A stretch of DNA of 64,000 nt from Fuerstiella marisgermanici. GTDB lineage: Bacteria > Planctomycetota > Planctomycetia > Planctomycetales > Planctomycetaceae. A program made the position numbers and the translations under genes. This document shows positions 1 through 64,000 of this stretch, piece after piece. Below the pieces are notes generated by a model, which ran no database searches, was not told the DNA's origin, and was given only the letters and a program-made list of their open reading frames with translations. Location: assembly GCF_001983935.1 (NCBI RefSeq), contig NZ_CP017641.1, positions 2,108,001 through 2,172,000 of the forward strand. The letters are read 5' to 3'. Each line of letters begins with the position of its first letter. Positions within the stretch are counted from its first letter, which is position 1.

Positions 1-607
1 ACTGACCGTCCGGCAAATCCGATGGCGCGGGGTTCTTCTTCCATGCATACGGATGATCGCCAAAGTCTTCTTGAGCAACCTGAAAGCCCTGATTGGGCGG
101 CCCGAACTGCGGATGCCACCCGAGATAGCGTTGGAAATGTTGGCTCACATGCCACTTGCCGAAGAAAGCCGTTTCATAGTTTAAGGTAGCCAGCCTTTCC
201 GCGACTGTTATTTCCGCCAGCGGCAGGTTCAACGTATATGGCGGCGCGGCCAGCGGTTGAGGTGCATCTAGCTTTTGGGGACTCGCTTCCGCTTTTGTGA
301 CGAATTCAAACTGCAGCCGAGCAGGCGTGCGACCGGTCAAAATGCTGGCTCGCGCGGCGGAACAAATGGGCGCAGGTGAGTAGCCGTGTGTAAACCGCAT
401 GCCTTCCGATGCCAATCGGTCGATGTGTGGCGTGCGATGCCAGGGGTGGCCATAGCAGCCGACGTCTGACCAGCCAAGGTCATCCGCCAGAATCAACACA
501 ATGTTGGGTTGTGCTGCGTCGCTGGACGGGACCGTAAAGACAGTCAGAGCGATGGCGAAGCAGCAACATAATAACAGGACAGCGCCGGGGGCAGAAAGGT
601 AACTCAT
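1..607 (-). CDS. Secreted sulfatase, C-terminal part outside the window
   Basis: Hydrolyses sulfate esters, probably of sulfated polysaccharides, outside the cytoplasm. Reading from the ATG at 605-607 gives a hydrophobic signal peptide (residues ~8-32), then the metal-binding start typical of the family (IVLILADDLGWSD, ~36-48) and the formylglycine motif CSAAR with Cys82, which fits C-x-[PA]-x-R; that cysteine is matured to formylglycine by an anaerobic- or FGE-type maturase not seen here. The frame stays open to base 1, so the C-terminal half is missing. A family B-type sulfatase usually has 450-550 residues, so less than half is visible. The next gene upstream on the same strand (DinB-like) ends 99 bp away. 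Substrate cannot be named. Confidence 0.9.
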   Translation of the reverse strand, partial: MSYLSAPGAVLLLCCCFAIALTVFTVPSSDAAQPNIVLILADDLGWSDVGCYGHPWHRTPHIDRLASEGMRFTHGYSPAPICSAARASILTGRTPARLQFEFVTKAEASPQKLDAPQPLAAPPYTLNLPLAEITVAERLATLNYETAFFGKWHVSQHFQRYLGWHPQFGPPNQGFQVAQEDFGDHPYAWKKNPAPSDLPDGQ

Positions 608-706
608 AGTGGCCTTCGGTTCAGACGTTCATTCGAAAGCGAGATTGTTTTCGTCGCCAACGTTATTAGTCAGCGATGAAGCATCGCAGATTGAAGGCTG
701 GCGTGA

Positions 707-1939
707 TTACTCGTCCGGCCAACCTGGAAGTTCAAACTTCTTGACGGTGTTGGCCGTGTGCTCGCCGTAGTGCCGAATCATTTGCCGCAGCAATGCTTTC
801 AACGTTGGCCAGCTGCTGCCTGGTGCTTTCTTGTTCAATTCGAGCCCATCTAACAAGTAGGCAAATCGGCGAGTGAAGTCGCTGACTCGCTGCATTTGTC
901 GAGCTTCTTCTTTGCCGTCCCAGTCCGGATGAGCGAATTCATAATCTGGTGGCATCTGTTTGGGGTTCAGATCCATCACGGGAATGGCGGGGGCAATCGC
1001 GTGAAAGATCTGCGAAAAGAACAGCAACTGGCGCCCCATCATGTGCTCGCAATTCCAACGAGGCGTGTGAGTGCCATTGGCAGGTTTGAAGTTGAGCTGC
1101 TTTACTGACAACTTGCTGAAGACCTTCTGCGAATCACTGCACGATTTTTCCATGGCAGCGAACAGTTCGGTCAGCTCATCATTCATCTGCCACGGCTCCG
1201 TCGACAGCGTGACAACAATCGGCTTTGGCGTCTCGGCAAGTGTCGACGAAACGGCCAGCGTGTTGTGGTTAGTTTCGACGACCTTCGCCGTGGCACCGAT
1301 TAGTTCTCGAAATTTTTCGAGTTTCAGCTCCACGTCATCAGTGACCGGGTTCAGCAAAACGACCTTTGGCTGAATTGCGGCGATGAACCCCGAAAGTTGG
1401 CTCTGCTGCAATTGCTTGCCATCAGAAACGGACAGGATCAGCACGTCGGCATCCTTCAGGGCTTCGCCTTTCAGACCTTTTGCTTGCTGCATGGCATCGA
1501 CCGGCACGAATGCAATCAGCACACCGTCGACGGAGATCCTCAAGCAGGCAGCCGTTTGGCGAGGACCGACCGACTTTACTCGCAGTGCATTCTCACCAGG
1601 TTTCGCCTGCCTGCCATCCGCTGTGGGCTGCAACCGATCGGCTTCGGCTGCAGAGATCCAAAGGGCTTTGGCAGCGTTGGGCGGCCGGTACAGGACGTGG
1701 TCGAGGTCGTCACTCGTGGCCACGTGTTGATCGGCTGGGCGAGGCAGCCGTTCTTCGGTGTCTGCTGCAGCGTTGATCGCAAGCTGCAGCCCCCAATGCG
1801 TTTCGATGGAGACGGCTCCACCGGGCCAGCGGCGAAGTGCCAGAGGTTCGCCGTCTGACGCGTGCGTCGCGCCTGGCAAAACAATGGCGGCCAGCAACAG
1901 GCCGACAAGTGCACCAGATCGTTGACGCGGCAGAAACAT
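707..1939 (-). CDS. Secreted DinB-like protein with an N-terminal MBL-like domain
   Basis: 410 residues. Residues 1-27 form a signal peptide ending near ATHA-S. Residues ~30-235 resemble a metal-free metallo-beta-lactamase-type fold: a strand rich in ILIAFVPVDA followed by an ADVLILSVSDG and IQPKVVLLNP pattern, as in MBL-like proteins that have lost their histidines. Residues ~255-405 look like a DinB/YfiT four-helix bundle with histidines at the expected helix positions (CEHMMGR, RHYGEHT), which in the family bind a divalent metal. DinB-like enzymes are often thiol-dependent transferases. The activity here is unknown. It follows the copper ATPase gene on the same strand with a 73-bp gap and may be co-transcribed. 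Confidence 0.75.
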   Translation of the reverse strand: MFLPRQRSGALVGLLLAAIVLPGATHASDGEPLALRRWPGGAVSIETHWGLQLAINAAADTEERLPRPADQHVATSDDLDHVLYRPPNAAKALWISAAEADRLQPTADGRQAKPGENALRVKSVGPRQTAACLRISVDGVLIAFVPVDAMQQAKGLKGEALKDADVLILSVSDGKQLQQSQLSGFIAAIQPKVVLLNPVTDDVELKLEKFRELIGATAKVVETNHNTLAVSSTLAETPKPIVVTLSTEPWQMNDELTELFAAMEKSCSDSQKVFSKLSVKQLNFKPANGTHTPRWNCEHMMGRQLLFFSQIFHAIAPAIPVMDLNPKQMPPDYEFAHPDWDGKEEARQMQRVSDFTRRFAYLLDGLELNKKAPGSSWPTLKALLRQMIRHYGEHTANTVKKFELPGWPDE

Positions 1940-2012
1940 GGCTGAACTCCGAATTCGGACCGTTGCGAAACAGGAAGTACTGCCCCGCAGCGTACACCGA
2001 ATCCGCGTCAGA

Positions 2013-4511
2013 TTACGGACTTTCTGTCGATAATAATCGCAGAGAATTCGAAATGACCAGCAGACTACTCGCGATCATCAACCCAGCCGCGATTGCCGGA
2101 TTTAAAAGGCCACTCGCTGCAAGACACACGCCCACCGCATTGTATCCAAAGGCCCAGAACAGATTCTGTCGAATCACTTTTTGAGTCCGTCGAGCCAGAT
2201 CGATGGCCCAGGGAATGCGAGTGAGGTCGTTGCTAAGTAGGCACAACTGAGCCGAATCTCGCGACACGTCGGCTCCACAACCCATGGCGATACCGACGTC
2301 GCTGGCCGCCAATGCCGGAGCATCGTTGATTCCGTCTCCCACCATGACCGTGTTGCCGTGCTCCCGACGCACTTCGGCCACTCGCAACACTTTCTGTTCG
2401 GGGTTCAGGCTGCAGGTGACGTTCAGTCCCGGCACATTGAGGTGTTCCGTTAAAAATCGCCCTTTCGAAGGTCGATCGCCGGACAGCACATGCAACGCTT
2501 CGGTTTGTTCGGCCAGCTTTGTCAACGCCGACCTGGCTTCCGGACGGACAGCTTCCGAAAGCAGAAAACCGACCGCAGGAATCCGATCGATCGACAGCAG
2601 CACGATTGACGCCGCCTGTTGGTCCGCCGCCATCCGCAACCGATCCAGTTGGATTCGGAGCGGTAAAGAAACACTCGCCTGGCACGCGACGCAGAGGTCT
2701 GGTACCGAACCGGCTGGCAGCATTTCGGCCCGATGCATACTGCAGCACGAAAATTCGACGCTCCCCAGCCTGACCAATCGTCCATCCGAAAGATTCGCCT
2801 CAACCCCGCCGCCCGGCACGGTCCGTAGAGAATGCAGGCTGCAATCGATAAACGGTCCGCCTAAATGGCCAGCTTTGGCCATAGATCCCGAATCGAACTT
2901 GCCGAGCAAACCTTCGATCTCGGCCATTTGCTGCACCTCGGCGACGCGACTGGACGGTACATGCACAGCCTGGCCGCGACTCAGAGCACAACCATTGGCT
3001 GCGGCTGCCAGGTAAGGGCAATTCAATAACTGTGTTGTACACGTGTTTGCGTTCGCCAAGGCAACGTCTGTTACAGGTTTCTCCAGCGGCCGCGTCGCTT
3101 CTGAATTCAGTTTACAAGATGCCTGGTCATCGCGAAGGCAATAGGCCGCGACGGCTCGCGAAAATGGATGTGTCGACGACGACGCAAGGTGTCCGGCAAG
3201 TTGCAACGCATCGTCGGGCGAACCGTCGCCGAAGAATGCTTTTTGGCTTACCTGTGGAGTACCAGTTGTGAGCGTGCCCGTTTTGTCCAGACAAACTGCT
3301 TTCACACCGGCCAGGCGTTCGACCGCTTCGCCGCTACGAAACAATACCTGATGCTTGATCGCAGTACTCAATGACGTCCAGACGGCCAGTGGAGTCGCCA
3401 GACCAAGAGCACACGGGCATGCGATCAACAGCACAGACATCATGGTCTGAATGGCGATTCCTGCGCCCGCCGACCAGTGCCACGCCAGTGTTGCCGCAGC
3501 GACAAGAGTTATCACAGGAAAGAACCACGAGGCGACTCGATCGGCCAACCGCTGGTAGTAGCCGCGAGCCGCTCTGGCTTCCTGCAACATTGCCAGCAAC
3601 CGCCCGAAAGAACCTTCCCGAAATTTTGACGTAACTTGCACGTGCAGATCACCGTCCAGGTTCACGGTTCCCGCCAAAACCGAATTGCCCACCGATTTTT
3701 CAACCGGGATGCTCTCACCGGTAAAGACCTGCTCATCGACAGTCGTGCGGCCGCGTGTGATCGTGGCGTCCGTAGGAAAACGTTCCCCCGCCCGGATGCG
3801 CAGTATGTCGCCCAAAGCAACACTGGCCGCCGCAATGGATTCTTCACTCGAGTCTGTCCCACTATCCACATCCGGGGTTTGAGCGGTGATACGGTTGACT
3901 GTTTCTGGCAATAGCGTTAGCAGCTTATCCAGCGCTTCTGTCGCTTTTTGTTTTCCGGCGGCTTCGATCCACCGGCCCAGAGTGATCATGACCAGCACGG
4001 TGGCGCCGACTTCGAAATAAATCGTGCCGGATTCACGAACGACGTTGATCACCGAGGTCGCATAAGCGGCGAACACGGCGAGACCAATCAGAAGGTCCGT
4101 GGAATAAACGCGTTGCCGCCAACTGTCGATCGCGTTCTGCAATAAGGGAACCCCCAAGAGCAGCAGCACTGGCAAAGCGAACAGCATGCTAAGCCAGCGG
4201 AAGACCTCGAACAGCGTCAGTTGAAACGGGTCGGGCTCAACATCGTAGACGTCCAGCGACCACATGGTCATCGTGAACGCCATCAGATTCATCGTGAAGA
4301 AAATTGCCAGCCCGAGGCGAATGACCGTCCACCGGATGGCGCCCTCGTTCCCCTGCTCCTGCACCACAGCATGAGCGAATCGGCACCCATAGCAGCAGTA
4401 GGCGGGTGTATCGACTGTGCCGACTGGCAGACCACAGTACGTACATTGTCCTTTGGCCGACGGGGCAAGCGACGGACCATCAACCGCTTCAGCTGCGGCG
4501 GTGCTGGCCAT
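2013..4511 (-). CDS. ccoI: Copper-translocating P1B-type ATPase, CcoI/FixI type
   Basis: Exports copper across the cytoplasmic membrane and, in the CcoI group, supplies the CuB centre of cbb3 oxidase. It has 832 residues. The N-terminus has two cysteine pairs (CTYC and YCCYGC, residues ~23-43) in place of a classical CxxC HMA domain, which is typical of CcoI. The membrane metal site CPC occurs at ~360 (ACPCALGLATP), the phosphorylated aspartate in DKTGTLTTG at ~405, and the hinge GDGINDAPALA near ~735. Its 3' location behind ccoNO-like genes supports the oxidase-assembly role. An extra loop (~480-570) with several cysteines sits in the nucleotide-binding region and is unusual. Start is the ATG at 4511, 11 bp after the upstream small gene. 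Confidence 0.9.
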   Translation of the reverse strand: MASTAAAEAVDGPSLAPSAKGQCTYCGLPVGTVDTPAYCCYGCRFAHAVVQEQGNEGAIRWTVIRLGLAIFFTMNLMAFTMTMWSLDVYDVEPDPFQLTLFEVFRWLSMLFALPVLLLLGVPLLQNAIDSWRQRVYSTDLLIGLAVFAAYATSVINVVRESGTIYFEVGATVLVMITLGRWIEAAGKQKATEALDKLLTLLPETVNRITAQTPDVDSGTDSSEESIAAASVALGDILRIRAGERFPTDATITRGRTTVDEQVFTGESIPVEKSVGNSVLAGTVNLDGDLHVQVTSKFREGSFGRLLAMLQEARAARGYYQRLADRVASWFFPVITLVAAATLAWHWSAGAGIAIQTMMSVLLIACPCALGLATPLAVWTSLSTAIKHQVLFRSGEAVERLAGVKAVCLDKTGTLTTGTPQVSQKAFFGDGSPDDALQLAGHLASSSTHPFSRAVAAYCLRDDQASCKLNSEATRPLEKPVTDVALANANTCTTQLLNCPYLAAAANGCALSRGQAVHVPSSRVAEVQQMAEIEGLLGKFDSGSMAKAGHLGGPFIDCSLHSLRTVPGGGVEANLSDGRLVRLGSVEFSCCSMHRAEMLPAGSVPDLCVACQASVSLPLRIQLDRLRMAADQQAASIVLLSIDRIPAVGFLLSEAVRPEARSALTKLAEQTEALHVLSGDRPSKGRFLTEHLNVPGLNVTCSLNPEQKVLRVAEVRREHGNTVMVGDGINDAPALAASDVGIAMGCGADVSRDSAQLCLLSNDLTRIPWAIDLARRTQKVIRQNLFWAFGYNAVGVCLAASGLLNPAIAAGLMIASSLLVISNSLRLLSTESP

Positions 4512-4522
4512 GAATCAATGCC

Positions 4523-4717
4523 CTACGGAGGCGAAATCAGTTCGATCTGCATCGCGGGAAAGAAGTAAGTGATGATGTAGTAAACTGTAAAAATCCAGAA
4601 ACCGATCCAGATGGTTCGGACATACCACGGTATCACGTTTCCTCGATAATGATGGAACGTGTGCTCTGTATCGGGGTCCGGCTGTTCAACGGTTTCACTG
4701 TTGGTGACTTCTATCAT
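4523..4717 (-). CDS. Small one-helix protein resembling the N-terminus of CcoP
   Basis: 64 residues with a single membrane helix (~34-53, IWIGFWIFTVYYIITYFF). Before the helix lies EHTFHHYRGNVIPWY, which resembles the FixP_N/CcoP motif (HxYDGIxExDNPLPxWW) that anchors the diheme subunit of cbb3 oxidase. No haem motif follows, so it looks like the membrane anchor alone. Its ATG overlaps the stop of the upstream gene (4714-4717), so translation is probably coupled. It could equally be a CcoQ-like assembly subunit. The family assignment is inference from a short motif. Confidence 0.7.
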   Translation of the reverse strand: MIEVTNSETVEQPDPDTEHTFHHYRGNVIPWYVRTIWIGFWIFTVYYIITYFFPAMQIELISPP

Positions 4718-5031
4718 TGTTCCTTATCCAACATTTCTTCGTTCTCAAGCATCGTAAACTTGGGATGTTCGAGGTCGTTAAACATTCCGTTGATAGCGGA
4801 CCACAGAAGCAGGAAGAAGAATCCTGCACTTGCCAGCAGGTAATTTACTACAGGCGTGATCGCAAACCCGCCATCGGCCTCACCCTGCGACAAATTGACG
4901 AGTTCCATGAACTTCATCACAAACCCGAGCATGCTGGGGATCAGGATGAGGACCGCAAATATGATTGTCACGACCCACGCCACCGTCGCGCCTCGGCGAG
5001 GGTAATGCTTTAACGGGACTTGCTTTTGCAT
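4714..5031 (-). CDS. Two-helix membrane protein of the oxidase operon
   Basis: 105 residues from the ATG at 5029-5031. A longer reading from a GTG at 5067 has no better ribosome site. Two hydrophobic segments (~20-42 and ~63-85 in this numbering) flank a polar loop. The C-terminus is acidic (NEEMLDKEQ). I do not recognise a family. Its position between ccoO-like and CcoP-anchor-like genes and its coupling to the next gene suggest an accessory or structural subunit of the cbb3-type oxidase. About 186 bp separates it from ccoO, longer than other gaps in the operon. Confidence 0.7.
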   Translation of the reverse strand: MQKQVPLKHYPRRGATVAWVVTIIFAVLILIPSMLGFVMKFMELVNLSQGEADGGFAITPVVNYLLASAGFFFLLLWSAINGMFNDLEHPKFTMLENEEMLDKEQ

Positions 5032-5217
5032 AATCAATTTCCGTGGCTTGAACTTCTGAACGGGCACAAGTTCGATGGCTGGTTGGTGGCCAGCTTCCGA
5101 ATAGCTTATGTGGTCAGTCGCTCAGGCATGCCAATTGCCGTTTGCTTTTTACTCGTAAAGATCACCTAACTGTATACCGATCGAAAGGCTGATTAGCTTA
5201 GCGATGCTTCGGCCCTG

Positions 5218-5946
5218 CTACTCGTCGTCGCCTTCGTCATCTTCCTCTGTGGGCTCTTCCTCTTCTTCCACCGGTTTCAGCCAATCCATTGCTTCCTGGT
5301 AATCTTCATAGTATGGATAGCTTTCCTGCCAGGATCCAAGCCATTGCACGTAAGTCATTATCGCCAACCCGCGTTCGTTGGGCTTGTCAGGCGAACCATC
5401 AAAAAACCACGGATATTCTGGCATCGGTGAATTCTGTGACAGCGTCTCCGGCTTGAAGAAGTGGACTGCATGCCAGTCATTGCTACGACGTCCGCCTTCG
5501 CGACTAAGGTCAGGGCCGACACGGCGAGTTCCAAACATCACTGGGCGGTTCAATTCGTTTTGATATTCCCACGACCGTGCCACCGGGCCCCAACGTTCTT
5601 CTTCATTCGACACGGGGCGAACAAACTGACTGTGACAATGCCAGCAGCCTTCGCCGACGTAAAGCTTGTGGCCGTAACGCAAGGCTTCAGCACACTTCTC
5701 GTTCCACCACTCATCGTGTTCGGCTTCGCCACCGGGAGGTTCACCGTAGGCAGCGTTGAACGATTCGGGATATCGACGTGCCATGTCTTCGAACTGATAG
5801 CGAAGGTTGCTGTTGATCAGTTCGGGTACGGTTTGTTCCTTCAGGTCGTCATACATCAGCGCTGGCACCAGCGCATTTGATACGAAGGATAGAAGGAAGA
5901 AGCCGATCCCAGCGATGTACAGGACGCCTGCTTTGCTTTCGAACAT
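5218..5946 (-). CDS. ccoO: cbb3-type cytochrome c oxidase subunit II (monohaem)
   Basis: Membrane-anchored monohaem cytochrome c that passes electrons to the CcoN catalytic subunit. It has 242 residues: one N-terminal membrane helix (~7-26), then a periplasmic domain with the haem-binding CWHCH motif (~97-101) followed by the CcoO signature SQFVRPVSNEEERWGP. The probable methionine ligand lies in NSPMPEYPW. The C-terminus is an acidic run of Glu and Asp (EEEEEPTEEDDEGDDE), which is not usual for the family. It lies directly downstream of ccoN on the same strand with a 106-bp gap. Confidence 0.93.
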   Translation of the reverse strand: MFESKAGVLYIAGIGFFLLSFVSNALVPALMYDDLKEQTVPELINSNLRYQFEDMARRYPESFNAAYGEPPGGEAEHDEWWNEKCAEALRYGHKLYVGEGCWHCHSQFVRPVSNEEERWGPVARSWEYQNELNRPVMFGTRRVGPDLSREGGRRSNDWHAVHFFKPETLSQNSPMPEYPWFFDGSPDKPNERGLAIMTYVQWLGSWQESYPYYEDYQEAMDWLKPVEEEEEPTEEDDEGDDE

Positions 5947-6052
5947 GGTGGCAAGAGTTTCGAGTTTTGGGATGTGAGCCGGTCCCTAAGAACCGACTCG
6001 TCCCGCGTGAATTAGATATTGGGAGCTCAGTGAAGTTGGGTGAATGATGGAG

Positions 6053-7486
6053 CTACGCCAGGGCGGTTTCTCCTGTACCGGACTGTTCCGGCACGCTGGT
6101 CCAGGTCTTCCAAATGTTCCAGATGAACACGAGAACGCCGGCAAACATGCACAGTCCGGCAATCACACGGATCACCCAGAACGGATGCGAAATATCAGTT
6201 GACGCATCCCATGGCTCCAGAGCGGCCCATGACCAGCCTTGAAACAGGCCAAGCAACGTCAAATCACTAACCATGATGATGATCCCAAGCGTACTTAACC
6301 AATAGTGCCATTCGCATGCCTTCAGGCTATACCAGCCTCGGTTTAGCAACCGAGGGAACAGATAGGTCATGGTGCCCATGATCCACATACTGAAGACACC
6401 AAACATTACCAGATGAGCGTGGCCGACGACCCAGTCCGAGAAGTGAATGACCTTCTGGAAGGTCAGAGTTACCTGAAACGCACACTGAAAACAGGTCAGA
6501 AAGTAGAAGACCATGCCCGTGTAGTACCAGCGGATAGGGAGGTTGGTTTTGATCACATGCCCCGATCCCCAGATCGTTCCGAAGAAGTTGATAATGACAG
6601 TGGTCACTACCAGCTCAACTGCGATGGTCGACACGACGGCTCCATATTGCAGGAACATCGGGATGGGCGTGTAAAGAAAGTGGTGGATACCCTGCAAGGG
6701 ATAAAAGAAGGCAAGACCCCAGAAACCTACCAGTGAAAGACCGTGACTCCAAATTGGACGTTTTAACAGGATGGGAACAAAGTAGTACATCATTCCCCAA
6801 CCCGCCGGTGTGACAAAAAGACCGACAAGGTCGTGGATGAACAAGCCGCCGACGGCACCAGCACTGGTTCCGGTCACAAAGTATTGAGGGACGAAGTTAC
6901 CCATGGCGTATGTCAGGAATGTCCAGACAAACATGGCCATGAAGTACCACAGGGTCACGTAAATCGGACCTTTAGTTTTTGAAATAGGTGCCATGAAGTT
7001 GATGGCCACCAGAAGCAGTCCCAGCTGAGCGAATGGGTCAATCCATACAGGAGTCTCGCCCCATTCCAGCCCTTGAGCTTCGCCAAATAATATGCCAACC
7101 GCAGTGCCCAGGACGACCAGTTGCCACGCGATATAGATCACCCACGATAGCTTCTTGTTGAGGACCGGGTGCAGAGTGAGGCGTGGGACGATCCAGTGCA
7201 GCGATCCCAGGAACCCATTGGCCAGAAATCCGTATGCAATCGCATTGGTGTGAACCATTCGCCAACGTCCGGGCGAAAAGATTTCGATTCCTGCGAGCGG
7301 GTTATGGCGGATCAATTGGAAGGCCATCAGGATGCCGCCGAGCATTGAAACCAGCATAAACGCCAATGCGGTGACGTAGTACAGCTTCACCAGCGTCTCG
7401 TCCACGAGGTTTTCGTGCGTGACGGTGGTGGCCGGCAGATTTTGATCGGCCGATTCCGTTGGATGGGGGCTTGGTGCGTCAGACAT
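6053..7486 (-). CDS. ccoN: cbb3-type cytochrome c oxidase catalytic subunit I
   Basis: Reduces oxygen to water at a haem b3-CuB centre and pumps protons. It has 477 residues and about 12 membrane helices. Haem and copper ligands can be matched: VHTNAIAYGF (low-spin haem His), FIHDLVGLF (CuB His in place of the usual YGHN), GIHHFLYTPIP (CuB His pair) with the cross-link tyrosine expected in FFYPLQGIHH, and VVGHAHLVMFG (haem His pair). This is a haem-copper oxidase of the C family, though the first CuB motif differs from the proteobacterial sequence. ccoO follows. Confidence 0.93.
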   Translation of the reverse strand: MSDAPSPHPTESADQNLPATTVTHENLVDETLVKLYYVTALAFMLVSMLGGILMAFQLIRHNPLAGIEIFSPGRWRMVHTNAIAYGFLANGFLGSLHWIVPRLTLHPVLNKKLSWVIYIAWQLVVLGTAVGILFGEAQGLEWGETPVWIDPFAQLGLLLVAINFMAPISKTKGPIYVTLWYFMAMFVWTFLTYAMGNFVPQYFVTGTSAGAVGGLFIHDLVGLFVTPAGWGMMYYFVPILLKRPIWSHGLSLVGFWGLAFFYPLQGIHHFLYTPIPMFLQYGAVVSTIAVELVVTTVIINFFGTIWGSGHVIKTNLPIRWYYTGMVFYFLTCFQCAFQVTLTFQKVIHFSDWVVGHAHLVMFGVFSMWIMGTMTYLFPRLLNRGWYSLKACEWHYWLSTLGIIIMVSDLTLLGLFQGWSWAALEPWDASTDISHPFWVIRVIAGLCMFAGVLVFIWNIWKTWTSVPEQSGTGETALA

Positions 7487-7662
7487 TCTCTAACTTCGAA
7501 TCTGAGATGTAGCTTGACTCTCCAGAGTCGAGCAAAGTGCGCTTCGATTCCGGCTGATTGGGTGATGTACAAAGGAAGCCTACGGGATAAGGCGAGCCTC
7601 GTTTGCTTCTATCATTTGGTTGTCGTGCGATGTGCGTTTTGACTCTGGCGAGCCACTGTGAG

Positions 7663-8334
7663 TTACGTTGGCGAAGGATTCGCCGGATTCGTGGGCCGTT
7701 TGTAGAACTCGAAATGTCCAAGCGGTGCCATCAAAGCCATTGTCCAGCCGAAGACCAAGTGAGTCGCCATTGCCACCCACCACGGCATGTATTCTCCGCT
7801 GGTAATCCAGTTTCCGCCGAAGAGTGCTGGCTGCAGCCATGAGAGCACGAAATAGAAGTTCACGATCCAGACCCCGATGGCCAATACTGAGCCCCAGATC
7901 AACCGCGTGACCAACGACTTATCGATTGCAAAGCGTCCGATGACCCAGTGAAAGAAAACTCCCAGAACACTGCCGGTTCCGACGTATAAGCAGCAACCCA
8001 GCGCCAAGATCATTCCGTCATCAATCCGTAGGTTCGTGCCTGCTTCAGTTCCCAGATTCAAGGCTTCTTTGCCCAATGGGAAGGTCATGTAAACACGAAT
8101 GATTTCCAGCGAATCTTTACCAGCAACGGTAGCTCCGATCACGTTGAACAGAAGGCTGACCATCGCCGCGATGCCGCCGAATACGAAACCGACTGTGCCG
8201 TACCACGTGCCGTAAAACTTGCTTTGGTCCCATTGATCAAGTGGTGGCTGGGCCGCCCGAATTTCGTTTTCGAGCGCGGCCACACGGGCTTTCAGTTCGG
8301 CCAGTTCGGCCTTTTGTTGAGCAATGTCTGTCAT
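7663..8334 (-). CDS. Four-helix membrane protein of the oxidase operon
   Basis: 223 residues. An N-terminal coiled coil (~5-30, AELAELKARVAALENEI) is followed by four membrane helices (approximately 48-70, 108-130, 146-168 and 186-205). It starts 3 bp after the stop of the diheme cytochrome gene and is followed, after 176 bp, by ccoN, so it belongs to the same transcription unit. I do not recognise the family. By position it could be a membrane subunit connecting the cytochrome c lipoprotein to the oxidase. It has no CxxCH and no obvious haem histidine pairs. Confidence 0.75.
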   Translation of the reverse strand: MTDIAQQKAELAELKARVAALENEIRAAQPPLDQWDQSKFYGTWYGTVGFVFGGIAAMVSLLFNVIGATVAGKDSLEIIRVYMTFPLGKEALNLGTEAGTNLRIDDGMILALGCCLYVGTGSVLGVFFHWVIGRFAIDKSLVTRLIWGSVLAIGVWIVNFYFVLSWLQPALFGGNWITSGEYMPWWVAMATHLVFGWTMALMAPLGHFEFYKRPTNPANPSPT

Positions 8335-8337
8335 GAT

Positions 8338-9375
8338 TTACTCTGTCTCCTCACTGGCGCCCTGATCGTACGGTTTCATCAAACCGGCCGGTATTTTTGT
8401 GCCATAGCGACGTCGGTTGGAGACCTCCAGAACGTATGCCACCAGGTTCCAGATCGTTTCAGGTTCACTCTGCAACGAACTCTTAAACCCAGGCATTGGT
8501 GTTCCATTAATACCGTTCAGAATGCGGCGATAAATATCGATGGGTTCCTGTCCGCCGTGCAGCATTCCGGACGTCAGGTCAGCGGCCCGCGTTGCATGCC
8601 CCCAGCTATCTTTACCGATGTTGTCTTTGGTGTGGCCACGACCGTCGTCGCCGTGACACTTGCTGCACCCTTTACTCAAAAATGCTTCTCGCCCCTGTTT
8701 GGCTCGAGCTTCCGTGAGTTCCGGCTGAGGCGTCAGTGGTTGAGTCAGGCTGGTTTTTGCCGTCTGCCAGCGGTTGACAACGTCTTCGATAAACTCGGGA
8801 ATGAAGTCCTCATCCAGTTCCTCGGCAGCTTCCGCTTCCATGGCCAATTGGTATTCCAGCTCGCCTCGCTGAGCCAGCACCATCACATAATCGACAACGG
8901 CGTTCACGTCTTTGTCTTTGATACGGTTGAATCGCGGCATTGACGTCCCGGTGACGCCTCGCCGCACTACCGCAATCAAGTCTTCCCGTCGCGGCTTATT
9001 GCCGTATGGCGTCGACGTGAACTTAAAGATGCCTCGCGTGTAATCGCGCGGCTTCGGATATAGATATTTGGCTGCTTCCCCATTGCCATCGCCGCTCACG
9101 CCATGACACTGCACGCACCGCTTCATGTAGACCTGCTGGCCGTGCTTGAGGTGCAGGTTGAAATCGAAATCGTCTTTCGATTCGCTAATCATGCGAGGTT
9201 CGCGGGCGCTGCCGGAATTCTCATTAACGATCCCAACCAACTGTTCTCGCAGAGCTTCGTCGGGGAGTTCACTGACCAGTTCGCTGGACGTCCAACGAAT
9301 CGGTTCGGCGCGTTCGCAACCAGACAAGGTCAGCGACATGAGAGCCGTGGCAATCGGAATAGTAAATAGTCGCAT
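8338..9375 (-). CDS. Diheme cytochrome c lipoprotein of the oxidase operon
   Basis: Electron carrier on the outer face of the cytoplasmic membrane. The ATG at 9373-9375 gives a lipoprotein signal (LTLSGC, lipidated Cys ~19); a longer frame exists to 9435 but would bury this signal. Two class I cytochrome c domains follow: CVQCH at ~85-89 and CSKCH at ~235-239, each with a later Met candidate (TSMPRF and TPMPGF). Being first in the operon and carrying two haems, it probably takes the place of the CcoP subunit, which is otherwise missing. The gene has 345 codons. No clear promoter motif was identified upstream. Confidence 0.88.
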   Translation of the reverse strand: MRLFTIPIATALMSLTLSGCERAEPIRWTSSELVSELPDEALREQLVGIVNENSGSAREPRMISESKDDFDFNLHLKHGQQVYMKRCVQCHGVSGDGNGEAAKYLYPKPRDYTRGIFKFTSTPYGNKPRREDLIAVVRRGVTGTSMPRFNRIKDKDVNAVVDYVMVLAQRGELEYQLAMEAEAAEELDEDFIPEFIEDVVNRWQTAKTSLTQPLTPQPELTEARAKQGREAFLSKGCSKCHGDDGRGHTKDNIGKDSWGHATRAADLTSGMLHGGQEPIDIYRRILNGINGTPMPGFKSSLQSEPETIWNLVAYVLEVSNRRRYGTKIPAGLMKPYDQGASEETE

Positions 9376-9861
9376 GAGCGGCTTTCCGTAGATCGATCTC
9401 TCCGAATCGATCCGGACGTTATTTGACGTGGGCATGAATCACACAAAGTTAACGTGATTTGTTGAGGCGTTGCTGCCGGAAGGAAGCATGAGGCGTGCCA
9501 AACGTCGTAATGCTTTCAGAGCATCCAATGCGTCGCGTCGAGATCGCTATAGGAATACTTGAAAACAGCCGATTTTCATTCACCGGAACTGTGCGGCCGG
9601 GTGTTCGGCGCGGTCGATCCGTGCGTTGGCAGCACAGTTGATTGTGCGAAACCGCACATGTGTGGGCCGCTGTCCCAGCTGTACAGACTTGAAAAAGCGA
9701 CGAAGGAGCCGGTATGTTGGTGTGACCGCTCACCCCGCAGCCAGCCGTTCTTAATAGTGGCGGGCCGCCATTGACGACAGTGACTTCGCCACGCTCCAAC
9801 ACGATTCGGTGGGCTTGCCGCTTTTCTGAACCACGCTATTTCGAACGACAGGTCAAACGCC
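9376..9861. other. Intergenic region, divergent promoters expected
   Basis: About 486 bp between the divergently transcribed oxidase operon and the DUF1579 gene. Promoters for both must lie here, but no strong -35/-10 pair, operator or RNA structure stands out. Open frames in it show no family resemblance. Confidence 0.4.
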
Positions 9862-10416
9862 ATGAAGAATGTATTCTCGCTGCTCGTCCTATTTGTTGTG
9901 ATGTCACCAACTTTATGGGGCCAGCCGCCATCGGCTGCAGCGCCGAAAAAGGAACATGAATGGTTAAAGCAGTTTGAGGGACAATGGTCGTCCAGTTCGA
10001 AGACTGTCGCCGCGCCCGGTCAACCGTCGACCGAGTGTACAGGGTCGATGAAGTCCAGCATGCTCGGCGGCTTTTGGGTCGTCAACAAAATGCGGGGCCA
10101 CGTCGGCGAAGTGACCTTCGACGCCATGCAGACGATCGGCTACGACTCAAAGAAGGAGAGATACTTTGGCACGTGGGTCGACACGATGATGGGGCACATG
10201 TGGCACTACGAAGGAACGGTCGACGAGTCCGGAAAAAAGCTGATTCTCGTTGCTGAAGGCCCCGATTTCACCGGAAGCGGCAAAGTGACGAAATATCGCG
10301 ACAGCTACGAATTCAAATCGGCTGACCTGATTATCGCGACGTCCGAAGTGATGGGCGACGACGGCAAGTGGGTCACGTTCATGACCGGCGAAGTGAAACG
10401 CGATAAGCCCGAGTAG
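9862..10416 (+). CDS. Secreted DUF1579 family protein
   Basis: 184 residues with a signal peptide (~1-20, cleavage near LWG-Q). The body fits DUF1579: an EHEWLKQFEGQWSSS start, the GGFWVVNKMRG stretch, TIGYDSKKERYFGTWVDTM and a closing TGEVKRD. The fold is predicted to be a lipocalin-like beta barrel. No enzyme activity is established for the family, which is common in planctomycetes. The gene stands alone and ends 26 bp before a strong terminator shared with the convergent symporter gene. Confidence 0.85.
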   Translation: MKNVFSLLVLFVVMSPTLWGQPPSAAAPKKEHEWLKQFEGQWSSSSKTVAAPGQPSTECTGSMKSSMLGGFWVVNKMRGHVGEVTFDAMQTIGYDSKKERYFGTWVDTMMGHMWHYEGTVDESGKKLILVAEGPDFTGSGKVTKYRDSYEFKSADLIIATSEVMGDDGKWVTFMTGEVKRDKPE

Positions 10417-10441
10417 TTGGCCGCCGGCTGTGCACAATAAG

Positions 10442-10474
10442 ACACGCCCGGTGGTTTAAGACGACCGGGCGTGT
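10442..10474. terminator. Bidirectional hairpin terminator
   Basis: A perfect 11-bp stem, ACACGCCCGGT at 10442-10452 pairing with ACCGGGCGTGT at 10464-10474, closes an 11-nt loop between two convergent genes. A short T-rich stretch (gcttttgctg) follows on plus. It probably ends both the DUF1579 and symporter transcripts. Confidence 0.8.
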
Positions 10475-10512
10475 GTGGCTGCTTTTGCTGGAGATTTTCG
10501 GACCACTCGTCT

Positions 10513-12513
10513 TTACACAACGAGGCTTAGCATTTTCGTCACTGCCACGATGGCGAATACCAGCATCCATGCGATGAGAAAACCACCGATTCCCAGCCTG
10601 GTCGGTTTGTTGAATTGGAAGCCCGCGAATTCGATCACCTCTTCGCGATGCGGATTATTTGCGGGGACGGTGCATGGTTCTGAAACCGTTTCGTCCGGCA
10701 TCACGGGCGTTCTTAGCAGTGTAAAAAACGGGTCCAGTTGAGCGGCCGACTGCGGTCGCGTGAGCAGCGCCGTCGACACTCCGACGACCAGCCCGGCACC
10801 CAGATAGCAGACACTTTGCCAGGCGTCCAACATTACGAAGCCATCACCTTCAGAACGGAACATGCTCGCAAGAGCGGGAAACTGTTCCAGAATTTCGTTC
10901 GGGTAGTATCCGACGACAAACCAGGCCAGTCCTGCCGCCGCCGTTGCTGTCCACACGGCTTTCGTGTTCCACCGCCGCCAGAAGATTCCGATCCACATGC
11001 TGATGCCGATGGCGGCTGGCGTCTTGATGATCACTTTCATCGCGTGAATCACATCGGTAAACGTCGCCTGCAGAATCAACGCCGCGACCACAATTCCGAC
11101 GCCGGCAAACCGTCCCACCCAAACGTAGTGCTGTTCAGATCGGCCTGGCGCAATCAGCCGTTTGTAAACATTTTCTGTAAACAGGCCGCTCGACACCACC
11201 ATCTGAGCATCACAGGTACTCATGACTGCCGCCAGCAACGACGCCAGCAACAAACCCACCAGTCCCGGAGCGATCGTCGGCAGAATGTCGTAGGCCGCGC
11301 GGCCGAACAGTTCGTCCGAGAATTTCTTTTCGGCATCATTGATTTCTTCCTGTTGTTCGGCCGACAAACTTTCGAAGTCGCCATTCGCTTTCACGTTCAA
11401 CGATTCGTGTAACGCCTGGTCGGCCGGATCGCCCGATTCCAATAACGGGCTGCTGGTTCCCAGATACCAGGCCACGCAGGCCAGCCCGGTAAATGTCCAG
11501 GCGACAGTGCAAAATCGCTTCAAAAAGTTTCCGACCGTGAAACCAAACCGCCCTTCGTATTCTGTTTTTCCGGCTCCGCAAACGCCCATGATGTGCGGCT
11601 GCACAATGATGCCCGCCAGCGCCGTCAACGACAGCATGCAGACGTAGAAAATCGTGATTGGTTCGCGACTGAAGCGTTCAGCAAATTCCGCATCCGCCAC
11701 GAAGTTAAACATGCCTGGCTTAAGCTCTTCATACTTCTGCAGCGCACCAAAGCCCCCAATCTGATGGAAGATAAACGGCAGCAGAAGTATCGAAAACGCG
11801 ATCGTCAGCACGCCCTGAATAAAGTCAGTAATGATTGCCGCGCCCAGTCCGCCCGCCGCTCCGTAAGTGACGAATAGCACCGTCATCGCAAGAATCGCGT
11901 ATTCGTAACCTTCTAACTGCCGCCAGCCGGTCGCGATTGTCAGCTTTGGCTTGGCGGGCTTGCCTTCCAGATCTTCCGCCGGTGGGGCGACATTGACGAA
12001 CGACATTGTCGGCACCTGCAGGTTGATTTCCTGAGCCATCCGGTCAACTGCGTTTCCGGTGAGCGCATTGATCATTTTTCCGCTGCTAAACAGTGCTCCG
12101 GCGATAAACACGATCGATATCAGCATGCCGTAAAACGAATACAGCACGGCCGTTGCCGGACTGAAACGCGTGCCAAAAAAATCCGCCGTCGTGAGGGCTC
12201 GAATTCGCCGCAGCAGCGGAGCAATGAGCCAGTAGAACGGAGTTGCCGGCAGGTACAAAAATTGCCACCAAATGCCCGCCAGTCCCATTCGCCATGTTCC
12301 CGCGACAACGGTGATGGCCTGATCGCTGCTGGTGCCCGAGCCGAAGGCAAAGAACATCATAAAGATCTTGCCGAACCTGCGGCCGCCCATAAAGAAGTCG
12401 GCCGCGTCTGTGACTTTGCTGGCAGACCACAGGCCGACCACCAGAATGACGACAAAATAGATGGCCAGCACAATCCAGTCGAACGTGTGCATTCCCAGAA
12501 GAACGTCGGGCAT
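10513..12513 (-). CDS. Sodium:solute symporter family transporter
   Basis: Sodium-driven uptake carrier of the SSS family (LeuT fold) in the cytoplasmic membrane. It has 666 residues and about 13-15 helices. The N-terminus (DWIVLAIYFVVILVVGLW, then the DFFMGGRRFG segment) is characteristic of the family, as is the repeated-helix region with ATSCDAQMV-like spacing near residue 430. An inserted soluble loop (~375-420, rich in Glu) separates helices in the middle and is longer than usual. The substrate cannot be read from sequence; planctomycete members are often linked to sugars or organic acids. It shares an upstream region of 126 bp with murD, which is transcribed away from it. Confidence 0.9.
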   Translation of the reverse strand: MPDVLLGMHTFDWIVLAIYFVVILVVGLWSASKVTDAADFFMGGRRFGKIFMMFFAFGSGTSSDQAITVVAGTWRMGLAGIWWQFLYLPATPFYWLIAPLLRRIRALTTADFFGTRFSPATAVLYSFYGMLISIVFIAGALFSSGKMINALTGNAVDRMAQEINLQVPTMSFVNVAPPAEDLEGKPAKPKLTIATGWRQLEGYEYAILAMTVLFVTYGAAGGLGAAIITDFIQGVLTIAFSILLLPFIFHQIGGFGALQKYEELKPGMFNFVADAEFAERFSREPITIFYVCMLSLTALAGIIVQPHIMGVCGAGKTEYEGRFGFTVGNFLKRFCTVAWTFTGLACVAWYLGTSSPLLESGDPADQALHESLNVKANGDFESLSAEQQEEINDAEKKFSDELFGRAAYDILPTIAPGLVGLLLASLLAAVMSTCDAQMVVSSGLFTENVYKRLIAPGRSEQHYVWVGRFAGVGIVVAALILQATFTDVIHAMKVIIKTPAAIGISMWIGIFWRRWNTKAVWTATAAAGLAWFVVGYYPNEILEQFPALASMFRSEGDGFVMLDAWQSVCYLGAGLVVGVSTALLTRPQSAAQLDPFFTLLRTPVMPDETVSEPCTVPANNPHREEVIEFAGFQFNKPTRLGIGGFLIAWMLVFAIVAVTKMLSLVV

Positions 12514-12639
12514 CTGTCAGAACTCAATCGTATCAGAGAATAGGAAAGCGGCCGCGAATCCACTACGTTGCTGCGCAGACACGACGCTGGACGGTGACAA
12601 TATCGCCGCCCACCGCGCAACACAATCCACCTGCGGACC

Positions 12640-14139
12640 GTGATGACGACTTCACTTGATCAGCTAGCGAACTACGACGGCATCCGCGTCACAATTCTCG
12701 GCCTGGGCAGATTCGGTGGCGGCATCGCGGCGGCTCGATTTCTGGCGTCTCGTGGAGCCATCGTGACCGTCACTGACATGCGGACGGAAGCCGAACTGGC
12801 TGAGTCTCTGACGGCGCTGGCGGACGTTGAAATTCACCGCTTCGCTTTGGGAGGTCACCCTGCAGACGTCTTCGAAACGTGTGATCTGCTGGTCGTGAAC
12901 CCGGCGGTTAAACCGGGGTCTCCACATGTCGAACAAAGCCGCAGCGCGGGCGCGGTTGTGACCAGCGAAATTGAGTTGTTCCTGCATCACTGCCCCGCGC
13001 GGGTTGTGGGAGTCACCGGCAGCAACGGGAAATCGACAACCGCCGCGCTCACGCACCATTTTCTGCAACACCACTTTCTTCACCATGACGCCGCCGATGA
13101 GGCTAGAGCCGGCGCGACGGCACCCCCGCGATCGTTTCTCGGCGGCAACATCGGGCACAGCCTGCTTCCCATTGTTGACCAACTTACGACAAACGACGTC
13201 GTTGTTTTGGAACTCAGCAGCTTTCAACTGCATTCGCTGAAGGACGCTCACTTCGCGCCCAGCGTCGCGATCGTCACTAACTTTGCTGCGAATCATCTGG
13301 ATTGGCATGGCACCGTCGACGAGTACCATGCTGCCAAACAGGTTCTGTTAAGCCGCCAATCAAGCGTCGATGTCGCCGTCATGCCCGACGATTGTCCGGT
13401 CAATCGGCTCGCCTTCGCGGATGAAGATCAGCCTACCTGGCGCGTGCGAGGACGGTGCCTGCATTTTGGAATTTCTGACGGTGGCGAAGACGGCGTGTTT
13501 TTGGAAGGCAATCTGCTGATCGCTCGCGTTGCCGGCCGTGAAGACGCCGTCCGGGTGTCGCTGCCACGGCAACTTCCGGGCGAACATAGCGCGAAGAACA
13601 TTGCGGCGGCGGCGTGTGCCGCTTTCGTTCTGGGAGTGACCCCGATGACAATTGTGGACTCGCTGGCGTCGTTTCAGCCGCTGCCTCACCGCCTGGAACT
13701 TGTATCGCAGGGGAATGGCCGAAAATTCTACAACGATTCGGTCGCCACAACACCGGAATCAGCGATTGCCGCGCTGCGGACTTTTCGTGAGCCGGTTGTG
13801 ATTATTGCCGGCGGGTCTGACAAGGGCAGCAACCTGACTTCGTTTGCGAATGAGATCGGTCGCAATGCGGTCGCCGCCGTCCTGATCGGCGACACGGCCC
13901 TCACGCTGAAAGCCGGCCTGCACAGCAAATTATCGTCTGATCCGGGGTTTTCGGTGGTGGTGGCGGACGACTTTGAAAGTGCGTTCCGGCACGCAGTTGC
14001 ACTGTCGCCGGAAGGCAGTATCGTGCTGCTGTCTCCCGGCTGCGCCAGTTATGGCTGGTTCCGCGATTTCCGTGATCGTGGCGACCAGTTTACGAAACTG
14101 GCGCAGGCTTGGGTGAGGTGTGAAAGTGAAACTCAGTAA
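12640..14139 (+). CDS. murD: UDP-N-acetylmuramoylalanine--D-glutamate ligase
   Basis: Adds D-glutamate to UDP-MurNAc-L-Ala in peptidoglycan precursor synthesis in the cytoplasm. It has 499 residues, somewhat longer than the usual ~440-460. The N-terminal Rossmann domain starts with VTILGLGRFGGG; the ATP site GVTGSNGKSTTAAL lies at ~126-139; ELSSFQLHSL and NFAANHLDWHG are Mur-ligase signatures; the C-terminal domain holds YNDSVATTPESAIAAL and IIAGGSDKGSN. The start is GTG 12640 or ATG 12643 and is not decided by a ribosome site. The downstream gene starts inside its 3' end, 20 bp before the stop. Confidence 0.95.
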   Translation: MMTTSLDQLANYDGIRVTILGLGRFGGGIAAARFLASRGAIVTVTDMRTEAELAESLTALADVEIHRFALGGHPADVFETCDLLVVNPAVKPGSPHVEQSRSAGAVVTSEIELFLHHCPARVVGVTGSNGKSTTAALTHHFLQHHFLHHDAADEARAGATAPPRSFLGGNIGHSLLPIVDQLTTNDVVVLELSSFQLHSLKDAHFAPSVAIVTNFAANHLDWHGTVDEYHAAKQVLLSRQSSVDVAVMPDDCPVNRLAFADEDQPTWRVRGRCLHFGISDGGEDGVFLEGNLLIARVAGREDAVRVSLPRQLPGEHSAKNIAAAACAAFVLGVTPMTIVDSLASFQPLPHRLELVSQGNGRKFYNDSVATTPESAIAALRTFREPVVIIAGGSDKGSNLTSFANEIGRNAVAAVLIGDTALTLKAGLHSKLSSDPGFSVVVADDFESAFRHAVALSPEGSIVLLSPGCASYGWFRDFRDRGDQFTKLAQAWVRCESETQ

Positions 14140-15088
14140 AGGCCACCACTTGAAGAACTCGCTCAGTTGCAACAGGAAAACCATTCCCACAATAGCGGCC
14201 GCCTTCGCTTTGATAGTGACGTGCGGTTGCGCCGATTCTGAACCCGATGCTTCCAATACGGCGGCACCGCCGGTCAAGCGAGCGGCCGCCAGTGACGACC
14301 CTCCCGTACTGCTTCCGCGCGAATTGCGTCGGAAGCTTAACGCGAATGACAACGCCAAATTCGTGCGTAGCGGAAACGACATCGTGGAAGCTCAGCTTGT
14401 GGAATCCGGCGTTAAGTCGATCGAAGCGCTCAAAGGAGTGCCGTTGCGGTTTCTGGATCTGGGGATGACGTCGGTCAGTGATATCTCGCCGGTCGCTGGG
14501 ATGCCTCTGGAAACGCTGATTCTGGAAGACACGCCGGTGGCCGATTTAAGCCCCATCAAAGGCATCTCGCTGAAGGTGCTATACCTGCAAAATACAAAGG
14601 TGACCGACCTTTCGGTGTTGAAAGGGATGCCGATCGAAATGCTGAATCTCAAGAGCGTTCCCGTGACGGACTTAAGCATCGTCGCGGAACTGCCTCTGAA
14701 CACGCTGTGGATTCCAGACACGAAAATCGATGACATTTCGCCGCTGCAGGGCAAAGCGATGGTGAGTCTCGACATCGAAGGCACGGCCGTCAGCAGCCTC
14801 GCGCCGCTGGCTGACATGTCGACGCTCAAGCGGCTCAACATCGCTCGAACACCAATCACGGATGTGTCACCGTTGAAGGGCATCAAACTGCAGCGCATCA
14901 CGCTGACGCCCGACACCGTTCGCGAAGGAATGGACGTTTTGAAAGACATGCCGTCATTAACTGAGATCCGGACAACGATGGAAGGGCCAGCCCAGTCGGC
15001 TGCCGAATTCTGGGCGAAATACGATCGTGGCGTCTGGAACATCCCCGCAAAAACAGACAACGAGGCTCCGGCGCAGGAAGGCAAATAG
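14120..15088 (+). CDS. Leucine-rich-repeat protein, probably exported
   Basis: 322 residues starting at a GTG that overlaps the murD stop, so expression is likely coupled. A hydrophobic segment (~22-37) ends in TCGC, a weak lipobox, suggesting a lipoprotein or signal-anchored protein. About nine short leucine-rich repeats of ~22 residues follow (~95-285), of the form L..L.L..T.V.D.SPL.G, typical of the internalin-like, planctomycete-type LRR. Such repeats form a curved binding solenoid. Partner unknown. Its last base overlaps the GTG of the MoxR gene (TAGTG), so murD, this gene and MoxR form one unit. Confidence 0.85.
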   Translation: MKVKLSKGHHLKNSLSCNRKTIPTIAAAFALIVTCGCADSEPDASNTAAPPVKRAAASDDPPVLLPRELRRKLNANDNAKFVRSGNDIVEAQLVESGVKSIEALKGVPLRFLDLGMTSVSDISPVAGMPLETLILEDTPVADLSPIKGISLKVLYLQNTKVTDLSVLKGMPIEMLNLKSVPVTDLSIVAELPLNTLWIPDTKIDDISPLQGKAMVSLDIEGTAVSSLAPLADMSTLKRLNIARTPITDVSPLKGIKLQRITLTPDTVREGMDVLKDMPSLTEIRTTMEGPAQSAAEFWAKYDRGVWNIPAKTDNEAPAQEGK

Positions 15089-16020
15089 TGAGCGAAAATG
15101 TAATTCAGGCCATCCGCACCAACGTCGAATCGGCCGTTCTTGGCAAACAGGAAACAGTCCGACTGGCAGTCATCGCGTTGCTGGCCGGCGGCCATGTGCT
15201 GCTGGAAGATGCTCCGGGACTCGGCAAAACTTCGCTGGCTCGCGCGCTGGCGAAGACGTTGGGATGCCAGTTCAATCGTCTGCAGTTTACCCCCGACTTA
15301 CTGCCCAGCGACATCGTCGGCGCGAACGTCTACCGCCCCAACAGCGGCGACTTCGAATTTCGACCTGGTCCCGTGTTTACCAACATTCTGCTGGCGGATG
15401 AAATTAATCGCACCACGCCGAGAACTCAAAGCGCGTTGTTGGAAGCGATGAGTGAAGAGCAGGTTTCGATCGAAGGCGAAACGCTGCCTTTACCGCAGCC
15501 GTTTCTGGTTTTGGCGACTCAGAATCCCTTCGAATTTGAAGGCACCTATCCGCTGCCGGAAAACCAGTTAGACCGCTTCATGGTGTGCCTGGAACTCGGC
15601 TATCCCGATCGCGAAACGGAGCGTGAAGTTTTTCGTCGTCACCGAGACGGAGAACCAACCGATGCACTGGAGGCTGTGACGTCAGCCGACCAGATCACCG
15701 AATTGCAGAAACAGGTGACGCAGGTCCGAGTCGACGATTCGATTTCGGACTACATGCTGGACGTCGTGGAAGCCAGCCGCAATCACCCGGAGCTGGCGTT
15801 GGGCGTGAGCACGCGAGGCGCTTTGACACTGTACCGAGCCGCTCAGGCAATGGCGTTGGTGGAAGAACGTGACTTCGTCATACCGGACGACGTGAAGCAG
15901 CTAATCACGCCCGTTTTGGCTCACCGAATCGTCTGTCGAGGCGCTTTGCGCGACGGTCACCGCCGCCGCGCCAGCCAGATTCTGACCTCGATCACAGACA
16001 ATCTGGCCGTGCCTAAGTAG
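15088..16020 (+). CDS. MoxR-family AAA ATPase
   Basis: Cytoplasmic ATP-driven chaperone-like ATPase. It has 310 residues: Walker A APGLGKTS at ~43-50, Walker B LLADEINR at ~102-109, sensor 1 LATQNP near ~147, and the MoxR signature GTYPLPENQLDRF. MoxR proteins usually sit with DUF58 and von Willebrand domain genes and help mature enzyme complexes; those partners are not adjacent here. Start is a GTG overlapping the preceding stop. The convergent der gene ends only 3 bp beyond the stop, with no room for an independent terminator. Confidence 0.93.
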   Translation: MSENVIQAIRTNVESAVLGKQETVRLAVIALLAGGHVLLEDAPGLGKTSLARALAKTLGCQFNRLQFTPDLLPSDIVGANVYRPNSGDFEFRPGPVFTNILLADEINRTTPRTQSALLEAMSEEQVSIEGETLPLPQPFLVLATQNPFEFEGTYPLPENQLDRFMVCLELGYPDRETEREVFRRHRDGEPTDALEAVTSADQITELQKQVTQVRVDDSISDYMLDVVEASRNHPELALGVSTRGALTLYRAAQAMALVEERDFVIPDDVKQLITPVLAHRIVCRGALRDGHRRRASQILTSITDNLAVPK

Positions 16021-16023
16021 ACG

Positions 16024-17493
16024 TTAGACCTCTTCCACCTGTTCCAGATCGTCTTCCGCGTCCATCGGTTCATCTGCGTCAAACATGCCGTCGAATTCGT
16101 CGTCATCTTCCGTGATGTCTCGCAAGGCGATATCTGGAATATCGATGGCCATGTCACCGTCGGCGCGAGCTCGAAGAATCAGCCGGATCGGAACTTCCTG
16201 AAACGGTGAGACTTCTCGCAAAAAGCCCAGCAGGTACCGTTTCCACGCTTCGTCAAACACCTTCGGGTCGTTGCACTTGACGACAATCGTCGGCGGGGCG
16301 ACGGCTACCTGAGTCGCGAAGTAAATCTTCGGCCGTTTGTTCTTACGATGCGGCGGTGGGTTATTCGACACGGCCAGCTTGAGTGCTCGATTCAATTTCC
16401 CGGTACTCATCCGGGTCATCGCCTGCTTGTAAATTGTTTGAGTCAGATTAATCAACTGGCGAATGTTGCGACCGTCCTTCGCTGTCAAGACGGCAATCGG
16501 AACGTGTCGCATGGATGCAAACGACTTCACGAGGTACTCGCCCCACTTGTCGATTGTCATCTCCTCTTCCTGAGCCAGGTCCCACTTATTGACGACGAAC
16601 ACGCACGGCTTGTTGTGCTTTGTGATTTCTTCGACCAGCTGCTTGTCGACTTTGGAAATCGTGTTGGTGGCATCAAAAAACATCAGCACCACATCAGCGC
16701 GGCGAATACTGCGCTGAGCTCGCACAAGCCCGTAGAATTCGATGTCGTTGGCGAGACTCTTGCGTTTACGCACACCAGGTGTGTCGATCGCGACAAACGT
16801 GCGGCCATCGACGTCGAAGCGAATGTCGATGCTGTCGCGAGTCGTGCCGGGAACTTCGCTAACGATCACGCGATCGGTTTCGGCCAGTTGGTTGATGAAA
16901 GTACTTTTGCCGACATTTCGTCGTCCGACGATGGCCAACCGAATTTCCGGCGGCTCCAGCAGATGAGCGCCTTCTTCTGCTTCGTCGTCCGCTCCATCCG
17001 GCAGGTGCTGGACAATGGCTGACATCAACTCAAGCCGGTTGCGATTGCCTTTGACACTGGTCACCTGCTGAGGCAAATCAGCCAGCGCCAGAAAGCCGGC
17101 CGCTTCGATGTCCAGGCTACTGGAATCGCACTTGTTGACGACCATCAGCATCGGCTTTTTGATCCGACGCAAACGATCGGCGACTTCGACGTCCAGCGGA
17201 GTCACCCCCGCTTTGGCATCCACGACAAACAGCAGCAGATCGCATTCCAGCAGACCCAAATCAATCTGGCGTTCGATGTCGGCAGACAGGTCGTCGCTGT
17301 CGACGATGCCGATGCCGCCGGTGTCGACCAGTTCGAAGTAGCGATCGTCGTGGTGCACGATCCACGTGACGCGATCCCGCGTGACTCCGGCGGTGGGATC
17401 AACCACAGACAGCAGCTTAGCGGCCACCCAGTTCAATAACGAACTCTTGCCAACGTTGGGGCGACCTACGATGGCCACCTTCGGAATTCCCAT
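16024..17493 (-). CDS. der: Ribosome-biogenesis GTPase Der (EngA)
   Basis: Double-GTPase needed for 50S subunit assembly. The ATG at 17491-17493 gives 489 residues and places the first G1 motif (GRPNVGKSS) at ~9-17, as in all Der proteins; a frame open to 17637 adds residues with no family match. G domain 1 (~2-165) has DTGG and NKCD; G domain 2 (~200-370) has GRRNVGKST, DTPG and NKWD; a KH-like domain follows to ~455. The C-terminus is a long acidic tail (EDDDEFDG...EEV) beyond the usual end. It lies convergent to the MoxR gene. Confidence 0.95.
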   Translation of the reverse strand: MGIPKVAIVGRPNVGKSSLLNWVAAKLLSVVDPTAGVTRDRVTWIVHHDDRYFELVDTGGIGIVDSDDLSADIERQIDLGLLECDLLLFVVDAKAGVTPLDVEVADRLRRIKKPMLMVVNKCDSSSLDIEAAGFLALADLPQQVTSVKGNRNRLELMSAIVQHLPDGADDEAEEGAHLLEPPEIRLAIVGRRNVGKSTFINQLAETDRVIVSEVPGTTRDSIDIRFDVDGRTFVAIDTPGVRKRKSLANDIEFYGLVRAQRSIRRADVVLMFFDATNTISKVDKQLVEEITKHNKPCVFVVNKWDLAQEEEMTIDKWGEYLVKSFASMRHVPIAVLTAKDGRNIRQLINLTQTIYKQAMTRMSTGKLNRALKLAVSNNPPPHRKNKRPKIYFATQVAVAPPTIVVKCNDPKVFDEAWKRYLLGFLREVSPFQEVPIRLILRARADGDMAIDIPDIALRDITEDDDEFDGMFDADEPMDAEDDLEQVEEV

Positions 17494-17762
17494 GACTCTG
17501 TTTCTTACGTAAAAAATAGGTGCTTTAAGCCGCATGCTACCGCTTGTGGCACGCCAAACGCAGTGCCACAGGGCATAAGTTCGCGTAATTGAAGTAGTTC
17601 TGCCAACGCGGACTCCGCCGGAGTCAAACACTCGCAAATTTGCCCTGAAAGAGCCTTCGCCGGTTATTGCAGGCGGCCGCGAATGATACTCAATTTATCC
17701 GAAGTTCGTCTTTCGGGATGTGAATTACATTGCTCACGCTTCTATATCGCCGAAGCTTGCAC

Positions 17763-17820
17763 CTCTCCCCAGCGAAGCTGAGGGGGAGGTCGGACGAGCG
17801 AAGCAACGTCCGGGAGGGGG
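17763..17820 (+). repeat. REP-like repeat, copy 1
   Basis: A 58-bp element with two hairpins: CTCCCC (17765-17770) with GGGGAG (17783-17788), and CGGACG (17791-17796) with CGTCCG (17807-17812), ending in GGGAGGGGG. It closely matches the copies at 24200-24239 and 24287-24346. It lies in the 464-bp gap between the starts/ends of der and hrpA; the rest of that gap holds no gene. Confidence 0.8.
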
Positions 17821-17884
17821 CGGCGTGGCGATCATTTCATCCAGGTCTCCCAAGACTGCCACCGCGACAGCTATGCGGTTTTTT

Positions 17885-17903
17885 CGAGTCTCGGAGAGAC
17901 TCG
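17885..17903. repeat. Perfect palindromic hairpin
   Basis: CGAGTCTC and GAGACTCG form an 8-bp stem around a GGA loop, 54 bp beyond the hrpA stop and 65 bp from repeat copy 1. There is no U-run on the hrpA side, so it is more likely a dispersed repeat than a terminator. Confidence 0.55.
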
Positions 17904-17957
17904 GCTACGTGAGAAGTCAGGCCGTTCGAGTGGCATTGGGCGGAAGCCTCGCGGCAA

Positions 17958-20900
17958 TTAACCCACGCGTTCCCACTGTTCGTCCAGCAGTTTGCCGGAC
18001 ACCTTGATCGCCGTGCCCAGTTTTTGAGCGAACACAGTGAGGCGAAATTCTTCCAGCATCCAGCCGTAATGATCCAACATCGGATCGTTTCGCTGCTGCT
18101 TTTGCATTTCTGCACGGCGAATCAGAAAGCGGTCTGCGTATGGGGCAAATTCGCGCAGTCGCAGGTCTTCGTTTCGTATTCCCCCGGAATTCAGTCGATC
18201 CAGCCGCATTCGAATGCCTGTCATGTAGCGCGTGAACTGGATGAGCCACGGCCAGGGCGTGTCCTGCAGAAATTTGCTGTGAAATAACTCCGCCAGTTGA
18301 CGCTCCATTTGGTGTACCAGGTGATCCCAGCCGGATCCCATTGCGTCGGCCAGAATCCGAGTTGTCACTTGATGCTGCCGAAACAGCGCAGGGATCAACT
18401 GCACGAACTCCTGCACCACAACGCCTAATCGCTTCCGCCCCTGAACGACGAAGTCATCAAATTGAGCTTTTGTTCGAGGTAAATCCGTTGGCGACAGGTA
18501 CGCTCGTTCGACCATTAGCAACTGCAATTGTAAAACCACGTCCAGGCCCGGAATGCACTTCGCCATCGATTGAATTTTTTGCAGCTCAGGCAGATGCTTC
18601 ACCTGCCGCTGAATTCGTTCGCGGTCCGTCAACAGAAACATCCGCCGCAACCCCTTGCGCAGCACGGCTTGAGCTTCGACAGCAGACTGACACAGCGTCA
18701 GGCCGACCGATTCGCCATCGTCGCGAATGGCTGGGAACGATTTCATCTTCATGCCCGCTCGCGTGATCGAAATGCTGACGGGAATGTCCGCAAAGTCCCA
18801 TGCCTTGAAGCCCTTTCGTTGCCACTGAAGTTCTTCTGGCGACGGTTGGCTTTTTTGAAAGGCGTTGTTGGTCTTCGTTTGCAGAGTCGCTCGCAACTGA
18901 TCCGGATCGCGACTTTCTGCCACAACGGCCTTGTTGTTGTCGATCAGTCGGATGTTGGCTCGCAAGTGATCGGGCAGATTCGACAACGCAAAGTCTTCTG
19001 GTCGCACCGGTTCGCCCGCAATACGAGTCAGCTGAGTGGCGACCGCGGAAAGCAGGTTGCCTTTTGCAAACTGAAGCTTTTCCAGCACTTCGCGAGCGGT
19101 GTCTGGAGCCGGAACAAACTTGCGCCGCAGGTCTTTGGGAAGTGAACGAATCAGTTCTGTTACCTTTTGACTTAGAAGCCCCGGAACCAGCCACGTGAGG
19201 CGGTTTTGGTCTAACTGAGCCAGGCCTTCGCACGGGACGGTGACCGTCACTCCGTCCGCGTTTCGGCCGGGATCGAGTTGATAGCTTAACGGCAGATCCA
19301 TCGTCCCCATCTTCATCGACGGCGGAAATTCGGCGCTGCCTTCCTGGCGTTCTGATTCGCTGGTGAACGTGTTGATGTCAAACTGCAGCAATGCTGGCTG
19401 GCTTTTTACCGTGCGGCGATACCATTGCCGCAGGCGGTTTCGATCGGCTACGTCGTGCGGAATCTGCTTGTCGTAGAATTCGAACAGCGCGTCTTCCGTC
19501 GGCAGCAGGTCGTGCTGCCGAGTCCTCGCCTGCAGTTCCTTCACCTGCTCCAACACACCAACGTTGTGGCTGAGGAACGGGAAGTCGCGCCCCCAGCCCG
19601 TCTTCGGCTTCACGGGCCCGGAACGGAACGCAGACGACGACGGATTCGGCAACGTCGACCGCCCCGGCGTTAGACGTGAGCGACTGCCGCTGAGCAGTGT
19701 GCGTTCTTCTTCTGCGAATTCGCTATCACGTTCTTCTTCCGTCTTGCCGTACAGCAGCGCCAATTCCACCAGACCAAACTGAATCAACAGTTCTCGCGAC
19801 TTGGCGGCGTCGACTTTAGCGAAGGACGTTTTTCTGCGTGGCACGATTGGAAGGCCCCACAGAGACACCTTCTCAAAACACATCACGTTGCCCGCCTTCG
19901 AATCCCAGTGCGGTTCGCTGTGTTCGCGTTTTACGAGGTGGTCGGCCAGCGGCTCAATCCATTCCGGCTGAATCGTCGCCAAAGTGCGCGCGAACCGCTG
20001 AGACGTTTCGACCAATTCGGCCGCGACGAACCACTTGGGCGGCTTTCTGGCGAGGCCGGAACCAGGCCACACCTGCAGTTTGTTGCCACCGGCGCCCGTG
20101 TATTCGCGATCGGCCGATTTGAACGCGAGGTTCGCCAGCAGGCCGGTCATCAACGAACGATGAATGGCGGCGTAGTCGTTCTTTCTGTCCTTGAATGGAT
20201 TTAGAACGGCCGCCTTTTCCAGTTGCTTGTCGCCACTTTCCTTCAACAGGTCGCGAAGCTGCCGATGCACGTCGATCCATTCTCGCATTCGCATCCACGA
20301 CAGAAAATTCTGCTTGCACCATTTTCGCAACTGGCTGCCAGACAGCTTTTTCTTCCGTTCGTGCCACGTGTCCCAGATGGCGAGCAACGTCAGAAAGTCG
20401 CTTTCCGCGTTCTTGAATTGCGCGTGAGCTTCGTCAGCGGCCTGCTGTTTTTCGATCGGGCGTTCACGCGGATCCTGAGTCTCCAGCGCGGCAGCGATGA
20501 TCATGACTTCCGGCGCGGCGTGCTCTTCAATCGCCGCCAACACCATGCGGCTGATTCGGGGATCGACGGGAAGGCGAGCCATATGTCGCCCGATTTCCGT
20601 CAGCACGTAGTCATCCGTACCTCGGCCAGTAATCGCGCCGAGTTCTTCCAGCGTCTTATAGCCTTCACGCACGGTCGTGGGACGTGGCGGATCCAGAAAT
20701 GGGAACTCATCCAGCCGACCCAGCTTCAGATTCATCGTCCGAAGAATCACGGCCGCCAGATTTGTGCGTTGGATTTCCGGCGCTGTAAACGCTTCGCGAC
20801 CGTTGAAGTCTTCTTCATCGTACAACCGAATACAGATGCCCGGACCGACTCGACCACACCGCCCGGCTCGTTGATTGGCCGACGCTTGCGATACCGCTTC

Positions 20901-22091
20901 GATGGGCAGTCGCTGCATGCGCGACCGCGCCGAGTAGCGGCTGATGCGAGCCGTGCCCGTGTCGATTACGTAGCGAATTCCGGGCACCGTCAGCGAAGAT
21001 TCGGCGACGTTGGTGGCCAGCACGATGCGGCGGTGTTGGTACGGCTGAAAGACTTTCGTCTGATCCGCCATCGACAGCCGTCCGTACAACGGCACGACCT
21101 GAGTCGGATGTTTTGACGTGTCACCGGAGTACTTCCGACCATTCAAAAGTTTATCCGCTTCGCGGATGTCACGTTCGGTCGGCAGGAAGACCAGCAAGTG
21201 ACCGCTGTCGTTGGCCGCCACTTCGTCGATGGCGTCCACAATCCCATCACGCCAGTCGCGGTCCTGAGAACCGCCTTCTTCGTCTGCATTGTTTTGATCC
21301 AGCGGACGGTAACGAATGTCGACGGGGTACGTCCGCCCTTCCACCACGACCACCGGTGCAGGAGTTCCATCCTGACCAAAGTGTTCGGCAAAGCGTTCGG
21401 CGTCGATGGTCGCTGACGTAATGATCAGCCTCAAATCTTTGCGTTTAGGTAGCAGCCGTTTGAGGTAGCCCAGCAGGAAATCGATGTTCAACGATCGTTC
21501 GTGAGCTTCGTCGACGATGATGGTGTCGTACTGATCCAGAAAGCGGTCAGACTGCGTTTCCGCCAGCATGACGCCGTCGGTCATCAATCGGATCAGCGTG
21601 TTCGGGCCGGACGCATCGTTAAACCGAATGCGATACCCGACCTGCTTACCAACTTCGCACTTCAGTTCTTCGGCTAATCGAGTGGCGATCGACCGAGCGG
21701 CAATTCGGCGAGGTTGCGTGTGACCGATGACGCCGCCAATTCCGCGGCCGAGTTCCAATGCGATTTTCGGCAATTGCGTCGATTTGCCGGACCCGGTTTC
21801 GCCGCAGACGACGACCACTTGGTGCTGCCGAATCGCGTCCGCAATTTCATCGCGTCGCGCGACAACCGGCAGATCCTCAGGCCAGTCAATTTTCGGCACG
21901 GAAGCGGATCGAGCGGCAAACCTTTGGGTTGATCGTTGGAGCTGGTCGTTCAACCGCTTCAGATTTCGGTCGAACGGTTTGCCTGCGTTCTTCGCGTTGG
22001 TGATCGATCGCAGCAAGCGGCGCAGCGAAAACTGGTCCGCCCGCATCGCGGTTGAGATTTGTGTTTGCAGAGCCTTCGCGTCAAATTCCAT
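17958..22091 (-). CDS. hrpA: ATP-dependent RNA helicase HrpA
   Basis: DEAH-box RNA helicase linked to mRNA processing and rescue of stalled ribosomes. It has 1377 residues, the normal length for the bacterial HrpA family. Walker A GETGSGKSTQ is near ~96, the DEAH box in VDEAHERSLN near ~190, SATIDAERF near ~225, and motif VI QRAGRCGRVGPG near ~408. HA2 and OB-fold regions follow, then the long DUF3418 C-terminal domain (from ~600) special to HrpA. A charged helical N-terminus (~1-75) is typical. A small gene 135 bp upstream on the same strand may share its transcript. Confidence 0.95.
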   Translation of the reverse strand: MEFDAKALQTQISTAMRADQFSLRRLLRSITNAKNAGKPFDRNLKRLNDQLQRSTQRFAARSASVPKIDWPEDLPVVARRDEIADAIRQHQVVVVCGETGSGKSTQLPKIALELGRGIGGVIGHTQPRRIAARSIATRLAEELKCEVGKQVGYRIRFNDASGPNTLIRLMTDGVMLAETQSDRFLDQYDTIIVDEAHERSLNIDFLLGYLKRLLPKRKDLRLIITSATIDAERFAEHFGQDGTPAPVVVVEGRTYPVDIRYRPLDQNNADEEGGSQDRDWRDGIVDAIDEVAANDSGHLLVFLPTERDIREADKLLNGRKYSGDTSKHPTQVVPLYGRLSMADQTKVFQPYQHRRIVLATNVAESSLTVPGIRYVIDTGTARISRYSARSRMQRLPIEAVSQASANQRAGRCGRVGPGICIRLYDEEDFNGREAFTAPEIQRTNLAAVILRTMNLKLGRLDEFPFLDPPRPTTVREGYKTLEELGAITGRGTDDYVLTEIGRHMARLPVDPRISRMVLAAIEEHAAPEVMIIAAALETQDPRERPIEKQQAADEAHAQFKNAESDFLTLLAIWDTWHERKKKLSGSQLRKWCKQNFLSWMRMREWIDVHRQLRDLLKESGDKQLEKAAVLNPFKDRKNDYAAIHRSLMTGLLANLAFKSADREYTGAGGNKLQVWPGSGLARKPPKWFVAAELVETSQRFARTLATIQPEWIEPLADHLVKREHSEPHWDSKAGNVMCFEKVSLWGLPIVPRRKTSFAKVDAAKSRELLIQFGLVELALLYGKTEEERDSEFAEEERTLLSGSRSRLTPGRSTLPNPSSSAFRSGPVKPKTGWGRDFPFLSHNVGVLEQVKELQARTRQHDLLPTEDALFEFYDKQIPHDVADRNRLRQWYRRTVKSQPALLQFDINTFTSESERQEGSAEFPPSMKMGTMDLPLSYQLDPGRNADGVTVTVPCEGLAQLDQNRLTWLVPGLLSQKVTELIRSLPKDLRRKFVPAPDTAREVLEKLQFAKGNLLSAVATQLTRIAGEPVRPEDFALSNLPDHLRANIRLIDNNKAVVAESRDPDQLRATLQTKTNNAFQKSQPSPEELQWQRKGFKAWDFADIPVSISITRAGMKMKSFPAIRDDGESVGLTLCQSAVEAQAVLRKGLRRMFLLTDRERIQRQVKHLPELQKIQSMAKCIPGLDVVLQLQLLMVERAYLSPTDLPRTKAQFDDFVVQGRKRLGVVVQEFVQLIPALFRQHQVTTRILADAMGSGWDHLVHQMERQLAELFHSKFLQDTPWPWLIQFTRYMTGIRMRLDRLNSGGIRNEDLRLREFAPYADRFLIRRAEMQKQQRNDPMLDHYGWMLEEFRLTVFAQKLGTAIKVSGKLLDEQWERVG

Positions 22092-22226
22092 TTCTGTTTC
22101 TACGATCGGAATCGCAGAAGTATAGCATTTTCGCGTCGGGATGCTTCCGGCCAGGTGCGGTACTGCGCCGTGTTTTCGTTATCTACGCACAAACTAAACA
22201 GACGGCGGCCTCACGGGTGAGCTTCT

Positions 22227-22532
22227 TCAAAAGCCGACTCGCCGAGCCAGCCGAACTGCGATTCGCATGGCCACGTCAACCGCTCTGCCGGAAACGAAAG
22301 CCGTCGGCGTCGGAGCGGCCGTGCGCAACGCGCCCGCTGCCTTGATCACGCGACCTTTCACGCTGTCGTTCGGATTCGCAGACGAACGCAACATACGATT
22401 CACTACCACCAACGCATGCTTCACTTCCGGCCGCGAACCGCCCGGCTGAGGCCCAGGCCGCTGTGGCACGGTTTGTTGATACGGGTGAAACGTTGATCTT
22501 AGTTGTGCTGTCTCCGGTGGCTTCGAATCCAT
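22227..22532 (-). CDS. Small basic protein of unknown function
   Basis: 101 residues from an ATG at 22530-22532 preceded by GGAG with a good spacing, a rare clear ribosome site for this genome. The first ~38 residues are proline- and glutamine-rich and probably disordered; residues ~40-101 could form amphipathic helices rich in Arg, Ala and Val (RAVDVAMRIAVRLARRV). Third codon positions are G/C-rich as in real genes. No family recognised. It is upstream of hrpA on the same strand and could be co-transcribed. Confidence 0.5.
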   Translation of the reverse strand: MDSKPPETAQLRSTFHPYQQTVPQRPGPQPGGSRPEVKHALVVVNRMLRSSANPNDSVKGRVIKAAGALRTAAPTPTAFVSGRAVDVAMRIAVRLARRVGF

Positions 22533-22904
22533 GAAATTTCTCCGAGATCCCTGCTGGTAATGCATGCGGAGCAATCTCTGCGCCCCTCCATATTCGAATC
22601 GCGTTCGGCGCCAAAATCGGACACGCATTCTGCGAACATTTCGGAAAAAGAGGAAATTCATCCTCAGAAACCAAAGTGCCCCATGGGGATTCCCGACCAT
22701 CGACCGGGTGGTGAGTCGGTTGTTGTGTGATCGGGCATCGCCACAAACTGTACGACCTCCATCCGCCGATGAGTCGCGCGGGGTGAGTGCCTCAGAAAAC
22801 GTAGGTCGCCCCCGACGCGGTGACCACGAACACGCGCCTCAAGCGAAAGAGCGGGCTCAGGTTGCCGCGCGAAACCCAAACGCGGCTCGCCATGGTTTAG
22901 TCAC
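22533..22904. other. Gap between hisC and the small gene
   Basis: About 370 bp downstream of hisC. A proline/arginine-rich frame crosses it on minus, but nothing supports a gene. No hairpin with a U-run was found. Confidence 0.35.
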
Positions 22905-23993
22905 CTACAACCGTGAAATTGTAGTTTCCAGTGCCTGAAGCAGTCGGTCGATTTCAGCGTCTGTGCCAACCGTAATTCGTAAACCTTCGAGTCCTTCCGC
23001 GTCCGCCGATTTTCCGGAAAACTGCATATATCGAACTAGAATCTGCTGCTGTTTCAGCCCCTCGTAAATGTCTTTGTGCCGACCCGAACTGTGCGTCGTC
23101 CACAGGAAGTTCGCCTGGCTGGGAAGTGCGACGAATCCCAGCTTCGGCAACTCAGCCGCCATCCGCTGGCGAGTTGCCAGAATGCGTCCGCGGTTTTCCA
23201 GCATCCAATCCTGATCTTCAATGGCAGCGGTCGCGGCCGCGATGGCGATGGCGTCGCAGTTGTAGCTGTCCTTCACCTTTTGCATGCCCTGAGTCAGCTG
23301 CTCATCGGCGATGGAAAACCCAAACCGCAAACCAGCAAGACTGTATGACTTGCTAAGCGTGCGAGTCACAACCATCCGCTGATGAAAGCGCGGCTGTTTC
23401 AAAAGTTCGCCTCTGTGAGGCGTATTGGCAAAGTCGCCGTAGGCTTCGTCAAGAATCAGCAGGCCGTCGTCTGGAAGTAATTGTTCCAGTTCGTCAGGCG
23501 TCCAGCAGTTACCGGTTGGTGAATTCGGATTCGGCACGAAGGTCAACTTCGCCGAACGACATAAATCGGTTGCTTCGCCAGCGTCCCAGTTCAACTGATC
23601 GTTCAAATGCAGGCGACGTACATCGCATCCCTGAATCTTCGCCAGCGTTTCGTACAGCACGTAGCTGGGATACGGGTACACAATCGCATCCCCGGCGTCG
23701 CAAAACGAACGCATCAGGATGGTCAGGTTCTCATCACTGCCGTTGGCGGGAAGGATGCAGTCCGGATCAACATCAAACAGCGCGGCGGCCGCTTTGCGAA
23801 AACTGCGTGCCATCGGATCGGGATAGACGTTCAGTCGACCAGTCGCCGCATTCTGAATGGCTTCCACCACCTTCGGCGACGGCGGATACGGGTTCTCGTT
23901 GGTGTTTAGCTTGATCCAGCCGGTCGCTTGAGGCTGCTCGCCGGGCACGTACCCGCCGATTTGCTGAATGGCGGTGCGAAAAGGTAGAGGCAT
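22905..23993 (-). CDS. hisC: Histidinol-phosphate aminotransferase
   Basis: PLP-dependent transfer of an amino group in histidine synthesis. The ATG at 23991-23993 gives 362 residues, matching the family length; an earlier ATG at 24044 adds 17 unlikely residues. The start fits HisC (IQQIGGYVPGEQ then KLNTNENPYPPSP at ~27-39). PANGSDENL binds the cofactor phosphate, NPNSPTGN is at ~154-161, ILDEAYGDF follows, and the Schiff-base lysine lies in TRTLSKSYSLAGLRFG. No other his gene is adjacent. Confidence 0.93.
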   Translation of the reverse strand: MPLPFRTAIQQIGGYVPGEQPQATGWIKLNTNENPYPPSPKVVEAIQNAATGRLNVYPDPMARSFRKAAAALFDVDPDCILPANGSDENLTILMRSFCDAGDAIVYPYPSYVLYETLAKIQGCDVRRLHLNDQLNWDAGEATDLCRSAKLTFVPNPNSPTGNCWTPDELEQLLPDDGLLILDEAYGDFANTPHRGELLKQPRFHQRMVVTRTLSKSYSLAGLRFGFSIADEQLTQGMQKVKDSYNCDAIAIAAATAAIEDQDWMLENRGRILATRQRMAAELPKLGFVALPSQANFLWTTHSSGRHKDIYEGLKQQQILVRYMQFSGKSADAEGLEGLRITVGTDAEIDRLLQALETTISRL

Positions 23994-24199
23994 GAATTTT
24001 GTTTTGACGGATAGAACAGGAAACTTGGCACAGCTGGTGGTCAACGGGGAGCATCATATCATCGGTGTCGTTTCTGTCAGCGACCTGAGCCGCCGGGATT
24101 CTCGAATTTGCTGACGTCAAACGCTGCTCCCACAACAGAAATTGTGCAGCCTTTGGGTTTTGGCGTTGGCTGTGCATGCACCTATTCCAGTGCAGCGTC

Positions 24200-24239
24200 G
24201 GGGGAGGTTGGACGGAGCGAAGCAACGTCCGGGAGGGGG
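24200..24239 (+). repeat. REP-like repeat, copy 2
   Basis: Matches the 3' part of copy 1 with a single-base insertion (GGACGG for GGACG) and the same GCGAAGCAACGTCC core, ending GGGAGGGGG. It faces copy 3 in inverted orientation about 50 bp away, so the pair can fold into a large cruciform or RNA hairpin between hisC and the ftsL-like gene. Confidence 0.8.
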
Positions 24240-24286
24240 AGCAGTGCATGTCGGCGCGCTGCAGGTGTGCCGACCGGGTTGCGTGG

Positions 24287-24346
24287 CCCTCCCCCGAACA
24301 TCGCTCCGCTCGTTCGACCCCTCCCACAATAAATTGCGGGAGGGGT
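24287..24346 (-). repeat. REP-like repeat, copy 3 (inverted)
   Basis: Read on minus it begins CCCCTCCCGCAATTTATTG, with hairpin arms CCTCCCGCAAT/ATTGTGGGAGG, and then the GAACGAGCGGAGCGATGTTC hairpin matching the second stem of copy 1 with changed pairs. The rest of the 24045-24541 gap holds no gene. Confidence 0.75.
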
Positions 24347-24541
24347 GAAGCGGCAGTGGTGCACGACGGACTGGCCTTTGCCGGTTGTCGGGGTTGCACC
24401 GACGGCAACGCCACGCGACCGCTCGGATTGTTAAGGAGGTGCGGCTGCGTACCGCGACGAAGCGAAGACGGGACCGCTCGCACGCAGCCCGACTTGCCTT
24501 CGTCGGCACGAATTGCCGATAGAAAGTGCGGAGGAGATGCG

Positions 24542-24952
24542 GTGTTTTTTCGGTTTGTAGCCAGCCTGATTCTTGTTGTTCTGGTTTCCATGGTCGGTAT
24601 TGGCCTGGAAAAACAGACACTGCAGATGAAGCGCGCCGTCAGTCGCCAGTACTTTCAGAAAGACCTGCTGCTGGAAATGCACGCGAGACTGCGACTTAGC
24701 ATTCAGCAACTGACCGCTCCTTCGCAACTGGCAGCGGTCGATGAGGCTCGGCAGTCATCGCTGAGTCCGCAAATCAAGAAGGCAGAACGCTGGCAGATGC
24801 CGCAGCAGACGACGACCGCGAATTCCAATGCTCAGGCTGATCATTCGTCCTCCGCGCGAAATTCGCAGGACCGATCGAGTAGCGACAACACTCGTCTGCC
24901 ACCTCGCCTGCCCCTGTTGCGCTGGGAACACCCGGCGGGAACGGGGCGATAG
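24542..24952 (+). CDS. FtsL-like division protein
   Basis: 136 residues from a GTG at 24542. The start is decided by an excellent ribosome site, GGAGGAG at 24530-24536, five bases before it. One membrane helix (~4-22, FVASLILVVLVSMVGIGL) is followed by a helical, coiled-coil-prone stretch (~25-60, KRAVSRQYFQKDLLLEMHARL) and a long polar tail rich in Gln, Ser and Asn. Size, topology and position directly before ftsI (stop TAG touches the next ATG) match FtsL, whose sequence is poorly conserved. FtsL with FtsB recruits and activates the FtsWI synthase. The family call rests on context and topology. Confidence 0.6.
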   Translation: MFFRFVASLILVVLVSMVGIGLEKQTLQMKRAVSRQYFQKDLLLEMHARLRLSIQQLTAPSQLAAVDEARQSSLSPQIKKAERWQMPQQTTTANSNAQADHSSSARNSQDRSSSDNTRLPPRLPLLRWEHPAGTGR

Positions 24953-26797
24953 ATGAGCGAACCTACTGGTGATCTAAACGAAGCCGACGCACCGCAGCCT
25001 GTGTCACATCCTACGGAACAGGCGCAGGACGGTGTTCAGCCTTCTATTTGGCGAGTGAAGCTAATTTCGTTTTGCCTGCTGATTGGCTGGGGCATTATGG
25101 TTGGTCGGCTGGTCCATCTGCAGGGTGCTCAGCGTCAACTGCTCAACACGAAGGTGAATCGGCAGAGCACATTCACTGAGAAAGTCCCCGCTCGTCCCGG
25201 CGAAGTGCTGGACCGAAACGGACACGTGTTGGCGATGACGATCACGCGCGAAAGTCTATACGCCGTGCCGGCCGAAATTACCGACGCCGGAAATTTTGTC
25301 TGGGAAGTCAGTCAGATCCTCGACATTAACGCGGACGAACTTTACGACCGCATCGCCAAGCATCCCGATCGGCAGTTCATCTGGGTTCGTCGTCGTTTGA
25401 CCGACGATCAGGCTCAACGCATTCGCCAACTGAATCTGCCCAAACGCACCTGGGGTTTTCGCCGCGAATACCTTCGTCAATATCCGCAGGGCCGCATCGC
25501 CGCTCACGTCTTGGGCATGCGAGACATCGACAACATTGGCCACGGCGGCCTGGAAGAAAGCCTGGACGACCTTATTCGAGGCGTTGACGGAACGCGAGTG
25601 ATGACGCGGGACGCTCGTGGCAAGGTCATGGAAGTCGAAGCCGCGTTATCAGAAACGCCGCAACACGGTCGCACGGTGATTTCAACCATCGATGTGCTCA
25701 CGCAGATCCACACTGAGCAACTTCTGACCGATTTGATGGAGCGCTGGCGGCCTCATGGAGCATGCGCTGTGGTCATGGACCCGCATTCGGGCGATGTCCT
25801 CGCTATGGCGTCGGCACCGAACTTTGACCCCAACCATCCGGGTTCGGTGCCCGACGATGCATGGCGAAATCTGGCGGTTTCGGCTGTGTTTGAACCGGGT
25901 TCCACGTTCAAGCCGTTCATCGTGGCGTGGGCACTGCAACAGAACAAACTTCAGGCGGATGAACAGATTTCGTGTTTTCAGGGAGCGTACCGGATGGGCA
26001 AACGCGTTCTGCACGATCACCACCCTTATGCCAAACTTAGTGTGGAAGATGTGCTGGTGAAGTCCAGTAACATCGGCATGGCTCGCATCGCAGAACGCAT
26101 GGGCCTTGGGCAACTTTATCGAGCGACAGCGGCCTTTGGTTTCGGTCGCCGCACGGGCATCGAATTGCCGGGGGAAGTCGATGGGCTTGTGCGTTCTCAA
26201 GACAAATGGGACGACTACTCGCTCGGTTCCATTCCGATGGGGCAGGAGCTTGCCGTCACGCCGCTGCAATTGATTACCGCTCACGCGGCACTGGCCAACG
26301 GCGGTCGGTTGGTCAGACCGCACTTGTTGCTGGATTCGAGCTCCGATCAGGTCGCTCCCACGCCGCTTTCGGCGATCGAAACTGTGGATGCCACTCCGGG
26401 GATCGAATCACAGATTGTGCGGCCTGAGATTGCCGATTGGATTGTCCGACATCCCATGAAGGGCGTTGTGGAACGCGGGACCGGCAAGAATGCCAGGATC
26501 AACGGCATGAGCATCTTTGGGAAGACCGGGACGGCTCAGAAGCCCGATCCCGAAACCGGCGGCTATTCGAATACAAAGCACATCTGTTCGTTCATCTGTG
26601 GCGCACCCGCCGAGAACCCTCAGGTGTTAGTCCTTGTTATGGTCGATGAACCCACGGCTGACGGGCTGCACTACGGCGGCACCGTGGCCGCACCAACGGC
26701 CGCTAATCTGCTGCAATTCGCACTCAACCGCCTGCCACACCTGTCCGGCCGCATGACGGTTCGCCCCGAGCACGATCTACCCGCGCGAATGCGTTAG
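24953..26797 (+). CDS. ftsI: Peptidoglycan transpeptidase, FtsI / class B PBP
   Basis: Cross-links peptidoglycan on the outer face of the membrane, in the division machinery. It has 614 residues: cytoplasmic tail, one membrane helix (~36-54), a pedestal domain starting with VPARPGEVLDRNG (~78-90), and the transpeptidase domain with the active-site serine in STFK (317-320), SSN (371-373) and KTGT (524-527). No PASTA domain. The gene begins on the base after the ftsL-like stop. Neighbouring mraY, murE or ftsW genes are absent, so this is a piece of a dispersed division cluster. Confidence 0.93.
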   Translation: MSEPTGDLNEADAPQPVSHPTEQAQDGVQPSIWRVKLISFCLLIGWGIMVGRLVHLQGAQRQLLNTKVNRQSTFTEKVPARPGEVLDRNGHVLAMTITRESLYAVPAEITDAGNFVWEVSQILDINADELYDRIAKHPDRQFIWVRRRLTDDQAQRIRQLNLPKRTWGFRREYLRQYPQGRIAAHVLGMRDIDNIGHGGLEESLDDLIRGVDGTRVMTRDARGKVMEVEAALSETPQHGRTVISTIDVLTQIHTEQLLTDLMERWRPHGACAVVMDPHSGDVLAMASAPNFDPNHPGSVPDDAWRNLAVSAVFEPGSTFKPFIVAWALQQNKLQADEQISCFQGAYRMGKRVLHDHHPYAKLSVEDVLVKSSNIGMARIAERMGLGQLYRATAAFGFGRRTGIELPGEVDGLVRSQDKWDDYSLGSIPMGQELAVTPLQLITAHAALANGGRLVRPHLLLDSSSDQVAPTPLSAIETVDATPGIESQIVRPEIADWIVRHPMKGVVERGTGKNARINGMSIFGKTGTAQKPDPETGGYSNTKHICSFICGAPAENPQVLVLVMVDEPTADGLHYGGTVAAPTAANLLQFALNRLPHLSGRMTVRPEHDLPARMR

Positions 26798-26887
26798 ACG
26801 ACTGTCGTCATCTGCCAAACCTCCGCTGGCCAGCGTTGAGCACCACCTGTCACGCGTAGCGCTAGGTTTCGGCGGCGCGAGAATTCT

Positions 26888-27295
26888 TCACTCGCGGCTG
26901 GGCGGAATTTCACGATTCACCACAACGCGGTCTCGTCCCATGCCGAACCAGAAACCGAACAGGCCGCCCACGGTGATCATGATCAGCGTCACCGGTTTCA
27001 GTTGGTGCACGTGAGCAATGAAGTACGCCAGGCTGCCGTCTTTCACAAAGGGAGCGAAACGCCACTCAGTGAATCCGCCCAGACACAAAGCCAACAGTCC
27101 GCAACAGACGCCAATCGCCACCGAACGGCGGCCGGACAGGCACCCGGCACTCAACCCAAGGCACGCACCGGGCAGCGCCAATGCGTAGAATCCCTGACTG
27201 GCCAACAGAAGAAACGCAAAGTAACCCGTGACGCTACCTGTGGCTGCACCCAGCATCGCTCGCAGCCATGCGATTGGTTGGGGACTTGCGTTCAT
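26888..27295 (-). CDS. Small multi-helix membrane protein
   Basis: 135 residues with four hydrophobic segments (~15-35, 38-55, 60-78 and 100-118) and a charged C-terminus. Glycine-rich helices (GACLGLSAGCLSG) suggest close packing. No family recognised and no catalytic motif seen. It is upstream of nothing on its own strand except intergenic DNA; nrdR starts 114 bp behind it in the same direction and read-through is possible. Confidence 0.65.
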   Translation of the reverse strand: MNASPQPIAWLRAMLGAATGSVTGYFAFLLLASQGFYALALPGACLGLSAGCLSGRRSVAIGVCCGLLALCLGGFTEWRFAPFVKDGSLAYFIAHVHQLKPVTLIMITVGGLFGFWFGMGRDRVVVNREIPPSRE

Positions 27296-27409
27296 CAGCC
27301 GCTATCTCCGAATTCGACTCGGGCTCGTCGTCAAAGGCTGCTGCACGAGCCCTGAAGCCCGCGACGAAACAGTGCAACGGCAGGATCCTTCCGACAGTCC
27401 GAATCCGTC

Positions 27410-27871
27410 CTACGAACGGTCGCGGTCTTCCAGAATTGGCTGCAGCTCATCCACGAAGTCGTTCACGTCCTTGAATTCACGGTAGACGGATGCAAAGCGG
27501 ACAAACGCGACCTTGTCCAGATCTCGTAGAGCACTAAACACCATCTCACCGATCTGGCGTGACGGCAACTCTCGGAGTCCATCTTCGTAAAGAGTGGCTT
27601 CAACATCCGCCACCACCTGGTCAATCTGCTCATTGCTGATCGGCCGTTTGTAGCACGCCTTCTCAATCCCCGCGCGGATGCGATTACGATCAAACGGAAC
27701 GCGAGTGCCGTCCTTTTTGATGACCTTGATCGGCGATTCTTCGATGCGCTCGTACGTCGTGAAGCGACGACTGCAATCCAGGCATTCCCTTCGACGGCGA
27801 ATCGAATAGTCCTGACTGTTTCGCGAGTCGATCACCTTGGTTTCATCGTTCTTGCAGAACGGGCACCGCAT
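27410..27871 (-). CDS. nrdR: Transcriptional repressor NrdR
   Basis: ATP/dATP-sensing repressor of ribonucleotide reductase genes. It has 153 residues, the normal length. The zinc ribbon has CPFC at 3-6 and CLDC at ~31-34, followed by [10 protein letters not shown] and the ATP-cone domain (~46-136) beginning [16 protein letters not shown]. It lies 119 bp downstream of alaS. No nrd gene or NrdR box was identified in this window. Confidence 0.96.
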
Positions 27872-27990
27872 TAGGAAACCCTTTCAGTTATCTGCATCGA
27901 ATTTTCATCTGACGGTTCGTTGTGAAGGAACGCTGACACAATAAATCCAGCACGCTGAATTGTAGCAGTCAGATCCTTTGAAATGGTACT

Positions 27991-30633
27991 CTAACCCAGC
28001 TGCTGACGAAAAACGTCAGCTCCGGCAACGATGGCTTCGTCGATCTTGTCAACGAGTTTCGCTCCGGCTTCGGCCATATCCGGCCGACCGCCGCCGCCTC
28101 CGCCAGCCACCTGAGCGGCTGCTTTGACCGCTGCTCCGGCATTCATGCCCTTCTCTTTGACCAGCGACTTACTGACTGCAGCAATCAGGGCCACCTTGCC
28201 ATCGATTTCTGCGGCCAGCAAAACTGCGATTGGGCTGTGGTTGTCACGGAGCTGATCCACGAAGTCTCGCAGTGCTTCGCGAGGCACGCCTTCCAGCTTT
28301 TGTGCGACAATCTTAACGCCACCAACTTCCTCAGCAGCCGCGACGACTTCACCAACGGCATCGGCTACCGACGCTTTCGATAGTTCGGCCAGCTGACGAT
28401 TGAGATCCTTTAGCTGAGTCTGCAACGCTTCAACTCGCGCCGGCAGTTCGCTTTCCTTCGTCGCCTTCAGCATTCGCTGTAGCTGAATGACCAGCTCATC
28501 GGTTTCGCGACCTTTTTGCAGGGCCTTGGGACCGGTGACCGCCGTGATACGCCGCACGCCTTTTGCAACAGGTTCTTCGGATGTAATACGGCACAGGCCA
28601 ACCTGCCCGGTGTTGGTCAGATGAGTTCCCCCGCACAGTTCGACGCTGAAGTCACCCATCGTGACGACTCGCACCTTGTCCGGGTACTTCTCACCAAACA
28701 AGGCCATCGCGCCACGTTCGCGAGCTTCCTTCATTGGCAGTAGTTCGGTGTTTACTTCGGAACCGCCAACGATTTGCGAATTGATGATGTCTTCTACCTG
28801 ACGAATTTCGTCCGGCGACAGAGCCTGCTTGTGAGCGAAGTCGAACCGCAGCGCGTCGGCTTCTACTTTGGAACCTCGCTGAGTCGCGTTTTCGCCGACC
28901 GTCCTATGAAGTGCGTGATGCAGAATGTGAGTGGCGGAGTGAGCTCGCCGAATCGCCGACCGGCGTTCGGTATCAACTTCTGCCGTCACTGTATCGCCGA
29001 CGGCAAGCTGCCCTTTGCGTAAGCGACCTTCCAGCACAAACAGTGTCTGCTGGTGCTTTTGGCTGTCAGTGATTTCGACTTCGACGCCGTCACTCTTCAG
29101 CCAACCTGAATCCCCCACCTGTCCGCCGGATTCGCCGTAAAACGGAGTCTTGTCCAGCACGATCCCAATCGCCCCCTTGAAGCCTGCTGGCACTGAGTCG
29201 ACCGACTTTTTGTCAACGATCAAGCCGATGATGCGGCTGTCGCATGTTGCTTCTTCGTACCCGACAAATTCCGTGTCGCCATGTTCCTTACGCAGCAGGT
29301 CCAACGGGCCAGCCGCCATCACGGAAACCGTTTTGCCGCCACGACTGATTTCTTCGTGGACGCCCATGCGTTCCTTAAACGCGGGCATGTCGACGGTTAA
29401 ACCTCGATCGGCCGCGATGGCTTCCGTCAATTCAATCAGGAAGCCGTCTTCGGTATGCAGAGTGAAGGCATCGTCGCCGCTGATCGACTTTGATCCGGCC
29501 GACTTGGCGGCTTCTGCAAAACGGTCGAAGCGACTCAAGCCGCGTTCGATCGTCCCCAGAAACTGGCTTTCTTCTTCCTTCAAACTGTTCTGGACGCTTT
29601 CAACAGTTTTGCCAATCTCCGGGTAGGCTCCCTGCATCACGTCCACGACAGCCGGAACGATTTCATACAGAAACGGATCTTTGCGGCCCAGCAGGTACCC
29701 TTCTAAAAGAGCCCGCCGAACCAGTTGCCGGATGACGTAATTCTCTTTTTCGCGGTCCGGCATCACGCCTTCATGCATCGCAAACGTGGCAGCTCGCACG
29801 TGATCGGCGATGCGGCGGATGGCTCGTCCCTGAGGTGCGGCAAACTCATACTTAACGCCCACAACATCGCCTGCGGCTACACACAGTGGCTTCAGCACGT
29901 CGTTTTCGAAGTTGCTGATGTTTGAAACTCCCTGCAACACGGCCGCCGTGCGTTCCAGTCCCATTCCGGTGTCGATATTTTTGGACGGCAGAGGTCTCAG
30001 GTTGTCCGGCGGATCTCCCACCCGGTTGAATTGAGTGAAGACCAAGTTCCAGATTTCCACGTCGCCGTCAACGCCGGGAGGATGGTAGAAGATTTCGCTG
30101 CACGGCCCGCAAACGCCGTCCGGACCTTCGCTGGGCGCACTGGCTGGCCAGTAGTTTTCGTCTTCTTCCAGGCACGCAATGCGATCGGCGGGCAGCCCGA
30201 TTTCATCTTTCCAAATGTTGAACGCTTCCTCGTCGAAGCCCCATTTGCCTTTGTAGACGCTGACGGTCAAACGGTCTTTGTCCAGCCCCAGCCACTTTGC
30301 GTCGGTCAGAAATTCCCAGGCCCAGTGAATGGCTTCGCGTTTGAAGTAGTCGCCAAACGAAAAGTTGCCCAGCATTTCGAAGAACGTGTGGTGGTACGGC
30401 GTCACACCGACGTTGCTGATGTCGCCGGTTCGGAGGCACTTCTGACACGTTGTCGCCGCCGTGAATTCCAGCTTGCCGATGCCCATGAATTCGTTCTTGA
30501 ACTGGTTCATGCCAGCCGGCGTGAACAGCACGGTCGGATCATCTCTGGGAACCAGCACATCGCTGGGCCGACGGAGACAACCCTTGGTTTCGAAGAACGA
30601 AAGATACTTTTCGCGGAGTTCGTCAGTTTTCAT
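27991..30633 (-). CDS. alaS: Alanyl-tRNA synthetase
   Basis: Charges tRNA-Ala. 880 residues, standard length. The class II catalytic core opens the protein with FFETKGC and [27 protein letters not shown] is a family signature. The editing domain binds zinc through [11 protein letters not shown] (~560) and CGGTH (~663). The C-terminal domain starts with a coiled coil (~720-770) and ends in a glycine-rich stretch ([15 protein letters not shown]) that is typical. No T-box leader is visible upstream. Confidence 0.97.
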
Positions 30634-31131
30634 GGCGCGGGGCTTCAGGAACGGTTCAAGTCTAACTCAGTTAGTTCTGTACTCTGTGACATTTACTTTG
30701 TCGGCGACCAACGGGTGGTTGTCCGAGCGGCAGTTCCGGAAATTTGGCCGGAGTCTTGCTGATAGTTAAGAAACGACGGTGTAATTTAGGTGTCGGATCA
30801 CTCTGCGATCCAACGCACTGTTCGGGGACCGAACAACGACAATCCGCCACTTTTTGTTCCGAAGTTTCCACGCAGCAAGGGCGGGAGTTTACACAAAAAG
30901 CGACTTTCTGCACGACGAACGGCCCATCGGCGGCAGATTGTCCAAAAGGCGAGAGAATTGCAGCCTTCTCAGCCACCTCGCAGGCCCTGCCAGCCACCGG
31001 CCGAACCCGGATGCCCGACCCACCGCAAGCCCCTGACTCCGGCACGAGTATGCAGCCAGCGGAGCCGCCTTGCAGGTGCGTTTTCCTCGGCGAGATCAGA
31101 ATGCAGTCACCGCGCGACCAAAGGCTATTTG
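30634..31131. other. Gap between alaS and the accessory island
   Basis: About 500 bp. It contains small palindromes such as GTTCGG-GGA-CCGAAC near 30829 and GGATC/GATCC near 30795. A 124-codon minus frame (30671-31045) is cysteine- and proline-rich with no family match and no ribosome site. It may be dispersed repeat DNA; I see no supported gene. Confidence 0.35.
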
Positions 31132-31425
31132 CTACGCTAAGTTCGCGTCATTAGGGAGACAGTTCAAATACAGAAATGCAGCATTCTTGAGAGTAAGCTG
31201 GGGATGATCGTCCGGGTTGAATCCAAGTTGCCATCCCACGTCTGACGCGGGATGTTCGGGATTGTCGACTGTATCCGCCATGGCGGTCAAAAGAGCGGCG
31301 ACTCTGCGGAATGATTTCGCATCCGCATCGAAGCGAACACGAGGCCCATCGCCGCCAGTGTTCGGATCAACCTCGATCGTCACATGCCAATCATGCTGTT
31401 CCATTAATTCATGAATTGCGTTCAT
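31132..31425 (-). CDS. Hypothetical protein, possible gene cassette
   Basis: 97 residues from the ATG at 31423-31425. A longer start at 31458 would cross a GTTRRRY core-like site (minus-strand GTTGGAC at 31434-31440), so the shorter start is preferred. The protein is soluble and acidic (WHVTIEVDPNTGGDGPRV ... NPDDHPQLTL). No family recognised. It lies downstream of the broken vanZ gene on the same strand with the attC-like stretch between them. The start codon 8 bp beyond the core site is the arrangement expected of an integron cassette. Confidence 0.55.
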   Translation of the reverse strand: MNAIHELMEQHDWHVTIEVDPNTGGDGPRVRFDADAKSFRRVAALLTAMADTVDNPEHPASDVGWQLGFNPDDHPQLTLKNAAFLYLNCLPNDANLA

Positions 31426-31433
31426 CGACGGTT

Positions 31434-31570
31434 GTCCAACAAAAGGTATGTACAACACCGCCCTGAACTAAGCGAGCGACATGTGAACTACCGGAAATTC
31501 TACCAAGGCGAACGCCTGTTGCCAAAGGGCGAAGGAATGCCGAGGGCCTGACGCACAAACCATTTTAGGC
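31434..31570 (-). other. attC-like recombination site (candidate)
   Basis: 137 bp on minus running from GCCTAAA at the vanZ end to GTTGGAC just before the next ORF. The two ends are partly complementary: AAAATGGTTTGTGC at one end against the complement of GTATGTACC...TTTT at the other, then GCCCT pairing with AGGGC, with unpaired bases on one side. Length and layout fit attC sites, but the left core is a poor match to RYYYAAC. Inference only. Confidence 0.3.
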
Positions 31571-32020
31571 GACCGGAACCACTGGTTTAGGTCGCCGTTT
31601 CCGGTAAAGAAAGAAGAATGCAATTGCGATGCCGCCGGGGTCAATCAGAACGTCGGAGAATATGCCGCCACGCTTTGGAACGAAGGTTTGATGTCATACG
31701 TCAGAGGCGGCATAGAGCACACAAAGGGCTGCCGCGATGATTAAGTTTCTGATCTTGCGATGCTCGGAGAAAGCGTCGATCGCCATTGTTGCCAGAACCA
31801 TAAGAATCGCAAACTCAGTGACGTGCCAGCCCTTCACGATGAAGAGCCACGAGGCGCCCCAAAATAGCTGGAATCGCCGGAACGACGCCGGGTCATCGAA
31901 GACATCGGCGCGAAACCATGTGAAAAACGCCTGAGGGGTGATGACAGTGGAAGACGTGGCGAAGATCGACGCGGCCCAGAGCAGGCAAATCAGTAGAACC
32001 AGCCAGCGCCGATTGGTCAT
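31565..32020 (-). pseudogene. VanZ-like membrane protein interrupted by one TGA
   Basis: The first 108 codons (32020 to 31697) encode an N-terminal helix, a WHVTEFAILMVL helix and a further helix ending YAASDV, like VanZ family proteins. A TGA at 31694-31696 then stops the frame, but the same frame continues for 43 codons (HQTFVPKRGGIFSDVLID PGG, then a helix and a basic end) to a TAA at 31565-31567. VanZ proteins have a D-x-W-H-Q motif followed by PGR.....DVLID; the TGA sits exactly where the tryptophan TGG is expected. So a single G-to-A change most simply explains it. VanZ proteins are membrane proteins sometimes linked to teicoplanin resistance and sporulation; role here unknown. Confidence 0.75.
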
Positions 32021-32031
32021 TACGGTAGGTC

Positions 32032-32084
32032 GCCTAACGGAAGGTTCTCGCTACAACGTCACTCCATTAGTGAACGGTTGGTGC
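32032..32084 (-). other. attC-like site cut at its outer end by IS630 (candidate)
   Basis: On minus it runs from GCACCAAC, next to the IS target, to GTTAGGC (32032-32038 as GCCTAAC on plus), 11 bp before the vanZ ATG. GTTAGGC is the commonest attC right core. Inner arms GTTC and GAAC can pair, and CACT/AGTG forms a central hairpin. About 53 bp, near the lower limit for attC. Confidence 0.35.
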
Positions 32085-32086
32085 TA

Positions 32087-33265
32087 AATGACCGAGCGTG
32101 ATTATGGGACAGTTGTTCAGGCGGCGACATTGTAATGTTGCTTTTTCCGGTTTCGGTTGGTTAGGTATTTGCGAACATCCTCGATCAACTGATCCATCGT
32201 CTGATGAGTGTGGTTGCGGGTCACGTTTGCATGCAGGTCCAGCCATGTCCGTTCAATCCGATTGTGATCGGGACAGTAGGGTGGCAGGAAGTGCAACTTA
32301 AGTCGCTTGCCCTTTGGGCTGTTCAGAGTCAGCTGCACCATCTTCGTGGAGTGAATGCAGTAGTTGTCCAGAATGATGTGAATCTTCTTCGCACGAGGAT
32401 AGGTTTCCAGCAGCGTCCAGAGCATGTCAATAAGCAACAGACTATCCTTTCGGTCAGCCTCGACCCATGTCACCTTGCCGGTGCGAGGATTCAAGGCACC
32501 AGCGAGGTACCGCTTCTTATTCTTTCCGGGCGTCAGCACGGTTTTCTGCTGCCCGGGAAGCATCCAGTCCAGACCGATCTTGGGGTTCAGGTGAATATCA
32601 ACTTCATCTTCATACACCAGGACTTCGTTCGATGGCAGCGTCGCTTTCAGCGTTCGAAGGGCCCTGAGACGCCTGTTTTTCGCGGCTTTTGACCACGGAC
32701 AATTCACTGTCGGTTTGGGGCGACCGCGGCGAGCACCGATGTGCTGAAGCGCCTTGCTCATGGTTGAAGGATGGATCGAGACGCCCGTCAAACGGGCCAT
32801 CGTGACCACGAGCAACTCTCGCGTCCAGGTCGGGCGTGGCCACCCGAACTGTTGCGGTGACGAACCGACCAGTTTGATCAGTGAAGAAAGAAACTCCTCG
32901 TCAATCTTTCGCTCACCATTGTCTTCACGCCGGTCCGCCAGGCCTGTTTCTCCGAACTCGTTGAACCGCTCCGCCACACGATACACGGTCGAACGGGATA
33001 CTTTCAGTTGCTTGGCTACCTCGGAAGGTGGCGTCCCCTCAGCACACGAAAGTACGATCAAATACCGAATTCTCATCTGTCCGTTCTGACATCGTCGCAT
33101 GTGCTGAACAAGTTTCCGCTTGTCGCGGCGACTCAGGCGTGAAACAATTCCTTCCATGGGAATTCCTCCTTGAAGTGTTTGGATGCAACCATAATTATTA
33201 CTTCAAGGTCAGGGATTCCCATGTTCCTTCACACCCCCCGCGCCCCACGATTCCGCTCGGTCATT
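32087..33265 (-). mobile_element. Complete IS630-family insertion sequence
   Basis: 1179 bp bounded by a 12-bp perfect terminal inverted repeat, AATGACCGAGCG at 32087-32098 and its complement at 33254-33265, with weaker similarity extending to about 24 bp. TA dinucleotides at 32085-32086 and 33266-33267 are the target duplication that IS630/Tc1-mariner elements always make. The single ORF is intact, so the element may be active. It appears to have inserted in the stop codon of the ORF at 33268-33483. Confidence 0.9.
32117..33157 (-). CDS. IS630-family transposase
   Basis: Cuts and pastes its element into TA sites. It has 346 residues and looks complete: an N-terminal helix-turn-helix (~35-75, PPSEVAKQLKVSRSTVYRVAERF), a second winged-helix-like DNA-binding part to ~150, and a DDE catalytic domain with Asp184 (YEDEVDIHL), Asp264 (ILDNYCIHS) and Glu302 (PDHNRIERTW). 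The start is fixed by GGAGGA seven bases upstream. The gene lies 30 bp from the left end and 108 bp from the right end of the element. Confidence 0.93.
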   Translation of the reverse strand: MEGIVSRLSRRDKRKLVQHMRRCQNGQMRIRYLIVLSCAEGTPPSEVAKQLKVSRSTVYRVAERFNEFGETGLADRREDNGERKIDEEFLSSLIKLVGSSPQQFGWPRPTWTRELLVVTMARLTGVSIHPSTMSKALQHIGARRGRPKPTVNCPWSKAAKNRRLRALRTLKATLPSNEVLVYEDEVDIHLNPKIGLDWMLPGQQKTVLTPGKNKKRYLAGALNPRTGKVTWVEADRKDSLLLIDMLWTLLETYPRAKKIHIILDNYCIHSTKMVQLTLNSPKGKRLKLHFLPPYCPDHNRIERTWLDLHANVTRNHTHQTMDQLIEDVRKYLTNRNRKKQHYNVAA

Positions 33266-33483
33266 TAGAGATTGAGAAATCGCATTCGCCGAGTGAGACG
33301 ATTCCAGACGGAAGTCATGTTCCACAGTCGTCCGGGGAATTTCAGGCGCCGCCCGTAAAAATCAGAATTGAGTCTGCCGCTAAGAAATCCCAAGCACGAG
33401 CGTCGCTTAGGGAACTGCTTGCGGATACGAATGGTGGTTTCGTCGAGCTGGACGAACTCGACGTGATCAAGGCTGATCCTCAC
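33265..33483 (-). CDS. Small basic ORF truncated or bordered by IS630
   Basis: A 72-codon frame from a GTG, rich in Arg and Leu (DETTIRIRKQFPKRRSC, ending RMRFLNL). Its stop uses the TA of the IS target: TAA with the element, TAG without it, so insertion did not change the product. Upstream the frame continues to an in-frame TAG, and past that to an ATG near 33597, so it may be the tail of a decayed gene. No family recognised. Weak evidence for a real gene. Confidence 0.3.
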   Translation of the reverse strand: MRISLDHVEFVQLDETTIRIRKQFPKRRSCLGFLSGRLNSDFYGRRLKFPGRLWNMTSVWNRLTRRMRFLNL

Positions 33484-34349
33484 ACGGTTGTCATTCCGCT
33501 TGGTTCCGGCCAGAGCGCGCTACGATTCGGCCCCGAGGCCCACGTCGCTCATCACCGTGCGTTTCAATTCACGTCCACGACGCATGTCAGCCATGCTTCT
33601 CTGCTGCCTGATATTCCCGGCAGCCTCTCAACCGTGCCTGGCGAGGATAGCAACAGCACCTCTTCGCGTTGGATCCAGACGACCGTCATCCTTATCGCTA
33701 TCGGATTGGCAGCCAGTTCACCAAATCGCAAATCACGAGCTCGATCGAACGGGCGTTGAGGTCGCCGTTTCTAAACCGCACGAATGCACTTCGCTGAGTT
33801 CGAGATCAACCTGTGCTACGACTTCGTGGATCAGGTGGGGGGATGGCGGTGAGAAAGTGTAGCGATTGGCCAGCGGGAAAGGCAGCGCTCTGGTTTGAAG
33901 GACGGATCGCAGGAGCGTGGCTGGCACCTCACGGCGAGGGTTGGTGAGGCGCTCTCAGAACTCTGTTTGCTACTTCGGCTCCGAAGACCAAAGACGTTCC
34001 CTTGTGCGTTGCCGACGCTGGCAAAAGCCCAGATTTTCCGAGGCCTTTGATTTCAGCTGCCTTGGAGAATGCGTTGTTCAGGCGCAGAGGATGCGTATTA
34101 GTGGGGGAACTCGATCAGAATTCCAGACTGCGTGCGGGGCGACGTCCAGGTCGGCTTCGCCAGCCCGCCCCCGGTTCCGAAGGCCAGCGGTTGCCGCCTG
34201 ATTCGTGAACCTTTTTCAGATTCGACTTGTCTCATCCTGCGAATTCGCAAGAATTCAGAAAGTTCTGGGCCGGAGTGACGCGCTTCGGCATTCGGAAGCC
34301 CGGATCACAGCTTTCTGCAGGCTGTGCGAAGGGGAACTCAATTCAATAG
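33484..34349. other. Degenerate non-coding stretch
   Basis: About 870 bp with only broken frames on both strands. On minus, a frame with two stops can be followed from ~33700 into the small ORF at 33483, which suggests a decayed gene, but no family is recognisable. No tRNA or integrase was found here. Confidence 0.4.
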
Positions 34350-34364
34350 AAAGGAGGTGATCTG

Positions 34365-34409
34365 GTGAATGATTACTGTAGTCCTATTCGAGGTGGTGCC
34401 GCCACGTGA
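34365..34409 (+). CDS. 14-codon peptide ORF (or 33-codon ORF at 34369-34470)
   Basis: GTG at 34365, seven bases after GGAGG, opens MNDYCSPIRGGAAT and stops at TGA 34407-34409. An ATG at 34369 in another frame, eleven bases after GGAGG, opens a 33-residue frame (MITVVLFEVVPPRDGRR... ending IARSV) that stops at 34468-34470, just before the terminator. The spacing favours the GTG; the ATG frame fills the transcript better. Both could be read. Neither peptide is recognised. Confidence 0.4.
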   Translation: MNDYCSPIRGGAAT

Positions 34410-34481
34410 CGGTCGGCGGGCTGTCCACTCGGCAGCCACCAACTCAAACCAGATCGCCAGATCAGTTTGAGAAACAAGTTG

Positions 34482-34527
34482 ACGGCTCTGGAAGTCACCA
34501 GTTGGCATCCAGGGCCGTTTTTATTTT
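34482..34527 (+). terminator. Rho-independent terminator
   Basis: ACGGCTCTGGA (34482-34492) pairs with TCCAGGGCCGT (34508-34518), 11 bp with one G-U pair, followed by TTTTTATTTT. A textbook intrinsic terminator placed before the acpH-like gene, so it ends or attenuates the upstream small transcript. Confidence 0.9.
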
Positions 34528-34584
34528 CCCGGTCAGTATCGATATCTATTCTTAGGCACGGCGCAGAAGTGTCAGAATTCCGGC

Positions 34585-35247
34585 ATGAATTTCTTAGCTC
34601 ACGGCTATAAATATCTTGATCGTCCGTTGTTCATGGCGGGCACTGCCGTGCCGGATTGGTTAAGCGTTATCGATCGCAAGGTGCGAGCTCGCAGCCGACT
34701 GGTAGCCCCGGTGGTGGAAGCTTCAAACGATCCGCAGGTTCGTGAGATCGGCCTTGGCATTTTGCAGCATCACGCGGACGACGACATCTTTCATCGCTGT
34801 GCGTTGTTTCAGCAATTGGAAGCGGAATTGAGTTCCGGGTTCCGCCGCTTTATGCCGGACCGCTACGATCATCGGCCCGGCTTTCTGGGCCACATCACGG
34901 TCGAACTGCTGCTGGACGCGACGCTGGCCGCGGCAGACACATCGTTACTCGACCGTTATTACGACGTGCTGGCTGAAATCGATGCCGTCGATTTTGAGGC
35001 CGTCGTGAACACGATGACCACACGTCCCACGGATAAACTGGTTCGACTGATCGCCGCCTTTCGCAAAGAACGTTTTCTGGACGACTATTTCGACGACGAA
35101 AGGCTGCTGTACCGGTTGAACCAGGTGCTGCATCGAGTCAAACTTCCGGCGGCTTCGGATGATGTGATCGAAGTGCTGGCCGCTGCCCGCGATACACTTA
35201 CGCAACGCGGTCCGGACCTGCTGAAAATTGTCGCCAATGGTAGTTAG
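34585..35247 (+). CDS. AcpH-like acyl carrier protein phosphodiesterase family protein
   Basis: 220 residues. The start MNFLAHGYKY and the following MAGTAVPDW resemble the MNFLAHLYLA...GNLLGDFVKG opening of AcpH (DUF479), an all-helical HD-like metal enzyme that removes phosphopantetheine from acyl carrier protein. Histidines expected for the metal site are seen in ILQHHADDDIFHR and in FLGHITVELLLD. Sequence drift from the proteobacterial enzyme is large, so the substrate is uncertain. glpD begins within its last codons. Confidence 0.7.
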   Translation: MNFLAHGYKYLDRPLFMAGTAVPDWLSVIDRKVRARSRLVAPVVEASNDPQVREIGLGILQHHADDDIFHRCALFQQLEAELSSGFRRFMPDRYDHRPGFLGHITVELLLDATLAAADTSLLDRYYDVLAEIDAVDFEAVVNTMTTRPTDKLVRLIAAFRKERFLDDYFDDERLLYRLNQVLHRVKLPAASDDVIEVLAAARDTLTQRGPDLLKIVANGS

Positions 35248-35254
35248 CTCACAA

Positions 35255-36862
35255 ATGCAACGAAATTTTGCCGACCTGCAAAACGGCCCCTTCGACATGC
35301 TGATCATCGGCGGCGGCATCTATGGAAGCTGGACCGCCTGCCACGCCGCTCGCAGCGGCCTGAAGGTTGCGTTGATCGAAAAGGACGACTGGGGCAGTGC
35401 AACATCGCAGTCGTCGTCGAAGCTGTTGCATGGCGGACTTCGGTATCTGGAAACCTACGAATTCGGCCTCGTTCGCAAATCGCTGCACGAACGTCGCGAA
35501 CTGAACCGGCTGGTGCCACATCTGGTGCGCCCTCTGCGCTTTTTGTTGCCCGTGTATCGAGATTCCCGAGTCGGCCGGTGGAAGCTGAAGGCCGGTTTGT
35601 GGATGTACGACCGGCTTGCCGGGTCTGGTCAACCGGTCGGCCCGCATCAGTCGTTTTCTGCTCAGCAAATCGTGCAAACAGAACCGGCGTTGGCCGCTGA
35701 TCAGCTTGTCGGCGGATTCAGTTACGGCGACTGTGGCACCGATGATGCTCGCCTGACCCTGGAAGTGGTCGCCACAGCAATCGAAGCGGGAGCCGTCGCC
35801 TGTAACGACGTGACCGCACAATCGCTGCTCACGGAAGGCGATAAAGTCACGGGCGCGGTCGTTCGCGATAATTCCACGGGCGCAGAAGTGGAGGTCTCAG
35901 CAAAAGTCGTTGTCAACGCGGCAGGACCGTGGGTGTTTCGACAATTTGGCCTGGAACAAAACACAGATGATGTGCGGCTGACCAAAGGCGTTCATCTGGT
36001 CATGCCGGCTTTGCATTCTGACCACGCTGTGTTGCTCACTTCGAAGCAGGACGGTCGCGTGTTCTTTTTGATCCCGTGGTACGGTCGGACGCTGCTGGGC
36101 ACCACAGACACAGATTTCAAAGACGACCCGGCCAGTGTGCGAGTGGAACCAGACGACATCAGCTATCTGCTTGCTGCGGCCAACAGCTACTTAAAAACGC
36201 CGTGGACGACCGACGATATTATCGCTGCGTTTGCGGGCCTGAGGACTTTGCAAAACGAAGCCGGAAAATCGGCGTCGAAGGTTTCGCGCGAATGGGCGGT
36301 GGAAGAAACGAAGCGAGGTCTGTTTACCTCGGTTGGCGGAAAGTACACCTCGGCTCGCGTTGACGCGGGCGGGATCCTGGAAGCCGTCATGCCACGAATC
36401 GGCCGTCAGTGGGACGGACTGAAAGACGCCGCCCCAACCGTCTGGTCTCCACCGCAACCGTTCGCGAAATGGCTAAGTGATACAATCGCTAAGGCAACTT
36501 CAGCGGGCATCGACGCCGCCACTGCTCAGCAGTGTGCTCGCCGCTACGGCTCACGCATGGCGGATCTGATTTCGCTGGTGCAGGCGACTCCTGACCTGGC
36601 AAAACGGATCGCCGAAGACGTGCCATTTTGTCGCGCTGAGATCGTGTTGTCCGCACGAGACGAGATGCCTCGTTCACTGGACGACCTGCTGCGTCGGCGA
36701 GTTCCGATCATGCTGCTGGCTCGGCTTACCGACGGGATCGTGTCTGACGCCGCATCACTCGCCGCCGAGCCGCTCGAGTGGGACGCCGCCGAACAGCAAC
36801 GTCAGACGGCCGATGTTCTGAAGGCGGCCGAAAGCTGGAAGCCAGCGGGCTGGTCCGCCTGA
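35255..36862 (+). CDS. glpD: FAD-dependent glycerol-3-phosphate dehydrogenase
   Basis: Oxidises sn-glycerol 3-phosphate to dihydroxyacetone phosphate and passes electrons to quinone at the membrane. About 535 residues from ATG 35255; ATG 35237 and TTG 35228 are alternatives that overlap the previous gene's stop. The FAD site IIGGGIYGS is at ~15-23, SSSKLLHGGLRYLE at ~52-65 is a GlpD signature, and LLGTTDTDF lies at ~281. The C-terminal helical domain (~400-535) is complete. Tight packing behind the acpH-like gene suggests a shared transcript. Confidence 0.93.
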   Translation: MQRNFADLQNGPFDMLIIGGGIYGSWTACHAARSGLKVALIEKDDWGSATSQSSSKLLHGGLRYLETYEFGLVRKSLHERRELNRLVPHLVRPLRFLLPVYRDSRVGRWKLKAGLWMYDRLAGSGQPVGPHQSFSAQQIVQTEPALAADQLVGGFSYGDCGTDDARLTLEVVATAIEAGAVACNDVTAQSLLTEGDKVTGAVVRDNSTGAEVEVSAKVVVNAAGPWVFRQFGLEQNTDDVRLTKGVHLVMPALHSDHAVLLTSKQDGRVFFLIPWYGRTLLGTTDTDFKDDPASVRVEPDDISYLLAAANSYLKTPWTTDDIIAAFAGLRTLQNEAGKSASKVSREWAVEETKRGLFTSVGGKYTSARVDAGGILEAVMPRIGRQWDGLKDAAPTVWSPPQPFAKWLSDTIAKATSAGIDAATAQQCARRYGSRMADLISLVQATPDLAKRIAEDVPFCRAEIVLSARDEMPRSLDDLLRRRVPIMLLARLTDGIVSDAASLAAEPLEWDAAEQQRQTADVLKAAESWKPAGWSA

Positions 36863-36895
36863 AACTGCCGTCGCGAGTTGGACGCATTCGCTCGA

Positions 36896-37624
36896 TCAAG
36901 CGGCCTGAGCTTGTTGGTGAGTCTGCGACTCGGCTTCGGGCTGCGGGGGCAGGACAAAGCGAAGTCCGTCGGCCTTGAGTTCCGTGATCACGCGGTCGAC
37001 GGCTTCAGGCACCCAGCTTCGATTTTCGACGGAGCGATTCCAGTCCGGCTCCAGTTTTTTCTGAGGGCACAAATTGCCATCGTGAAAGACGAACATGCCA
37101 CCCCGAAGACGCCTGGCATTCTCCAGCATGATGTCGACGACAGGCCGATAATCCTTCGGGCCGACACGAGTGTCCCAGCCGTAGTGTGTGAGCAGCACCT
37201 GCTGAACCGAAGTGCGCTTCACCGCGCGGCGAACAGCGGGCGTGACGATGCCAAACGGAGCTCGAAACAGTGTTGAGCGATAATCAGGAAGGCCCACGGC
37301 TTCGCCGATCGCTCGATCACAACTACAGATTTCGTCAATCAGCGTGGCCGTGTTTTGACGCACCGGATGTTCGTGATGTTGCGTGTGATTGATCAGCAAG
37401 TGCCCGGATTGGTGCATCCGACGGACAACTTCAGGATGCCGTTGCACCTGATCGCCGACAACGCAAAAGCCCGCCTTTACCGAATGCTGTTGCAAAATGT
37501 TCAGCAAGCTGGGCGTGACGTTGTCCTGCAGGTTGGGGCCGTCGTCGAACGTCAGCACGACTTCGCCAGGCTTCAAACCAACTCGGCGCGGATGGGGTCG
37601 CAGAATGGTAAACAGTGACAGCAC
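36896..37624 (-). CDS. Polysaccharide deacetylase (NodB domain)
   Basis: Metal-dependent removal of acetyl groups from N- or O-acetylated sugars (carbohydrate esterase family 4). It has 242 residues from a GTG at 37624. The motif 1 TFDDGP is at ~24-29 and the metal histidines in NHTQHHEHP at ~79-87; RAPFG (motif 3) is at ~120-124. There is no signal peptide or anchor, so it may act in the cytoplasm or use a non-classical route. Convergent with glpD, 33 bp apart. The target (chitin-, peptidoglycan- or GPI-like) is not known. Confidence 0.9.
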   Translation of the reverse strand: MLSLFTILRPHPRRVGLKPGEVVLTFDDGPNLQDNVTPSLLNILQQHSVKAGFCVVGDQVQRHPEVVRRMHQSGHLLINHTQHHEHPVRQNTATLIDEICSCDRAIGEAVGLPDYRSTLFRAPFGIVTPAVRRAVKRTSVQQVLLTHYGWDTRVGPKDYRPVVDIMLENARRLRGGMFVFHDGNLCPQKKLEPDWNRSVENRSWVPEAVDRVITELKADGLRFVLPPQPEAESQTHQQAQAA

Positions 37625-37803
37625 TCCGATCCCTCCGGCTTAAGCATTGCGTAGGCCCACTTTGTGACGTCGGCAATCGTGGGCGTTTGCCTGTAAGCGG
37701 AATGGGGCAAACCGGTGGAATTGGCCGAGTTTACCCGCCACGCAAAACGCGCGCTGCAGCAAGACGGACCGCGAATCGGCAGATGTCTCCGATGCCCCGC
37801 CGC

Positions 37804-38691
37804 TTACGTCGCGTTTGGTGCATTCAGGCCGAGTGTCACGACTGGCAGTGCGTCGTTCAGACTTCCCGATCGAAAGCCAGCAAGATCCACGGTCACTCGG
37901 CGAAAACCGTAGCTCAGCAATTCGGCCGTGATACGTTCGCGAACATCGGGCTGCAACAGGCGCGGCAGGTCGTCGACGGGAACTTCAATGCGAGCCAGGT
38001 CGTCCGCTTCATGCCGTACTCGAAGTTCCCGAATCCCCGTCAGCGACTTCACAAGCTCTTCCGAGCGTTCGACTCGAAGAACTCGTTCCGGCGTCACTTC
38101 AACGCCATAGGCGATGCGACTGCTGAGACACGGTGCGGCCGGTTTTTCGGCAACGGACAGATTCCAATGCGCGGCCAGTTGGCGTACCTGAGTTTTGTTG
38201 ATGCCGGCTTCGATCAGCGGGCTGCGAACATTGTGTTCTGCCGCGGCCTGCATGCCGGGCCGGTGGTCGCCGAGGTCATCTACGTTCGCCCCGTTGATGA
38301 TGCAGTCAACGCCCAATTCCGTCAGCTTCGACGACGCCAGCGAATACAGCGTGTCTTTGCAGAAGAAGCAGCGGTTGCCGGCGTTGGCTTGATATTCGGG
38401 ACGTTGAAATTCGTTAGTCTGGATTTCGACGTGTCGAATGCCGATGAATTTCGCCTCCTGTCGAGCCGTGTGCAATTCTGCTGTCGCCAGACTCGGACTG
38501 ACGGCAGTCACGGCAACAGCTTTATGGCCATGTGCGTCCACCGCCGCCTTTGCCACGACGGCGCTGTCAACGCCGCCCGAAAACGCGACGGCCACCGGCC
38601 CGTACGTGCGCACGATCTCAACAAGGCGCGCAGCAAGATGAGACATGTCTTCGGCGATGTCGCAATTAAGTTGTTCACTCTGCATGTTCAT
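37804..38691 (-). CDS. larE: LarE-type ATP-dependent sulfur transferase
   Basis: Adds sulfur to the pyridinium cofactor precursor of nickel-pincer nucleotide. 295 residues from ATG 38691 (38685 is an alternative). The PP-loop SGGVDS is at ~39-44. Three cysteines stand where [4Fe-4S]-type LarE proteins bind a cluster: NRCFFCK (two, ~109-112) and PCLSSR (~185). In the sacrificial type only the last is present, so this protein probably uses a cluster-bound sulfide rather than its own cysteine. larB, larC and larA are not adjacent. Confidence 0.88.
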   Translation of the reverse strand: MNMQSEQLNCDIAEDMSHLAARLVEIVRTYGPVAVAFSGGVDSAVVAKAAVDAHGHKAVAVTAVSPSLATAELHTARQEAKFIGIRHVEIQTNEFQRPEYQANAGNRCFFCKDTLYSLASSKLTELGVDCIINGANVDDLGDHRPGMQAAAEHNVRSPLIEAGINKTQVRQLAAHWNLSVAEKPAAPCLSSRIAYGVEVTPERVLRVERSEELVKSLTGIRELRVRHEADDLARIEVPVDDLPRLLQPDVRERITAELLSYGFRRVTVDLAGFRSGSLNDALPVVTLGLNAPNAT

Positions 38692-39047
38692 AGCGTATAC
38701 CGAAAAAGAGTTTCGCACCAGGATGCGAAAAAACCACACGTCGTGACGGCCGCAACGGACGTTCGAGAATTCCGAGCGACGGGCGCTGCATTCGCAGATT
38801 CCAGGGAACTAAACATGCCATTCCGCCGCTCCAACCAAAACAGCGACGCAGTCTGTGTGTAACCGCGTGGCTGCACGTCATGTCTTAACGAATCTTTCTG
38901 ACCTGAGAAATCGACGGGGCTGAATATGTAAATTCGGCGCAATTGGTAGAATCTAAACGTCGTAAACAGTTGGGCAGGATGCTCAAACTACATGTGCCGT
39001 AGCACTTACGAATTCTTAACCTTCCTGCAAATAAAGGGGCCCCGGGC
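38692..39047. other. Divergent promoter region
   Basis: About 356 bp between larE and the start of the giant-protein operon. A GGGGCCCC palindrome lies at 39037-39044 just before the ATG, and an A-rich stretch with weak promoter character lies around 38985-39035. No gene is supported. Confidence 0.4.
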
Positions 39048-42000
39048 ATGCCTTCCGCAGCCAGCCTTTTTCGATGGCTTCTGGCCGTTTCAATCATTTC
39101 CAGCACTGTCGTTGCTCAGGATGACACAGACGAAGTGGCTTCCGACACGGCTTCAACGGCCGAGAGTTCCTCTGATGACTCCAGCGATGTCATTGAATGG
39201 GATCGATTGATCTATGTGCCGTTTAAAGAACTGCAGAAGGTCTTCGACAACCAGAATGCGTCGGCCGTCATTCCCTACGCAGAATATCTGGAACTGCTGA
39301 AGAACTACCTCGACCGCGCCCCCAACGCAGCCGCGTCGCCAGATGCCGTGATCACGCAATCCACCTATGCAGGGGCCGTCGAAAAAGACGTCGTGCGATT
39401 GACGGCCACGCTAAAGGTGACAGTGCTGAAGGAGAAAGGCTGGGCTCGGCTACCGCTTAACTTCGGCAGTGCGGCTGTCGGCAAAATCACGGCGGATGAC
39501 GATGAAAAAGTTTTTCTGCGAGGCATCGCGGACGGGCAATACGAGCTTCTGCTAAACGGCCCAGGGCAATACTCGCTCGACATCGAACTTCTGGCCACAG
39601 TGAAAACGTCGCCGGAAAGCCGGTCGTTTGCGCTGAACTGCCCGTCTGTCGGAATCAGCGAGTTAGAACTCACGATTCCGGAACCCGATCAATCCATCGA
39701 AATCGCCCCCCTTCAGGTGCTGCTGCCAACTGACAACGAAAATCAGCAACAGACAACCGTAAAAGCCAGTCTGGGCGCGACAAAGCACTTCGAAGTGCGG
39801 TGGAATCCGAAGGCAGGATCAAAGCCGATTATGGATTTGCTGGCCAGCGTCGCCAACAACACAAGCGTCCGCATCGAAAAGGGCCTGGTCCAGACCACAA
39901 CGCTGTTGAACTACGAAGTGCTACGAGGGGAACTGACCGAAGTGACCGTCAATGTGCCCGCTGACGCGAGAATCATTGACGTTGTTTCGACGAATGGCCG
40001 CATCCGAAACTGGAACGCCGAAAAAATCGGCGAAACTCACCAGCAGCTTCGCATCGAATTATTGACGCCCGCCACTGGACAATTTCAAGTCGGAGTTCAG
40101 ACAGAACGGACTCCTGATGGCGATACGTTGCAACTGGTCGGCAAGTCAGAAGATGGCAAGCTGCAAGGCATTCATGCGGAAGGAGTTGTCCGCGAGTCCG
40201 GGCGCATTTCCGTGACGACCGATTCGTCACTGACAACGGTCGTGACATCACAATCCGGCGTAAAACGCATTGATGCGGCGAGGGCCACCAAGGGCGCGGC
40301 GGCTGAACAGCAGGCGTGGGAATTCAGCGGCACAACAGGCACGTTGATCGTGCAAACGAAGCCGGTCGAACCTCGGCTGCTGGTTGAACAGGGCACTCGT
40401 GTCGTCTTCGACGATGACGAATTGCGTCTCACATCACAGTTGACTTACACGGTCGAACGAGCGGGCGTGTTTCAGCTAAACCTGTCGTATCCGGAATCGC
40501 TGACGATCGACACGGTGCGAGCGGACGGGATGAGTGAATTCAATGTCGATAAGGCAACGGGAAAGTTGACGCTGTCACTGACTCAAAAACGCATGGGCAA
40601 AATCAACGTCGATATCACGGCTCATCAGGCATTTGATGCAGCCGCAGACAATGTCGAAACCGAAATCCCAACCATCACGCCGTTGAATGTCGAACGAGAA
40701 TCCGGGCAGATCGGAATTTTTGCACCTCAGTTCCTGGACGCTGTCACGGTCGACGAAAAGGTCACCGGCGTCTTTCCCGGTCAGGCGACCGATCCTCAAG
40801 CCATCGGGCGTGCCATTCGCGTCTCGTCGTGGAAGTACACGCAACGGCCGTTCACACTTACCGTTCGCACGTCGCCCCGGCCCGCTCAATTGTCAGGCAG
40901 CGTCGCGACGACGGCGAGTGTCGAACCTGATGTCGTGAAAGTCAGCAGCGTTGTGAAATTCGATGTCCGCAACGCGGGGCTTGACACCTATCGAGTGGCC
41001 GTGCCGGAAGCTGTGGCCGACGATGTTCGATTTCGTTCGTTAAACCCCAACCACACGATACAGCAACGCGACAAGGCAACCGAAGCCGAAGACGGTTGGG
41101 TGACCTGGACGCTGGTTCTGCAAAATGAAGTCACCGGCGAGGTGCAGGTTGCCGCCGACTGGGAACTGCCGCTGCAGGACATGCTCGACGAAGATGCTGA
41201 ACAAACCTTCGAACTGCAGCCCGTGCGGATCCTCACACCATTCACCGACGAACAGGGCGACAAACGCAAGGTCACGCTGACTCAAACTCGTGGCGAAATG
41301 CGACTGTTGCGGCATGAGTCGTTATCAATTACTGCGACTGGGGCAGGCGACACGATCGAAAAGATCGACGTCCGGGAACTGGAACTGATGGAACAAAGCG
41401 GGTACCTGGCATTCCGCTATTTTTCTCAGCCGGCATCGGCGACTGTCACGATTCGCAAGCATGAAATTCACGAAGTCGTGGCGACAGTGGTTTCGAAATC
41501 GGCCATTGAAATCGTGACCGACGAGCAAACAATCGCCAGCTACCGTTGCCGTTTCATGATCACCACCAGCGAACGCCAACGACTAAGAATCGACCTGCCT
41601 CAAGGAGCCGACCTGCAGGCTCCTTTGCTGAATTCCAGCCGCACCACGTTTGAAGCGGCCACTGATGCGGAAGTCGAAGAAGGCCGGGAAGCGTACTACG
41701 TCAACATCAGTCGCGAAGCCACATCGGACGAAGCCTTCCTGCTGACCGTGCAGTTCCGCTGCCCAATCACAGACGCCGATCTGTATCCTTATGATCGTCG
41801 GGGCGGTAAACAAGTCCTTCGATTGCCAGCCATCGGTGACAGCAGTGGTGGAACGGTTGTTCAGGAAACACGAGTAGCCGTGTGGGGACCGAAGGACGTG
41901 GCTTTTGTGGGAGAACCCAACAACTGGTCCATCATCGGTCGGCAACAGTGGCAGTTGCTGAACCCGCTGGTTTCGCCAAGTGCTCCGCGTGAAGCAGAAG

Positions 42001-42572
42001 CCCTGAACACATGGATCGGTGGCGGCACAACCGGCGAGTTCGCTCGCCAGGGCAACGTCAGTGTTTATCGAGCCTTAGGCCGACAATCGGTCATCAGAAT
42101 CACGTGGTGGAACCGCCCGTTTTTGGTGGCCATCATCAGCGGAGCTCTGCTGTTTATCGGCTTCATCCTGCGGCGAACGTCGTGGGAGAACCGCATAACA
42201 ATGGTCATCATCGGATGTCTCGCCGTAGCCGTGTGGTCGTTGAAGGACAGCTCCGAAACGCTGCAGTTTCTCTCCGCTGGTTCCCTTGGGCTGGTGGCAG
42301 TCGCGGGAATCTGGCTGGCGGGCTTATTTGGGGGTAATAGCCACAACCGCGATCACGCATCGCCTGCCGCTGAGCCAGATGCCAGTGGTGCGGCCACTGT
42401 GGCGGCCGCAACCTCGCCGGCCCCGGTGATGTCGCCGCCAAACCCGGCACCGACGGCAACAAAACCGACTGAAGCAGACGCATCAGCCAGTCCACCGACG
42501 CCACCCGGGACGGTGACTCCTTCTCCTGACGTAAAAAAGATGATTGACGATCTGATGGGAGGGAAGTCGTGA
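39048..42572 (+). CDS. Large exported membrane-anchored protein, unit A of the array
   Basis: 1174 residues. A signal peptide (~1-22, ending SSTVVAQ) is followed by an acidic spacer, then a unit opening IYVPFKELQKVFDNQ (~55-69) and PYAEYLELLKNYL. About 950 residues of beta-rich sequence follow, with repeated short stretches such as TVNVPADARIIDV and VNVPTDARI-like strands suggesting serial beta-sandwich domains. The C-terminus has two to three membrane helices (~1010-1110) and a Pro/Ala/Thr-rich tail. No catalytic motif was seen. It is related to the two units in the next gene; its stop overlaps that gene's ATG (TGATG). Function unknown; an envelope structure is inferred. Confidence 0.88.
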   Translation: MPSAASLFRWLLAVSIISSTVVAQDDTDEVASDTASTAESSSDDSSDVIEWDRLIYVPFKELQKVFDNQNASAVIPYAEYLELLKNYLDRAPNAAASPDAVITQSTYAGAVEKDVVRLTATLKVTVLKEKGWARLPLNFGSAAVGKITADDDEKVFLRGIADGQYELLLNGPGQYSLDIELLATVKTSPESRSFALNCPSVGISELELTIPEPDQSIEIAPLQVLLPTDNENQQQTTVKASLGATKHFEVRWNPKAGSKPIMDLLASVANNTSVRIEKGLVQTTTLLNYEVLRGELTEVTVNVPADARIIDVVSTNGRIRNWNAEKIGETHQQLRIELLTPATGQFQVGVQTERTPDGDTLQLVGKSEDGKLQGIHAEGVVRESGRISVTTDSSLTTVVTSQSGVKRIDAARATKGAAAEQQAWEFSGTTGTLIVQTKPVEPRLLVEQGTRVVFDDDELRLTSQLTYTVERAGVFQLNLSYPESLTIDTVRADGMSEFNVDKATGKLTLSLTQKRMGKINVDITAHQAFDAAADNVETEIPTITPLNVERESGQIGIFAPQFLDAVTVDEKVTGVFPGQATDPQAIGRAIRVSSWKYTQRPFTLTVRTSPRPAQLSGSVATTASVEPDVVKVSSVVKFDVRNAGLDTYRVAVPEAVADDVRFRSLNPNHTIQQRDKATEAEDGWVTWTLVLQNEVTGEVQVAADWELPLQDMLDEDAEQTFELQPVRILTPFTDEQGDKRKVTLTQTRGEMRLLRHESLSITATGAGDTIEKIDVRELELMEQSGYLAFRYFSQPASATVTIRKHEIHEVVATVVSKSAIEIVTDEQTIASYRCRFMITTSERQRLRIDLPQGADLQAPLLNSSRTTFEAATDAEVEEGREAYYVNISREATSDEAFLLTVQFRCPITDADLYPYDRRGGKQVLRLPAIGDSSGGTVVQETRVAVWGPKDVAFVGEPNNWSIIGRQQWQLLNPLVSPSAPREAEALNTWIGGGTTGEFARQGNVSVYRALGRQSVIRITWWNRPFLVAIISGALLFIGFILRRTSWENRITMVIIGCLAVAVWSLKDSSETLQFLSAGSLGLVAVAGIWLAGLFGGNSHNRDHASPAAEPDASGAATVAAATSPAPVMSPPNPAPTATKPTEADASASPPTPPGTVTPSPDVKKMIDDLMGGKS

Positions 42573-45500
42573 TGGATAGCGTAAATCCTCACAAAGCCTA
42601 TGAAGATGTTTGGGTGGCACAGCCTGCAAGGCTGTGTTGCAAAGCAACAGGAAGCCGGTCTCACGGCCGCAACGCAACCTCAGCCTCAGCGTTTCGTTCA
42701 CCTTCGATAGCAGCTTCCTGTGCCTGCGGCACACTCCCACGTCGTGGAAGTGCCACCCTAATCAAATTGTTTACTCTCGTGCTGGCAACTTTGCTCGTTC
42801 CAGCGGTAACTGCTCAGGATAAATCAGGCCCCGCGCGAGAACAATTTGTCCCCGCGGATCAGTTCGATGCGATTTTCGAACGCACGCCCAACGGTGTCAT
42901 GCTGCCCCGCGACGAATTCGAGGCGTTGCTGCAGCAGGCTCAGCAGGCTGTGCGGAGTCGTTCCGAGCTGCCTGTTCCGGCTGTCATTCGCACCGCCAGC
43001 TATAACGTGCAGCGTTCTCAGAATCACGCCATCGTCAAGCTTTCACTGGATATCGAACAATTCGCCGACCATTGGATTTCGTTGAATTTCCCAATCGGCA
43101 ATCTGATGGTCGAAGATGCGAAGATCGGCGATGAAGCGGCCGCCATCGGGCGCGATCCGCAGCAGGGTGATCTGCTGACGTTGATGCACGACAAGCCCGG
43201 ACGATTCACTTTACAATTAACCATGTCCACGCCACTGGGAACGGTGGGCAGTGATCGCGTTGCCGCATTTCGGGTCCTTCAAAACGTGGCCAGCAACTTC
43301 ACAGTTGCCTGTCCACCGGAACGCCATCTGGAAGTCGGCAACCTGAAACTCGAACGCCCGCAACCAATCAGTGAACCCGCCGAATACACGTTCCCCGCAG
43401 GGGCGGCAGCCGACATCCAGTTGAAGTGGACCGCGCGACGACAACAAACAGACACGCAATCCATGGTGTTCGCTCGCACGGACGCTCGGCTGCGCCTCAC
43501 AAGCGACAACCTGCGCTGGAATTCTCAAACACGCCTTTCAGTCTTTGGCAGTTCAATCAACCAGGTGGTCGCACGAGTCCCCGCGCAGTTGGAAGTGACG
43601 GCCGTGGATTCCGCAGGGCTGGAATCGTGGACGCTGCAGGACGACCCCAAACAGAAGGGCGTCACGCGAGTCGTCCTGAACTATCGTCAGCCCTTCAGCG
43701 ACGACCGGATGATCAGCATTGCCGCTGTGGCCGGTCTGAAGTCCGACGCAGCGTCTACGATTCCCACTCTACAACTGGTCGATGTCACATCGCACACGGG
43801 ACAATTAGTGGTGACTCATGAAGATCAACTGCGGTTGCTGGCGGAAGCTGGTGGTGGGATCCGGCAACTAAGTACCGACATACTGTCGTCAATGTTGCCG
43901 GCTGGTGAAGTGTTCGATTTCTGGCTGCAGGATTTTACGCTGTCTGTTTCTGTGAAACCGCGCGACCGGGAGCTCTTTGCGGAAGTCAATTCAACACTGG
44001 CCATTGAAGACACTCAGGCCACCTTTCGATGCGACATGGCCATTGAAACGCTTAACGATTCGCTGTACGAACTCGTACTGCAACTTCCGCAGGGCTGGCA
44101 AATTCGAACCGTGGCTGACGAAAACAACAACGCTCTGAAGTGGCGACGCGGCTCAACAGAATCAGCCATCGTCGTTGAACCAGCTGCACCGATTCCAGCG
44201 GGTGGCCTGTTCAACGTCAGGACCACGTTCACCCGCACGATAGAAGATCCGGCCACGCAGCAAACACTGTCGCTGCCGGTGATTACTCCTTCAGAAACGC
44301 TGATAGTGGGCGGCACGTATCAGATTTCGGCGGCTCGCGACCTGACAATGTCGCCTCTGGAAATTCAGGGACTCGCACCGGCAGGAGACGACGATGGCAC
44401 GCTGCTGTTTGAAACGCAGGGCAGCGTGTATTCGGGCAAATTGGCGATCGAACGCAGGCCGGTCCGACTTTCCAGCCGCTCCGTGTTGCGATCGTGGATG
44501 GACATGCGACAAAAAACTGTCGACGCTGTGATAACCGTCGACATCACCAATGGTACGACTCGCACATTGCAGGTCACGCTGCCGGCAGACCTTGGCGAAG
44601 ATGTTCGGTTCACTGTCGATTCTGTCGCACAGGTGCCTGGCTTTGAACAACAGCAGGTCCCCGCGTCCGTCAGCATTACAGAACAAACGGCGACCGAACC
44701 AGCAGATGGACAGCGCACGTTCTCTTTGACGTTCGACAAGCGATTTGCCGGAGCGGTCACTATCAAAGCCTTCGTCCAGCAACCGCGCACGCAGGAAACT
44801 CAATTGACAGCACCGTTTGCGAAGGTGACGTCCGCCGTGCGGCAGCACGGGCTGGTCGTGTTTGAAGCGTCGCCCGAACAGCAGCTCACCCCAGCCGCCG
44901 ACGACCTATCAGCCAGCGGACTCAAACCAGCCGATGCAGGTCTGGTAGAACCGCCCGCCGAATCCACCGGCCGCCGCACGGCGCTCGTGTATCGGTTTAT
45001 TCAGCCGGATTACAACCTGCAGATCAATGAAACTCGGTTCGACACCGAAGCCGTGCCGTCGGCAGTTTGTGAACAAATCGCCAACGTGAGCGTGCTAAGC
45101 GACACCGGGGCGATTCAGCGTTCCAGCCGAGTTTCACTGACGTGCGTCGGTGTGCAGACGCTTCGATTTACGTTGCCAGATGCTGAAGAATCGTTTCTTT
45201 GGTCAACTATCCTGAACGACGAAGCAGTCGAAGTGCGGCGTGATGGCGATGACTATCTGGTCGCGATCCCAACGGGCAGCGACCAGAATCAGCACGTACT
45301 GGAAGTGTTGTTCGAATCGGCCAATACAGAAGTGAGTCTTCTGGGCGAGACAACTCAGGAATCACTACAGCTTTCCATCGACACGGACAAAGGTGCAGCC
45401 GCACCGATCGACATTCTGGAACAAACATGGGACGTCCGTTATCCGGATTCCGCATTGCTGGTAGATAACGACGGCGGGTTCCATCCGAGTCGCGACCTCG

Positions 45501-48500
45501 AACAACCCGGCTGGTTGCAGGCACTGGCATCAATGGCCTATCTGCCGTCAACGACCGATGCGCTGCGTCGCCTGATTCCGTTGGGCGTCTTTCTATTGGG
45601 GCTACTCGTGGTCACGGCACTGATGGTGCGAAAGCAAAAACGAGCCATCGACGTGCTGGCCGTTTTGGCAATCATCGCCGTATTAGTGACGTTAATACGC
45701 CCGGCCGTGCAGAACGCGCGCGAGGCGTCACCGCGTACACAGGCCCTGAACGATGCCAGAAATCAGGCACTGGAAGCGGAGATGCAAAGCGACGCGCGGT
45801 ACGGTCGGTCGACCGGATCAGAAATGGACGATGTCGCTGTGCAAAGCATGGACGCCGCCACGCCAGAACCAGCCAGCGAGCCGCTCGGCAGGGTGAGCGG
45901 AAGTCGTGGACCTGAAGAAATGTTCGGCGAAAGCAGCAGCCCAGGCAACGACGCCAGCATGGAAGGTGGAGGTTTCGGCGGTAGCATGGGCGGCATGCCA
46001 ATGGGCATGGCTGGCCAGGGGCAACAAAGACAGGGACAACAGGGCGGCGGAGTTGCTCCGCCGGTCGGCGGAACTGAAGTCCTGATGCCGTTGGCGCTCC
46101 CAAGGACAACGCCGCAGGATGCCATTTCCAGCCCGGGGCTCAGCGAACTCGCCGCCCGCCTCAGTGGTTCTGCGCGCCTTTCTATTCGAGCTGAAATCGC
46201 CAGTCCTCAGGATTATCGTTCGATGACATTCCGTTCCATTGGCGGCACTTCTGAAGCGGGGACGTTGCAGGTCGTCGTGCAACCACGTAGCCAATTGAAC
46301 GCCTATCGAATCGTCGCGGCGGCTATCGTTCTGCTGCTGTGCCTGTGGATGAATCGAGCTCGACTCGGCACAAAAGCTGCCGTGGCCATCGTGTTCCTTC
46401 TGGTCGCTGTCGCCGCCGTACCGCTGCTGCCAAATCAGTGGCAGAGTATCGCCGACGGCATCGTGCTGGGAACTTTAGCAGGCATCGCCCTGTGGATTGT
46501 CGCTGCTATCGCGCGGTGCATTAGCAAGGCAATCGCAACCTGCTGCCAGTCGGGCCCGCGCAGCACGTTCCAGCCTCGTAGCGTCACGACGTCCGGCCTA
46601 CTGTTGGCCTTTGCGGTATTCGCAGCTGGCGGCCATGCCGTCGCGGCACCTCAAGCGGAAGATGACAATCAACTGCGGCCCAACGTCGTGCTGCCATACA
46701 CGCCGGGGGAACCGGAACTGCTGGCCGACAAAGTTTACCTGCCGCGTGACGAATTTCTGAAACTCTACAACGCTGCCAACCCCGGCGAACTCAGCAATCT
46801 AAAACTGTCCGCGCCCAGCCGAGTCGTCGCGGCCTTCTACAAAAGTGGCGAACTCAAGCAGGTGAAAGACGCGACATGGTCGCAGGCGTTTACCGTCCGG
46901 TATGTGATTCACAGCTCCAGCAACAAGCCGATCGATGTGGCGCTTCCGATCGGTCCGGTGGCGATTCGTTCAGCAAAACTGGACGAAGGCGACGCCGTGC
47001 TGTTGCCTCAGGAACGTGCGCCCATAGTCCGCAGCCCAAACACGCTGAATCAGGCACCAAACCAACAAGCGGCTCAGGCCAAACCCCAGCAGCCGCAGCA
47101 GCAGCAGCAGTTACAACAGGCGGAAGTCGCTCAACATATCGCAGCGGCCTCCGGCTACACGGCGCGAATTCCCGAACCGGGCGCACATGTTCTGGACGTG
47201 GCTTTTGAAGTCCCGGCAACAGTCGAAAGTTCCGTCGGCAGGCTTCAGCTACCTGTGCGACCAGTGCCCGCCGGAACGGTTGCGTTTGAACTTCCCGGCG
47301 AAGGTCTTGCTGTGCGGGTCAACGGGCAAAGCAATGCGTTTCGTCAGCAGGAACGATCGGTCGTCATTCCTGTCGCCGACGCCAATGGCGTTCAAATTGC
47401 ATGGCGGCCCGAAGCGACTCAAACCGCGGCCGACACCAGCTACCACGCGACCGTCAATTCCGCTTTGACAATCGACGACGCGGGACTGACCAGCCGATCC
47501 ACCATCGCGATCAACTGTCGCCAGGGAACGCTGGCCGAAGTGGAAATTGGCATCCCACAGGACTACGCCGTTCAATCGGTGGAAGGTGCCGACATCGCAG
47601 GCTGGAATGTTCCCGACGACGATGCCCAAACTTTGCGTCTGCTGTTCCGTCAGCCCGTTGAGGCCGCCACACGTATCGACCTCACACTGTTCCGCCGCGA
47701 AGTCTTTTCAACCGACAAAGTAAACGTTGCTGTGCCGGTGCCGGTTGTCAAAGGAGCGTCGCGCGATTCGGGCAACGTCACTATCCTGGCTGGACGCGAA
47801 CTGGAAGTGCGCGTCGACTCATTATCCGGCGTCAGTCAAATCAACGCCGCCGAATCAGCGCTGCCTAACGGCGCAGGTACAAAAGCGCCTCGGGTGTTGG
47901 CATGGCGTTACACGCGGCATCCGGTCGCGATATCGGTGAAAGTTTTCCGCACGGCAGACCGCATGAATGTTATTTCCTTAAACGGCGTGCAACTTGAACC
48001 TCAGCGGCAGCTTTGGACGACGTTGATCACCGCCAACGTCTCTGGTTCACCGCGGCGGCGTCTGGAAATTGAAGTCCCATCCGACTTTCTGGCGCTGGAC
48101 GTCAACGCCAACAATCTGGCGGATTGGTACTTCAGCGAAGCCACTCAGGAGAACGCCACTACGAAAACGCTGAACGTGCAGTTGCAGGCAGCTCAGCAGG
48201 GAACAATTACCGTCACGCTGCGTGGACAAACCGGCCGCACCGGAGGAACCGACGCGGCTAAGATGTTGGTTCCGCGAGTCGTCGGTGCGGACGAAGTCGC
48301 TACACAGGTCAGCATCTGGCTGGATGAAGCCTCTGAAATTTCAGGTTCGTCGGCTGATGGCTGGAAGAGGTCCGGTTCCGCGATCGACCCGCGACTCAAA
48401 AAGCTTCAACCAGATGCGGCGGACATTTCCTTCACCAGTAACGCCGCAAAACCAAATCCGATTGAACTGACTCTGCGACAGGCACCGGCGTCGCTGATTG

Positions 48501-50728
48501 CCGAATCGGTGACGGTGACCAACGTTACCGATACCTCTGTCGAACTAACTCTGGGTTTGAACTGGCAAATCACGCGAGCGGCCACGCGGCAGTTGTCGTT
48601 TACGATTCCGGCGGAACTGGAAGGCGTGTTCGACTTCCGTATTCCCGGTTTAAGGCAGCTCGAATACGGCTCACCTGCCGACGGTCGCATTCCCGTAACG
48701 GTTCATTTGCAGCAGCCCGCCAGCGAACAGTTTTTCATCGTCGCGACCGGCACGCTGCCGTTGCCGGATTCGAAACAAATAACCGCGAGTCCCCCCCAGT
48801 TTGTGGTTGGGGCAGAAGGCAGCGGCACCATCGCCAGCCAGTCGCATTTCTGGGTAATCGTCAATCAATCGGCCGGTCTGCTGGAAGCGGTCAACATGCA
48901 AACCGATGGAGCCGATGTCGCACCGGAAGACATTCGCACAAAAATTCCAGAAGGTTTCCTGCAGCAGTCGGTTGCGATTCGCCGCTTAAAATCGGGCCAG
49001 CCAAATTCGCAATGGATCCTGAAGTTTCCTGAACGCCAGCAGGTCGCACCGGCCGTCATCGCGTTGGCCGCTCATACGACTGTCATCGCAGAAGACGGCA
49101 CGTGGCGGTCCCGACACGCTCTACAGGTACGCAACGAATCGCGTCAGTTTCTACCGGTGATGATTCCGCAGACCAGTCGCTTCCTGTACTGCCTTGTGAA
49201 AGGTGTGCCAACTCGGGTTGTGTCGCGTTTAGAAGGCGAACAAACGATTCACCTGATTCCTGTTCCACAGTCCGGTGAAATCTCTACACCGTTTGACGTG
49301 GAATTCGCTCTGGCCGGTTTGCTGAGCGTATCGCCCAACGACATTGCGGGGCAGCAGCTGAATATTCCAGCTCCTGAATTCCCCGAATACCGCGACTTCC
49401 CGGACTACGGTATCGCGGTGTCGCGGAATACGTGGAGCGTGTTTGTGCCGGAATCCTGGCATGCGGCGGTGGTTGATGACCCACGGCAAACCAACGTGGT
49501 GCCCGCGACACAGACCGACTTTACGGAAGCAGAACTACTGTCGTACGTGGACAATGCAAAGTCGATTGCGAATGCAGTGAAGTCGCTTGGCGGCAGCAAC
49601 GCACCAGGTCGCCTTCACGGCTTCCGTGAACAAATTGAAATCCAGCAACGGAACCTGCAGCAACAGCTCGGCAATACGGCCGAATCCGAATCACAGCGAA
49701 ACGAAGCGCTGCAGCAACTGGGTGAGGTGCTGCAACGGCAGGACAATTACAGTAGGTCCGGCGGCTACGGCGGTGCCAATAGTTCCGGAGCGATCCGTAG
49801 CGGCACCGTGCTCCAGCGCCACGACAGCAATCGCTATCTGATGGAACTGGAACAGACCCAGAACGGCTTCAACAGCGCCAATGTTGATGGGCTTTTCTTC
49901 GGCAACACCATTCGGGGCCTGCCCGCCAACGAAAGCAATGCAGCTGACGCCGACGACGACACAAATTTCGACTTTGGGATTCAGTGGGACGAAGAGTCCA
50001 GAGAGTTCGACCAGTCGAAGACACGAGCCGTCGACGAAAAATCGGACAAAGGACAATCGATACTGGGTAAGCAGCCCGACGCTCAAAAGCGATCACAGTT
50101 GCTAAACCGCCGGGAACTGAACTTCAAGAAGCAGTCTCAAAAGGCGAAGGCCCAAACTCTGCAGTACTCAGACCAACGCGCTGAACCGAATGCCGCAGGC
50201 CGCGGTATAACAGCAGATCCGTTTCAGTCGTTAGATGTTCCACTGATACTCAACCGTCAGTCCGCCCCTCCGGCCGCAGCTTTCGTCGTTCCGCAGCAGG
50301 CGGCAGTGCCAGAAGTCGAAGAACTTGATGCGGCCGGAATGCTGGTTCCATCAGCTGCACCGGCTGCCGGACTACTGTCGATCGATTTCCAGATCCCAGC
50401 CGACGGCATCCGACACGACTTCATTCGCCCCGGTGGTAACGCGGAATTGACGCTAACTGTTCGCGACAGAAAAACGATTCACTTCGGGCTGGGAATCCTC
50501 TGGAGTCTCGCGTGCCTGATCGTGGCAGTCATCCTGTTGAAGGGCGTTTCAAGCGGAAATCTGAACCTGCGGATCAGCCTTCTGGCATCCGTCATCGGTC
50601 TTGCTGGCTGGCTGTGCCTTCCCGGCGACATTCGCTACGTTGCCCTGACGGTATGTATCGCCGCCGCAATTTGCGTTTGTATCAGCATCCTCAGAAATCG
50701 TGAGCCTCGATCGGTGGTCGCCAGTTGA
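42572..50728 (+). CDS. Giant membrane protein made of two fused units (B and C)
   Basis: About 2718 residues from the ATG overlapping the upstream TGA (a GTG lies 3 bp earlier). Residues 1-62 come largely from an inserted repeat; the real signal-like helix is LFTLVLATLLVPAVTAQ (~66-82). Unit B opens FVPADQFDAIFERTPNGVMLPRDEF (split here: FVPADQFDAIF, then VMLPRDEF) and ends with membrane helices at ~1005-1045 and ~1260-1330, separated by a Gly/Met-rich linker. A second signal-like helix (SGLLLAFAVFAAGGHAVAA, ~1343) begins unit C, with KVYLPRDEF at ~1390, a poly-Gln stretch (~1505) and three C-terminal helices. Looks like two paralogues joined by loss of a stop. Role unknown. A start at TTG 42767 is possible. 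Confidence 0.85.
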   Translation: MDSVNPHKAYEDVWVAQPARLCCKATGSRSHGRNATSASAFRSPSIAASCACGTLPRRGSATLIKLFTLVLATLLVPAVTAQDKSGPAREQFVPADQFDAIFERTPNGVMLPRDEFEALLQQAQQAVRSRSELPVPAVIRTASYNVQRSQNHAIVKLSLDIEQFADHWISLNFPIGNLMVEDAKIGDEAAAIGRDPQQGDLLTLMHDKPGRFTLQLTMSTPLGTVGSDRVAAFRVLQNVASNFTVACPPERHLEVGNLKLERPQPISEPAEYTFPAGAAADIQLKWTARRQQTDTQSMVFARTDARLRLTSDNLRWNSQTRLSVFGSSINQVVARVPAQLEVTAVDSAGLESWTLQDDPKQKGVTRVVLNYRQPFSDDRMISIAAVAGLKSDAASTIPTLQLVDVTSHTGQLVVTHEDQLRLLAEAGGGIRQLSTDILSSMLPAGEVFDFWLQDFTLSVSVKPRDRELFAEVNSTLAIEDTQATFRCDMAIETLNDSLYELVLQLPQGWQIRTVADENNNALKWRRGSTESAIVVEPAAPIPAGGLFNVRTTFTRTIEDPATQQTLSLPVITPSETLIVGGTYQISAARDLTMSPLEIQGLAPAGDDDGTLLFETQGSVYSGKLAIERRPVRLSSRSVLRSWMDMRQKTVDAVITVDITNGTTRTLQVTLPADLGEDVRFTVDSVAQVPGFEQQQVPASVSITEQTATEPADGQRTFSLTFDKRFAGAVTIKAFVQQPRTQETQLTAPFAKVTSAVRQHGLVVFEASPEQQLTPAADDLSASGLKPADAGLVEPPAESTGRRTALVYRFIQPDYNLQINETRFDTEAVPSAVCEQIANVSVLSDTGAIQRSSRVSLTCVGVQTLRFTLPDAEESFLWSTILNDEAVEVRRDGDDYLVAIPTGSDQNQHVLEVLFESANTEVSLLGETTQESLQLSIDTDKGAAAPIDILEQTWDVRYPDSALLVDNDGGFHPSRDLEQPGWLQALASMAYLPSTTDALRRLIPLGVFLLGLLVVTALMVRKQKRAIDVLAVLAIIAVLVTLIRPAVQNAREASPRTQALNDARNQALEAEMQSDARYGRSTGSEMDDVAVQSMDAATPEPASEPLGRVSGSRGPEEMFGESSSPGNDASMEGGGFGGSMGGMPMGMAGQGQQRQGQQGGGVAPPVGGTEVLMPLALPRTTPQDAISSPGLSELAARLSGSARLSIRAEIASPQDYRSMTFRSIGGTSEAGTLQVVVQPRSQLNAYRIVAAAIVLLLCLWMNRARLGTKAAVAIVFLLVAVAAVPLLPNQWQSIADGIVLGTLAGIALWIVAAIARCISKAIATCCQSGPRSTFQPRSVTTSGLLLAFAVFAAGGHAVAAPQAEDDNQLRPNVVLPYTPGEPELLADKVYLPRDEFLKLYNAANPGELSNLKLSAPSRVVAAFYKSGELKQVKDATWSQAFTVRYVIHSSSNKPIDVALPIGPVAIRSAKLDEGDAVLLPQERAPIVRSPNTLNQAPNQQAAQAKPQQPQQQQQLQQAEVAQHIAAASGYTARIPEPGAHVLDVAFEVPATVESSVGRLQLPVRPVPAGTVAFELPGEGLAVRVNGQSNAFRQQERSVVIPVADANGVQIAWRPEATQTAADTSYHATVNSALTIDDAGLTSRSTIAINCRQGTLAEVEIGIPQDYAVQSVEGADIAGWNVPDDDAQTLRLLFRQPVEAATRIDLTLFRREVFSTDKVNVAVPVPVVKGASRDSGNVTILAGRELEVRVDSLSGVSQINAAESALPNGAGTKAPRVLAWRYTRHPVAISVKVFRTADRMNVISLNGVQLEPQRQLWTTLITANVSGSPRRRLEIEVPSDFLALDVNANNLADWYFSEATQENATTKTLNVQLQAAQQGTITVTLRGQTGRTGGTDAAKMLVPRVVGADEVATQVSIWLDEASEISGSSADGWKRSGSAIDPRLKKLQPDAADISFTSNAAKPNPIELTLRQAPASLIAESVTVTNVTDTSVELTLGLNWQITRAATRQLSFTIPAELEGVFDFRIPGLRQLEYGSPADGRIPVTVHLQQPASEQFFIVATGTLPLPDSKQITASPPQFVVGAEGSGTIASQSHFWVIVNQSAGLLEAVNMQTDGADVAPEDIRTKIPEGFLQQSVAIRRLKSGQPNSQWILKFPERQQVAPAVIALAAHTTVIAEDGTWRSRHALQVRNESRQFLPVMIPQTSRFLYCLVKGVPTRVVSRLEGEQTIHLIPVPQSGEISTPFDVEFALAGLLSVSPNDIAGQQLNIPAPEFPEYRDFPDYGIAVSRNTWSVFVPESWHAAVVDDPRQTNVVPATQTDFTEAELLSYVDNAKSIANAVKSLGGSNAPGRLHGFREQIEIQQRNLQQQLGNTAESESQRNEALQQLGEVLQRQDNYSRSGGYGGANSSGAIRSGTVLQRHDSNRYLMELEQTQNGFNSANVDGLFFGNTIRGLPANESNAADADDDTNFDFGIQWDEESREFDQSKTRAVDEKSDKGQSILGKQPDAQKRSQLLNRRELNFKKQSQKAKAQTLQYSDQRAEPNAAGRGITADPFQSLDVPLILNRQSAPPAAAFVVPQQAAVPEVEELDAAGMLVPSAAPAAGLLSIDFQIPADGIRHDFIRPGGNAELTLTVRDRKTIHFGLGILWSLACLIVAVILLKGVSSGNLNLRISLLASVIGLAGWLCLPGDIRYVALTVCIAAAICVCISILRNREPRSVVAS
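42612..42758. repeat. Palindromic MITE/REP-like element inside the coding start
   Basis: 147 bp bounded by inverted repeats GGGTGGCAC (42612-42620) and GTGCCACCC (42750-42758). Inside, CACAGCC-TGCAA-GGCTGTG (42618-42636) makes one hairpin and CCACG/CGTGG with flanking CACT/AGTG (42732-42752) another. It carries no stop in the giant gene's frame, so it adds about 49 residues ahead of the signal helix. No target duplication is evident. Confidence 0.7.
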
Positions 50729-50758
50729 TGGAAACTCGAACCGTCTGAACTCGTCATC

Positions 50759-52075
50759 ATGCCGCATGTCACATTCGTCCCGCTGACGGGATTTCGAGTT
50801 CGCGAACCGGAGATGCGGCGGCTGGGCATGAGTCTCCCCGGCCTGACTTCTCGAGCCGCCGCGCTGGCAGAATTACCAGCTCTTGGCATGCTCACACTGG
50901 CAGGCCTGACACCGAAACCGTGGTCGTGCAGTTATCACGGCGTCCAGACGTACACAGAAAAAGTCGTTCAACAGATCACCGACGAGCAGCCGGATCTGGT
51001 CGCGATTTCAGCACTGACAGCATCCGTTGAAGAGGCTTACATCCTAAGCGACCGCGTGCGCGCGGCCGGAGTACAGGTCGTTATGGGTGGCCTGCATGTG
51101 TCGGCTTGTCCGGAAGAAGCTGAAACTCATTGCGACGCCGTGATCGTTGGACGCGGCGAACGCGTTTGGCATCAGGTGTTGCAGGATACGCTCGGTGGCC
51201 AACTGCAACGACGCTACACCTCAGAAGGCAACCTTCCGCCGTTGTGGCCGATGCCGCGATTTGAATTATTGGGACACCGTCCGCCGCGGTTCACGTTGCA
51301 GACGCAGACTGGTTGTCCGTTTTCGTGCGACTTCTGTGGATCCAGTCGGTTGCTGGGGCGTTTCTTCGAAAAGCCAATTGAGAACATCCGCGAAGAACTG
51401 GCAATCATCGCGCAGATCACGCCTCGGCCAATGATCGAACTGGCTGACGACAACACGTTTGCTGGAAGTCGCAATGTGCAGCCCTTGTTTAACGCTTTTT
51501 CCGCCGTCAATGCTCGCTGGTTTACAGAAGCCGACTGGCGCATCGGTGAATGTGCTGATGTGCTGCGAGGACTGGCTGCGTCGGGCTGCGTGCAGGTGCT
51601 GGTGGGGATCGAATCGCTGGTCTTTCGCTATCCGGGCATGGGTAAGAAGCAGGCGGAACTGGACCGGATCATGAACGCGGTGACCGCTATTCAAGACGCG
51701 GGCGTGGCAGTCAATGGATGTTTTATCGCCGGTGCCGAAGGCGAAACTCCGGAGTCACTCGACAGATTGACTGACTTCCTTCTGCGCAGTCCCTTGGCTG
51801 AAGTTCAAGTGACGCTTCAAACACCATTCCCCGGCACGGCGTTGCATCGCAGCCTGGCGGATCAGGGCCGACTGTTGGAAGATCGAGGCTGGTCGGCATA
51901 CAGTTTGTTCGATGTCACGTATCGTCCCGATCGTATGTCAGTGGCCGAACTGGAGTCCGGATTTCGGAACGTCCTGAAGCGTGTCTTTAGCGAGCATGCC
52001 ACAAAGCGCCGCAACGACATCCGCCGCAGAATTATGAGACGAGCACGAAGCTTGCGATCACAACACTCGGAGTAA
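50759..52075 (+). CDS. B12-binding radical SAM protein
   Basis: 438 residues. An N-terminal cobalamin-binding-like Rossmann domain (~55-150: LVAISALTASVEEAY, VVMGGLHVSACPEE, DAVIVGRGE) is followed by a radical SAM TIM barrel. The cluster cysteines are Cys186, Cys190 and Cys193 (GCPFSCDFCGSSR). Enzymes of this class methylate or rearrange unreactive carbon in lipids, cofactors or natural products. The B12 site lacks a clear DxHxxG, so the domain may bind B12 base-off without a histidine ligand. It starts 30 bp after the giant gene and is followed 3 bp later by a membrane-protein gene. Substrate unknown. Confidence 0.9.
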   Translation: MPHVTFVPLTGFRVREPEMRRLGMSLPGLTSRAAALAELPALGMLTLAGLTPKPWSCSYHGVQTYTEKVVQQITDEQPDLVAISALTASVEEAYILSDRVRAAGVQVVMGGLHVSACPEEAETHCDAVIVGRGERVWHQVLQDTLGGQLQRRYTSEGNLPPLWPMPRFELLGHRPPRFTLQTQTGCPFSCDFCGSSRLLGRFFEKPIENIREELAIIAQITPRPMIELADDNTFAGSRNVQPLFNAFSAVNARWFTEADWRIGECADVLRGLAASGCVQVLVGIESLVFRYPGMGKKQAELDRIMNAVTAIQDAGVAVNGCFIAGAEGETPESLDRLTDFLLRSPLAEVQVTLQTPFPGTALHRSLADQGRLLEDRGWSAYSLFDVTYRPDRMSVAELESGFRNVLKRVFSEHATKRRNDIRRRIMRRARSLRSQHSE

Positions 52076-52078
52076 ATC

Positions 52079-53452
52079 TTGAACGCACCTGAACCGGCCG
52101 AAGAATTACGCGTTGAACCGACCACGGTGGCTGCTGTTTCACCGTTGACCGTCGTGCAATTCTTATGCGGTCGCCACGATGCGATCTTGAAACTCGCGGC
52201 GTGCCCCATGCTGCTGCCTGTGTCAGGCGTGCTCGTCCTGTCTGCGGCGTTCGCTCGGGAATACGATGGCGAAGACCTGTTACGAGATCCCTGGCACCTG
52301 CTGATACCTCATGCGGCATCGCTGCTGACGTCACTGTTGTTGTATTGCCTTGTGCGTCTGCCGGCCGTGCGAAGCAAAGCGATGCTGGCCGTGTTCGTCC
52401 GCGAATACCCCGTGTTTCTGGGCCTGTTCTGGATGACGGCGCCACTGGCATGGATCTACGCGGTTCCGGTCGAACGATGGCTGAGTCCCGGTGACGCCAT
52501 GCGGGTAAATCTGATGATGCTGGGCGTGGTGTCAATTTGGCGAGTCGCGCTCATCACGCGTGTCATCAGCGTTGTTTACAAGGCCGAATCTATCGGCCCC
52601 GTATTGATCACGGTGCTGTTGTTTGGCGATGCTGTGATGCTGTTGGCAATTTCTTATGTGCCGGTCCCAATTCTGCATTTCATGGGCGGCGTGCGACTGA
52701 CGGACACGGAATCCGTTCTACAGTCAACCACACTGCTGTTGCAGCTCGTCGGATTTCCGGGGCTGGTGATACTGTTTGGGATGTATCTGTTTTTGTTGCC
52801 GCCGGTTCCAGTGATGACCGGCCCGGTCGTCTTGCCGACGGCTCGACTAAGCCGAGGTGTCTGGGTGGTGTCTGTCGTGGCAGTGGTTGGCTGGTTCGCA
52901 GTGTTGCCATTCACTCAACCGCCGCAGCAATTACGACGACAGGTCGAATCAGACCTGCGGGCCGACCAAATCGAACAGGCGATTCAGCTGATGTCAGCAC
53001 ACACACCCACAGACTTTCCACCTCACTGGAGTCCTCCGCCACATATCGCTCTTCCGAAACCACACCCACCAATCACAGACGTCATGGCGGTCATCGCTGC
53101 CCGGAAGATTGACGTGGCGCCGTGGGTGCGTGAGGTGTTTCTGGAGAAGTTTCGGCGAGAACTGGCTGCGGTCTTCGACTATTATTTCTCACCTGATCAC
53201 AGCAAAGCATTACCGTATCTCGAAGTCATCGCCGAACTTCCGCTGCACGACTGGTACGAAGGAAATGACGGCCACTACGAAGGTGTCGCTACAGACATAA
53301 GACAGATGGCGGCGAATAAAGACGAACCGCCCACCGAAGAAATTCGAATTCTGCTGGAACAGATTCTGCAATCCCTTCCGGACGCCAACGACGAATCGGC
53401 CGACGACGCACCCAATGACAACGGGAATTCTGAGCCCGTCCGCGAGCAGTAA
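52079..53452 (+). CDS. Six-helix membrane protein with soluble C-terminal domain
   Basis: 457 residues from a TTG at 52079, chosen because GGAG lies seven bases upstream and there is no better start. Six hydrophobic segments occur between ~45 and ~285 (for example VSGVLVLSAAF, LLTSLLLYCLV, VFLGLFWMTAPL and GLVILFGMYLFLLPP). The C-terminal ~170 residues are soluble, with a Pro-rich stretch and an acidic end. Family not recognised; a Yip1-like domain is possible. It is the last gene of the block beginning at 39048. Confidence 0.75.
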   Translation: MNAPEPAEELRVEPTTVAAVSPLTVVQFLCGRHDAILKLAACPMLLPVSGVLVLSAAFAREYDGEDLLRDPWHLLIPHAASLLTSLLLYCLVRLPAVRSKAMLAVFVREYPVFLGLFWMTAPLAWIYAVPVERWLSPGDAMRVNLMMLGVVSIWRVALITRVISVVYKAESIGPVLITVLLFGDAVMLLAISYVPVPILHFMGGVRLTDTESVLQSTTLLLQLVGFPGLVILFGMYLFLLPPVPVMTGPVVLPTARLSRGVWVVSVVAVVGWFAVLPFTQPPQQLRRQVESDLRADQIEQAIQLMSAHTPTDFPPHWSPPPHIALPKPHPPITDVMAVIAARKIDVAPWVREVFLEKFRRELAAVFDYYFSPDHSKALPYLEVIAELPLHDWYEGNDGHYEGVATDIRQMAANKDEPPTEEIRILLEQILQSLPDANDESADDAPNDNGNSEPVREQ

Positions 53453-53553
53453 GGTCCGGTCTGGGAAGTCATGCAGTCGCTACGCGCCTTCACTGAATGA
53501 ATGCCGATGCGGCAGGTTCTGGTCATTGTCTGGTCCGCGACGGCAGCAGCAAC

Positions 53554-54522
53554 TTATTGCGTCACAAGCCCATCCGCGCGATGCCCGGATCGGCGATGGA
53601 CCTCGCCGTCAACGTTGTAAGACACGAATCGGACCGAACCATCGCAGTATGCGAAGAAACAACCGCTGACGTGAGCACTCCCGAAGCTGCGGGGATTGGC
53701 GTTTGAGCCGTCGGGAATTGGCGGGAACTCCGTTGCGGTATAGCGAGCGGTATCGTTTCCGTGGCCCAGATAGGCATGCTGGTCGTCACCCCAGTCGTAG
53801 TCGTTGATCGTAATCCTTTTCTCGCCGACAAGGTACGTGTTGGATGTCCCGTCGGTAACCATAGCCACCGTAACTTCGCTGCGAGGATAAAAAATGCCAG
53901 TAGCCTGGTCCGCGTTACCCCAGTCGTAGTCTTTGGAATCACCTTCTTCCAGAGTCTGCGGTCCCTGTGTACCGACGACGATTGTCCCGGCGTTCGCTGC
54001 GTAGTCTGTCTTGACAACGTCGACCACAGCATCTGCATTCAGAACCGGAAGTGTTCCGGTATATGGATATAGCGACGCGGACCTTCGACTGGGACAATTC
54101 AGAACGGGAACGGGCGTTTGTGCAACGCGAGCCGCTTCTGCCCGCTTGTCCGCAAGCGTTGCACCTCGCCCCAGTGCGTGCAGGTTGGCTTGTTCCAGAT
54201 AAGGCAGCATACTGAACGCCCAGCCTCCCGGTTGATGCCGATCCGTTCCTCGGTCCGGATCACCCGTCCACACGAACCCCCATCCCCCACTGGGAAATCG
54301 CCCGAACGCATCTTCGTGAACGTGCATGGCGATGCCGATTTGACGCAGATTGTTTTGGCAGGACATTCGTCGAGCCGCCTCGCGAGCCGACTGGACGGCG
54401 GGCAGCAACAGGGCCAGCAGTATTCCAATGATGGCAATCACCACCAGCAGTTCGATCAACGTGAAACCTCGTCGAACGCTGTTTTCGTTAGTCTTCTGCG
54501 GTTGTTGAATGGCTCGCTGCAA
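53554..54522 (-). CDS. DUF1559 pseudopilin-like protein
   Basis: 322 residues. The type IV prepilin start [19 protein letters not shown] (~18-36, split after GFTLIE) gives a cleavage and N-methylation site and a membrane helix. The DUF1559 body follows, with [20 protein letters not shown] directly after the helix (cysteine at ~56) and the closing H-x9-DG box ([13 protein letters not shown]). These proteins occur in large families in planctomycetes and probably build pilus- or secretion-like fibres. The gene stands alone; no prepilin peptidase is nearby. Confidence 0.93.
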
Positions 54523-54694
54523 AACGTGATTCGATCAAAAAAGGGGCAAGAAGCTTCAGGTGGGCCTCGGTGAGACTTCAGCTGCTTCTGAAGATGTTAG
54601 TAGTGCCTTGGCAGGGCGCACAGTTGAATTTGCGATGATCAGGGTTGCAAGTGAAAATCAGAGCGAATGCCGGTCGATTCACCGCTGTCTAACC

Positions 54695-54819
54695 GGACAG
54701 CGCCATGTTTGTGCGAATGGTAACCCGAAGTGTAAGCGAGGAATCGAGTTGCGACGAATCCCTCGCTTACGCATCGGGTTACCCAAAACACGGCCCAATG
54801 ACCAAAGGTGGCGCTGTCC
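54695..54819. repeat. Nested inverted-repeat element
   Basis: 125 bp. Outer perfect 11-bp arms GGACAGCGCCA (54695-54705) and TGGCGCTGTCC (54809-54819) enclose inner 23-bp arms at 54719-54741 and 54761-54783 (GGTAACCCGA...AAGCGAGG type) that match at 21 of 23 positions. No ORF fits inside, so it is MITE- or REP-like. The rest of the 54523-54855 gap is featureless. Confidence 0.8.
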
Positions 54820-54855
54820 AGCTAAATGCTGCCAAAGCACTGCATCCTTCGGCCG

Positions 54856-55200
54856 TTAATTCTGCCAGCGAGCACACTCGATGCCGCCCTGAAAGTAAAT
54901 GGCACAAGTCCCGTGGCCTTCGATCTTCATGGGGGGAACGGCGACCACTGCACCAGCCTCTGTTGCCGCAGCAACGGCTGCCGCTATGTCTTCGACAAGG
55001 ACGTACGGCCGGACAACTGGCTTTTCTCCGGCATGCATCGGGGCCCGAACCCCAAGCGTGGTTCCACCTTCAAGACTTGTCGTCCGCGCGCCGCCAAGGG
55101 CGGGATCGCCTTCTACGAACGTGACGCCGTGCAACTTCGCATACGTCGTGCAGACGGCATCGACATCCGGCGTCACGATTTCGAGATATGAAATCTGCAT
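54856..55200 (-). CDS. VOC-family (glyoxalase-like) protein
   Basis: 114 residues from ATG 55200; an in-frame start at 55233 would add 11 residues before the family start MQISYLEIVTPD. The body is one vicinal-oxygen-chelate module (beta-alpha-beta-beta-beta repeat): VDAVCTTYAKLHGV, PYVLVEDIAAAVAAATEAGA, PPMKIEGHGTCAIYFQGGIE. His and Glu residues in the right strands could bind a metal. It resembles the stand-alone antibiotic-resistance or hydroxylase-like members. Substrate unknown. Confidence 0.85.
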   Translation of the reverse strand: MQISYLEIVTPDVDAVCTTYAKLHGVTFVEGDPALGGARTTSLEGGTTLGVRAPMHAGEKPVVRPYVLVEDIAAAVAAATEAGAVVAVPPMKIEGHGTCAIYFQGGIECARWQN

Positions 55201-55390
55201 GAAGTTCCTTTCTGAAGCATTCTTCGCATTCACCGAATTGGCCGTGAGCTGTCTGACGGAAAACTACTTCGATGTACGCGATGCTGCATCTTCTTACGGC
55301 CAAAATCGTGTTGGGCAGTGCTGTCAGAAGCAACGCCGCTACGGAGTATGCTTCGTAGCCTTAGTTGTTCACGTCCGCGTTCCCAGATTG

Positions 55391-58300
55391 CTACCGTTCC
55401 TTGATCCGCAGCTTGCGGAACTTCGTAACTGAATGGCCCTGATCCTTGTCGCGGTGCAGCTGAAGACCGATAAAGCCCTTCGGATGCGTTTTGTAGATAT
55501 CGTCTCGGCTGATGTCGTCGACAAGGTTGCCGTTGACCCACGATCGCATGCGGTTGCCTTCGGCCACAATGCGAACCTGGTTCCAGCCGTCTTTCTTCAG
55601 GAAGTCGTGCCCCTTCTGAATGGTATCCTTACTGGAAAGCCATCCTGCCTCCATCGCTTCGCCCAGAAACATGCCGGTCGTGGGTGTGCCATCGCCCGCG
55701 TTCTGCCGAAGCTCAACCTTCGGACCGTACACGCGACCAGCGGTCTTGTTCCAGCCCTTGCCGACGGTCGTAGTGCGAACCTGAGAACGAATCTGAATTC
55801 CGGACCGTGTTGCGTCGTCGATGTCGATCTCAACTTCCAGTTCAAAGTCGCCGAATTCGCGAGTCGTACACAGGAAGGACTCCACGCTGTCCTGAACTGC
55901 TCGGCCGACGATTGCCCCGTCTTCCACGAAGAAGTCGTGTGAGCCATTAAGATGGACCCAACCATCCAGATTTTGGCCGTTGAACAAATCAATCCAGCCG
56001 TCCTTCGAGGCATCGGCGGTTTGTTGTTTAGGCGCGGCATCTTTGATGTCGGGTAGAGCAAAGGCGATGACGGAGTCGCCGGACTTGGTCCCGTTCTTGC
56101 CGCCGCCACCGGCAGCGATTGCCAGATACTGCTGCCCGTCGATCATGTAGGTACTGGGCGTGGCGTAGGCGCCAACCGGAAGTTTGTATTCCCACAGCAA
56201 TCGACCGGAATGCTTTTCGAACGCGCGAATCTTTTCGTCCGGTGTGCCAGCAACAAAAATCAGTCCACCGGCCGTCGCGACGGCACCTCCAAAGCTAAGA
56301 GAACCCGTGTTCCGAATTCCTTTGGCGACCAGTTCTGGGTATTCGCCCAGCGGCACGCGCCAGAGGATTTCTCCCTTCACCAGGTCGATGGCGTTAAGCG
56401 TACCCCAAGGCGGAGTGATCGCGGGTTCTCCGTTGGGACCGGTGAAGTTTTGATAGCCTTCGTTCAGATATCGCACACGAGTTTTGGGAATTTTAAGTGC
56501 CGTTGCTGCGGCGTCCGGCTGAAGTTCAGCCGCGCGCTTGGCACCGCCATCACGGATTTCGATCAGGTAGCGAACAAGGTCCAGAAACTCCTGGCGATCT
56601 TCCAACTGGTTGACCTGACCGGCCAGCATGATTGACGTTTCGCTTGCCTTGCGGTCATCAATGTCGCTTTTAGCGATCACGGAAGTGGCGTCTTTGGTGG
56701 AAGAATCGCGGAACACAATCGAATCGTCACGCTCTTCAACAATGAATCCCGTACGGACTCGCCCGCTGCTTAGCACAAGCGAAACCTGTTCGTAGCCGCG
56801 GCGAATTACCTTTGATGGTTCCAGGATGGATTCGACAAGGTGCAGGTTGGTGGCGTCGTCAGGAAGGTTTGTCAGGTCCGTTCCCAGTGAGTTCTTCTTA
56901 TCACCTGCGATATGGCATTTGCTGCACACCATCTGCGGCTGATGAAAGACGGCTGCTCCTCGTGCGGCGTCGCCTTTTTTCAAAGAAGCAGCGGCCAGAC
57001 TTTGTGCACCTTCTTCAAGAAGTTGCTGTTCCAGCGATTTTTCGGAGGTCGCTTCTGTTTTTGCATCCGGTTCACTGCGGATGAACGCGGTCAGTGCGTC
57101 CAGTTCGCGGTCAGAGAACACATGAAAGGCGGGCATCAGCCCTTGGCCGTTGGTGATCGTTTCTTTGATTTCTGCGTCCGTCTTTTTCACATTCAGCAAC
57201 GGTCGAATAAGCGGCATCGCACCTCTTCGGTCCGGACGGTGACAGCCAGCGCAGGTCAGTTGATACAGCATCGAACCGTGTTCGACCGGTGACGTGGGCT
57301 TGTCGCCGATCGACGTGACCACTTCTCGCAACTTATAGAAGCTCGGCACTTCATGCGAGTTCACGTAGATCGTGTTGAGAAAGGGATCGTAGGCTCCGCC
57401 ATGCCATTCTGTGCCGCCGAGTGTTCCTGGCGTCAGAATGTGTCCTTCCAGAGACGGCGGCGTATACAGCGGCCCCTTCGCATATTGGTCAAACTTTGCC
57501 TTGGCCTTTTTATAAGCCTCGGGCGAAATTCGCGTGAGGTCCGCTTCAGTCAGCGCCAAGCGGTTTAGTGGTGGAGGTCGAACGGGGATGGGCTGAGTCG
57601 GCCATGCTTCTTCACCTGGCACCGTCGAAGGCGGCACTTTCACTTCCGGTGTGTCAAACACGGGTTTGCCAGTTTCGCGATCCAGGACAAACGTGAAGCC
57701 CATTTTAGTGAACTGCACAACCAGATCTCGTTTTTTGCCATCTTCGTCGACGGTGACCAACACGGGAGCCGACGGATTGTCCATATCCCAAAGGTCGTGA
57801 TGCACGGTCTGATAGTGCCAGACGCGTTCGCCAGTGTTTGCATTCAACGCCAGTACGCAGTTGCCGAACAGGTTCATTCCTTTGCGGAACCCGCCATAGA
57901 AGTCGTACGACGGTGATCCGGTGGCGCAGAAGACCCAGCCGCGTCCTTCGTCCAGCGTAAAGCCGCCCCAGGCGTTGGCGCCACCGTAGACTTCACCTTC
58001 CACAAACTCCCAGGTGTCGTATCCGAATTCGCCTGGCTTTGGGATCGTGTGGAAAATCCAGCGGAATTCTCCGGTCACGGTGTCGTAGGCGCGAATGTGC
58101 CCGGGCGTGGAAATGTAACCTTCCGGTACGCGCGAGGCGACGATCAACATGTTTTTGTAGATGACGCCGGGACACGTGCATTCGACAGAGGCTTTGCCCG
58201 GATCCATATCCAGATTTTTACGCAGGTCAATGTGACCGTCATCGCCAAAGTCTTTGATAAGCTCCCCGGTCAACGCGTCGACGGCATAGACGCGATTTTT

Positions 58301-58747
58301 AACAAACACAAAGATGCGTTTGCCCTGCTCGCCTTCCCAGTACACCACACCTCGATTGCGCCCCTGCAGCACTCGACCGTTGTTGTGTTTTGAGGAATCG
58401 AAGAACCAGATCTGTTCACCGGTTTTGGCATCGACACACGCCGCGTTGAGCGAAGGCGTGCAGACGTAGAGCCGTCCGTCGACGATGATCGGGTTCGAAT
58501 ACATCGACGTCCGCTTGCCGGCGTCCCCCGTGTTGTATTCCCACGCTGGTTGCAGGCGGTGAACGTTTGCCGCATTGATCTGTGCCAACTCAGCAAACTG
58601 ATTGCCCTTCTTGTCGCCGCGATAAATGCCCCACTCAACGTGGTTGTCAAGGCGATCGGGATCTGCTGACACGCATTCCGTAGTCACTACAAAGCAGCAG
58701 ACAAGCGACAGGGCAAGGGTTCTCAACGAGTAACCAGTCATGTTCAT
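55391..58747 (-). CDS. PQQ-type dehydrogenase / cytochrome c / DUF1080 fusion
   Basis: About 1118 residues from ATG 58747, with a signal peptide (~1-31). Residues ~45-480 form an eight-bladed PQQ propeller (blade motifs such as VDAKTGEQIWFFD, LNANTGERVWHY, GGTEWHGGAYDP). Two cytochrome c sites follow: CAGCH (~499) and CSKCH (~606), the second with the planctomycete haem-domain sequence RRGYEQVSLVLSSG. The propeller then closes at ~770-880 (KHSGRLLWEYK). A C-terminal DUF1080 domain (~915-1118, WIDLFNGQNLDGW ... NGNLVDD) has the concanavalin-like fold of 3-keto-glycoside hydrolases. So sugar or alcohol oxidation and cleavage may be linked in one periplasmic chain. The activity is inferred. Confidence 0.88.
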   Translation of the reverse strand: MNMTGYSLRTLALSLVCCFVVTTECVSADPDRLDNHVEWGIYRGDKKGNQFAELAQINAANVHRLQPAWEYNTGDAGKRTSMYSNPIIVDGRLYVCTPSLNAACVDAKTGEQIWFFDSSKHNNGRVLQGRNRGVVYWEGEQGKRIFVFVKNRVYAVDALTGELIKDFGDDGHIDLRKNLDMDPGKASVECTCPGVIYKNMLIVASRVPEGYISTPGHIRAYDTVTGEFRWIFHTIPKPGEFGYDTWEFVEGEVYGGANAWGGFTLDEGRGWVFCATGSPSYDFYGGFRKGMNLFGNCVLALNANTGERVWHYQTVHHDLWDMDNPSAPVLVTVDEDGKKRDLVVQFTKMGFTFVLDRETGKPVFDTPEVKVPPSTVPGEEAWPTQPIPVRPPPLNRLALTEADLTRISPEAYKKAKAKFDQYAKGPLYTPPSLEGHILTPGTLGGTEWHGGAYDPFLNTIYVNSHEVPSFYKLREVVTSIGDKPTSPVEHGSMLYQLTCAGCHRPDRRGAMPLIRPLLNVKKTDAEIKETITNGQGLMPAFHVFSDRELDALTAFIRSEPDAKTEATSEKSLEQQLLEEGAQSLAAASLKKGDAARGAAVFHQPQMVCSKCHIAGDKKNSLGTDLTNLPDDATNLHLVESILEPSKVIRRGYEQVSLVLSSGRVRTGFIVEERDDSIVFRDSSTKDATSVIAKSDIDDRKASETSIMLAGQVNQLEDRQEFLDLVRYLIEIRDGGAKRAAELQPDAAATALKIPKTRVRYLNEGYQNFTGPNGEPAITPPWGTLNAIDLVKGEILWRVPLGEYPELVAKGIRNTGSLSFGGAVATAGGLIFVAGTPDEKIRAFEKHSGRLLWEYKLPVGAYATPSTYMIDGQQYLAIAAGGGGKNGTKSGDSVIAFALPDIKDAAPKQQTADASKDGWIDLFNGQNLDGWVHLNGSHDFFVEDGAIVGRAVQDSVESFLCTTREFGDFELEVEIDIDDATRSGIQIRSQVRTTTVGKGWNKTAGRVYGPKVELRQNAGDGTPTTGMFLGEAMEAGWLSSKDTIQKGHDFLKKDGWNQVRIVAEGNRMRSWVNGNLVDDISRDDIYKTHPKGFIGLQLHRDKDQGHSVTKFRKLRIKER

Positions 58748-58905
58748 CGAATTATCGGATTGAAAGACAACCAAAAGAGCGGGCGGACGCGGAACCATTT
58801 GCTCCGCTGGTGATCCTGATGCCAGACTATATTGATGACGCGATCAGGCCGCAACGTCTGGTATCAACTCGCAGCAGGTTTGCATACACAGTGCGATGCC
58901 AGACG

Positions 58906-60420
58906 TTATTCGTAGTCCCATTTCATAATCCACGGATCGCCCATTTTCTTTTGCAGCGCCTTCAACTTTTCCTGATACGCCGTCAATACGTCGTTGAATT
59001 CACGTTCCACCGCCAGGTTGCGTTTTTCGAAAGGGTCGGCCTGGATGTCGTACAGTTCGAACTTCGGTCGATTAATGTACTCGCCGACCGACTTCTGTCC
59101 GTACGGTGCGTCCATGCTGTCTTTGAACTGAGCCTGCCAGCTTGAGGCGGCCCACAAGTCAGACGCGAACGGGTACGGTAGTTGATGAGCGATGTTCCAG
59201 ATCAGCTTGTACTGCTTGTCTCGCACGACTCGCATGGGGTAGTACATTTGAATTTCATGGAACGTGTGGGACGCAAAAATCGTGTCCCAATGAGTCGCGT
59301 CCGGATCGCCAAGAATCGGAATCCACGACTTGCCCTGATAGCTGCGAAAGCTGCCTCCGCCGCGATTGTCCTTCGCTACGTTCTTGTTGCCCTTCCAGTA
59401 GTCGTTCGGATTCACCCAGTTCTTCGGTCCATTGATTTTCGGATCCAGTCCTCCACCAAAATCGAGCAAAGACGGCGTGATATCGATGTGGCTGATGAGT
59501 GCTTCCGATTCCAAACCACGATTCTTTTCGTACGGATTACGGACGACGAAAGGCACCTTCAATCCGCCTTCGTAGACGGTTGTTTTGCCTCCGGCGAACG
59601 CCATTCCGTGATCGGAAGTAAACACAATTAAAGTCTTGTCGTACAAATCCGCTTTCTTCAGAATTTCGACCAGACGGCCAACGCCCTGATCGATTCGCGA
59701 ACACGACTGATAGTACTGAGCCAGCTCTTCACGAGTTTCCGGCGTGTCGGGCAGGAAGTGCGGAATCGGAACGTTTTCCGGCTTGTAGAAGACTTCCTTC
59801 ACTCCGGGAAATGAGCCGTCATTCGGTTTGTTGCCGAACAGGTTCGGCTTCAGTTCTCGTTCTGAATTCTGATCTGTGCCGCCGCCGCGATGAGGATCAG
59901 AGGTGGCGAAGTACAAAAAGAATGGCTTGTCGCTGGATGAATCCCTGATGAACTCTTCGCAGCTATTCGCCATCTCCACCGCGTTGCGGCCGTTGCCCTT
60001 GATGTAGTTTTCGTAGCGATAGACTTCTTCCGGAGCCACATGGTACTTACCGCATTGGCCTGTGCGGTAACCGGCGTTCGCCATCACTCGCGGCAACGAC
60101 AGACTGACCACATTGTGCCAGCTCGCAAACTTGTGGTACGCATGCTGATGTCCGTACTGTCCGTTGCGATGGTTGTGCAGACCAGACATCACAACAGATC
60201 GACTCGCGCTACAACTGGCAGTGGTTGCGAAGGCATTGCGAAACAATGTCCCGTCGGCCGCGATCGCATCGATGTTAGGCGTCACCGCAACGGGATCGCC
60301 ATAGCAGCCTAACGTCGGACTTTCGTCGTCCGTGATGATAAAGATCACGTTGCGTTCAGCAGCGCGGGCGTTTGTCGCCAGAGCGAACAGCAAAAGGGCT
60401 GTGAATAATCGTTGCAGCAT
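58906..60420 (-). CDS. Secreted sulfatase, heparan N-sulfatase-like
   Basis: 504 residues from ATG 60420, with a signal peptide (~1-20, ARA-A). Metal site IFIITDDESPTLGCYG at ~27-42; formylglycine motif CSASR with Cys70; later KYHVAPEE and the second metal site VFTSDHGMAF. The order and the GLHNHRNGQYG stretch after the active site resemble N-sulfoglucosamine sulfohydrolases. An upstream in-frame ATG at 60468 is unlikely because it precedes the signal peptide. It lies between the PQQ/DUF1080 fusion and a sugar isomerase-like gene on the same strand, which suggests sulfated-sugar breakdown. Confidence 0.92.
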   Translation of the reverse strand: MLQRLFTALLLFALATNARAAERNVIFIITDDESPTLGCYGDPVAVTPNIDAIAADGTLFRNAFATTASCSASRSVVMSGLHNHRNGQYGHQHAYHKFASWHNVVSLSLPRVMANAGYRTGQCGKYHVAPEEVYRYENYIKGNGRNAVEMANSCEEFIRDSSSDKPFFLYFATSDPHRGGGTDQNSERELKPNLFGNKPNDGSFPGVKEVFYKPENVPIPHFLPDTPETREELAQYYQSCSRIDQGVGRLVEILKKADLYDKTLIVFTSDHGMAFAGGKTTVYEGGLKVPFVVRNPYEKNRGLESEALISHIDITPSLLDFGGGLDPKINGPKNWVNPNDYWKGNKNVAKDNRGGGSFRSYQGKSWIPILGDPDATHWDTIFASHTFHEIQMYYPMRVVRDKQYKLIWNIAHQLPYPFASDLWAASSWQAQFKDSMDAPYGQKSVGEYINRPKFELYDIQADPFEKRNLAVEREFNDVLTAYQEKLKALQKKMGDPWIMKWDYE

Positions 60421-60574
60421 CGTCGTCTTTCCGTTCGTTAGATATGTTGTTGCCGGAACTGATCGCATGTTGCCAGTTGAGCAGTCCCGCGTTGCGTGTT
60501 GCCAGATTCGAAACCACTAATAGCCCCGGATGATCACGTGCTATCCGTGCGTTGGTGTCCTCTTTCGTCGGCCG

Positions 60575-61537
60575 TTATTCAACCAGCGAAAACGCTTTTT
60601 TCATCGCGGCAGCGGTTGCTTTGCAGGCGGCGTCTTTGTCCATCGCGTTGAGCGTGGCGTTGAACGGTTCCGCGCGGATAGGGCCGTCGTAGCCGATGGT
60701 GACGAGTGCTCCCAGAAATGTCTTGAGATCAATCACGCCCGTTGCCGACGGTAGTTCACGCTGGTTGTCGATCTGCTGATCAATTTCCAGGCCCTTCGGT
60801 GCGTCGTTCAGGTCACAGGCAACGACGTCGCTATTCTTTAAAGTCAACAGGTCATCAACGGTTTCGTGAGCCGTGTACCAGTGCCAGCTATCCAGCACGA
60901 AACCAACATTGTCCTGCCCGATTTCCGCAATCAGTTCCTTCGTTTCTGCCATCGAATGAATGAAGCTGTGTCGTTTTGACGCCCAAAGTGTTTTCGGGCC
61001 GACGTACTCCATACCGAAGCGTTGACCGTGATCGCCGAGAATCCTAACACATTCGCGAAGCCGATTAGCGTGCTGGCGGAAATTCGTCACGTAAGTCAAT
61101 TCGTCGTGACAGGGCATCAGCCACGTGCTTACGCGAGTCACGCCCGCCTGTTGCAATCCCTTCGCCAATGCTGGAAGTTTCTTGAGGCCGTCCTGAAAAG
61201 TGGCATCGTCCTTGCGAAAGTCGACCGGCAACCCCGCCGCTCCCCAGACGATGTTTTGCTGCTTCATTGTGGCGGCCAGGTCCTTGCGACCGGCGTCATC
61301 CAGCGATGCCAGATAGCCGCTGTCCGGGCTGACGGATTCGAACCCGTACTTTGTCGCGAGCTCAATAGCATCTAACTGGCCAGCTCGCACACCAATGGCG
61401 CCGCCGGTGAGGTCCATCGTAAACTTCCGACGCCCTGATTGGGGAGTCGACGCTGCGGCTTTGGCATAGCCGTTCGTTAGCAAAGTGATTCCAGCGGCCG
61501 TGCTGGCGGCCAGCATTGTTCGACGATCAATGTGCAT
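60575..61537 (-). CDS. Tat-exported sugar isomerase/epimerase-like TIM barrel
   Basis: 320 residues from ATG 61537. The N-terminus has a Tat-type twin arginine (DRRTMLAAS) and a hydrophobic helix ending AKAAAS. The rest fits the xylose-isomerase-like TIM barrel (AP-endonuclease 2 superfamily): AIELATKYGFESVSPDSG, then EYVGPKTLW, VLDSWHWYTAH (metal His) and YDGPIRAEPFN at the end. Members include sugar isomerases, epimerases and 3-keto-sugar enzymes, all using a divalent metal. It is first in the minus-strand set with the sulfatase and the PQQ/DUF1080 fusion. Exact reaction unknown. Confidence 0.88.
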   Translation of the reverse strand: MHIDRRTMLAASTAAGITLLTNGYAKAAASTPQSGRRKFTMDLTGGAIGVRAGQLDAIELATKYGFESVSPDSGYLASLDDAGRKDLAATMKQQNIVWGAAGLPVDFRKDDATFQDGLKKLPALAKGLQQAGVTRVSTWLMPCHDELTYVTNFRQHANRLRECVRILGDHGQRFGMEYVGPKTLWASKRHSFIHSMAETKELIAEIGQDNVGFVLDSWHWYTAHETVDDLLTLKNSDVVACDLNDAPKGLEIDQQIDNQRELPSATGVIDLKTFLGALVTIGYDGPIRAEPFNATLNAMDKDAACKATAAAMKKAFSLVE

Positions 61538-62019
61538 AATACGGAACGATCCTTTGAGGCGGTGTGAGGGGGCTGCGATGAACAGACGGATACATTCACG
61601 ATACCCGCAACAACGATACACCAGCCACGGCTGGAACGACAGCGAAGGCCGGGTGAGAATTTTTCACGAGTGAATTAGGATGTTGGAACGCGGTGTTCCT
61701 GGTGAAACTCAGCTCAGTTCCTGCAACACAACCGCAGCTCGCGATTTCTGGCGAAAACCGCGACATCCCTATGAACAGGCGCCCCCGCAGTCCGTAGAAT
61801 CTTTCGCGCCGCTCAGTTCCACCGTCGGTCACGACTCGGCTTGATCAAGTCCAACAGGCCGCTCACGAAGACGACGCTGCCACGGAGCACACGACAAATG
61901 CACTTCAATCCCACCGATCAACAGTGTCACCCCGCCGTTACCTGACCGAACGGCTTCTACTCGTCGTGAACGAAACGAACAGCCAAGTGGTGCCGCGGAA
62001 CCAACTTGAAGTTCTCGGT
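61538..62019. other. Gap without supported genes
   Basis: About 480 bp upstream of the isomerase-like gene. An open plus frame (61924-62340 in part) reads through into the repeat at 62020 and has no family match. It may be debris of the mobile elements to its right. Confidence 0.35.
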
Positions 62020-62098
62020 CCGCCGTTCGGCGGTTTGTGGGAGCTTACGCTCCGAAATTGCGACCGAGCGGCAGCTCGAACAAAGTGGCGAACGCCAC
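62020..62098 (-). repeat. Four-hairpin structured repeat, copy A
   Basis: Read on minus: GTGGC-GTTC-GCCAC (62085-62098), CGAGC-TGCC-GCTCG (62065-62078), GGAGC-GTAA-GCTCC (62040-62053) and CCGCC-GAAC-GGCGG (62020-62033). Every stem is five perfect pairs. The spacing is the same as in copy B at 63483-63560. The element abuts a maturase fragment. Confidence 0.8.
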
Positions 62099-62330
62099 CT
62101 CACCGGCCGCAGCTGGGGTGTTTCGATGAAACGTCGTTTGAGCGAACTGCGAAGCTATCTTCGCGGCCGGGCGGGATACTTCTGTCTGGTGATGGAGTTG
62201 AAACTGTTCGACAGACTCGATCAGTGGATCCGTCGGCGGATACGCATGTGCTTCTGGAAGCGGTGGCGACATGCTCGCACGCGCAGCCGAGAACTGATGC
62301 GGTTAGGATTGTCTCGCCGCCAGGCGACAC
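62099..62330 (+). pseudogene. 3' fragment of a group II intron reverse transcriptase/maturase
   Basis: The frame reads LTGRSWGVSM then KRRLSELRSYLRGRAGYF, KLFDRLDQWIRRRIRM and RSRELMRLGLS. This is the C-terminal end of LtrA-like proteins, where the consensus has GVSM....L..YLRGW.GYF, LD.WIRRRLR and LGL. The reverse-transcriptase domains (YADD) and the rest of the X domain are absent, so it is a remnant of about 75 residues. It begins right after repeat copy A and runs into an IS110 fragment in another frame. Confidence 0.75.
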
Positions 62331-62477
62331 AATCCCGTGATTCGCGATTTCGCCGACCGGCTCGAAGCTCAAGGCAATCTCCCCAAAGTTATCCTCGTGG
62401 CCTGCATGAGGAAACTGCTTGTCATCCTCAACACCATGGTCAAAACAAAGACTCCCTGGAATCTGAGATCCGCGTGA
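62319..62477 (+). pseudogene. C-terminal fragment of an IS110-family transposase
   Basis: A frame reading RHNPVIRDFADRLEAQG, then PKVILVACMRKLLVILNTM and KTKTPWN, stops at TGA 62475-62477. IS110 transposases end with N.P.I..FY.RL...GKP.KVAL.ACMRKLL.ILN.M...G.PW. Only the last ~52 residues remain. It is joined to the maturase fragment in a different frame, so one remnant has landed in or recombined with the other. Confidence 0.8.
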
Positions 62478-62526
62478 GAAAGACTTGAAAATGAACACAG
62501 CCGCTTACCCGATTTCGGCCCACACG

Positions 62527-62979
62527 TCATTCGTCTTCGATCGCTTTTCCTTTGATCGTCTTGACACCTTCCCGTTTGATCAACGCAAACTGGTATGCGA
62601 ATTCGGTAGGGTTGAGGAAGCCAATCAAAGTCGATTCGTAAATCAGTTTCAGATCACTTTTATCGTCAATAGCAGGGATCACGCTGATCTGGTTGAGATC
62701 ATCGTTTGCGGCTACAAGGACGATCGCCTCTTTAAAATTTACCGACGGCGCCTTTTCAGTGGCTCGCCATGCCTTCCACAGCCTTTCCCATGTCTTCCCG
62801 TCAGTAACGTAACCTCGCTTCGGAGCTTCTTTGCGTAACTCCATTCTCACTTCACCTTGCCAAGACACCACAACAGGTACGCTTTTGGTCTTCGCCAGTG
62901 GGTGCCAATACGCGGGAGGGCCGGTCAACACCGCAAAAGTCATTGCAAGTACCACGGAGGCAGGCCAAGGCAGTCGCAT
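62527..62979 (-). CDS. Small exported hypothetical protein
   Basis: 150 residues with a signal peptide (~1-22, ending TGPPA). The mature part is one alpha/beta domain: VPVVVSWQGEVRMEL, DGKTWERLWKAW, NFKEAIVLVAAN and a basic end. It recalls PrcB-like or protease-inhibitor-type small domains, but the match is loose. It is the only intact gene amid mobile-element debris (62020-64000). Start is ATG 62979. Confidence 0.7.
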   Translation of the reverse strand: MRLPWPASVVLAMTFAVLTGPPAYWHPLAKTKSVPVVVSWQGEVRMELRKEAPKRGYVTDGKTWERLWKAWRATEKAPSVNFKEAIVLVAANDDLNQISVIPAIDDKSDLKLIYESTLIGFLNPTEFAYQFALIKREGVKTIKGKAIEDE

Positions 62980-63089
62980 TGATTTCTTCCTTTACGTGAT
63001 GACTTTGAGGCCGAACGCCGACGATCACGGGATTGTGACGAGCGACGTTGATTTGAAAATTCGGGGTGATATACAGTTTCCGTGCACCG

Positions 63090-63482
63090 TTTTGGGTACG
63101 CCTGGCATGGCGTGTGTTTTATGGGGTGTGAGTCCCCTGTACGAGAATGGAGGTCTTGTGGACTAATGGTATCGCCATCGAACTACATGAATCAAGTACG
63201 AGACGAGGGCAACTGTGGGGAGGAAGCCTGCGAATGCGCCGTCAAGCTGACTCTCAACAGTCGTCGTCAGCCGCATTCTCGTCAAAGCTGCGAGCCACCA
63301 TTGGTGATTGAAATTCTACGAACAGAAATCGGATACAAGGCCGGTACGGACAGGTGAGTGAGCCCATCCTCACGAAACCCGCCCCAAATAACTAACACCG
63401 CGTTCATCCGCATTGGTAAATCCGGAGGTGCGAGCCGCACGGGCGAATTCCTGTGCCGCAAAAGTCACACGTCTTATCCAGG
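63090..63482 (+). other. Group II intron 5' RNA-like region (candidate)
   Basis: GGGGTG-TGA-GTCCCC at 63123-63137 is a hairpin resembling one common near the 5' end of bacterial group II introns, and the following GGAGGAAGCCTGCGAATGCGCC-type text (63218-63242, not contiguous as quoted) resembles domain I. No maturase follows: after 63711 no reverse transcriptase frame opens. It is probably a fragment. Confidence 0.35.
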
Positions 63483-63560
63483 GCGGCACGGCCGCTTTAT
63501 TCAAGCTGCCGCTCGGATGGCACTTCGGAGCGGAAGCTCCAACAAACCACCGAATGGTGG
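63483..63560 (+). repeat. Four-hairpin structured repeat, copy B
   Basis: GCGGC-ACG-GCCGC (63483-63495), C-AAGC-TGCC-GCTC-G (63502-63515, one A-C mismatch), GGAGC-GGAA-GCTCC (63527-63540) and CCACC-GAAT-GGTGG (63547-63560). It is inverted relative to copy A and differs from it by compensatory changes in two stems. Confidence 0.8.
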
Positions 63561-64000
63561 CCAGGGAGATCCGTCGTTCGTATCTGTCAGAAGAGCTTGC
63601 TCAAAGGCAGAGCGATTCGTGGTCAACACGTTTCGTGATCGACGGAAGTCAGCAGAGGTCGTAGTACTGTCTCGTCAAACGCCACTGACGACAGGAAGGA
63701 CCGAACTTTGAAGAACAAGGACGAGCACTCGCTGATCTCGAACCGAGGGGGAACGTCTGCTCAGCAGATGGTTCCCGTGCTCCGACCGGAGCGAACCGGT
63801 TTGGCGGTTAGTGTCCTGCCAGCCTTGAGGGCGTTTATTGTGACCGTCTTGTCTTCGGACAACTCTGACGCAGAGCTTGCGTCTCTTCAGGGAACCGCCT
63901 GGTGGGCGAGTAGGATGGCGTCTTTCGGGTTTAGGATGCGGTTTGTGTTCCCTGTTGGCCACCCGTTTCCTCTGGTGGTGTCACAATATTTTATCCGTGT
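63561..64000. other. Window end, no supported gene
   Basis: About 440 bp. Frames on both strands are Arg-rich and match no family. GAACGTCTGCT-CAGCAGATGGTTC at 63750-63772 forms an imperfect hairpin. Possibly more intron-like or repeat DNA, cut by the window edge. Confidence 0.3.

Follow-up and report, generated by a model that had tools for sequence, protein, structure and literature searches.

Four-hairpin repeats in group II intron fragments of Fuerstiella marisgermanici, candidate REPIN-like mobile elements

Two copies of a short repeat with four successive hairpins, here called A and B, stand in opposite orientation within a 64,000-nt stretch of the Fuerstiella marisgermanici genome (contig NZ_CP017641.1, positions 2,108,001–2,172,000; hereafter the window). 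What kind of sequence are they, and how did they come to lie where they do? The initial annotation, which described the paired copies and their compensatory stem changes, was incomplete on two points: it missed the inverted pairing of units within each copy and the group II intron fragments around them.

Anatomy of A and B and their host introns

Both elements are present with the four successive hairpins (H1–H4) first described (Table 1), and they fold better than shuffled sequence. On both strands, the stability of A and B lies at z −3.2 to −4.2 relative to dinucleotide-preserving shuffles, of which 0 or 1 of 200 per strand is as stable as the element. The inverted pair was also recovered independently, as a 77-nt match with 79% complementarity. 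On the strand read from H1 to H4, the minimum fold of the single sequence pairs H2 with H4 instead of forming four hairpins.

Table 1. Elements A and B and the surrounding intron features, in window positions. Model R2 has 7 rows and model R1 has 25, with A and B included in both, and the scores of A and B to either model are by construction.
Feature	Position	Strand	Remark
Group II intron maturase fragment, left of A	61936–62019	plus	aligned to L013 1369–1759
Element A, full four-hairpin element	62020–62098	minus	90.2 bits to model R2, by construction
A, H1	62085–62098	minus	
A, H2	62065–62078	minus	
A, H3	62040–62053	minus	
A, H4	62020–62033	minus	
Group II intron maturase fragment with X (GIIM) domain, right of A	62099–62327	plus	PF08388, 4e-14
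5′ part of related group II intron (D1–D4 RNA and maturase gene start), interrupted by B	63102–63789	plus	
Group II D1–D4 RNA	63316–63427		Rfam RF02001
CCAGGG, left copy of direct repeat flanking B	63478–63483	plus	last G also pairs in H1
Element B, full four-hairpin element	63483–63560	plus	97.1 bits to model R2, by construction
B, H1	63483–63495	plus	
B, H2	63502–63515	plus	
B, H3	63527–63540	plus	
B, H4	63547–63560	plus	
CCAGGG, right copy of direct repeat flanking B	63561–63566	plus	
Group II D1–D4 RNA	63611–63701		Rfam RF01998

H3–H4 is an inverted relative of H1–H2, so that two 41-nt units of two hairpins each, joined tail to tail, make up an element: read on the opposite strand, H4 and H3 of A and B form the same unit as H1, linker and H2. 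The unit is laid out as [GCGGC-nnn-GCCGC]-TTTGTTC-[GAGC-TNNC-GCTC]G in an element of ~80 bp, whose terminal inverted repeats are the two units, inverted relatives that differ at outer stem pairs. Half elements consisting of H1, a linker (for example TTTGTTC) and H2 with the core GAGCTNNCGCTC occur at many loci of related genomes. The H1 loop has 4 nt in A and 3 nt in B, so covariation in H1 requires a one-base alignment gap, and one pair of H2 is broken (A.C) in B.

Fragments of a single group II intron type surround both A and B. B is extra DNA inserted in a group II intron and flanked by a 6-bp direct repeat, CCAGGG; three uninterrupted copies of the related intron in the same genome (L013, L014 and L015) are identical at the insertion site, where the uninterrupted sequence has a single CCAGGG (L013 337–342). 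A 6-bp direct repeat at the spacing of B is found at 27 of 62,000 window positions. At A, the 79 nt of the element replace exactly 78 nt of the intact maturase gene, encoding FCVRGRYFRIRLSDKSLQRFKRRIRE, and the reading frame shifts. There is no clear target duplication at A.

In the related genome G046, a full element (L128) splits a related intron at the CCAGGG where B also lies. The two may be one ancestral insertion, and B is 76% identical to each of the elements in L128, L126 and L125a. From B rightward to the maturase start, the fragment matches the resident intron at 136 of 141 positions and the G046 intron at 115 of 141, whereas the next 80 columns past the maturase start match the G046 intron at 68 and the resident intron at 52. 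Close to the element, the 40 columns to the right favour L013 (38/39) over L128 (27/39), and in the 40 columns to the left the two are level (30/34 each). By these alignments the intron fragment carrying B is a mosaic; either this position received B in a separate insertion, or recombination between introns took place around an insertion that was already there.

Two different group II introns apparently lie tail to tail at several places in the genome (L013, L014, L015 and L016; Rfam was run on L013, L016, L018 and L024), and at the window's edge (63893–64000) the last 109 bases match the same tail-to-tail junction region at 99%. The stretch between the two intron fragments of Table 1 is bracketed by a 17-nt inverted repeat (94%; 62325–62341 and 63024–63040) and contains a 150-aa ORF on the minus strand (62527–62979), with a weak Pfam match to DUF2491 (E 0.0015, below the cut-off).

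Copies and insertion sites in related genomes

In the 8.92-Mb genome, searches brought up no strong copy besides A and B: BLAST with A and a pattern search allowing up to three mismatches each returned two. With the unit covariance model, scored on 150 of 8806 own-genome candidates, the four units of A and B reach 43–51 bits and the next match 27.7 bits. Sixteen weaker own-genome matches carry the H2 core, exactly in 15 and with one mismatch in 1, and 12 of them continue, within two mismatches, into CCCGTTGGTCRCT, a module that A and B lack. A 1.2-Mb sample of the genome contains 5 exact H2 matches (two with the CCCGTTGGTCRCT module) against 0–4 in five Markov controls; no other exact H2 cores in it stand inverted to each other at 300 nt or less. 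Elsewhere in the window, on the minus strand at 30703–30737, an H2-type hairpin with one mismatch is followed by CCCGTTGGTCGCC and is likely a diverged unit of the host. Since A and B are closer to the full elements of genus g14 than to the host's diverged version, they probably arrived with the intron.

When 170 genomes of the family were searched with A, 12 matched, the own genome included. Full elements, at 71–97 bits, number two in the own genome and five in genus g14 among these 170, of which 23 are listed once weaker matches are counted. Nine of the 11 relatives matched by A (all except G001 and G008) hold, at E ≤ 0.01, at least 46 (G017), 31 (G150), 29 (G151), 25 (G016), 8 (G058), 6 (G045), 5 (G047), 4 (G044) and 2 (G046) units. 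The 2 elements in F. marisgermanici, against up to 46 units in G017, do not amount to the high copy number of REPs. In a sample of the phylum, 1 of 392 genomes matched, the own one (E ≤ 1e-4), a count that reflects strict filters and 16 candidates per genome and does not establish absence elsewhere. An exact 22-nt pattern occurs in 2 genome contigs, both from named planctomycetes; there were no matches to a composite pattern among viral contigs, to B among the plasmids compared or to the L128 element among the phages compared. In G150 and G151, elements of ~290 bp bounded by inverted units (L135 3534–3824 and L137 3870–4160) occupy apparently matching sites, with central parts that by eye are in opposite orientation, which suggests inversion between the units.

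Six of the seven full elements lie in mobile-element sequence. Besides those in group II introns, G045 has one in an IS91-type transposase gene and one in the adjoining tyrosine recombinase gene, and in G044 an element interrupts an IS630-type transposase gene; the seventh (L127) is accompanied by two ORFs with no Pfam match. We take Pfam HTH_32/DDE_3 to denote IS630-type genes and IstB_IS21 to denote IS21; the matches to HTH_32 and Zn_Tnp_IS91 score under the respective cut-offs. Among the shorter copies in genus g14 that were placed by Pfam (all but L130 and L132), two are in an istB gene, one between its two frames and one at its start, L131 abuts a truncated intron maturase gene, and L125c interrupts an IS91-type gene.

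Comparison with element-free relatives identifies L125b as a second insertion with a 6–7 bp repeat, CTGGGG(C) being present on both sides relative to the 82%-identical L198. The repeat is 3 bp (CGG) for L126 against L193 and L194, and 3–4 bp for L125a against L198 (an alignment of L125a with another relative, L197, extended 14 bases inside the element and was set aside). At L125c it is about 1 base, and the second half is degenerate. Duplications of at least 6 bp are found only at B/L128 and L125b, and lengths vary from 3 to 7 bp, with L127 left out.

Covariation and folding

Both compensatory changes reported between A and B are real (H1, T-A in A and C-G in B; H4, G-C in A and A-T in B). In the seven full elements, 95.0% of 140 cells are paired and 5 pairs are changed on both sides, values that 0 of 500 shuffles reach. 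The count of further pair types is ordinary (118/500 shuffles), and sliding the partners in this alignment lowers pairing to 30–49%. Among 65 distinct units from 12 genomes (alignment A4, in which 76 matches gave 65 distinct rows), 96.1% of 519 cells are paired, with 40 cells changed on both sides, 1 on one side and 20 unpaired. Here 0 of 500 shuffles reach the score or the percentage, 21 of 500 the number of covarying pairs and 309 of 500 the count of pair types, which is again ordinary; for both sets these shuffles overstate independence, the sequences being related. Stem changes that break pairing as often as they preserve it were not seen in this larger set. H1 alternates between GC-first and CG-first forms, and its inner pair varies among G-C, C-G, T-A and A-T. 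The GTAA and GGAA loops first taken for GNRA tetraloops fit that pattern by coincidence: read on the H3 strand, 13 of the 65 distinct unit loops fit.

A single long cruciform (H1:H4 plus H2:H3) was rejected, as pairing across the units shows no covariation in the seven full elements (score 0.038, against 0.043 for shuffles). In 6 of 7 elements the two units differ at outer positions, which disrupts four outer cross pairs. Energy-based consensus folding prefers the H2:H3 stem, so in the cell either the local hairpins or H2:H3 may form.

Known systems and candidate modes of origin

In anatomy, REPINs are the closest known kind. They are described as inverted pairs of palindromic units with compensatory hairpin changes (PMC3116915). 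A and B have in common with REPINs and BIMEs the inverted, short palindromic units, the short spacer and hairpins kept by compensatory change (PMC3116915). Unlike these, they have two hairpins per unit, lack both a GT[AG]G foot beside H2 and a RAYT gene linked to the units, show target duplication at part of the sites, and amount to only two strong copies in this genome, neither of which is extragenic. REP dimers tagged with GTAG or CGTC, including RPE-4 and RPE-6 of Rickettsia, are likewise reported to be oppositely oriented, some of unlike partners and some inside genes (PMC3733652); the present elements differ in that the tags are absent beside H2 and that most full elements sit in mobile-element sequence. 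The class 3 TnpAY1 genes, mainly of planctomycetes, are associated with atypical REP-like structures without GT[AG]G and with a 5′ foot CnGA (PMC6006769). Compared by description, those structures and ours are alike planctomycete, atypical and not of the GTAG kind, whereas no linked class 3 gene is shown here.

The view that the repeat matches no known REP class agrees with foot tests on the 65 distinct units. None has GT[AG]G or CGTC before H2; on the other strand at H2, where 3 bases are seen, none ends in TAG or TGG and 1 ends in GTC; and before H1, GT[AG]G occurs in 3 of 65 and CGTC in none. 'Target site' and 'duplicat' are absent from PMC3733652 and 'target site duplication' from PMC6006769, and PMC3116915 contains 'target site' once. 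A literature search with the H2 sequence returned only a zebrafish paper; searches on planctomycete repeats and on REPs with group II introns gave, by titles and abstract starts, none describing this family, and a search on palindromic elements with target duplication gave no paper. Bacterial miniature palindromic repeats, their inverted pairing and their insertion into dispensable sequence are already known patterns. It is less usual for a two-hairpin unit, heterodimers with local hairpins kept but cross-pairing lost, and target duplication to occur together.

We consider A and B to be, with reasonable probability, copies of a non-autonomous, REPIN-like miniature mobile element of ~80 bp. A transposase supplied in trans would recognise two folded ends, each unit folding as two small hairpins and not as one long palindrome. 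The target would be cut with a short stagger after GG and the element then inserted, the staggered double-strand cut being suggested by the target duplications of 6 bp or more at two sites. Copies may accumulate in other mobile elements because such genes can be spared, or because the repeat is carried along within them. The missing foot, the lack of Y1 linkage and the target duplications set the element apart from REPs, and the class 3 Y1 proteins are still a candidate for its enzyme. Against the mobile-element reading stand the mere two copies in this genome, the near-equal exchange of 79 nt for 78 at A, and the fact that no autonomous partner came up in searches aimed at the repeat itself.

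A possible but on the whole unlikely alternative is a MITE moved by the DDE transposase of an insertion sequence with unit-like ends. Small size, absence of coding capacity, inverted ends of ~40 nt and, for some insertions, a directly repeated target are features of MITEs, and the 6–7 bp duplications at B and L125b fit. Here, however, the ends are hairpin pairs with covarying stems, duplication length ranges from 3 to 7 bp with none clear at A or L125c, and no parent insertion sequence with such ends came up in searches aimed at the repeat itself. Hairpins that are kept while their stem sequence changes are unusual for DDE transposon ends.

More doubtful is the reading that these are REPIN-like, target-duplicating elements of a new family. 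Their two-hairpin ends would be kept as heterodimers and so avoid a long palindrome, an enzyme other than a RAYT would move them, and sites within other mobile elements would be preferred. The matches to the right of B, together with B being no closer to L128 than to other elements, would then mean that two genera acquired separate insertions at one CCAGGG site of a single intron type.

It is improbable that the elements are true REPINs, moved as single-stranded DNA by a RAYT (Y1/HUH) enzyme and carrying a non-GTAG foot. The inverted units with compensatory changes fit REPINs (PMC3116915), and class 3 structures without GT[AG]G provide a precedent (PMC6006769). The genome does contain the RAYT-type genes that the initial annotation proposed to look for, with 9 Y1_Tnp matches, but they are not linked to the repeat. 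Across 38 Y1_Tnp loci (30 of the 38 matches in relatives plus 8 of the 9 own-genome matches), a unit lies beside 1, in G150, just under 300 bp upstream, where 0.23 are expected from density, leaving RAYT linkage unsupported. G016, a draft genome that is 90% complete, has 25 units and no Y1_Tnp match. Target duplications such as those observed are not expected of the IS200/IS605 mechanism. Separately, a Y1_Tnp (RAYT-like) gene lies about 4.5 kb past the window's end (L024 10432–10956), with no unit within about 1.5 kb of it.

Equally improbable, in our judgement, is that the covariation records hairpin-templated repair of quasi-palindromes instead of selection acting on a folded molecule. The two arms of a palindrome in DNA can change in concert, and in the H1-to-H2 reading A.C mismatches outnumber G.U (9 against 3 in H1, 3 against 0 in H2; H1 counts use 60 of the 65 rows, with 28 and 16 distinct H1 sequences, some off register). 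H2, however, is almost fixed while H1 changes, with 99.1% of its cells paired and a variable loop, and the cross-unit pairing is not restored although it too is palindromic. The selection on folded RNA or single-stranded DNA proposed at the outset is supported to the extent that stems stay paired in the larger copy set; for RNA the A.C excess leaves such selection unsupported, and repair could also give paired changes.

An RNA element that regulates genes, as a terminator or mRNA hairpin, is very improbable. H1 followed by TTT resembles a terminator stem, and 20 of the 34 other units, compared by ORF overlap without a Pfam scan, overlap no ORF of at least 120 aa. Yet A falls within a maturase gene whose frame is shifted and B within intron RNA, the elements match no Rfam family at gathering score and overlap no Rfam match, and G.U pairs are not in excess on the one strand read from H1 to H2. 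That the repeat belongs natively to the folded RNA of the group II intron, as its presence twice in one intron type and at the same site in another genus (L128) might suggest, is refuted as a general account and has next to no probability, given the three intact same-genome copies without B, the position of A in protein-coding sequence and the other elements in IS91- and IS630-type genes.

REPs and REPINs occur commonly in bacteria, with their mode of movement not yet settled. A related repeat for which element-free sites can be recovered, some of them with target duplications, and whose hairpins are kept locally offers a test case for the mobilising enzyme and for the recognition of folded DNA. 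As small repeats nested in larger mobile elements, such sequences could be carried between genera.
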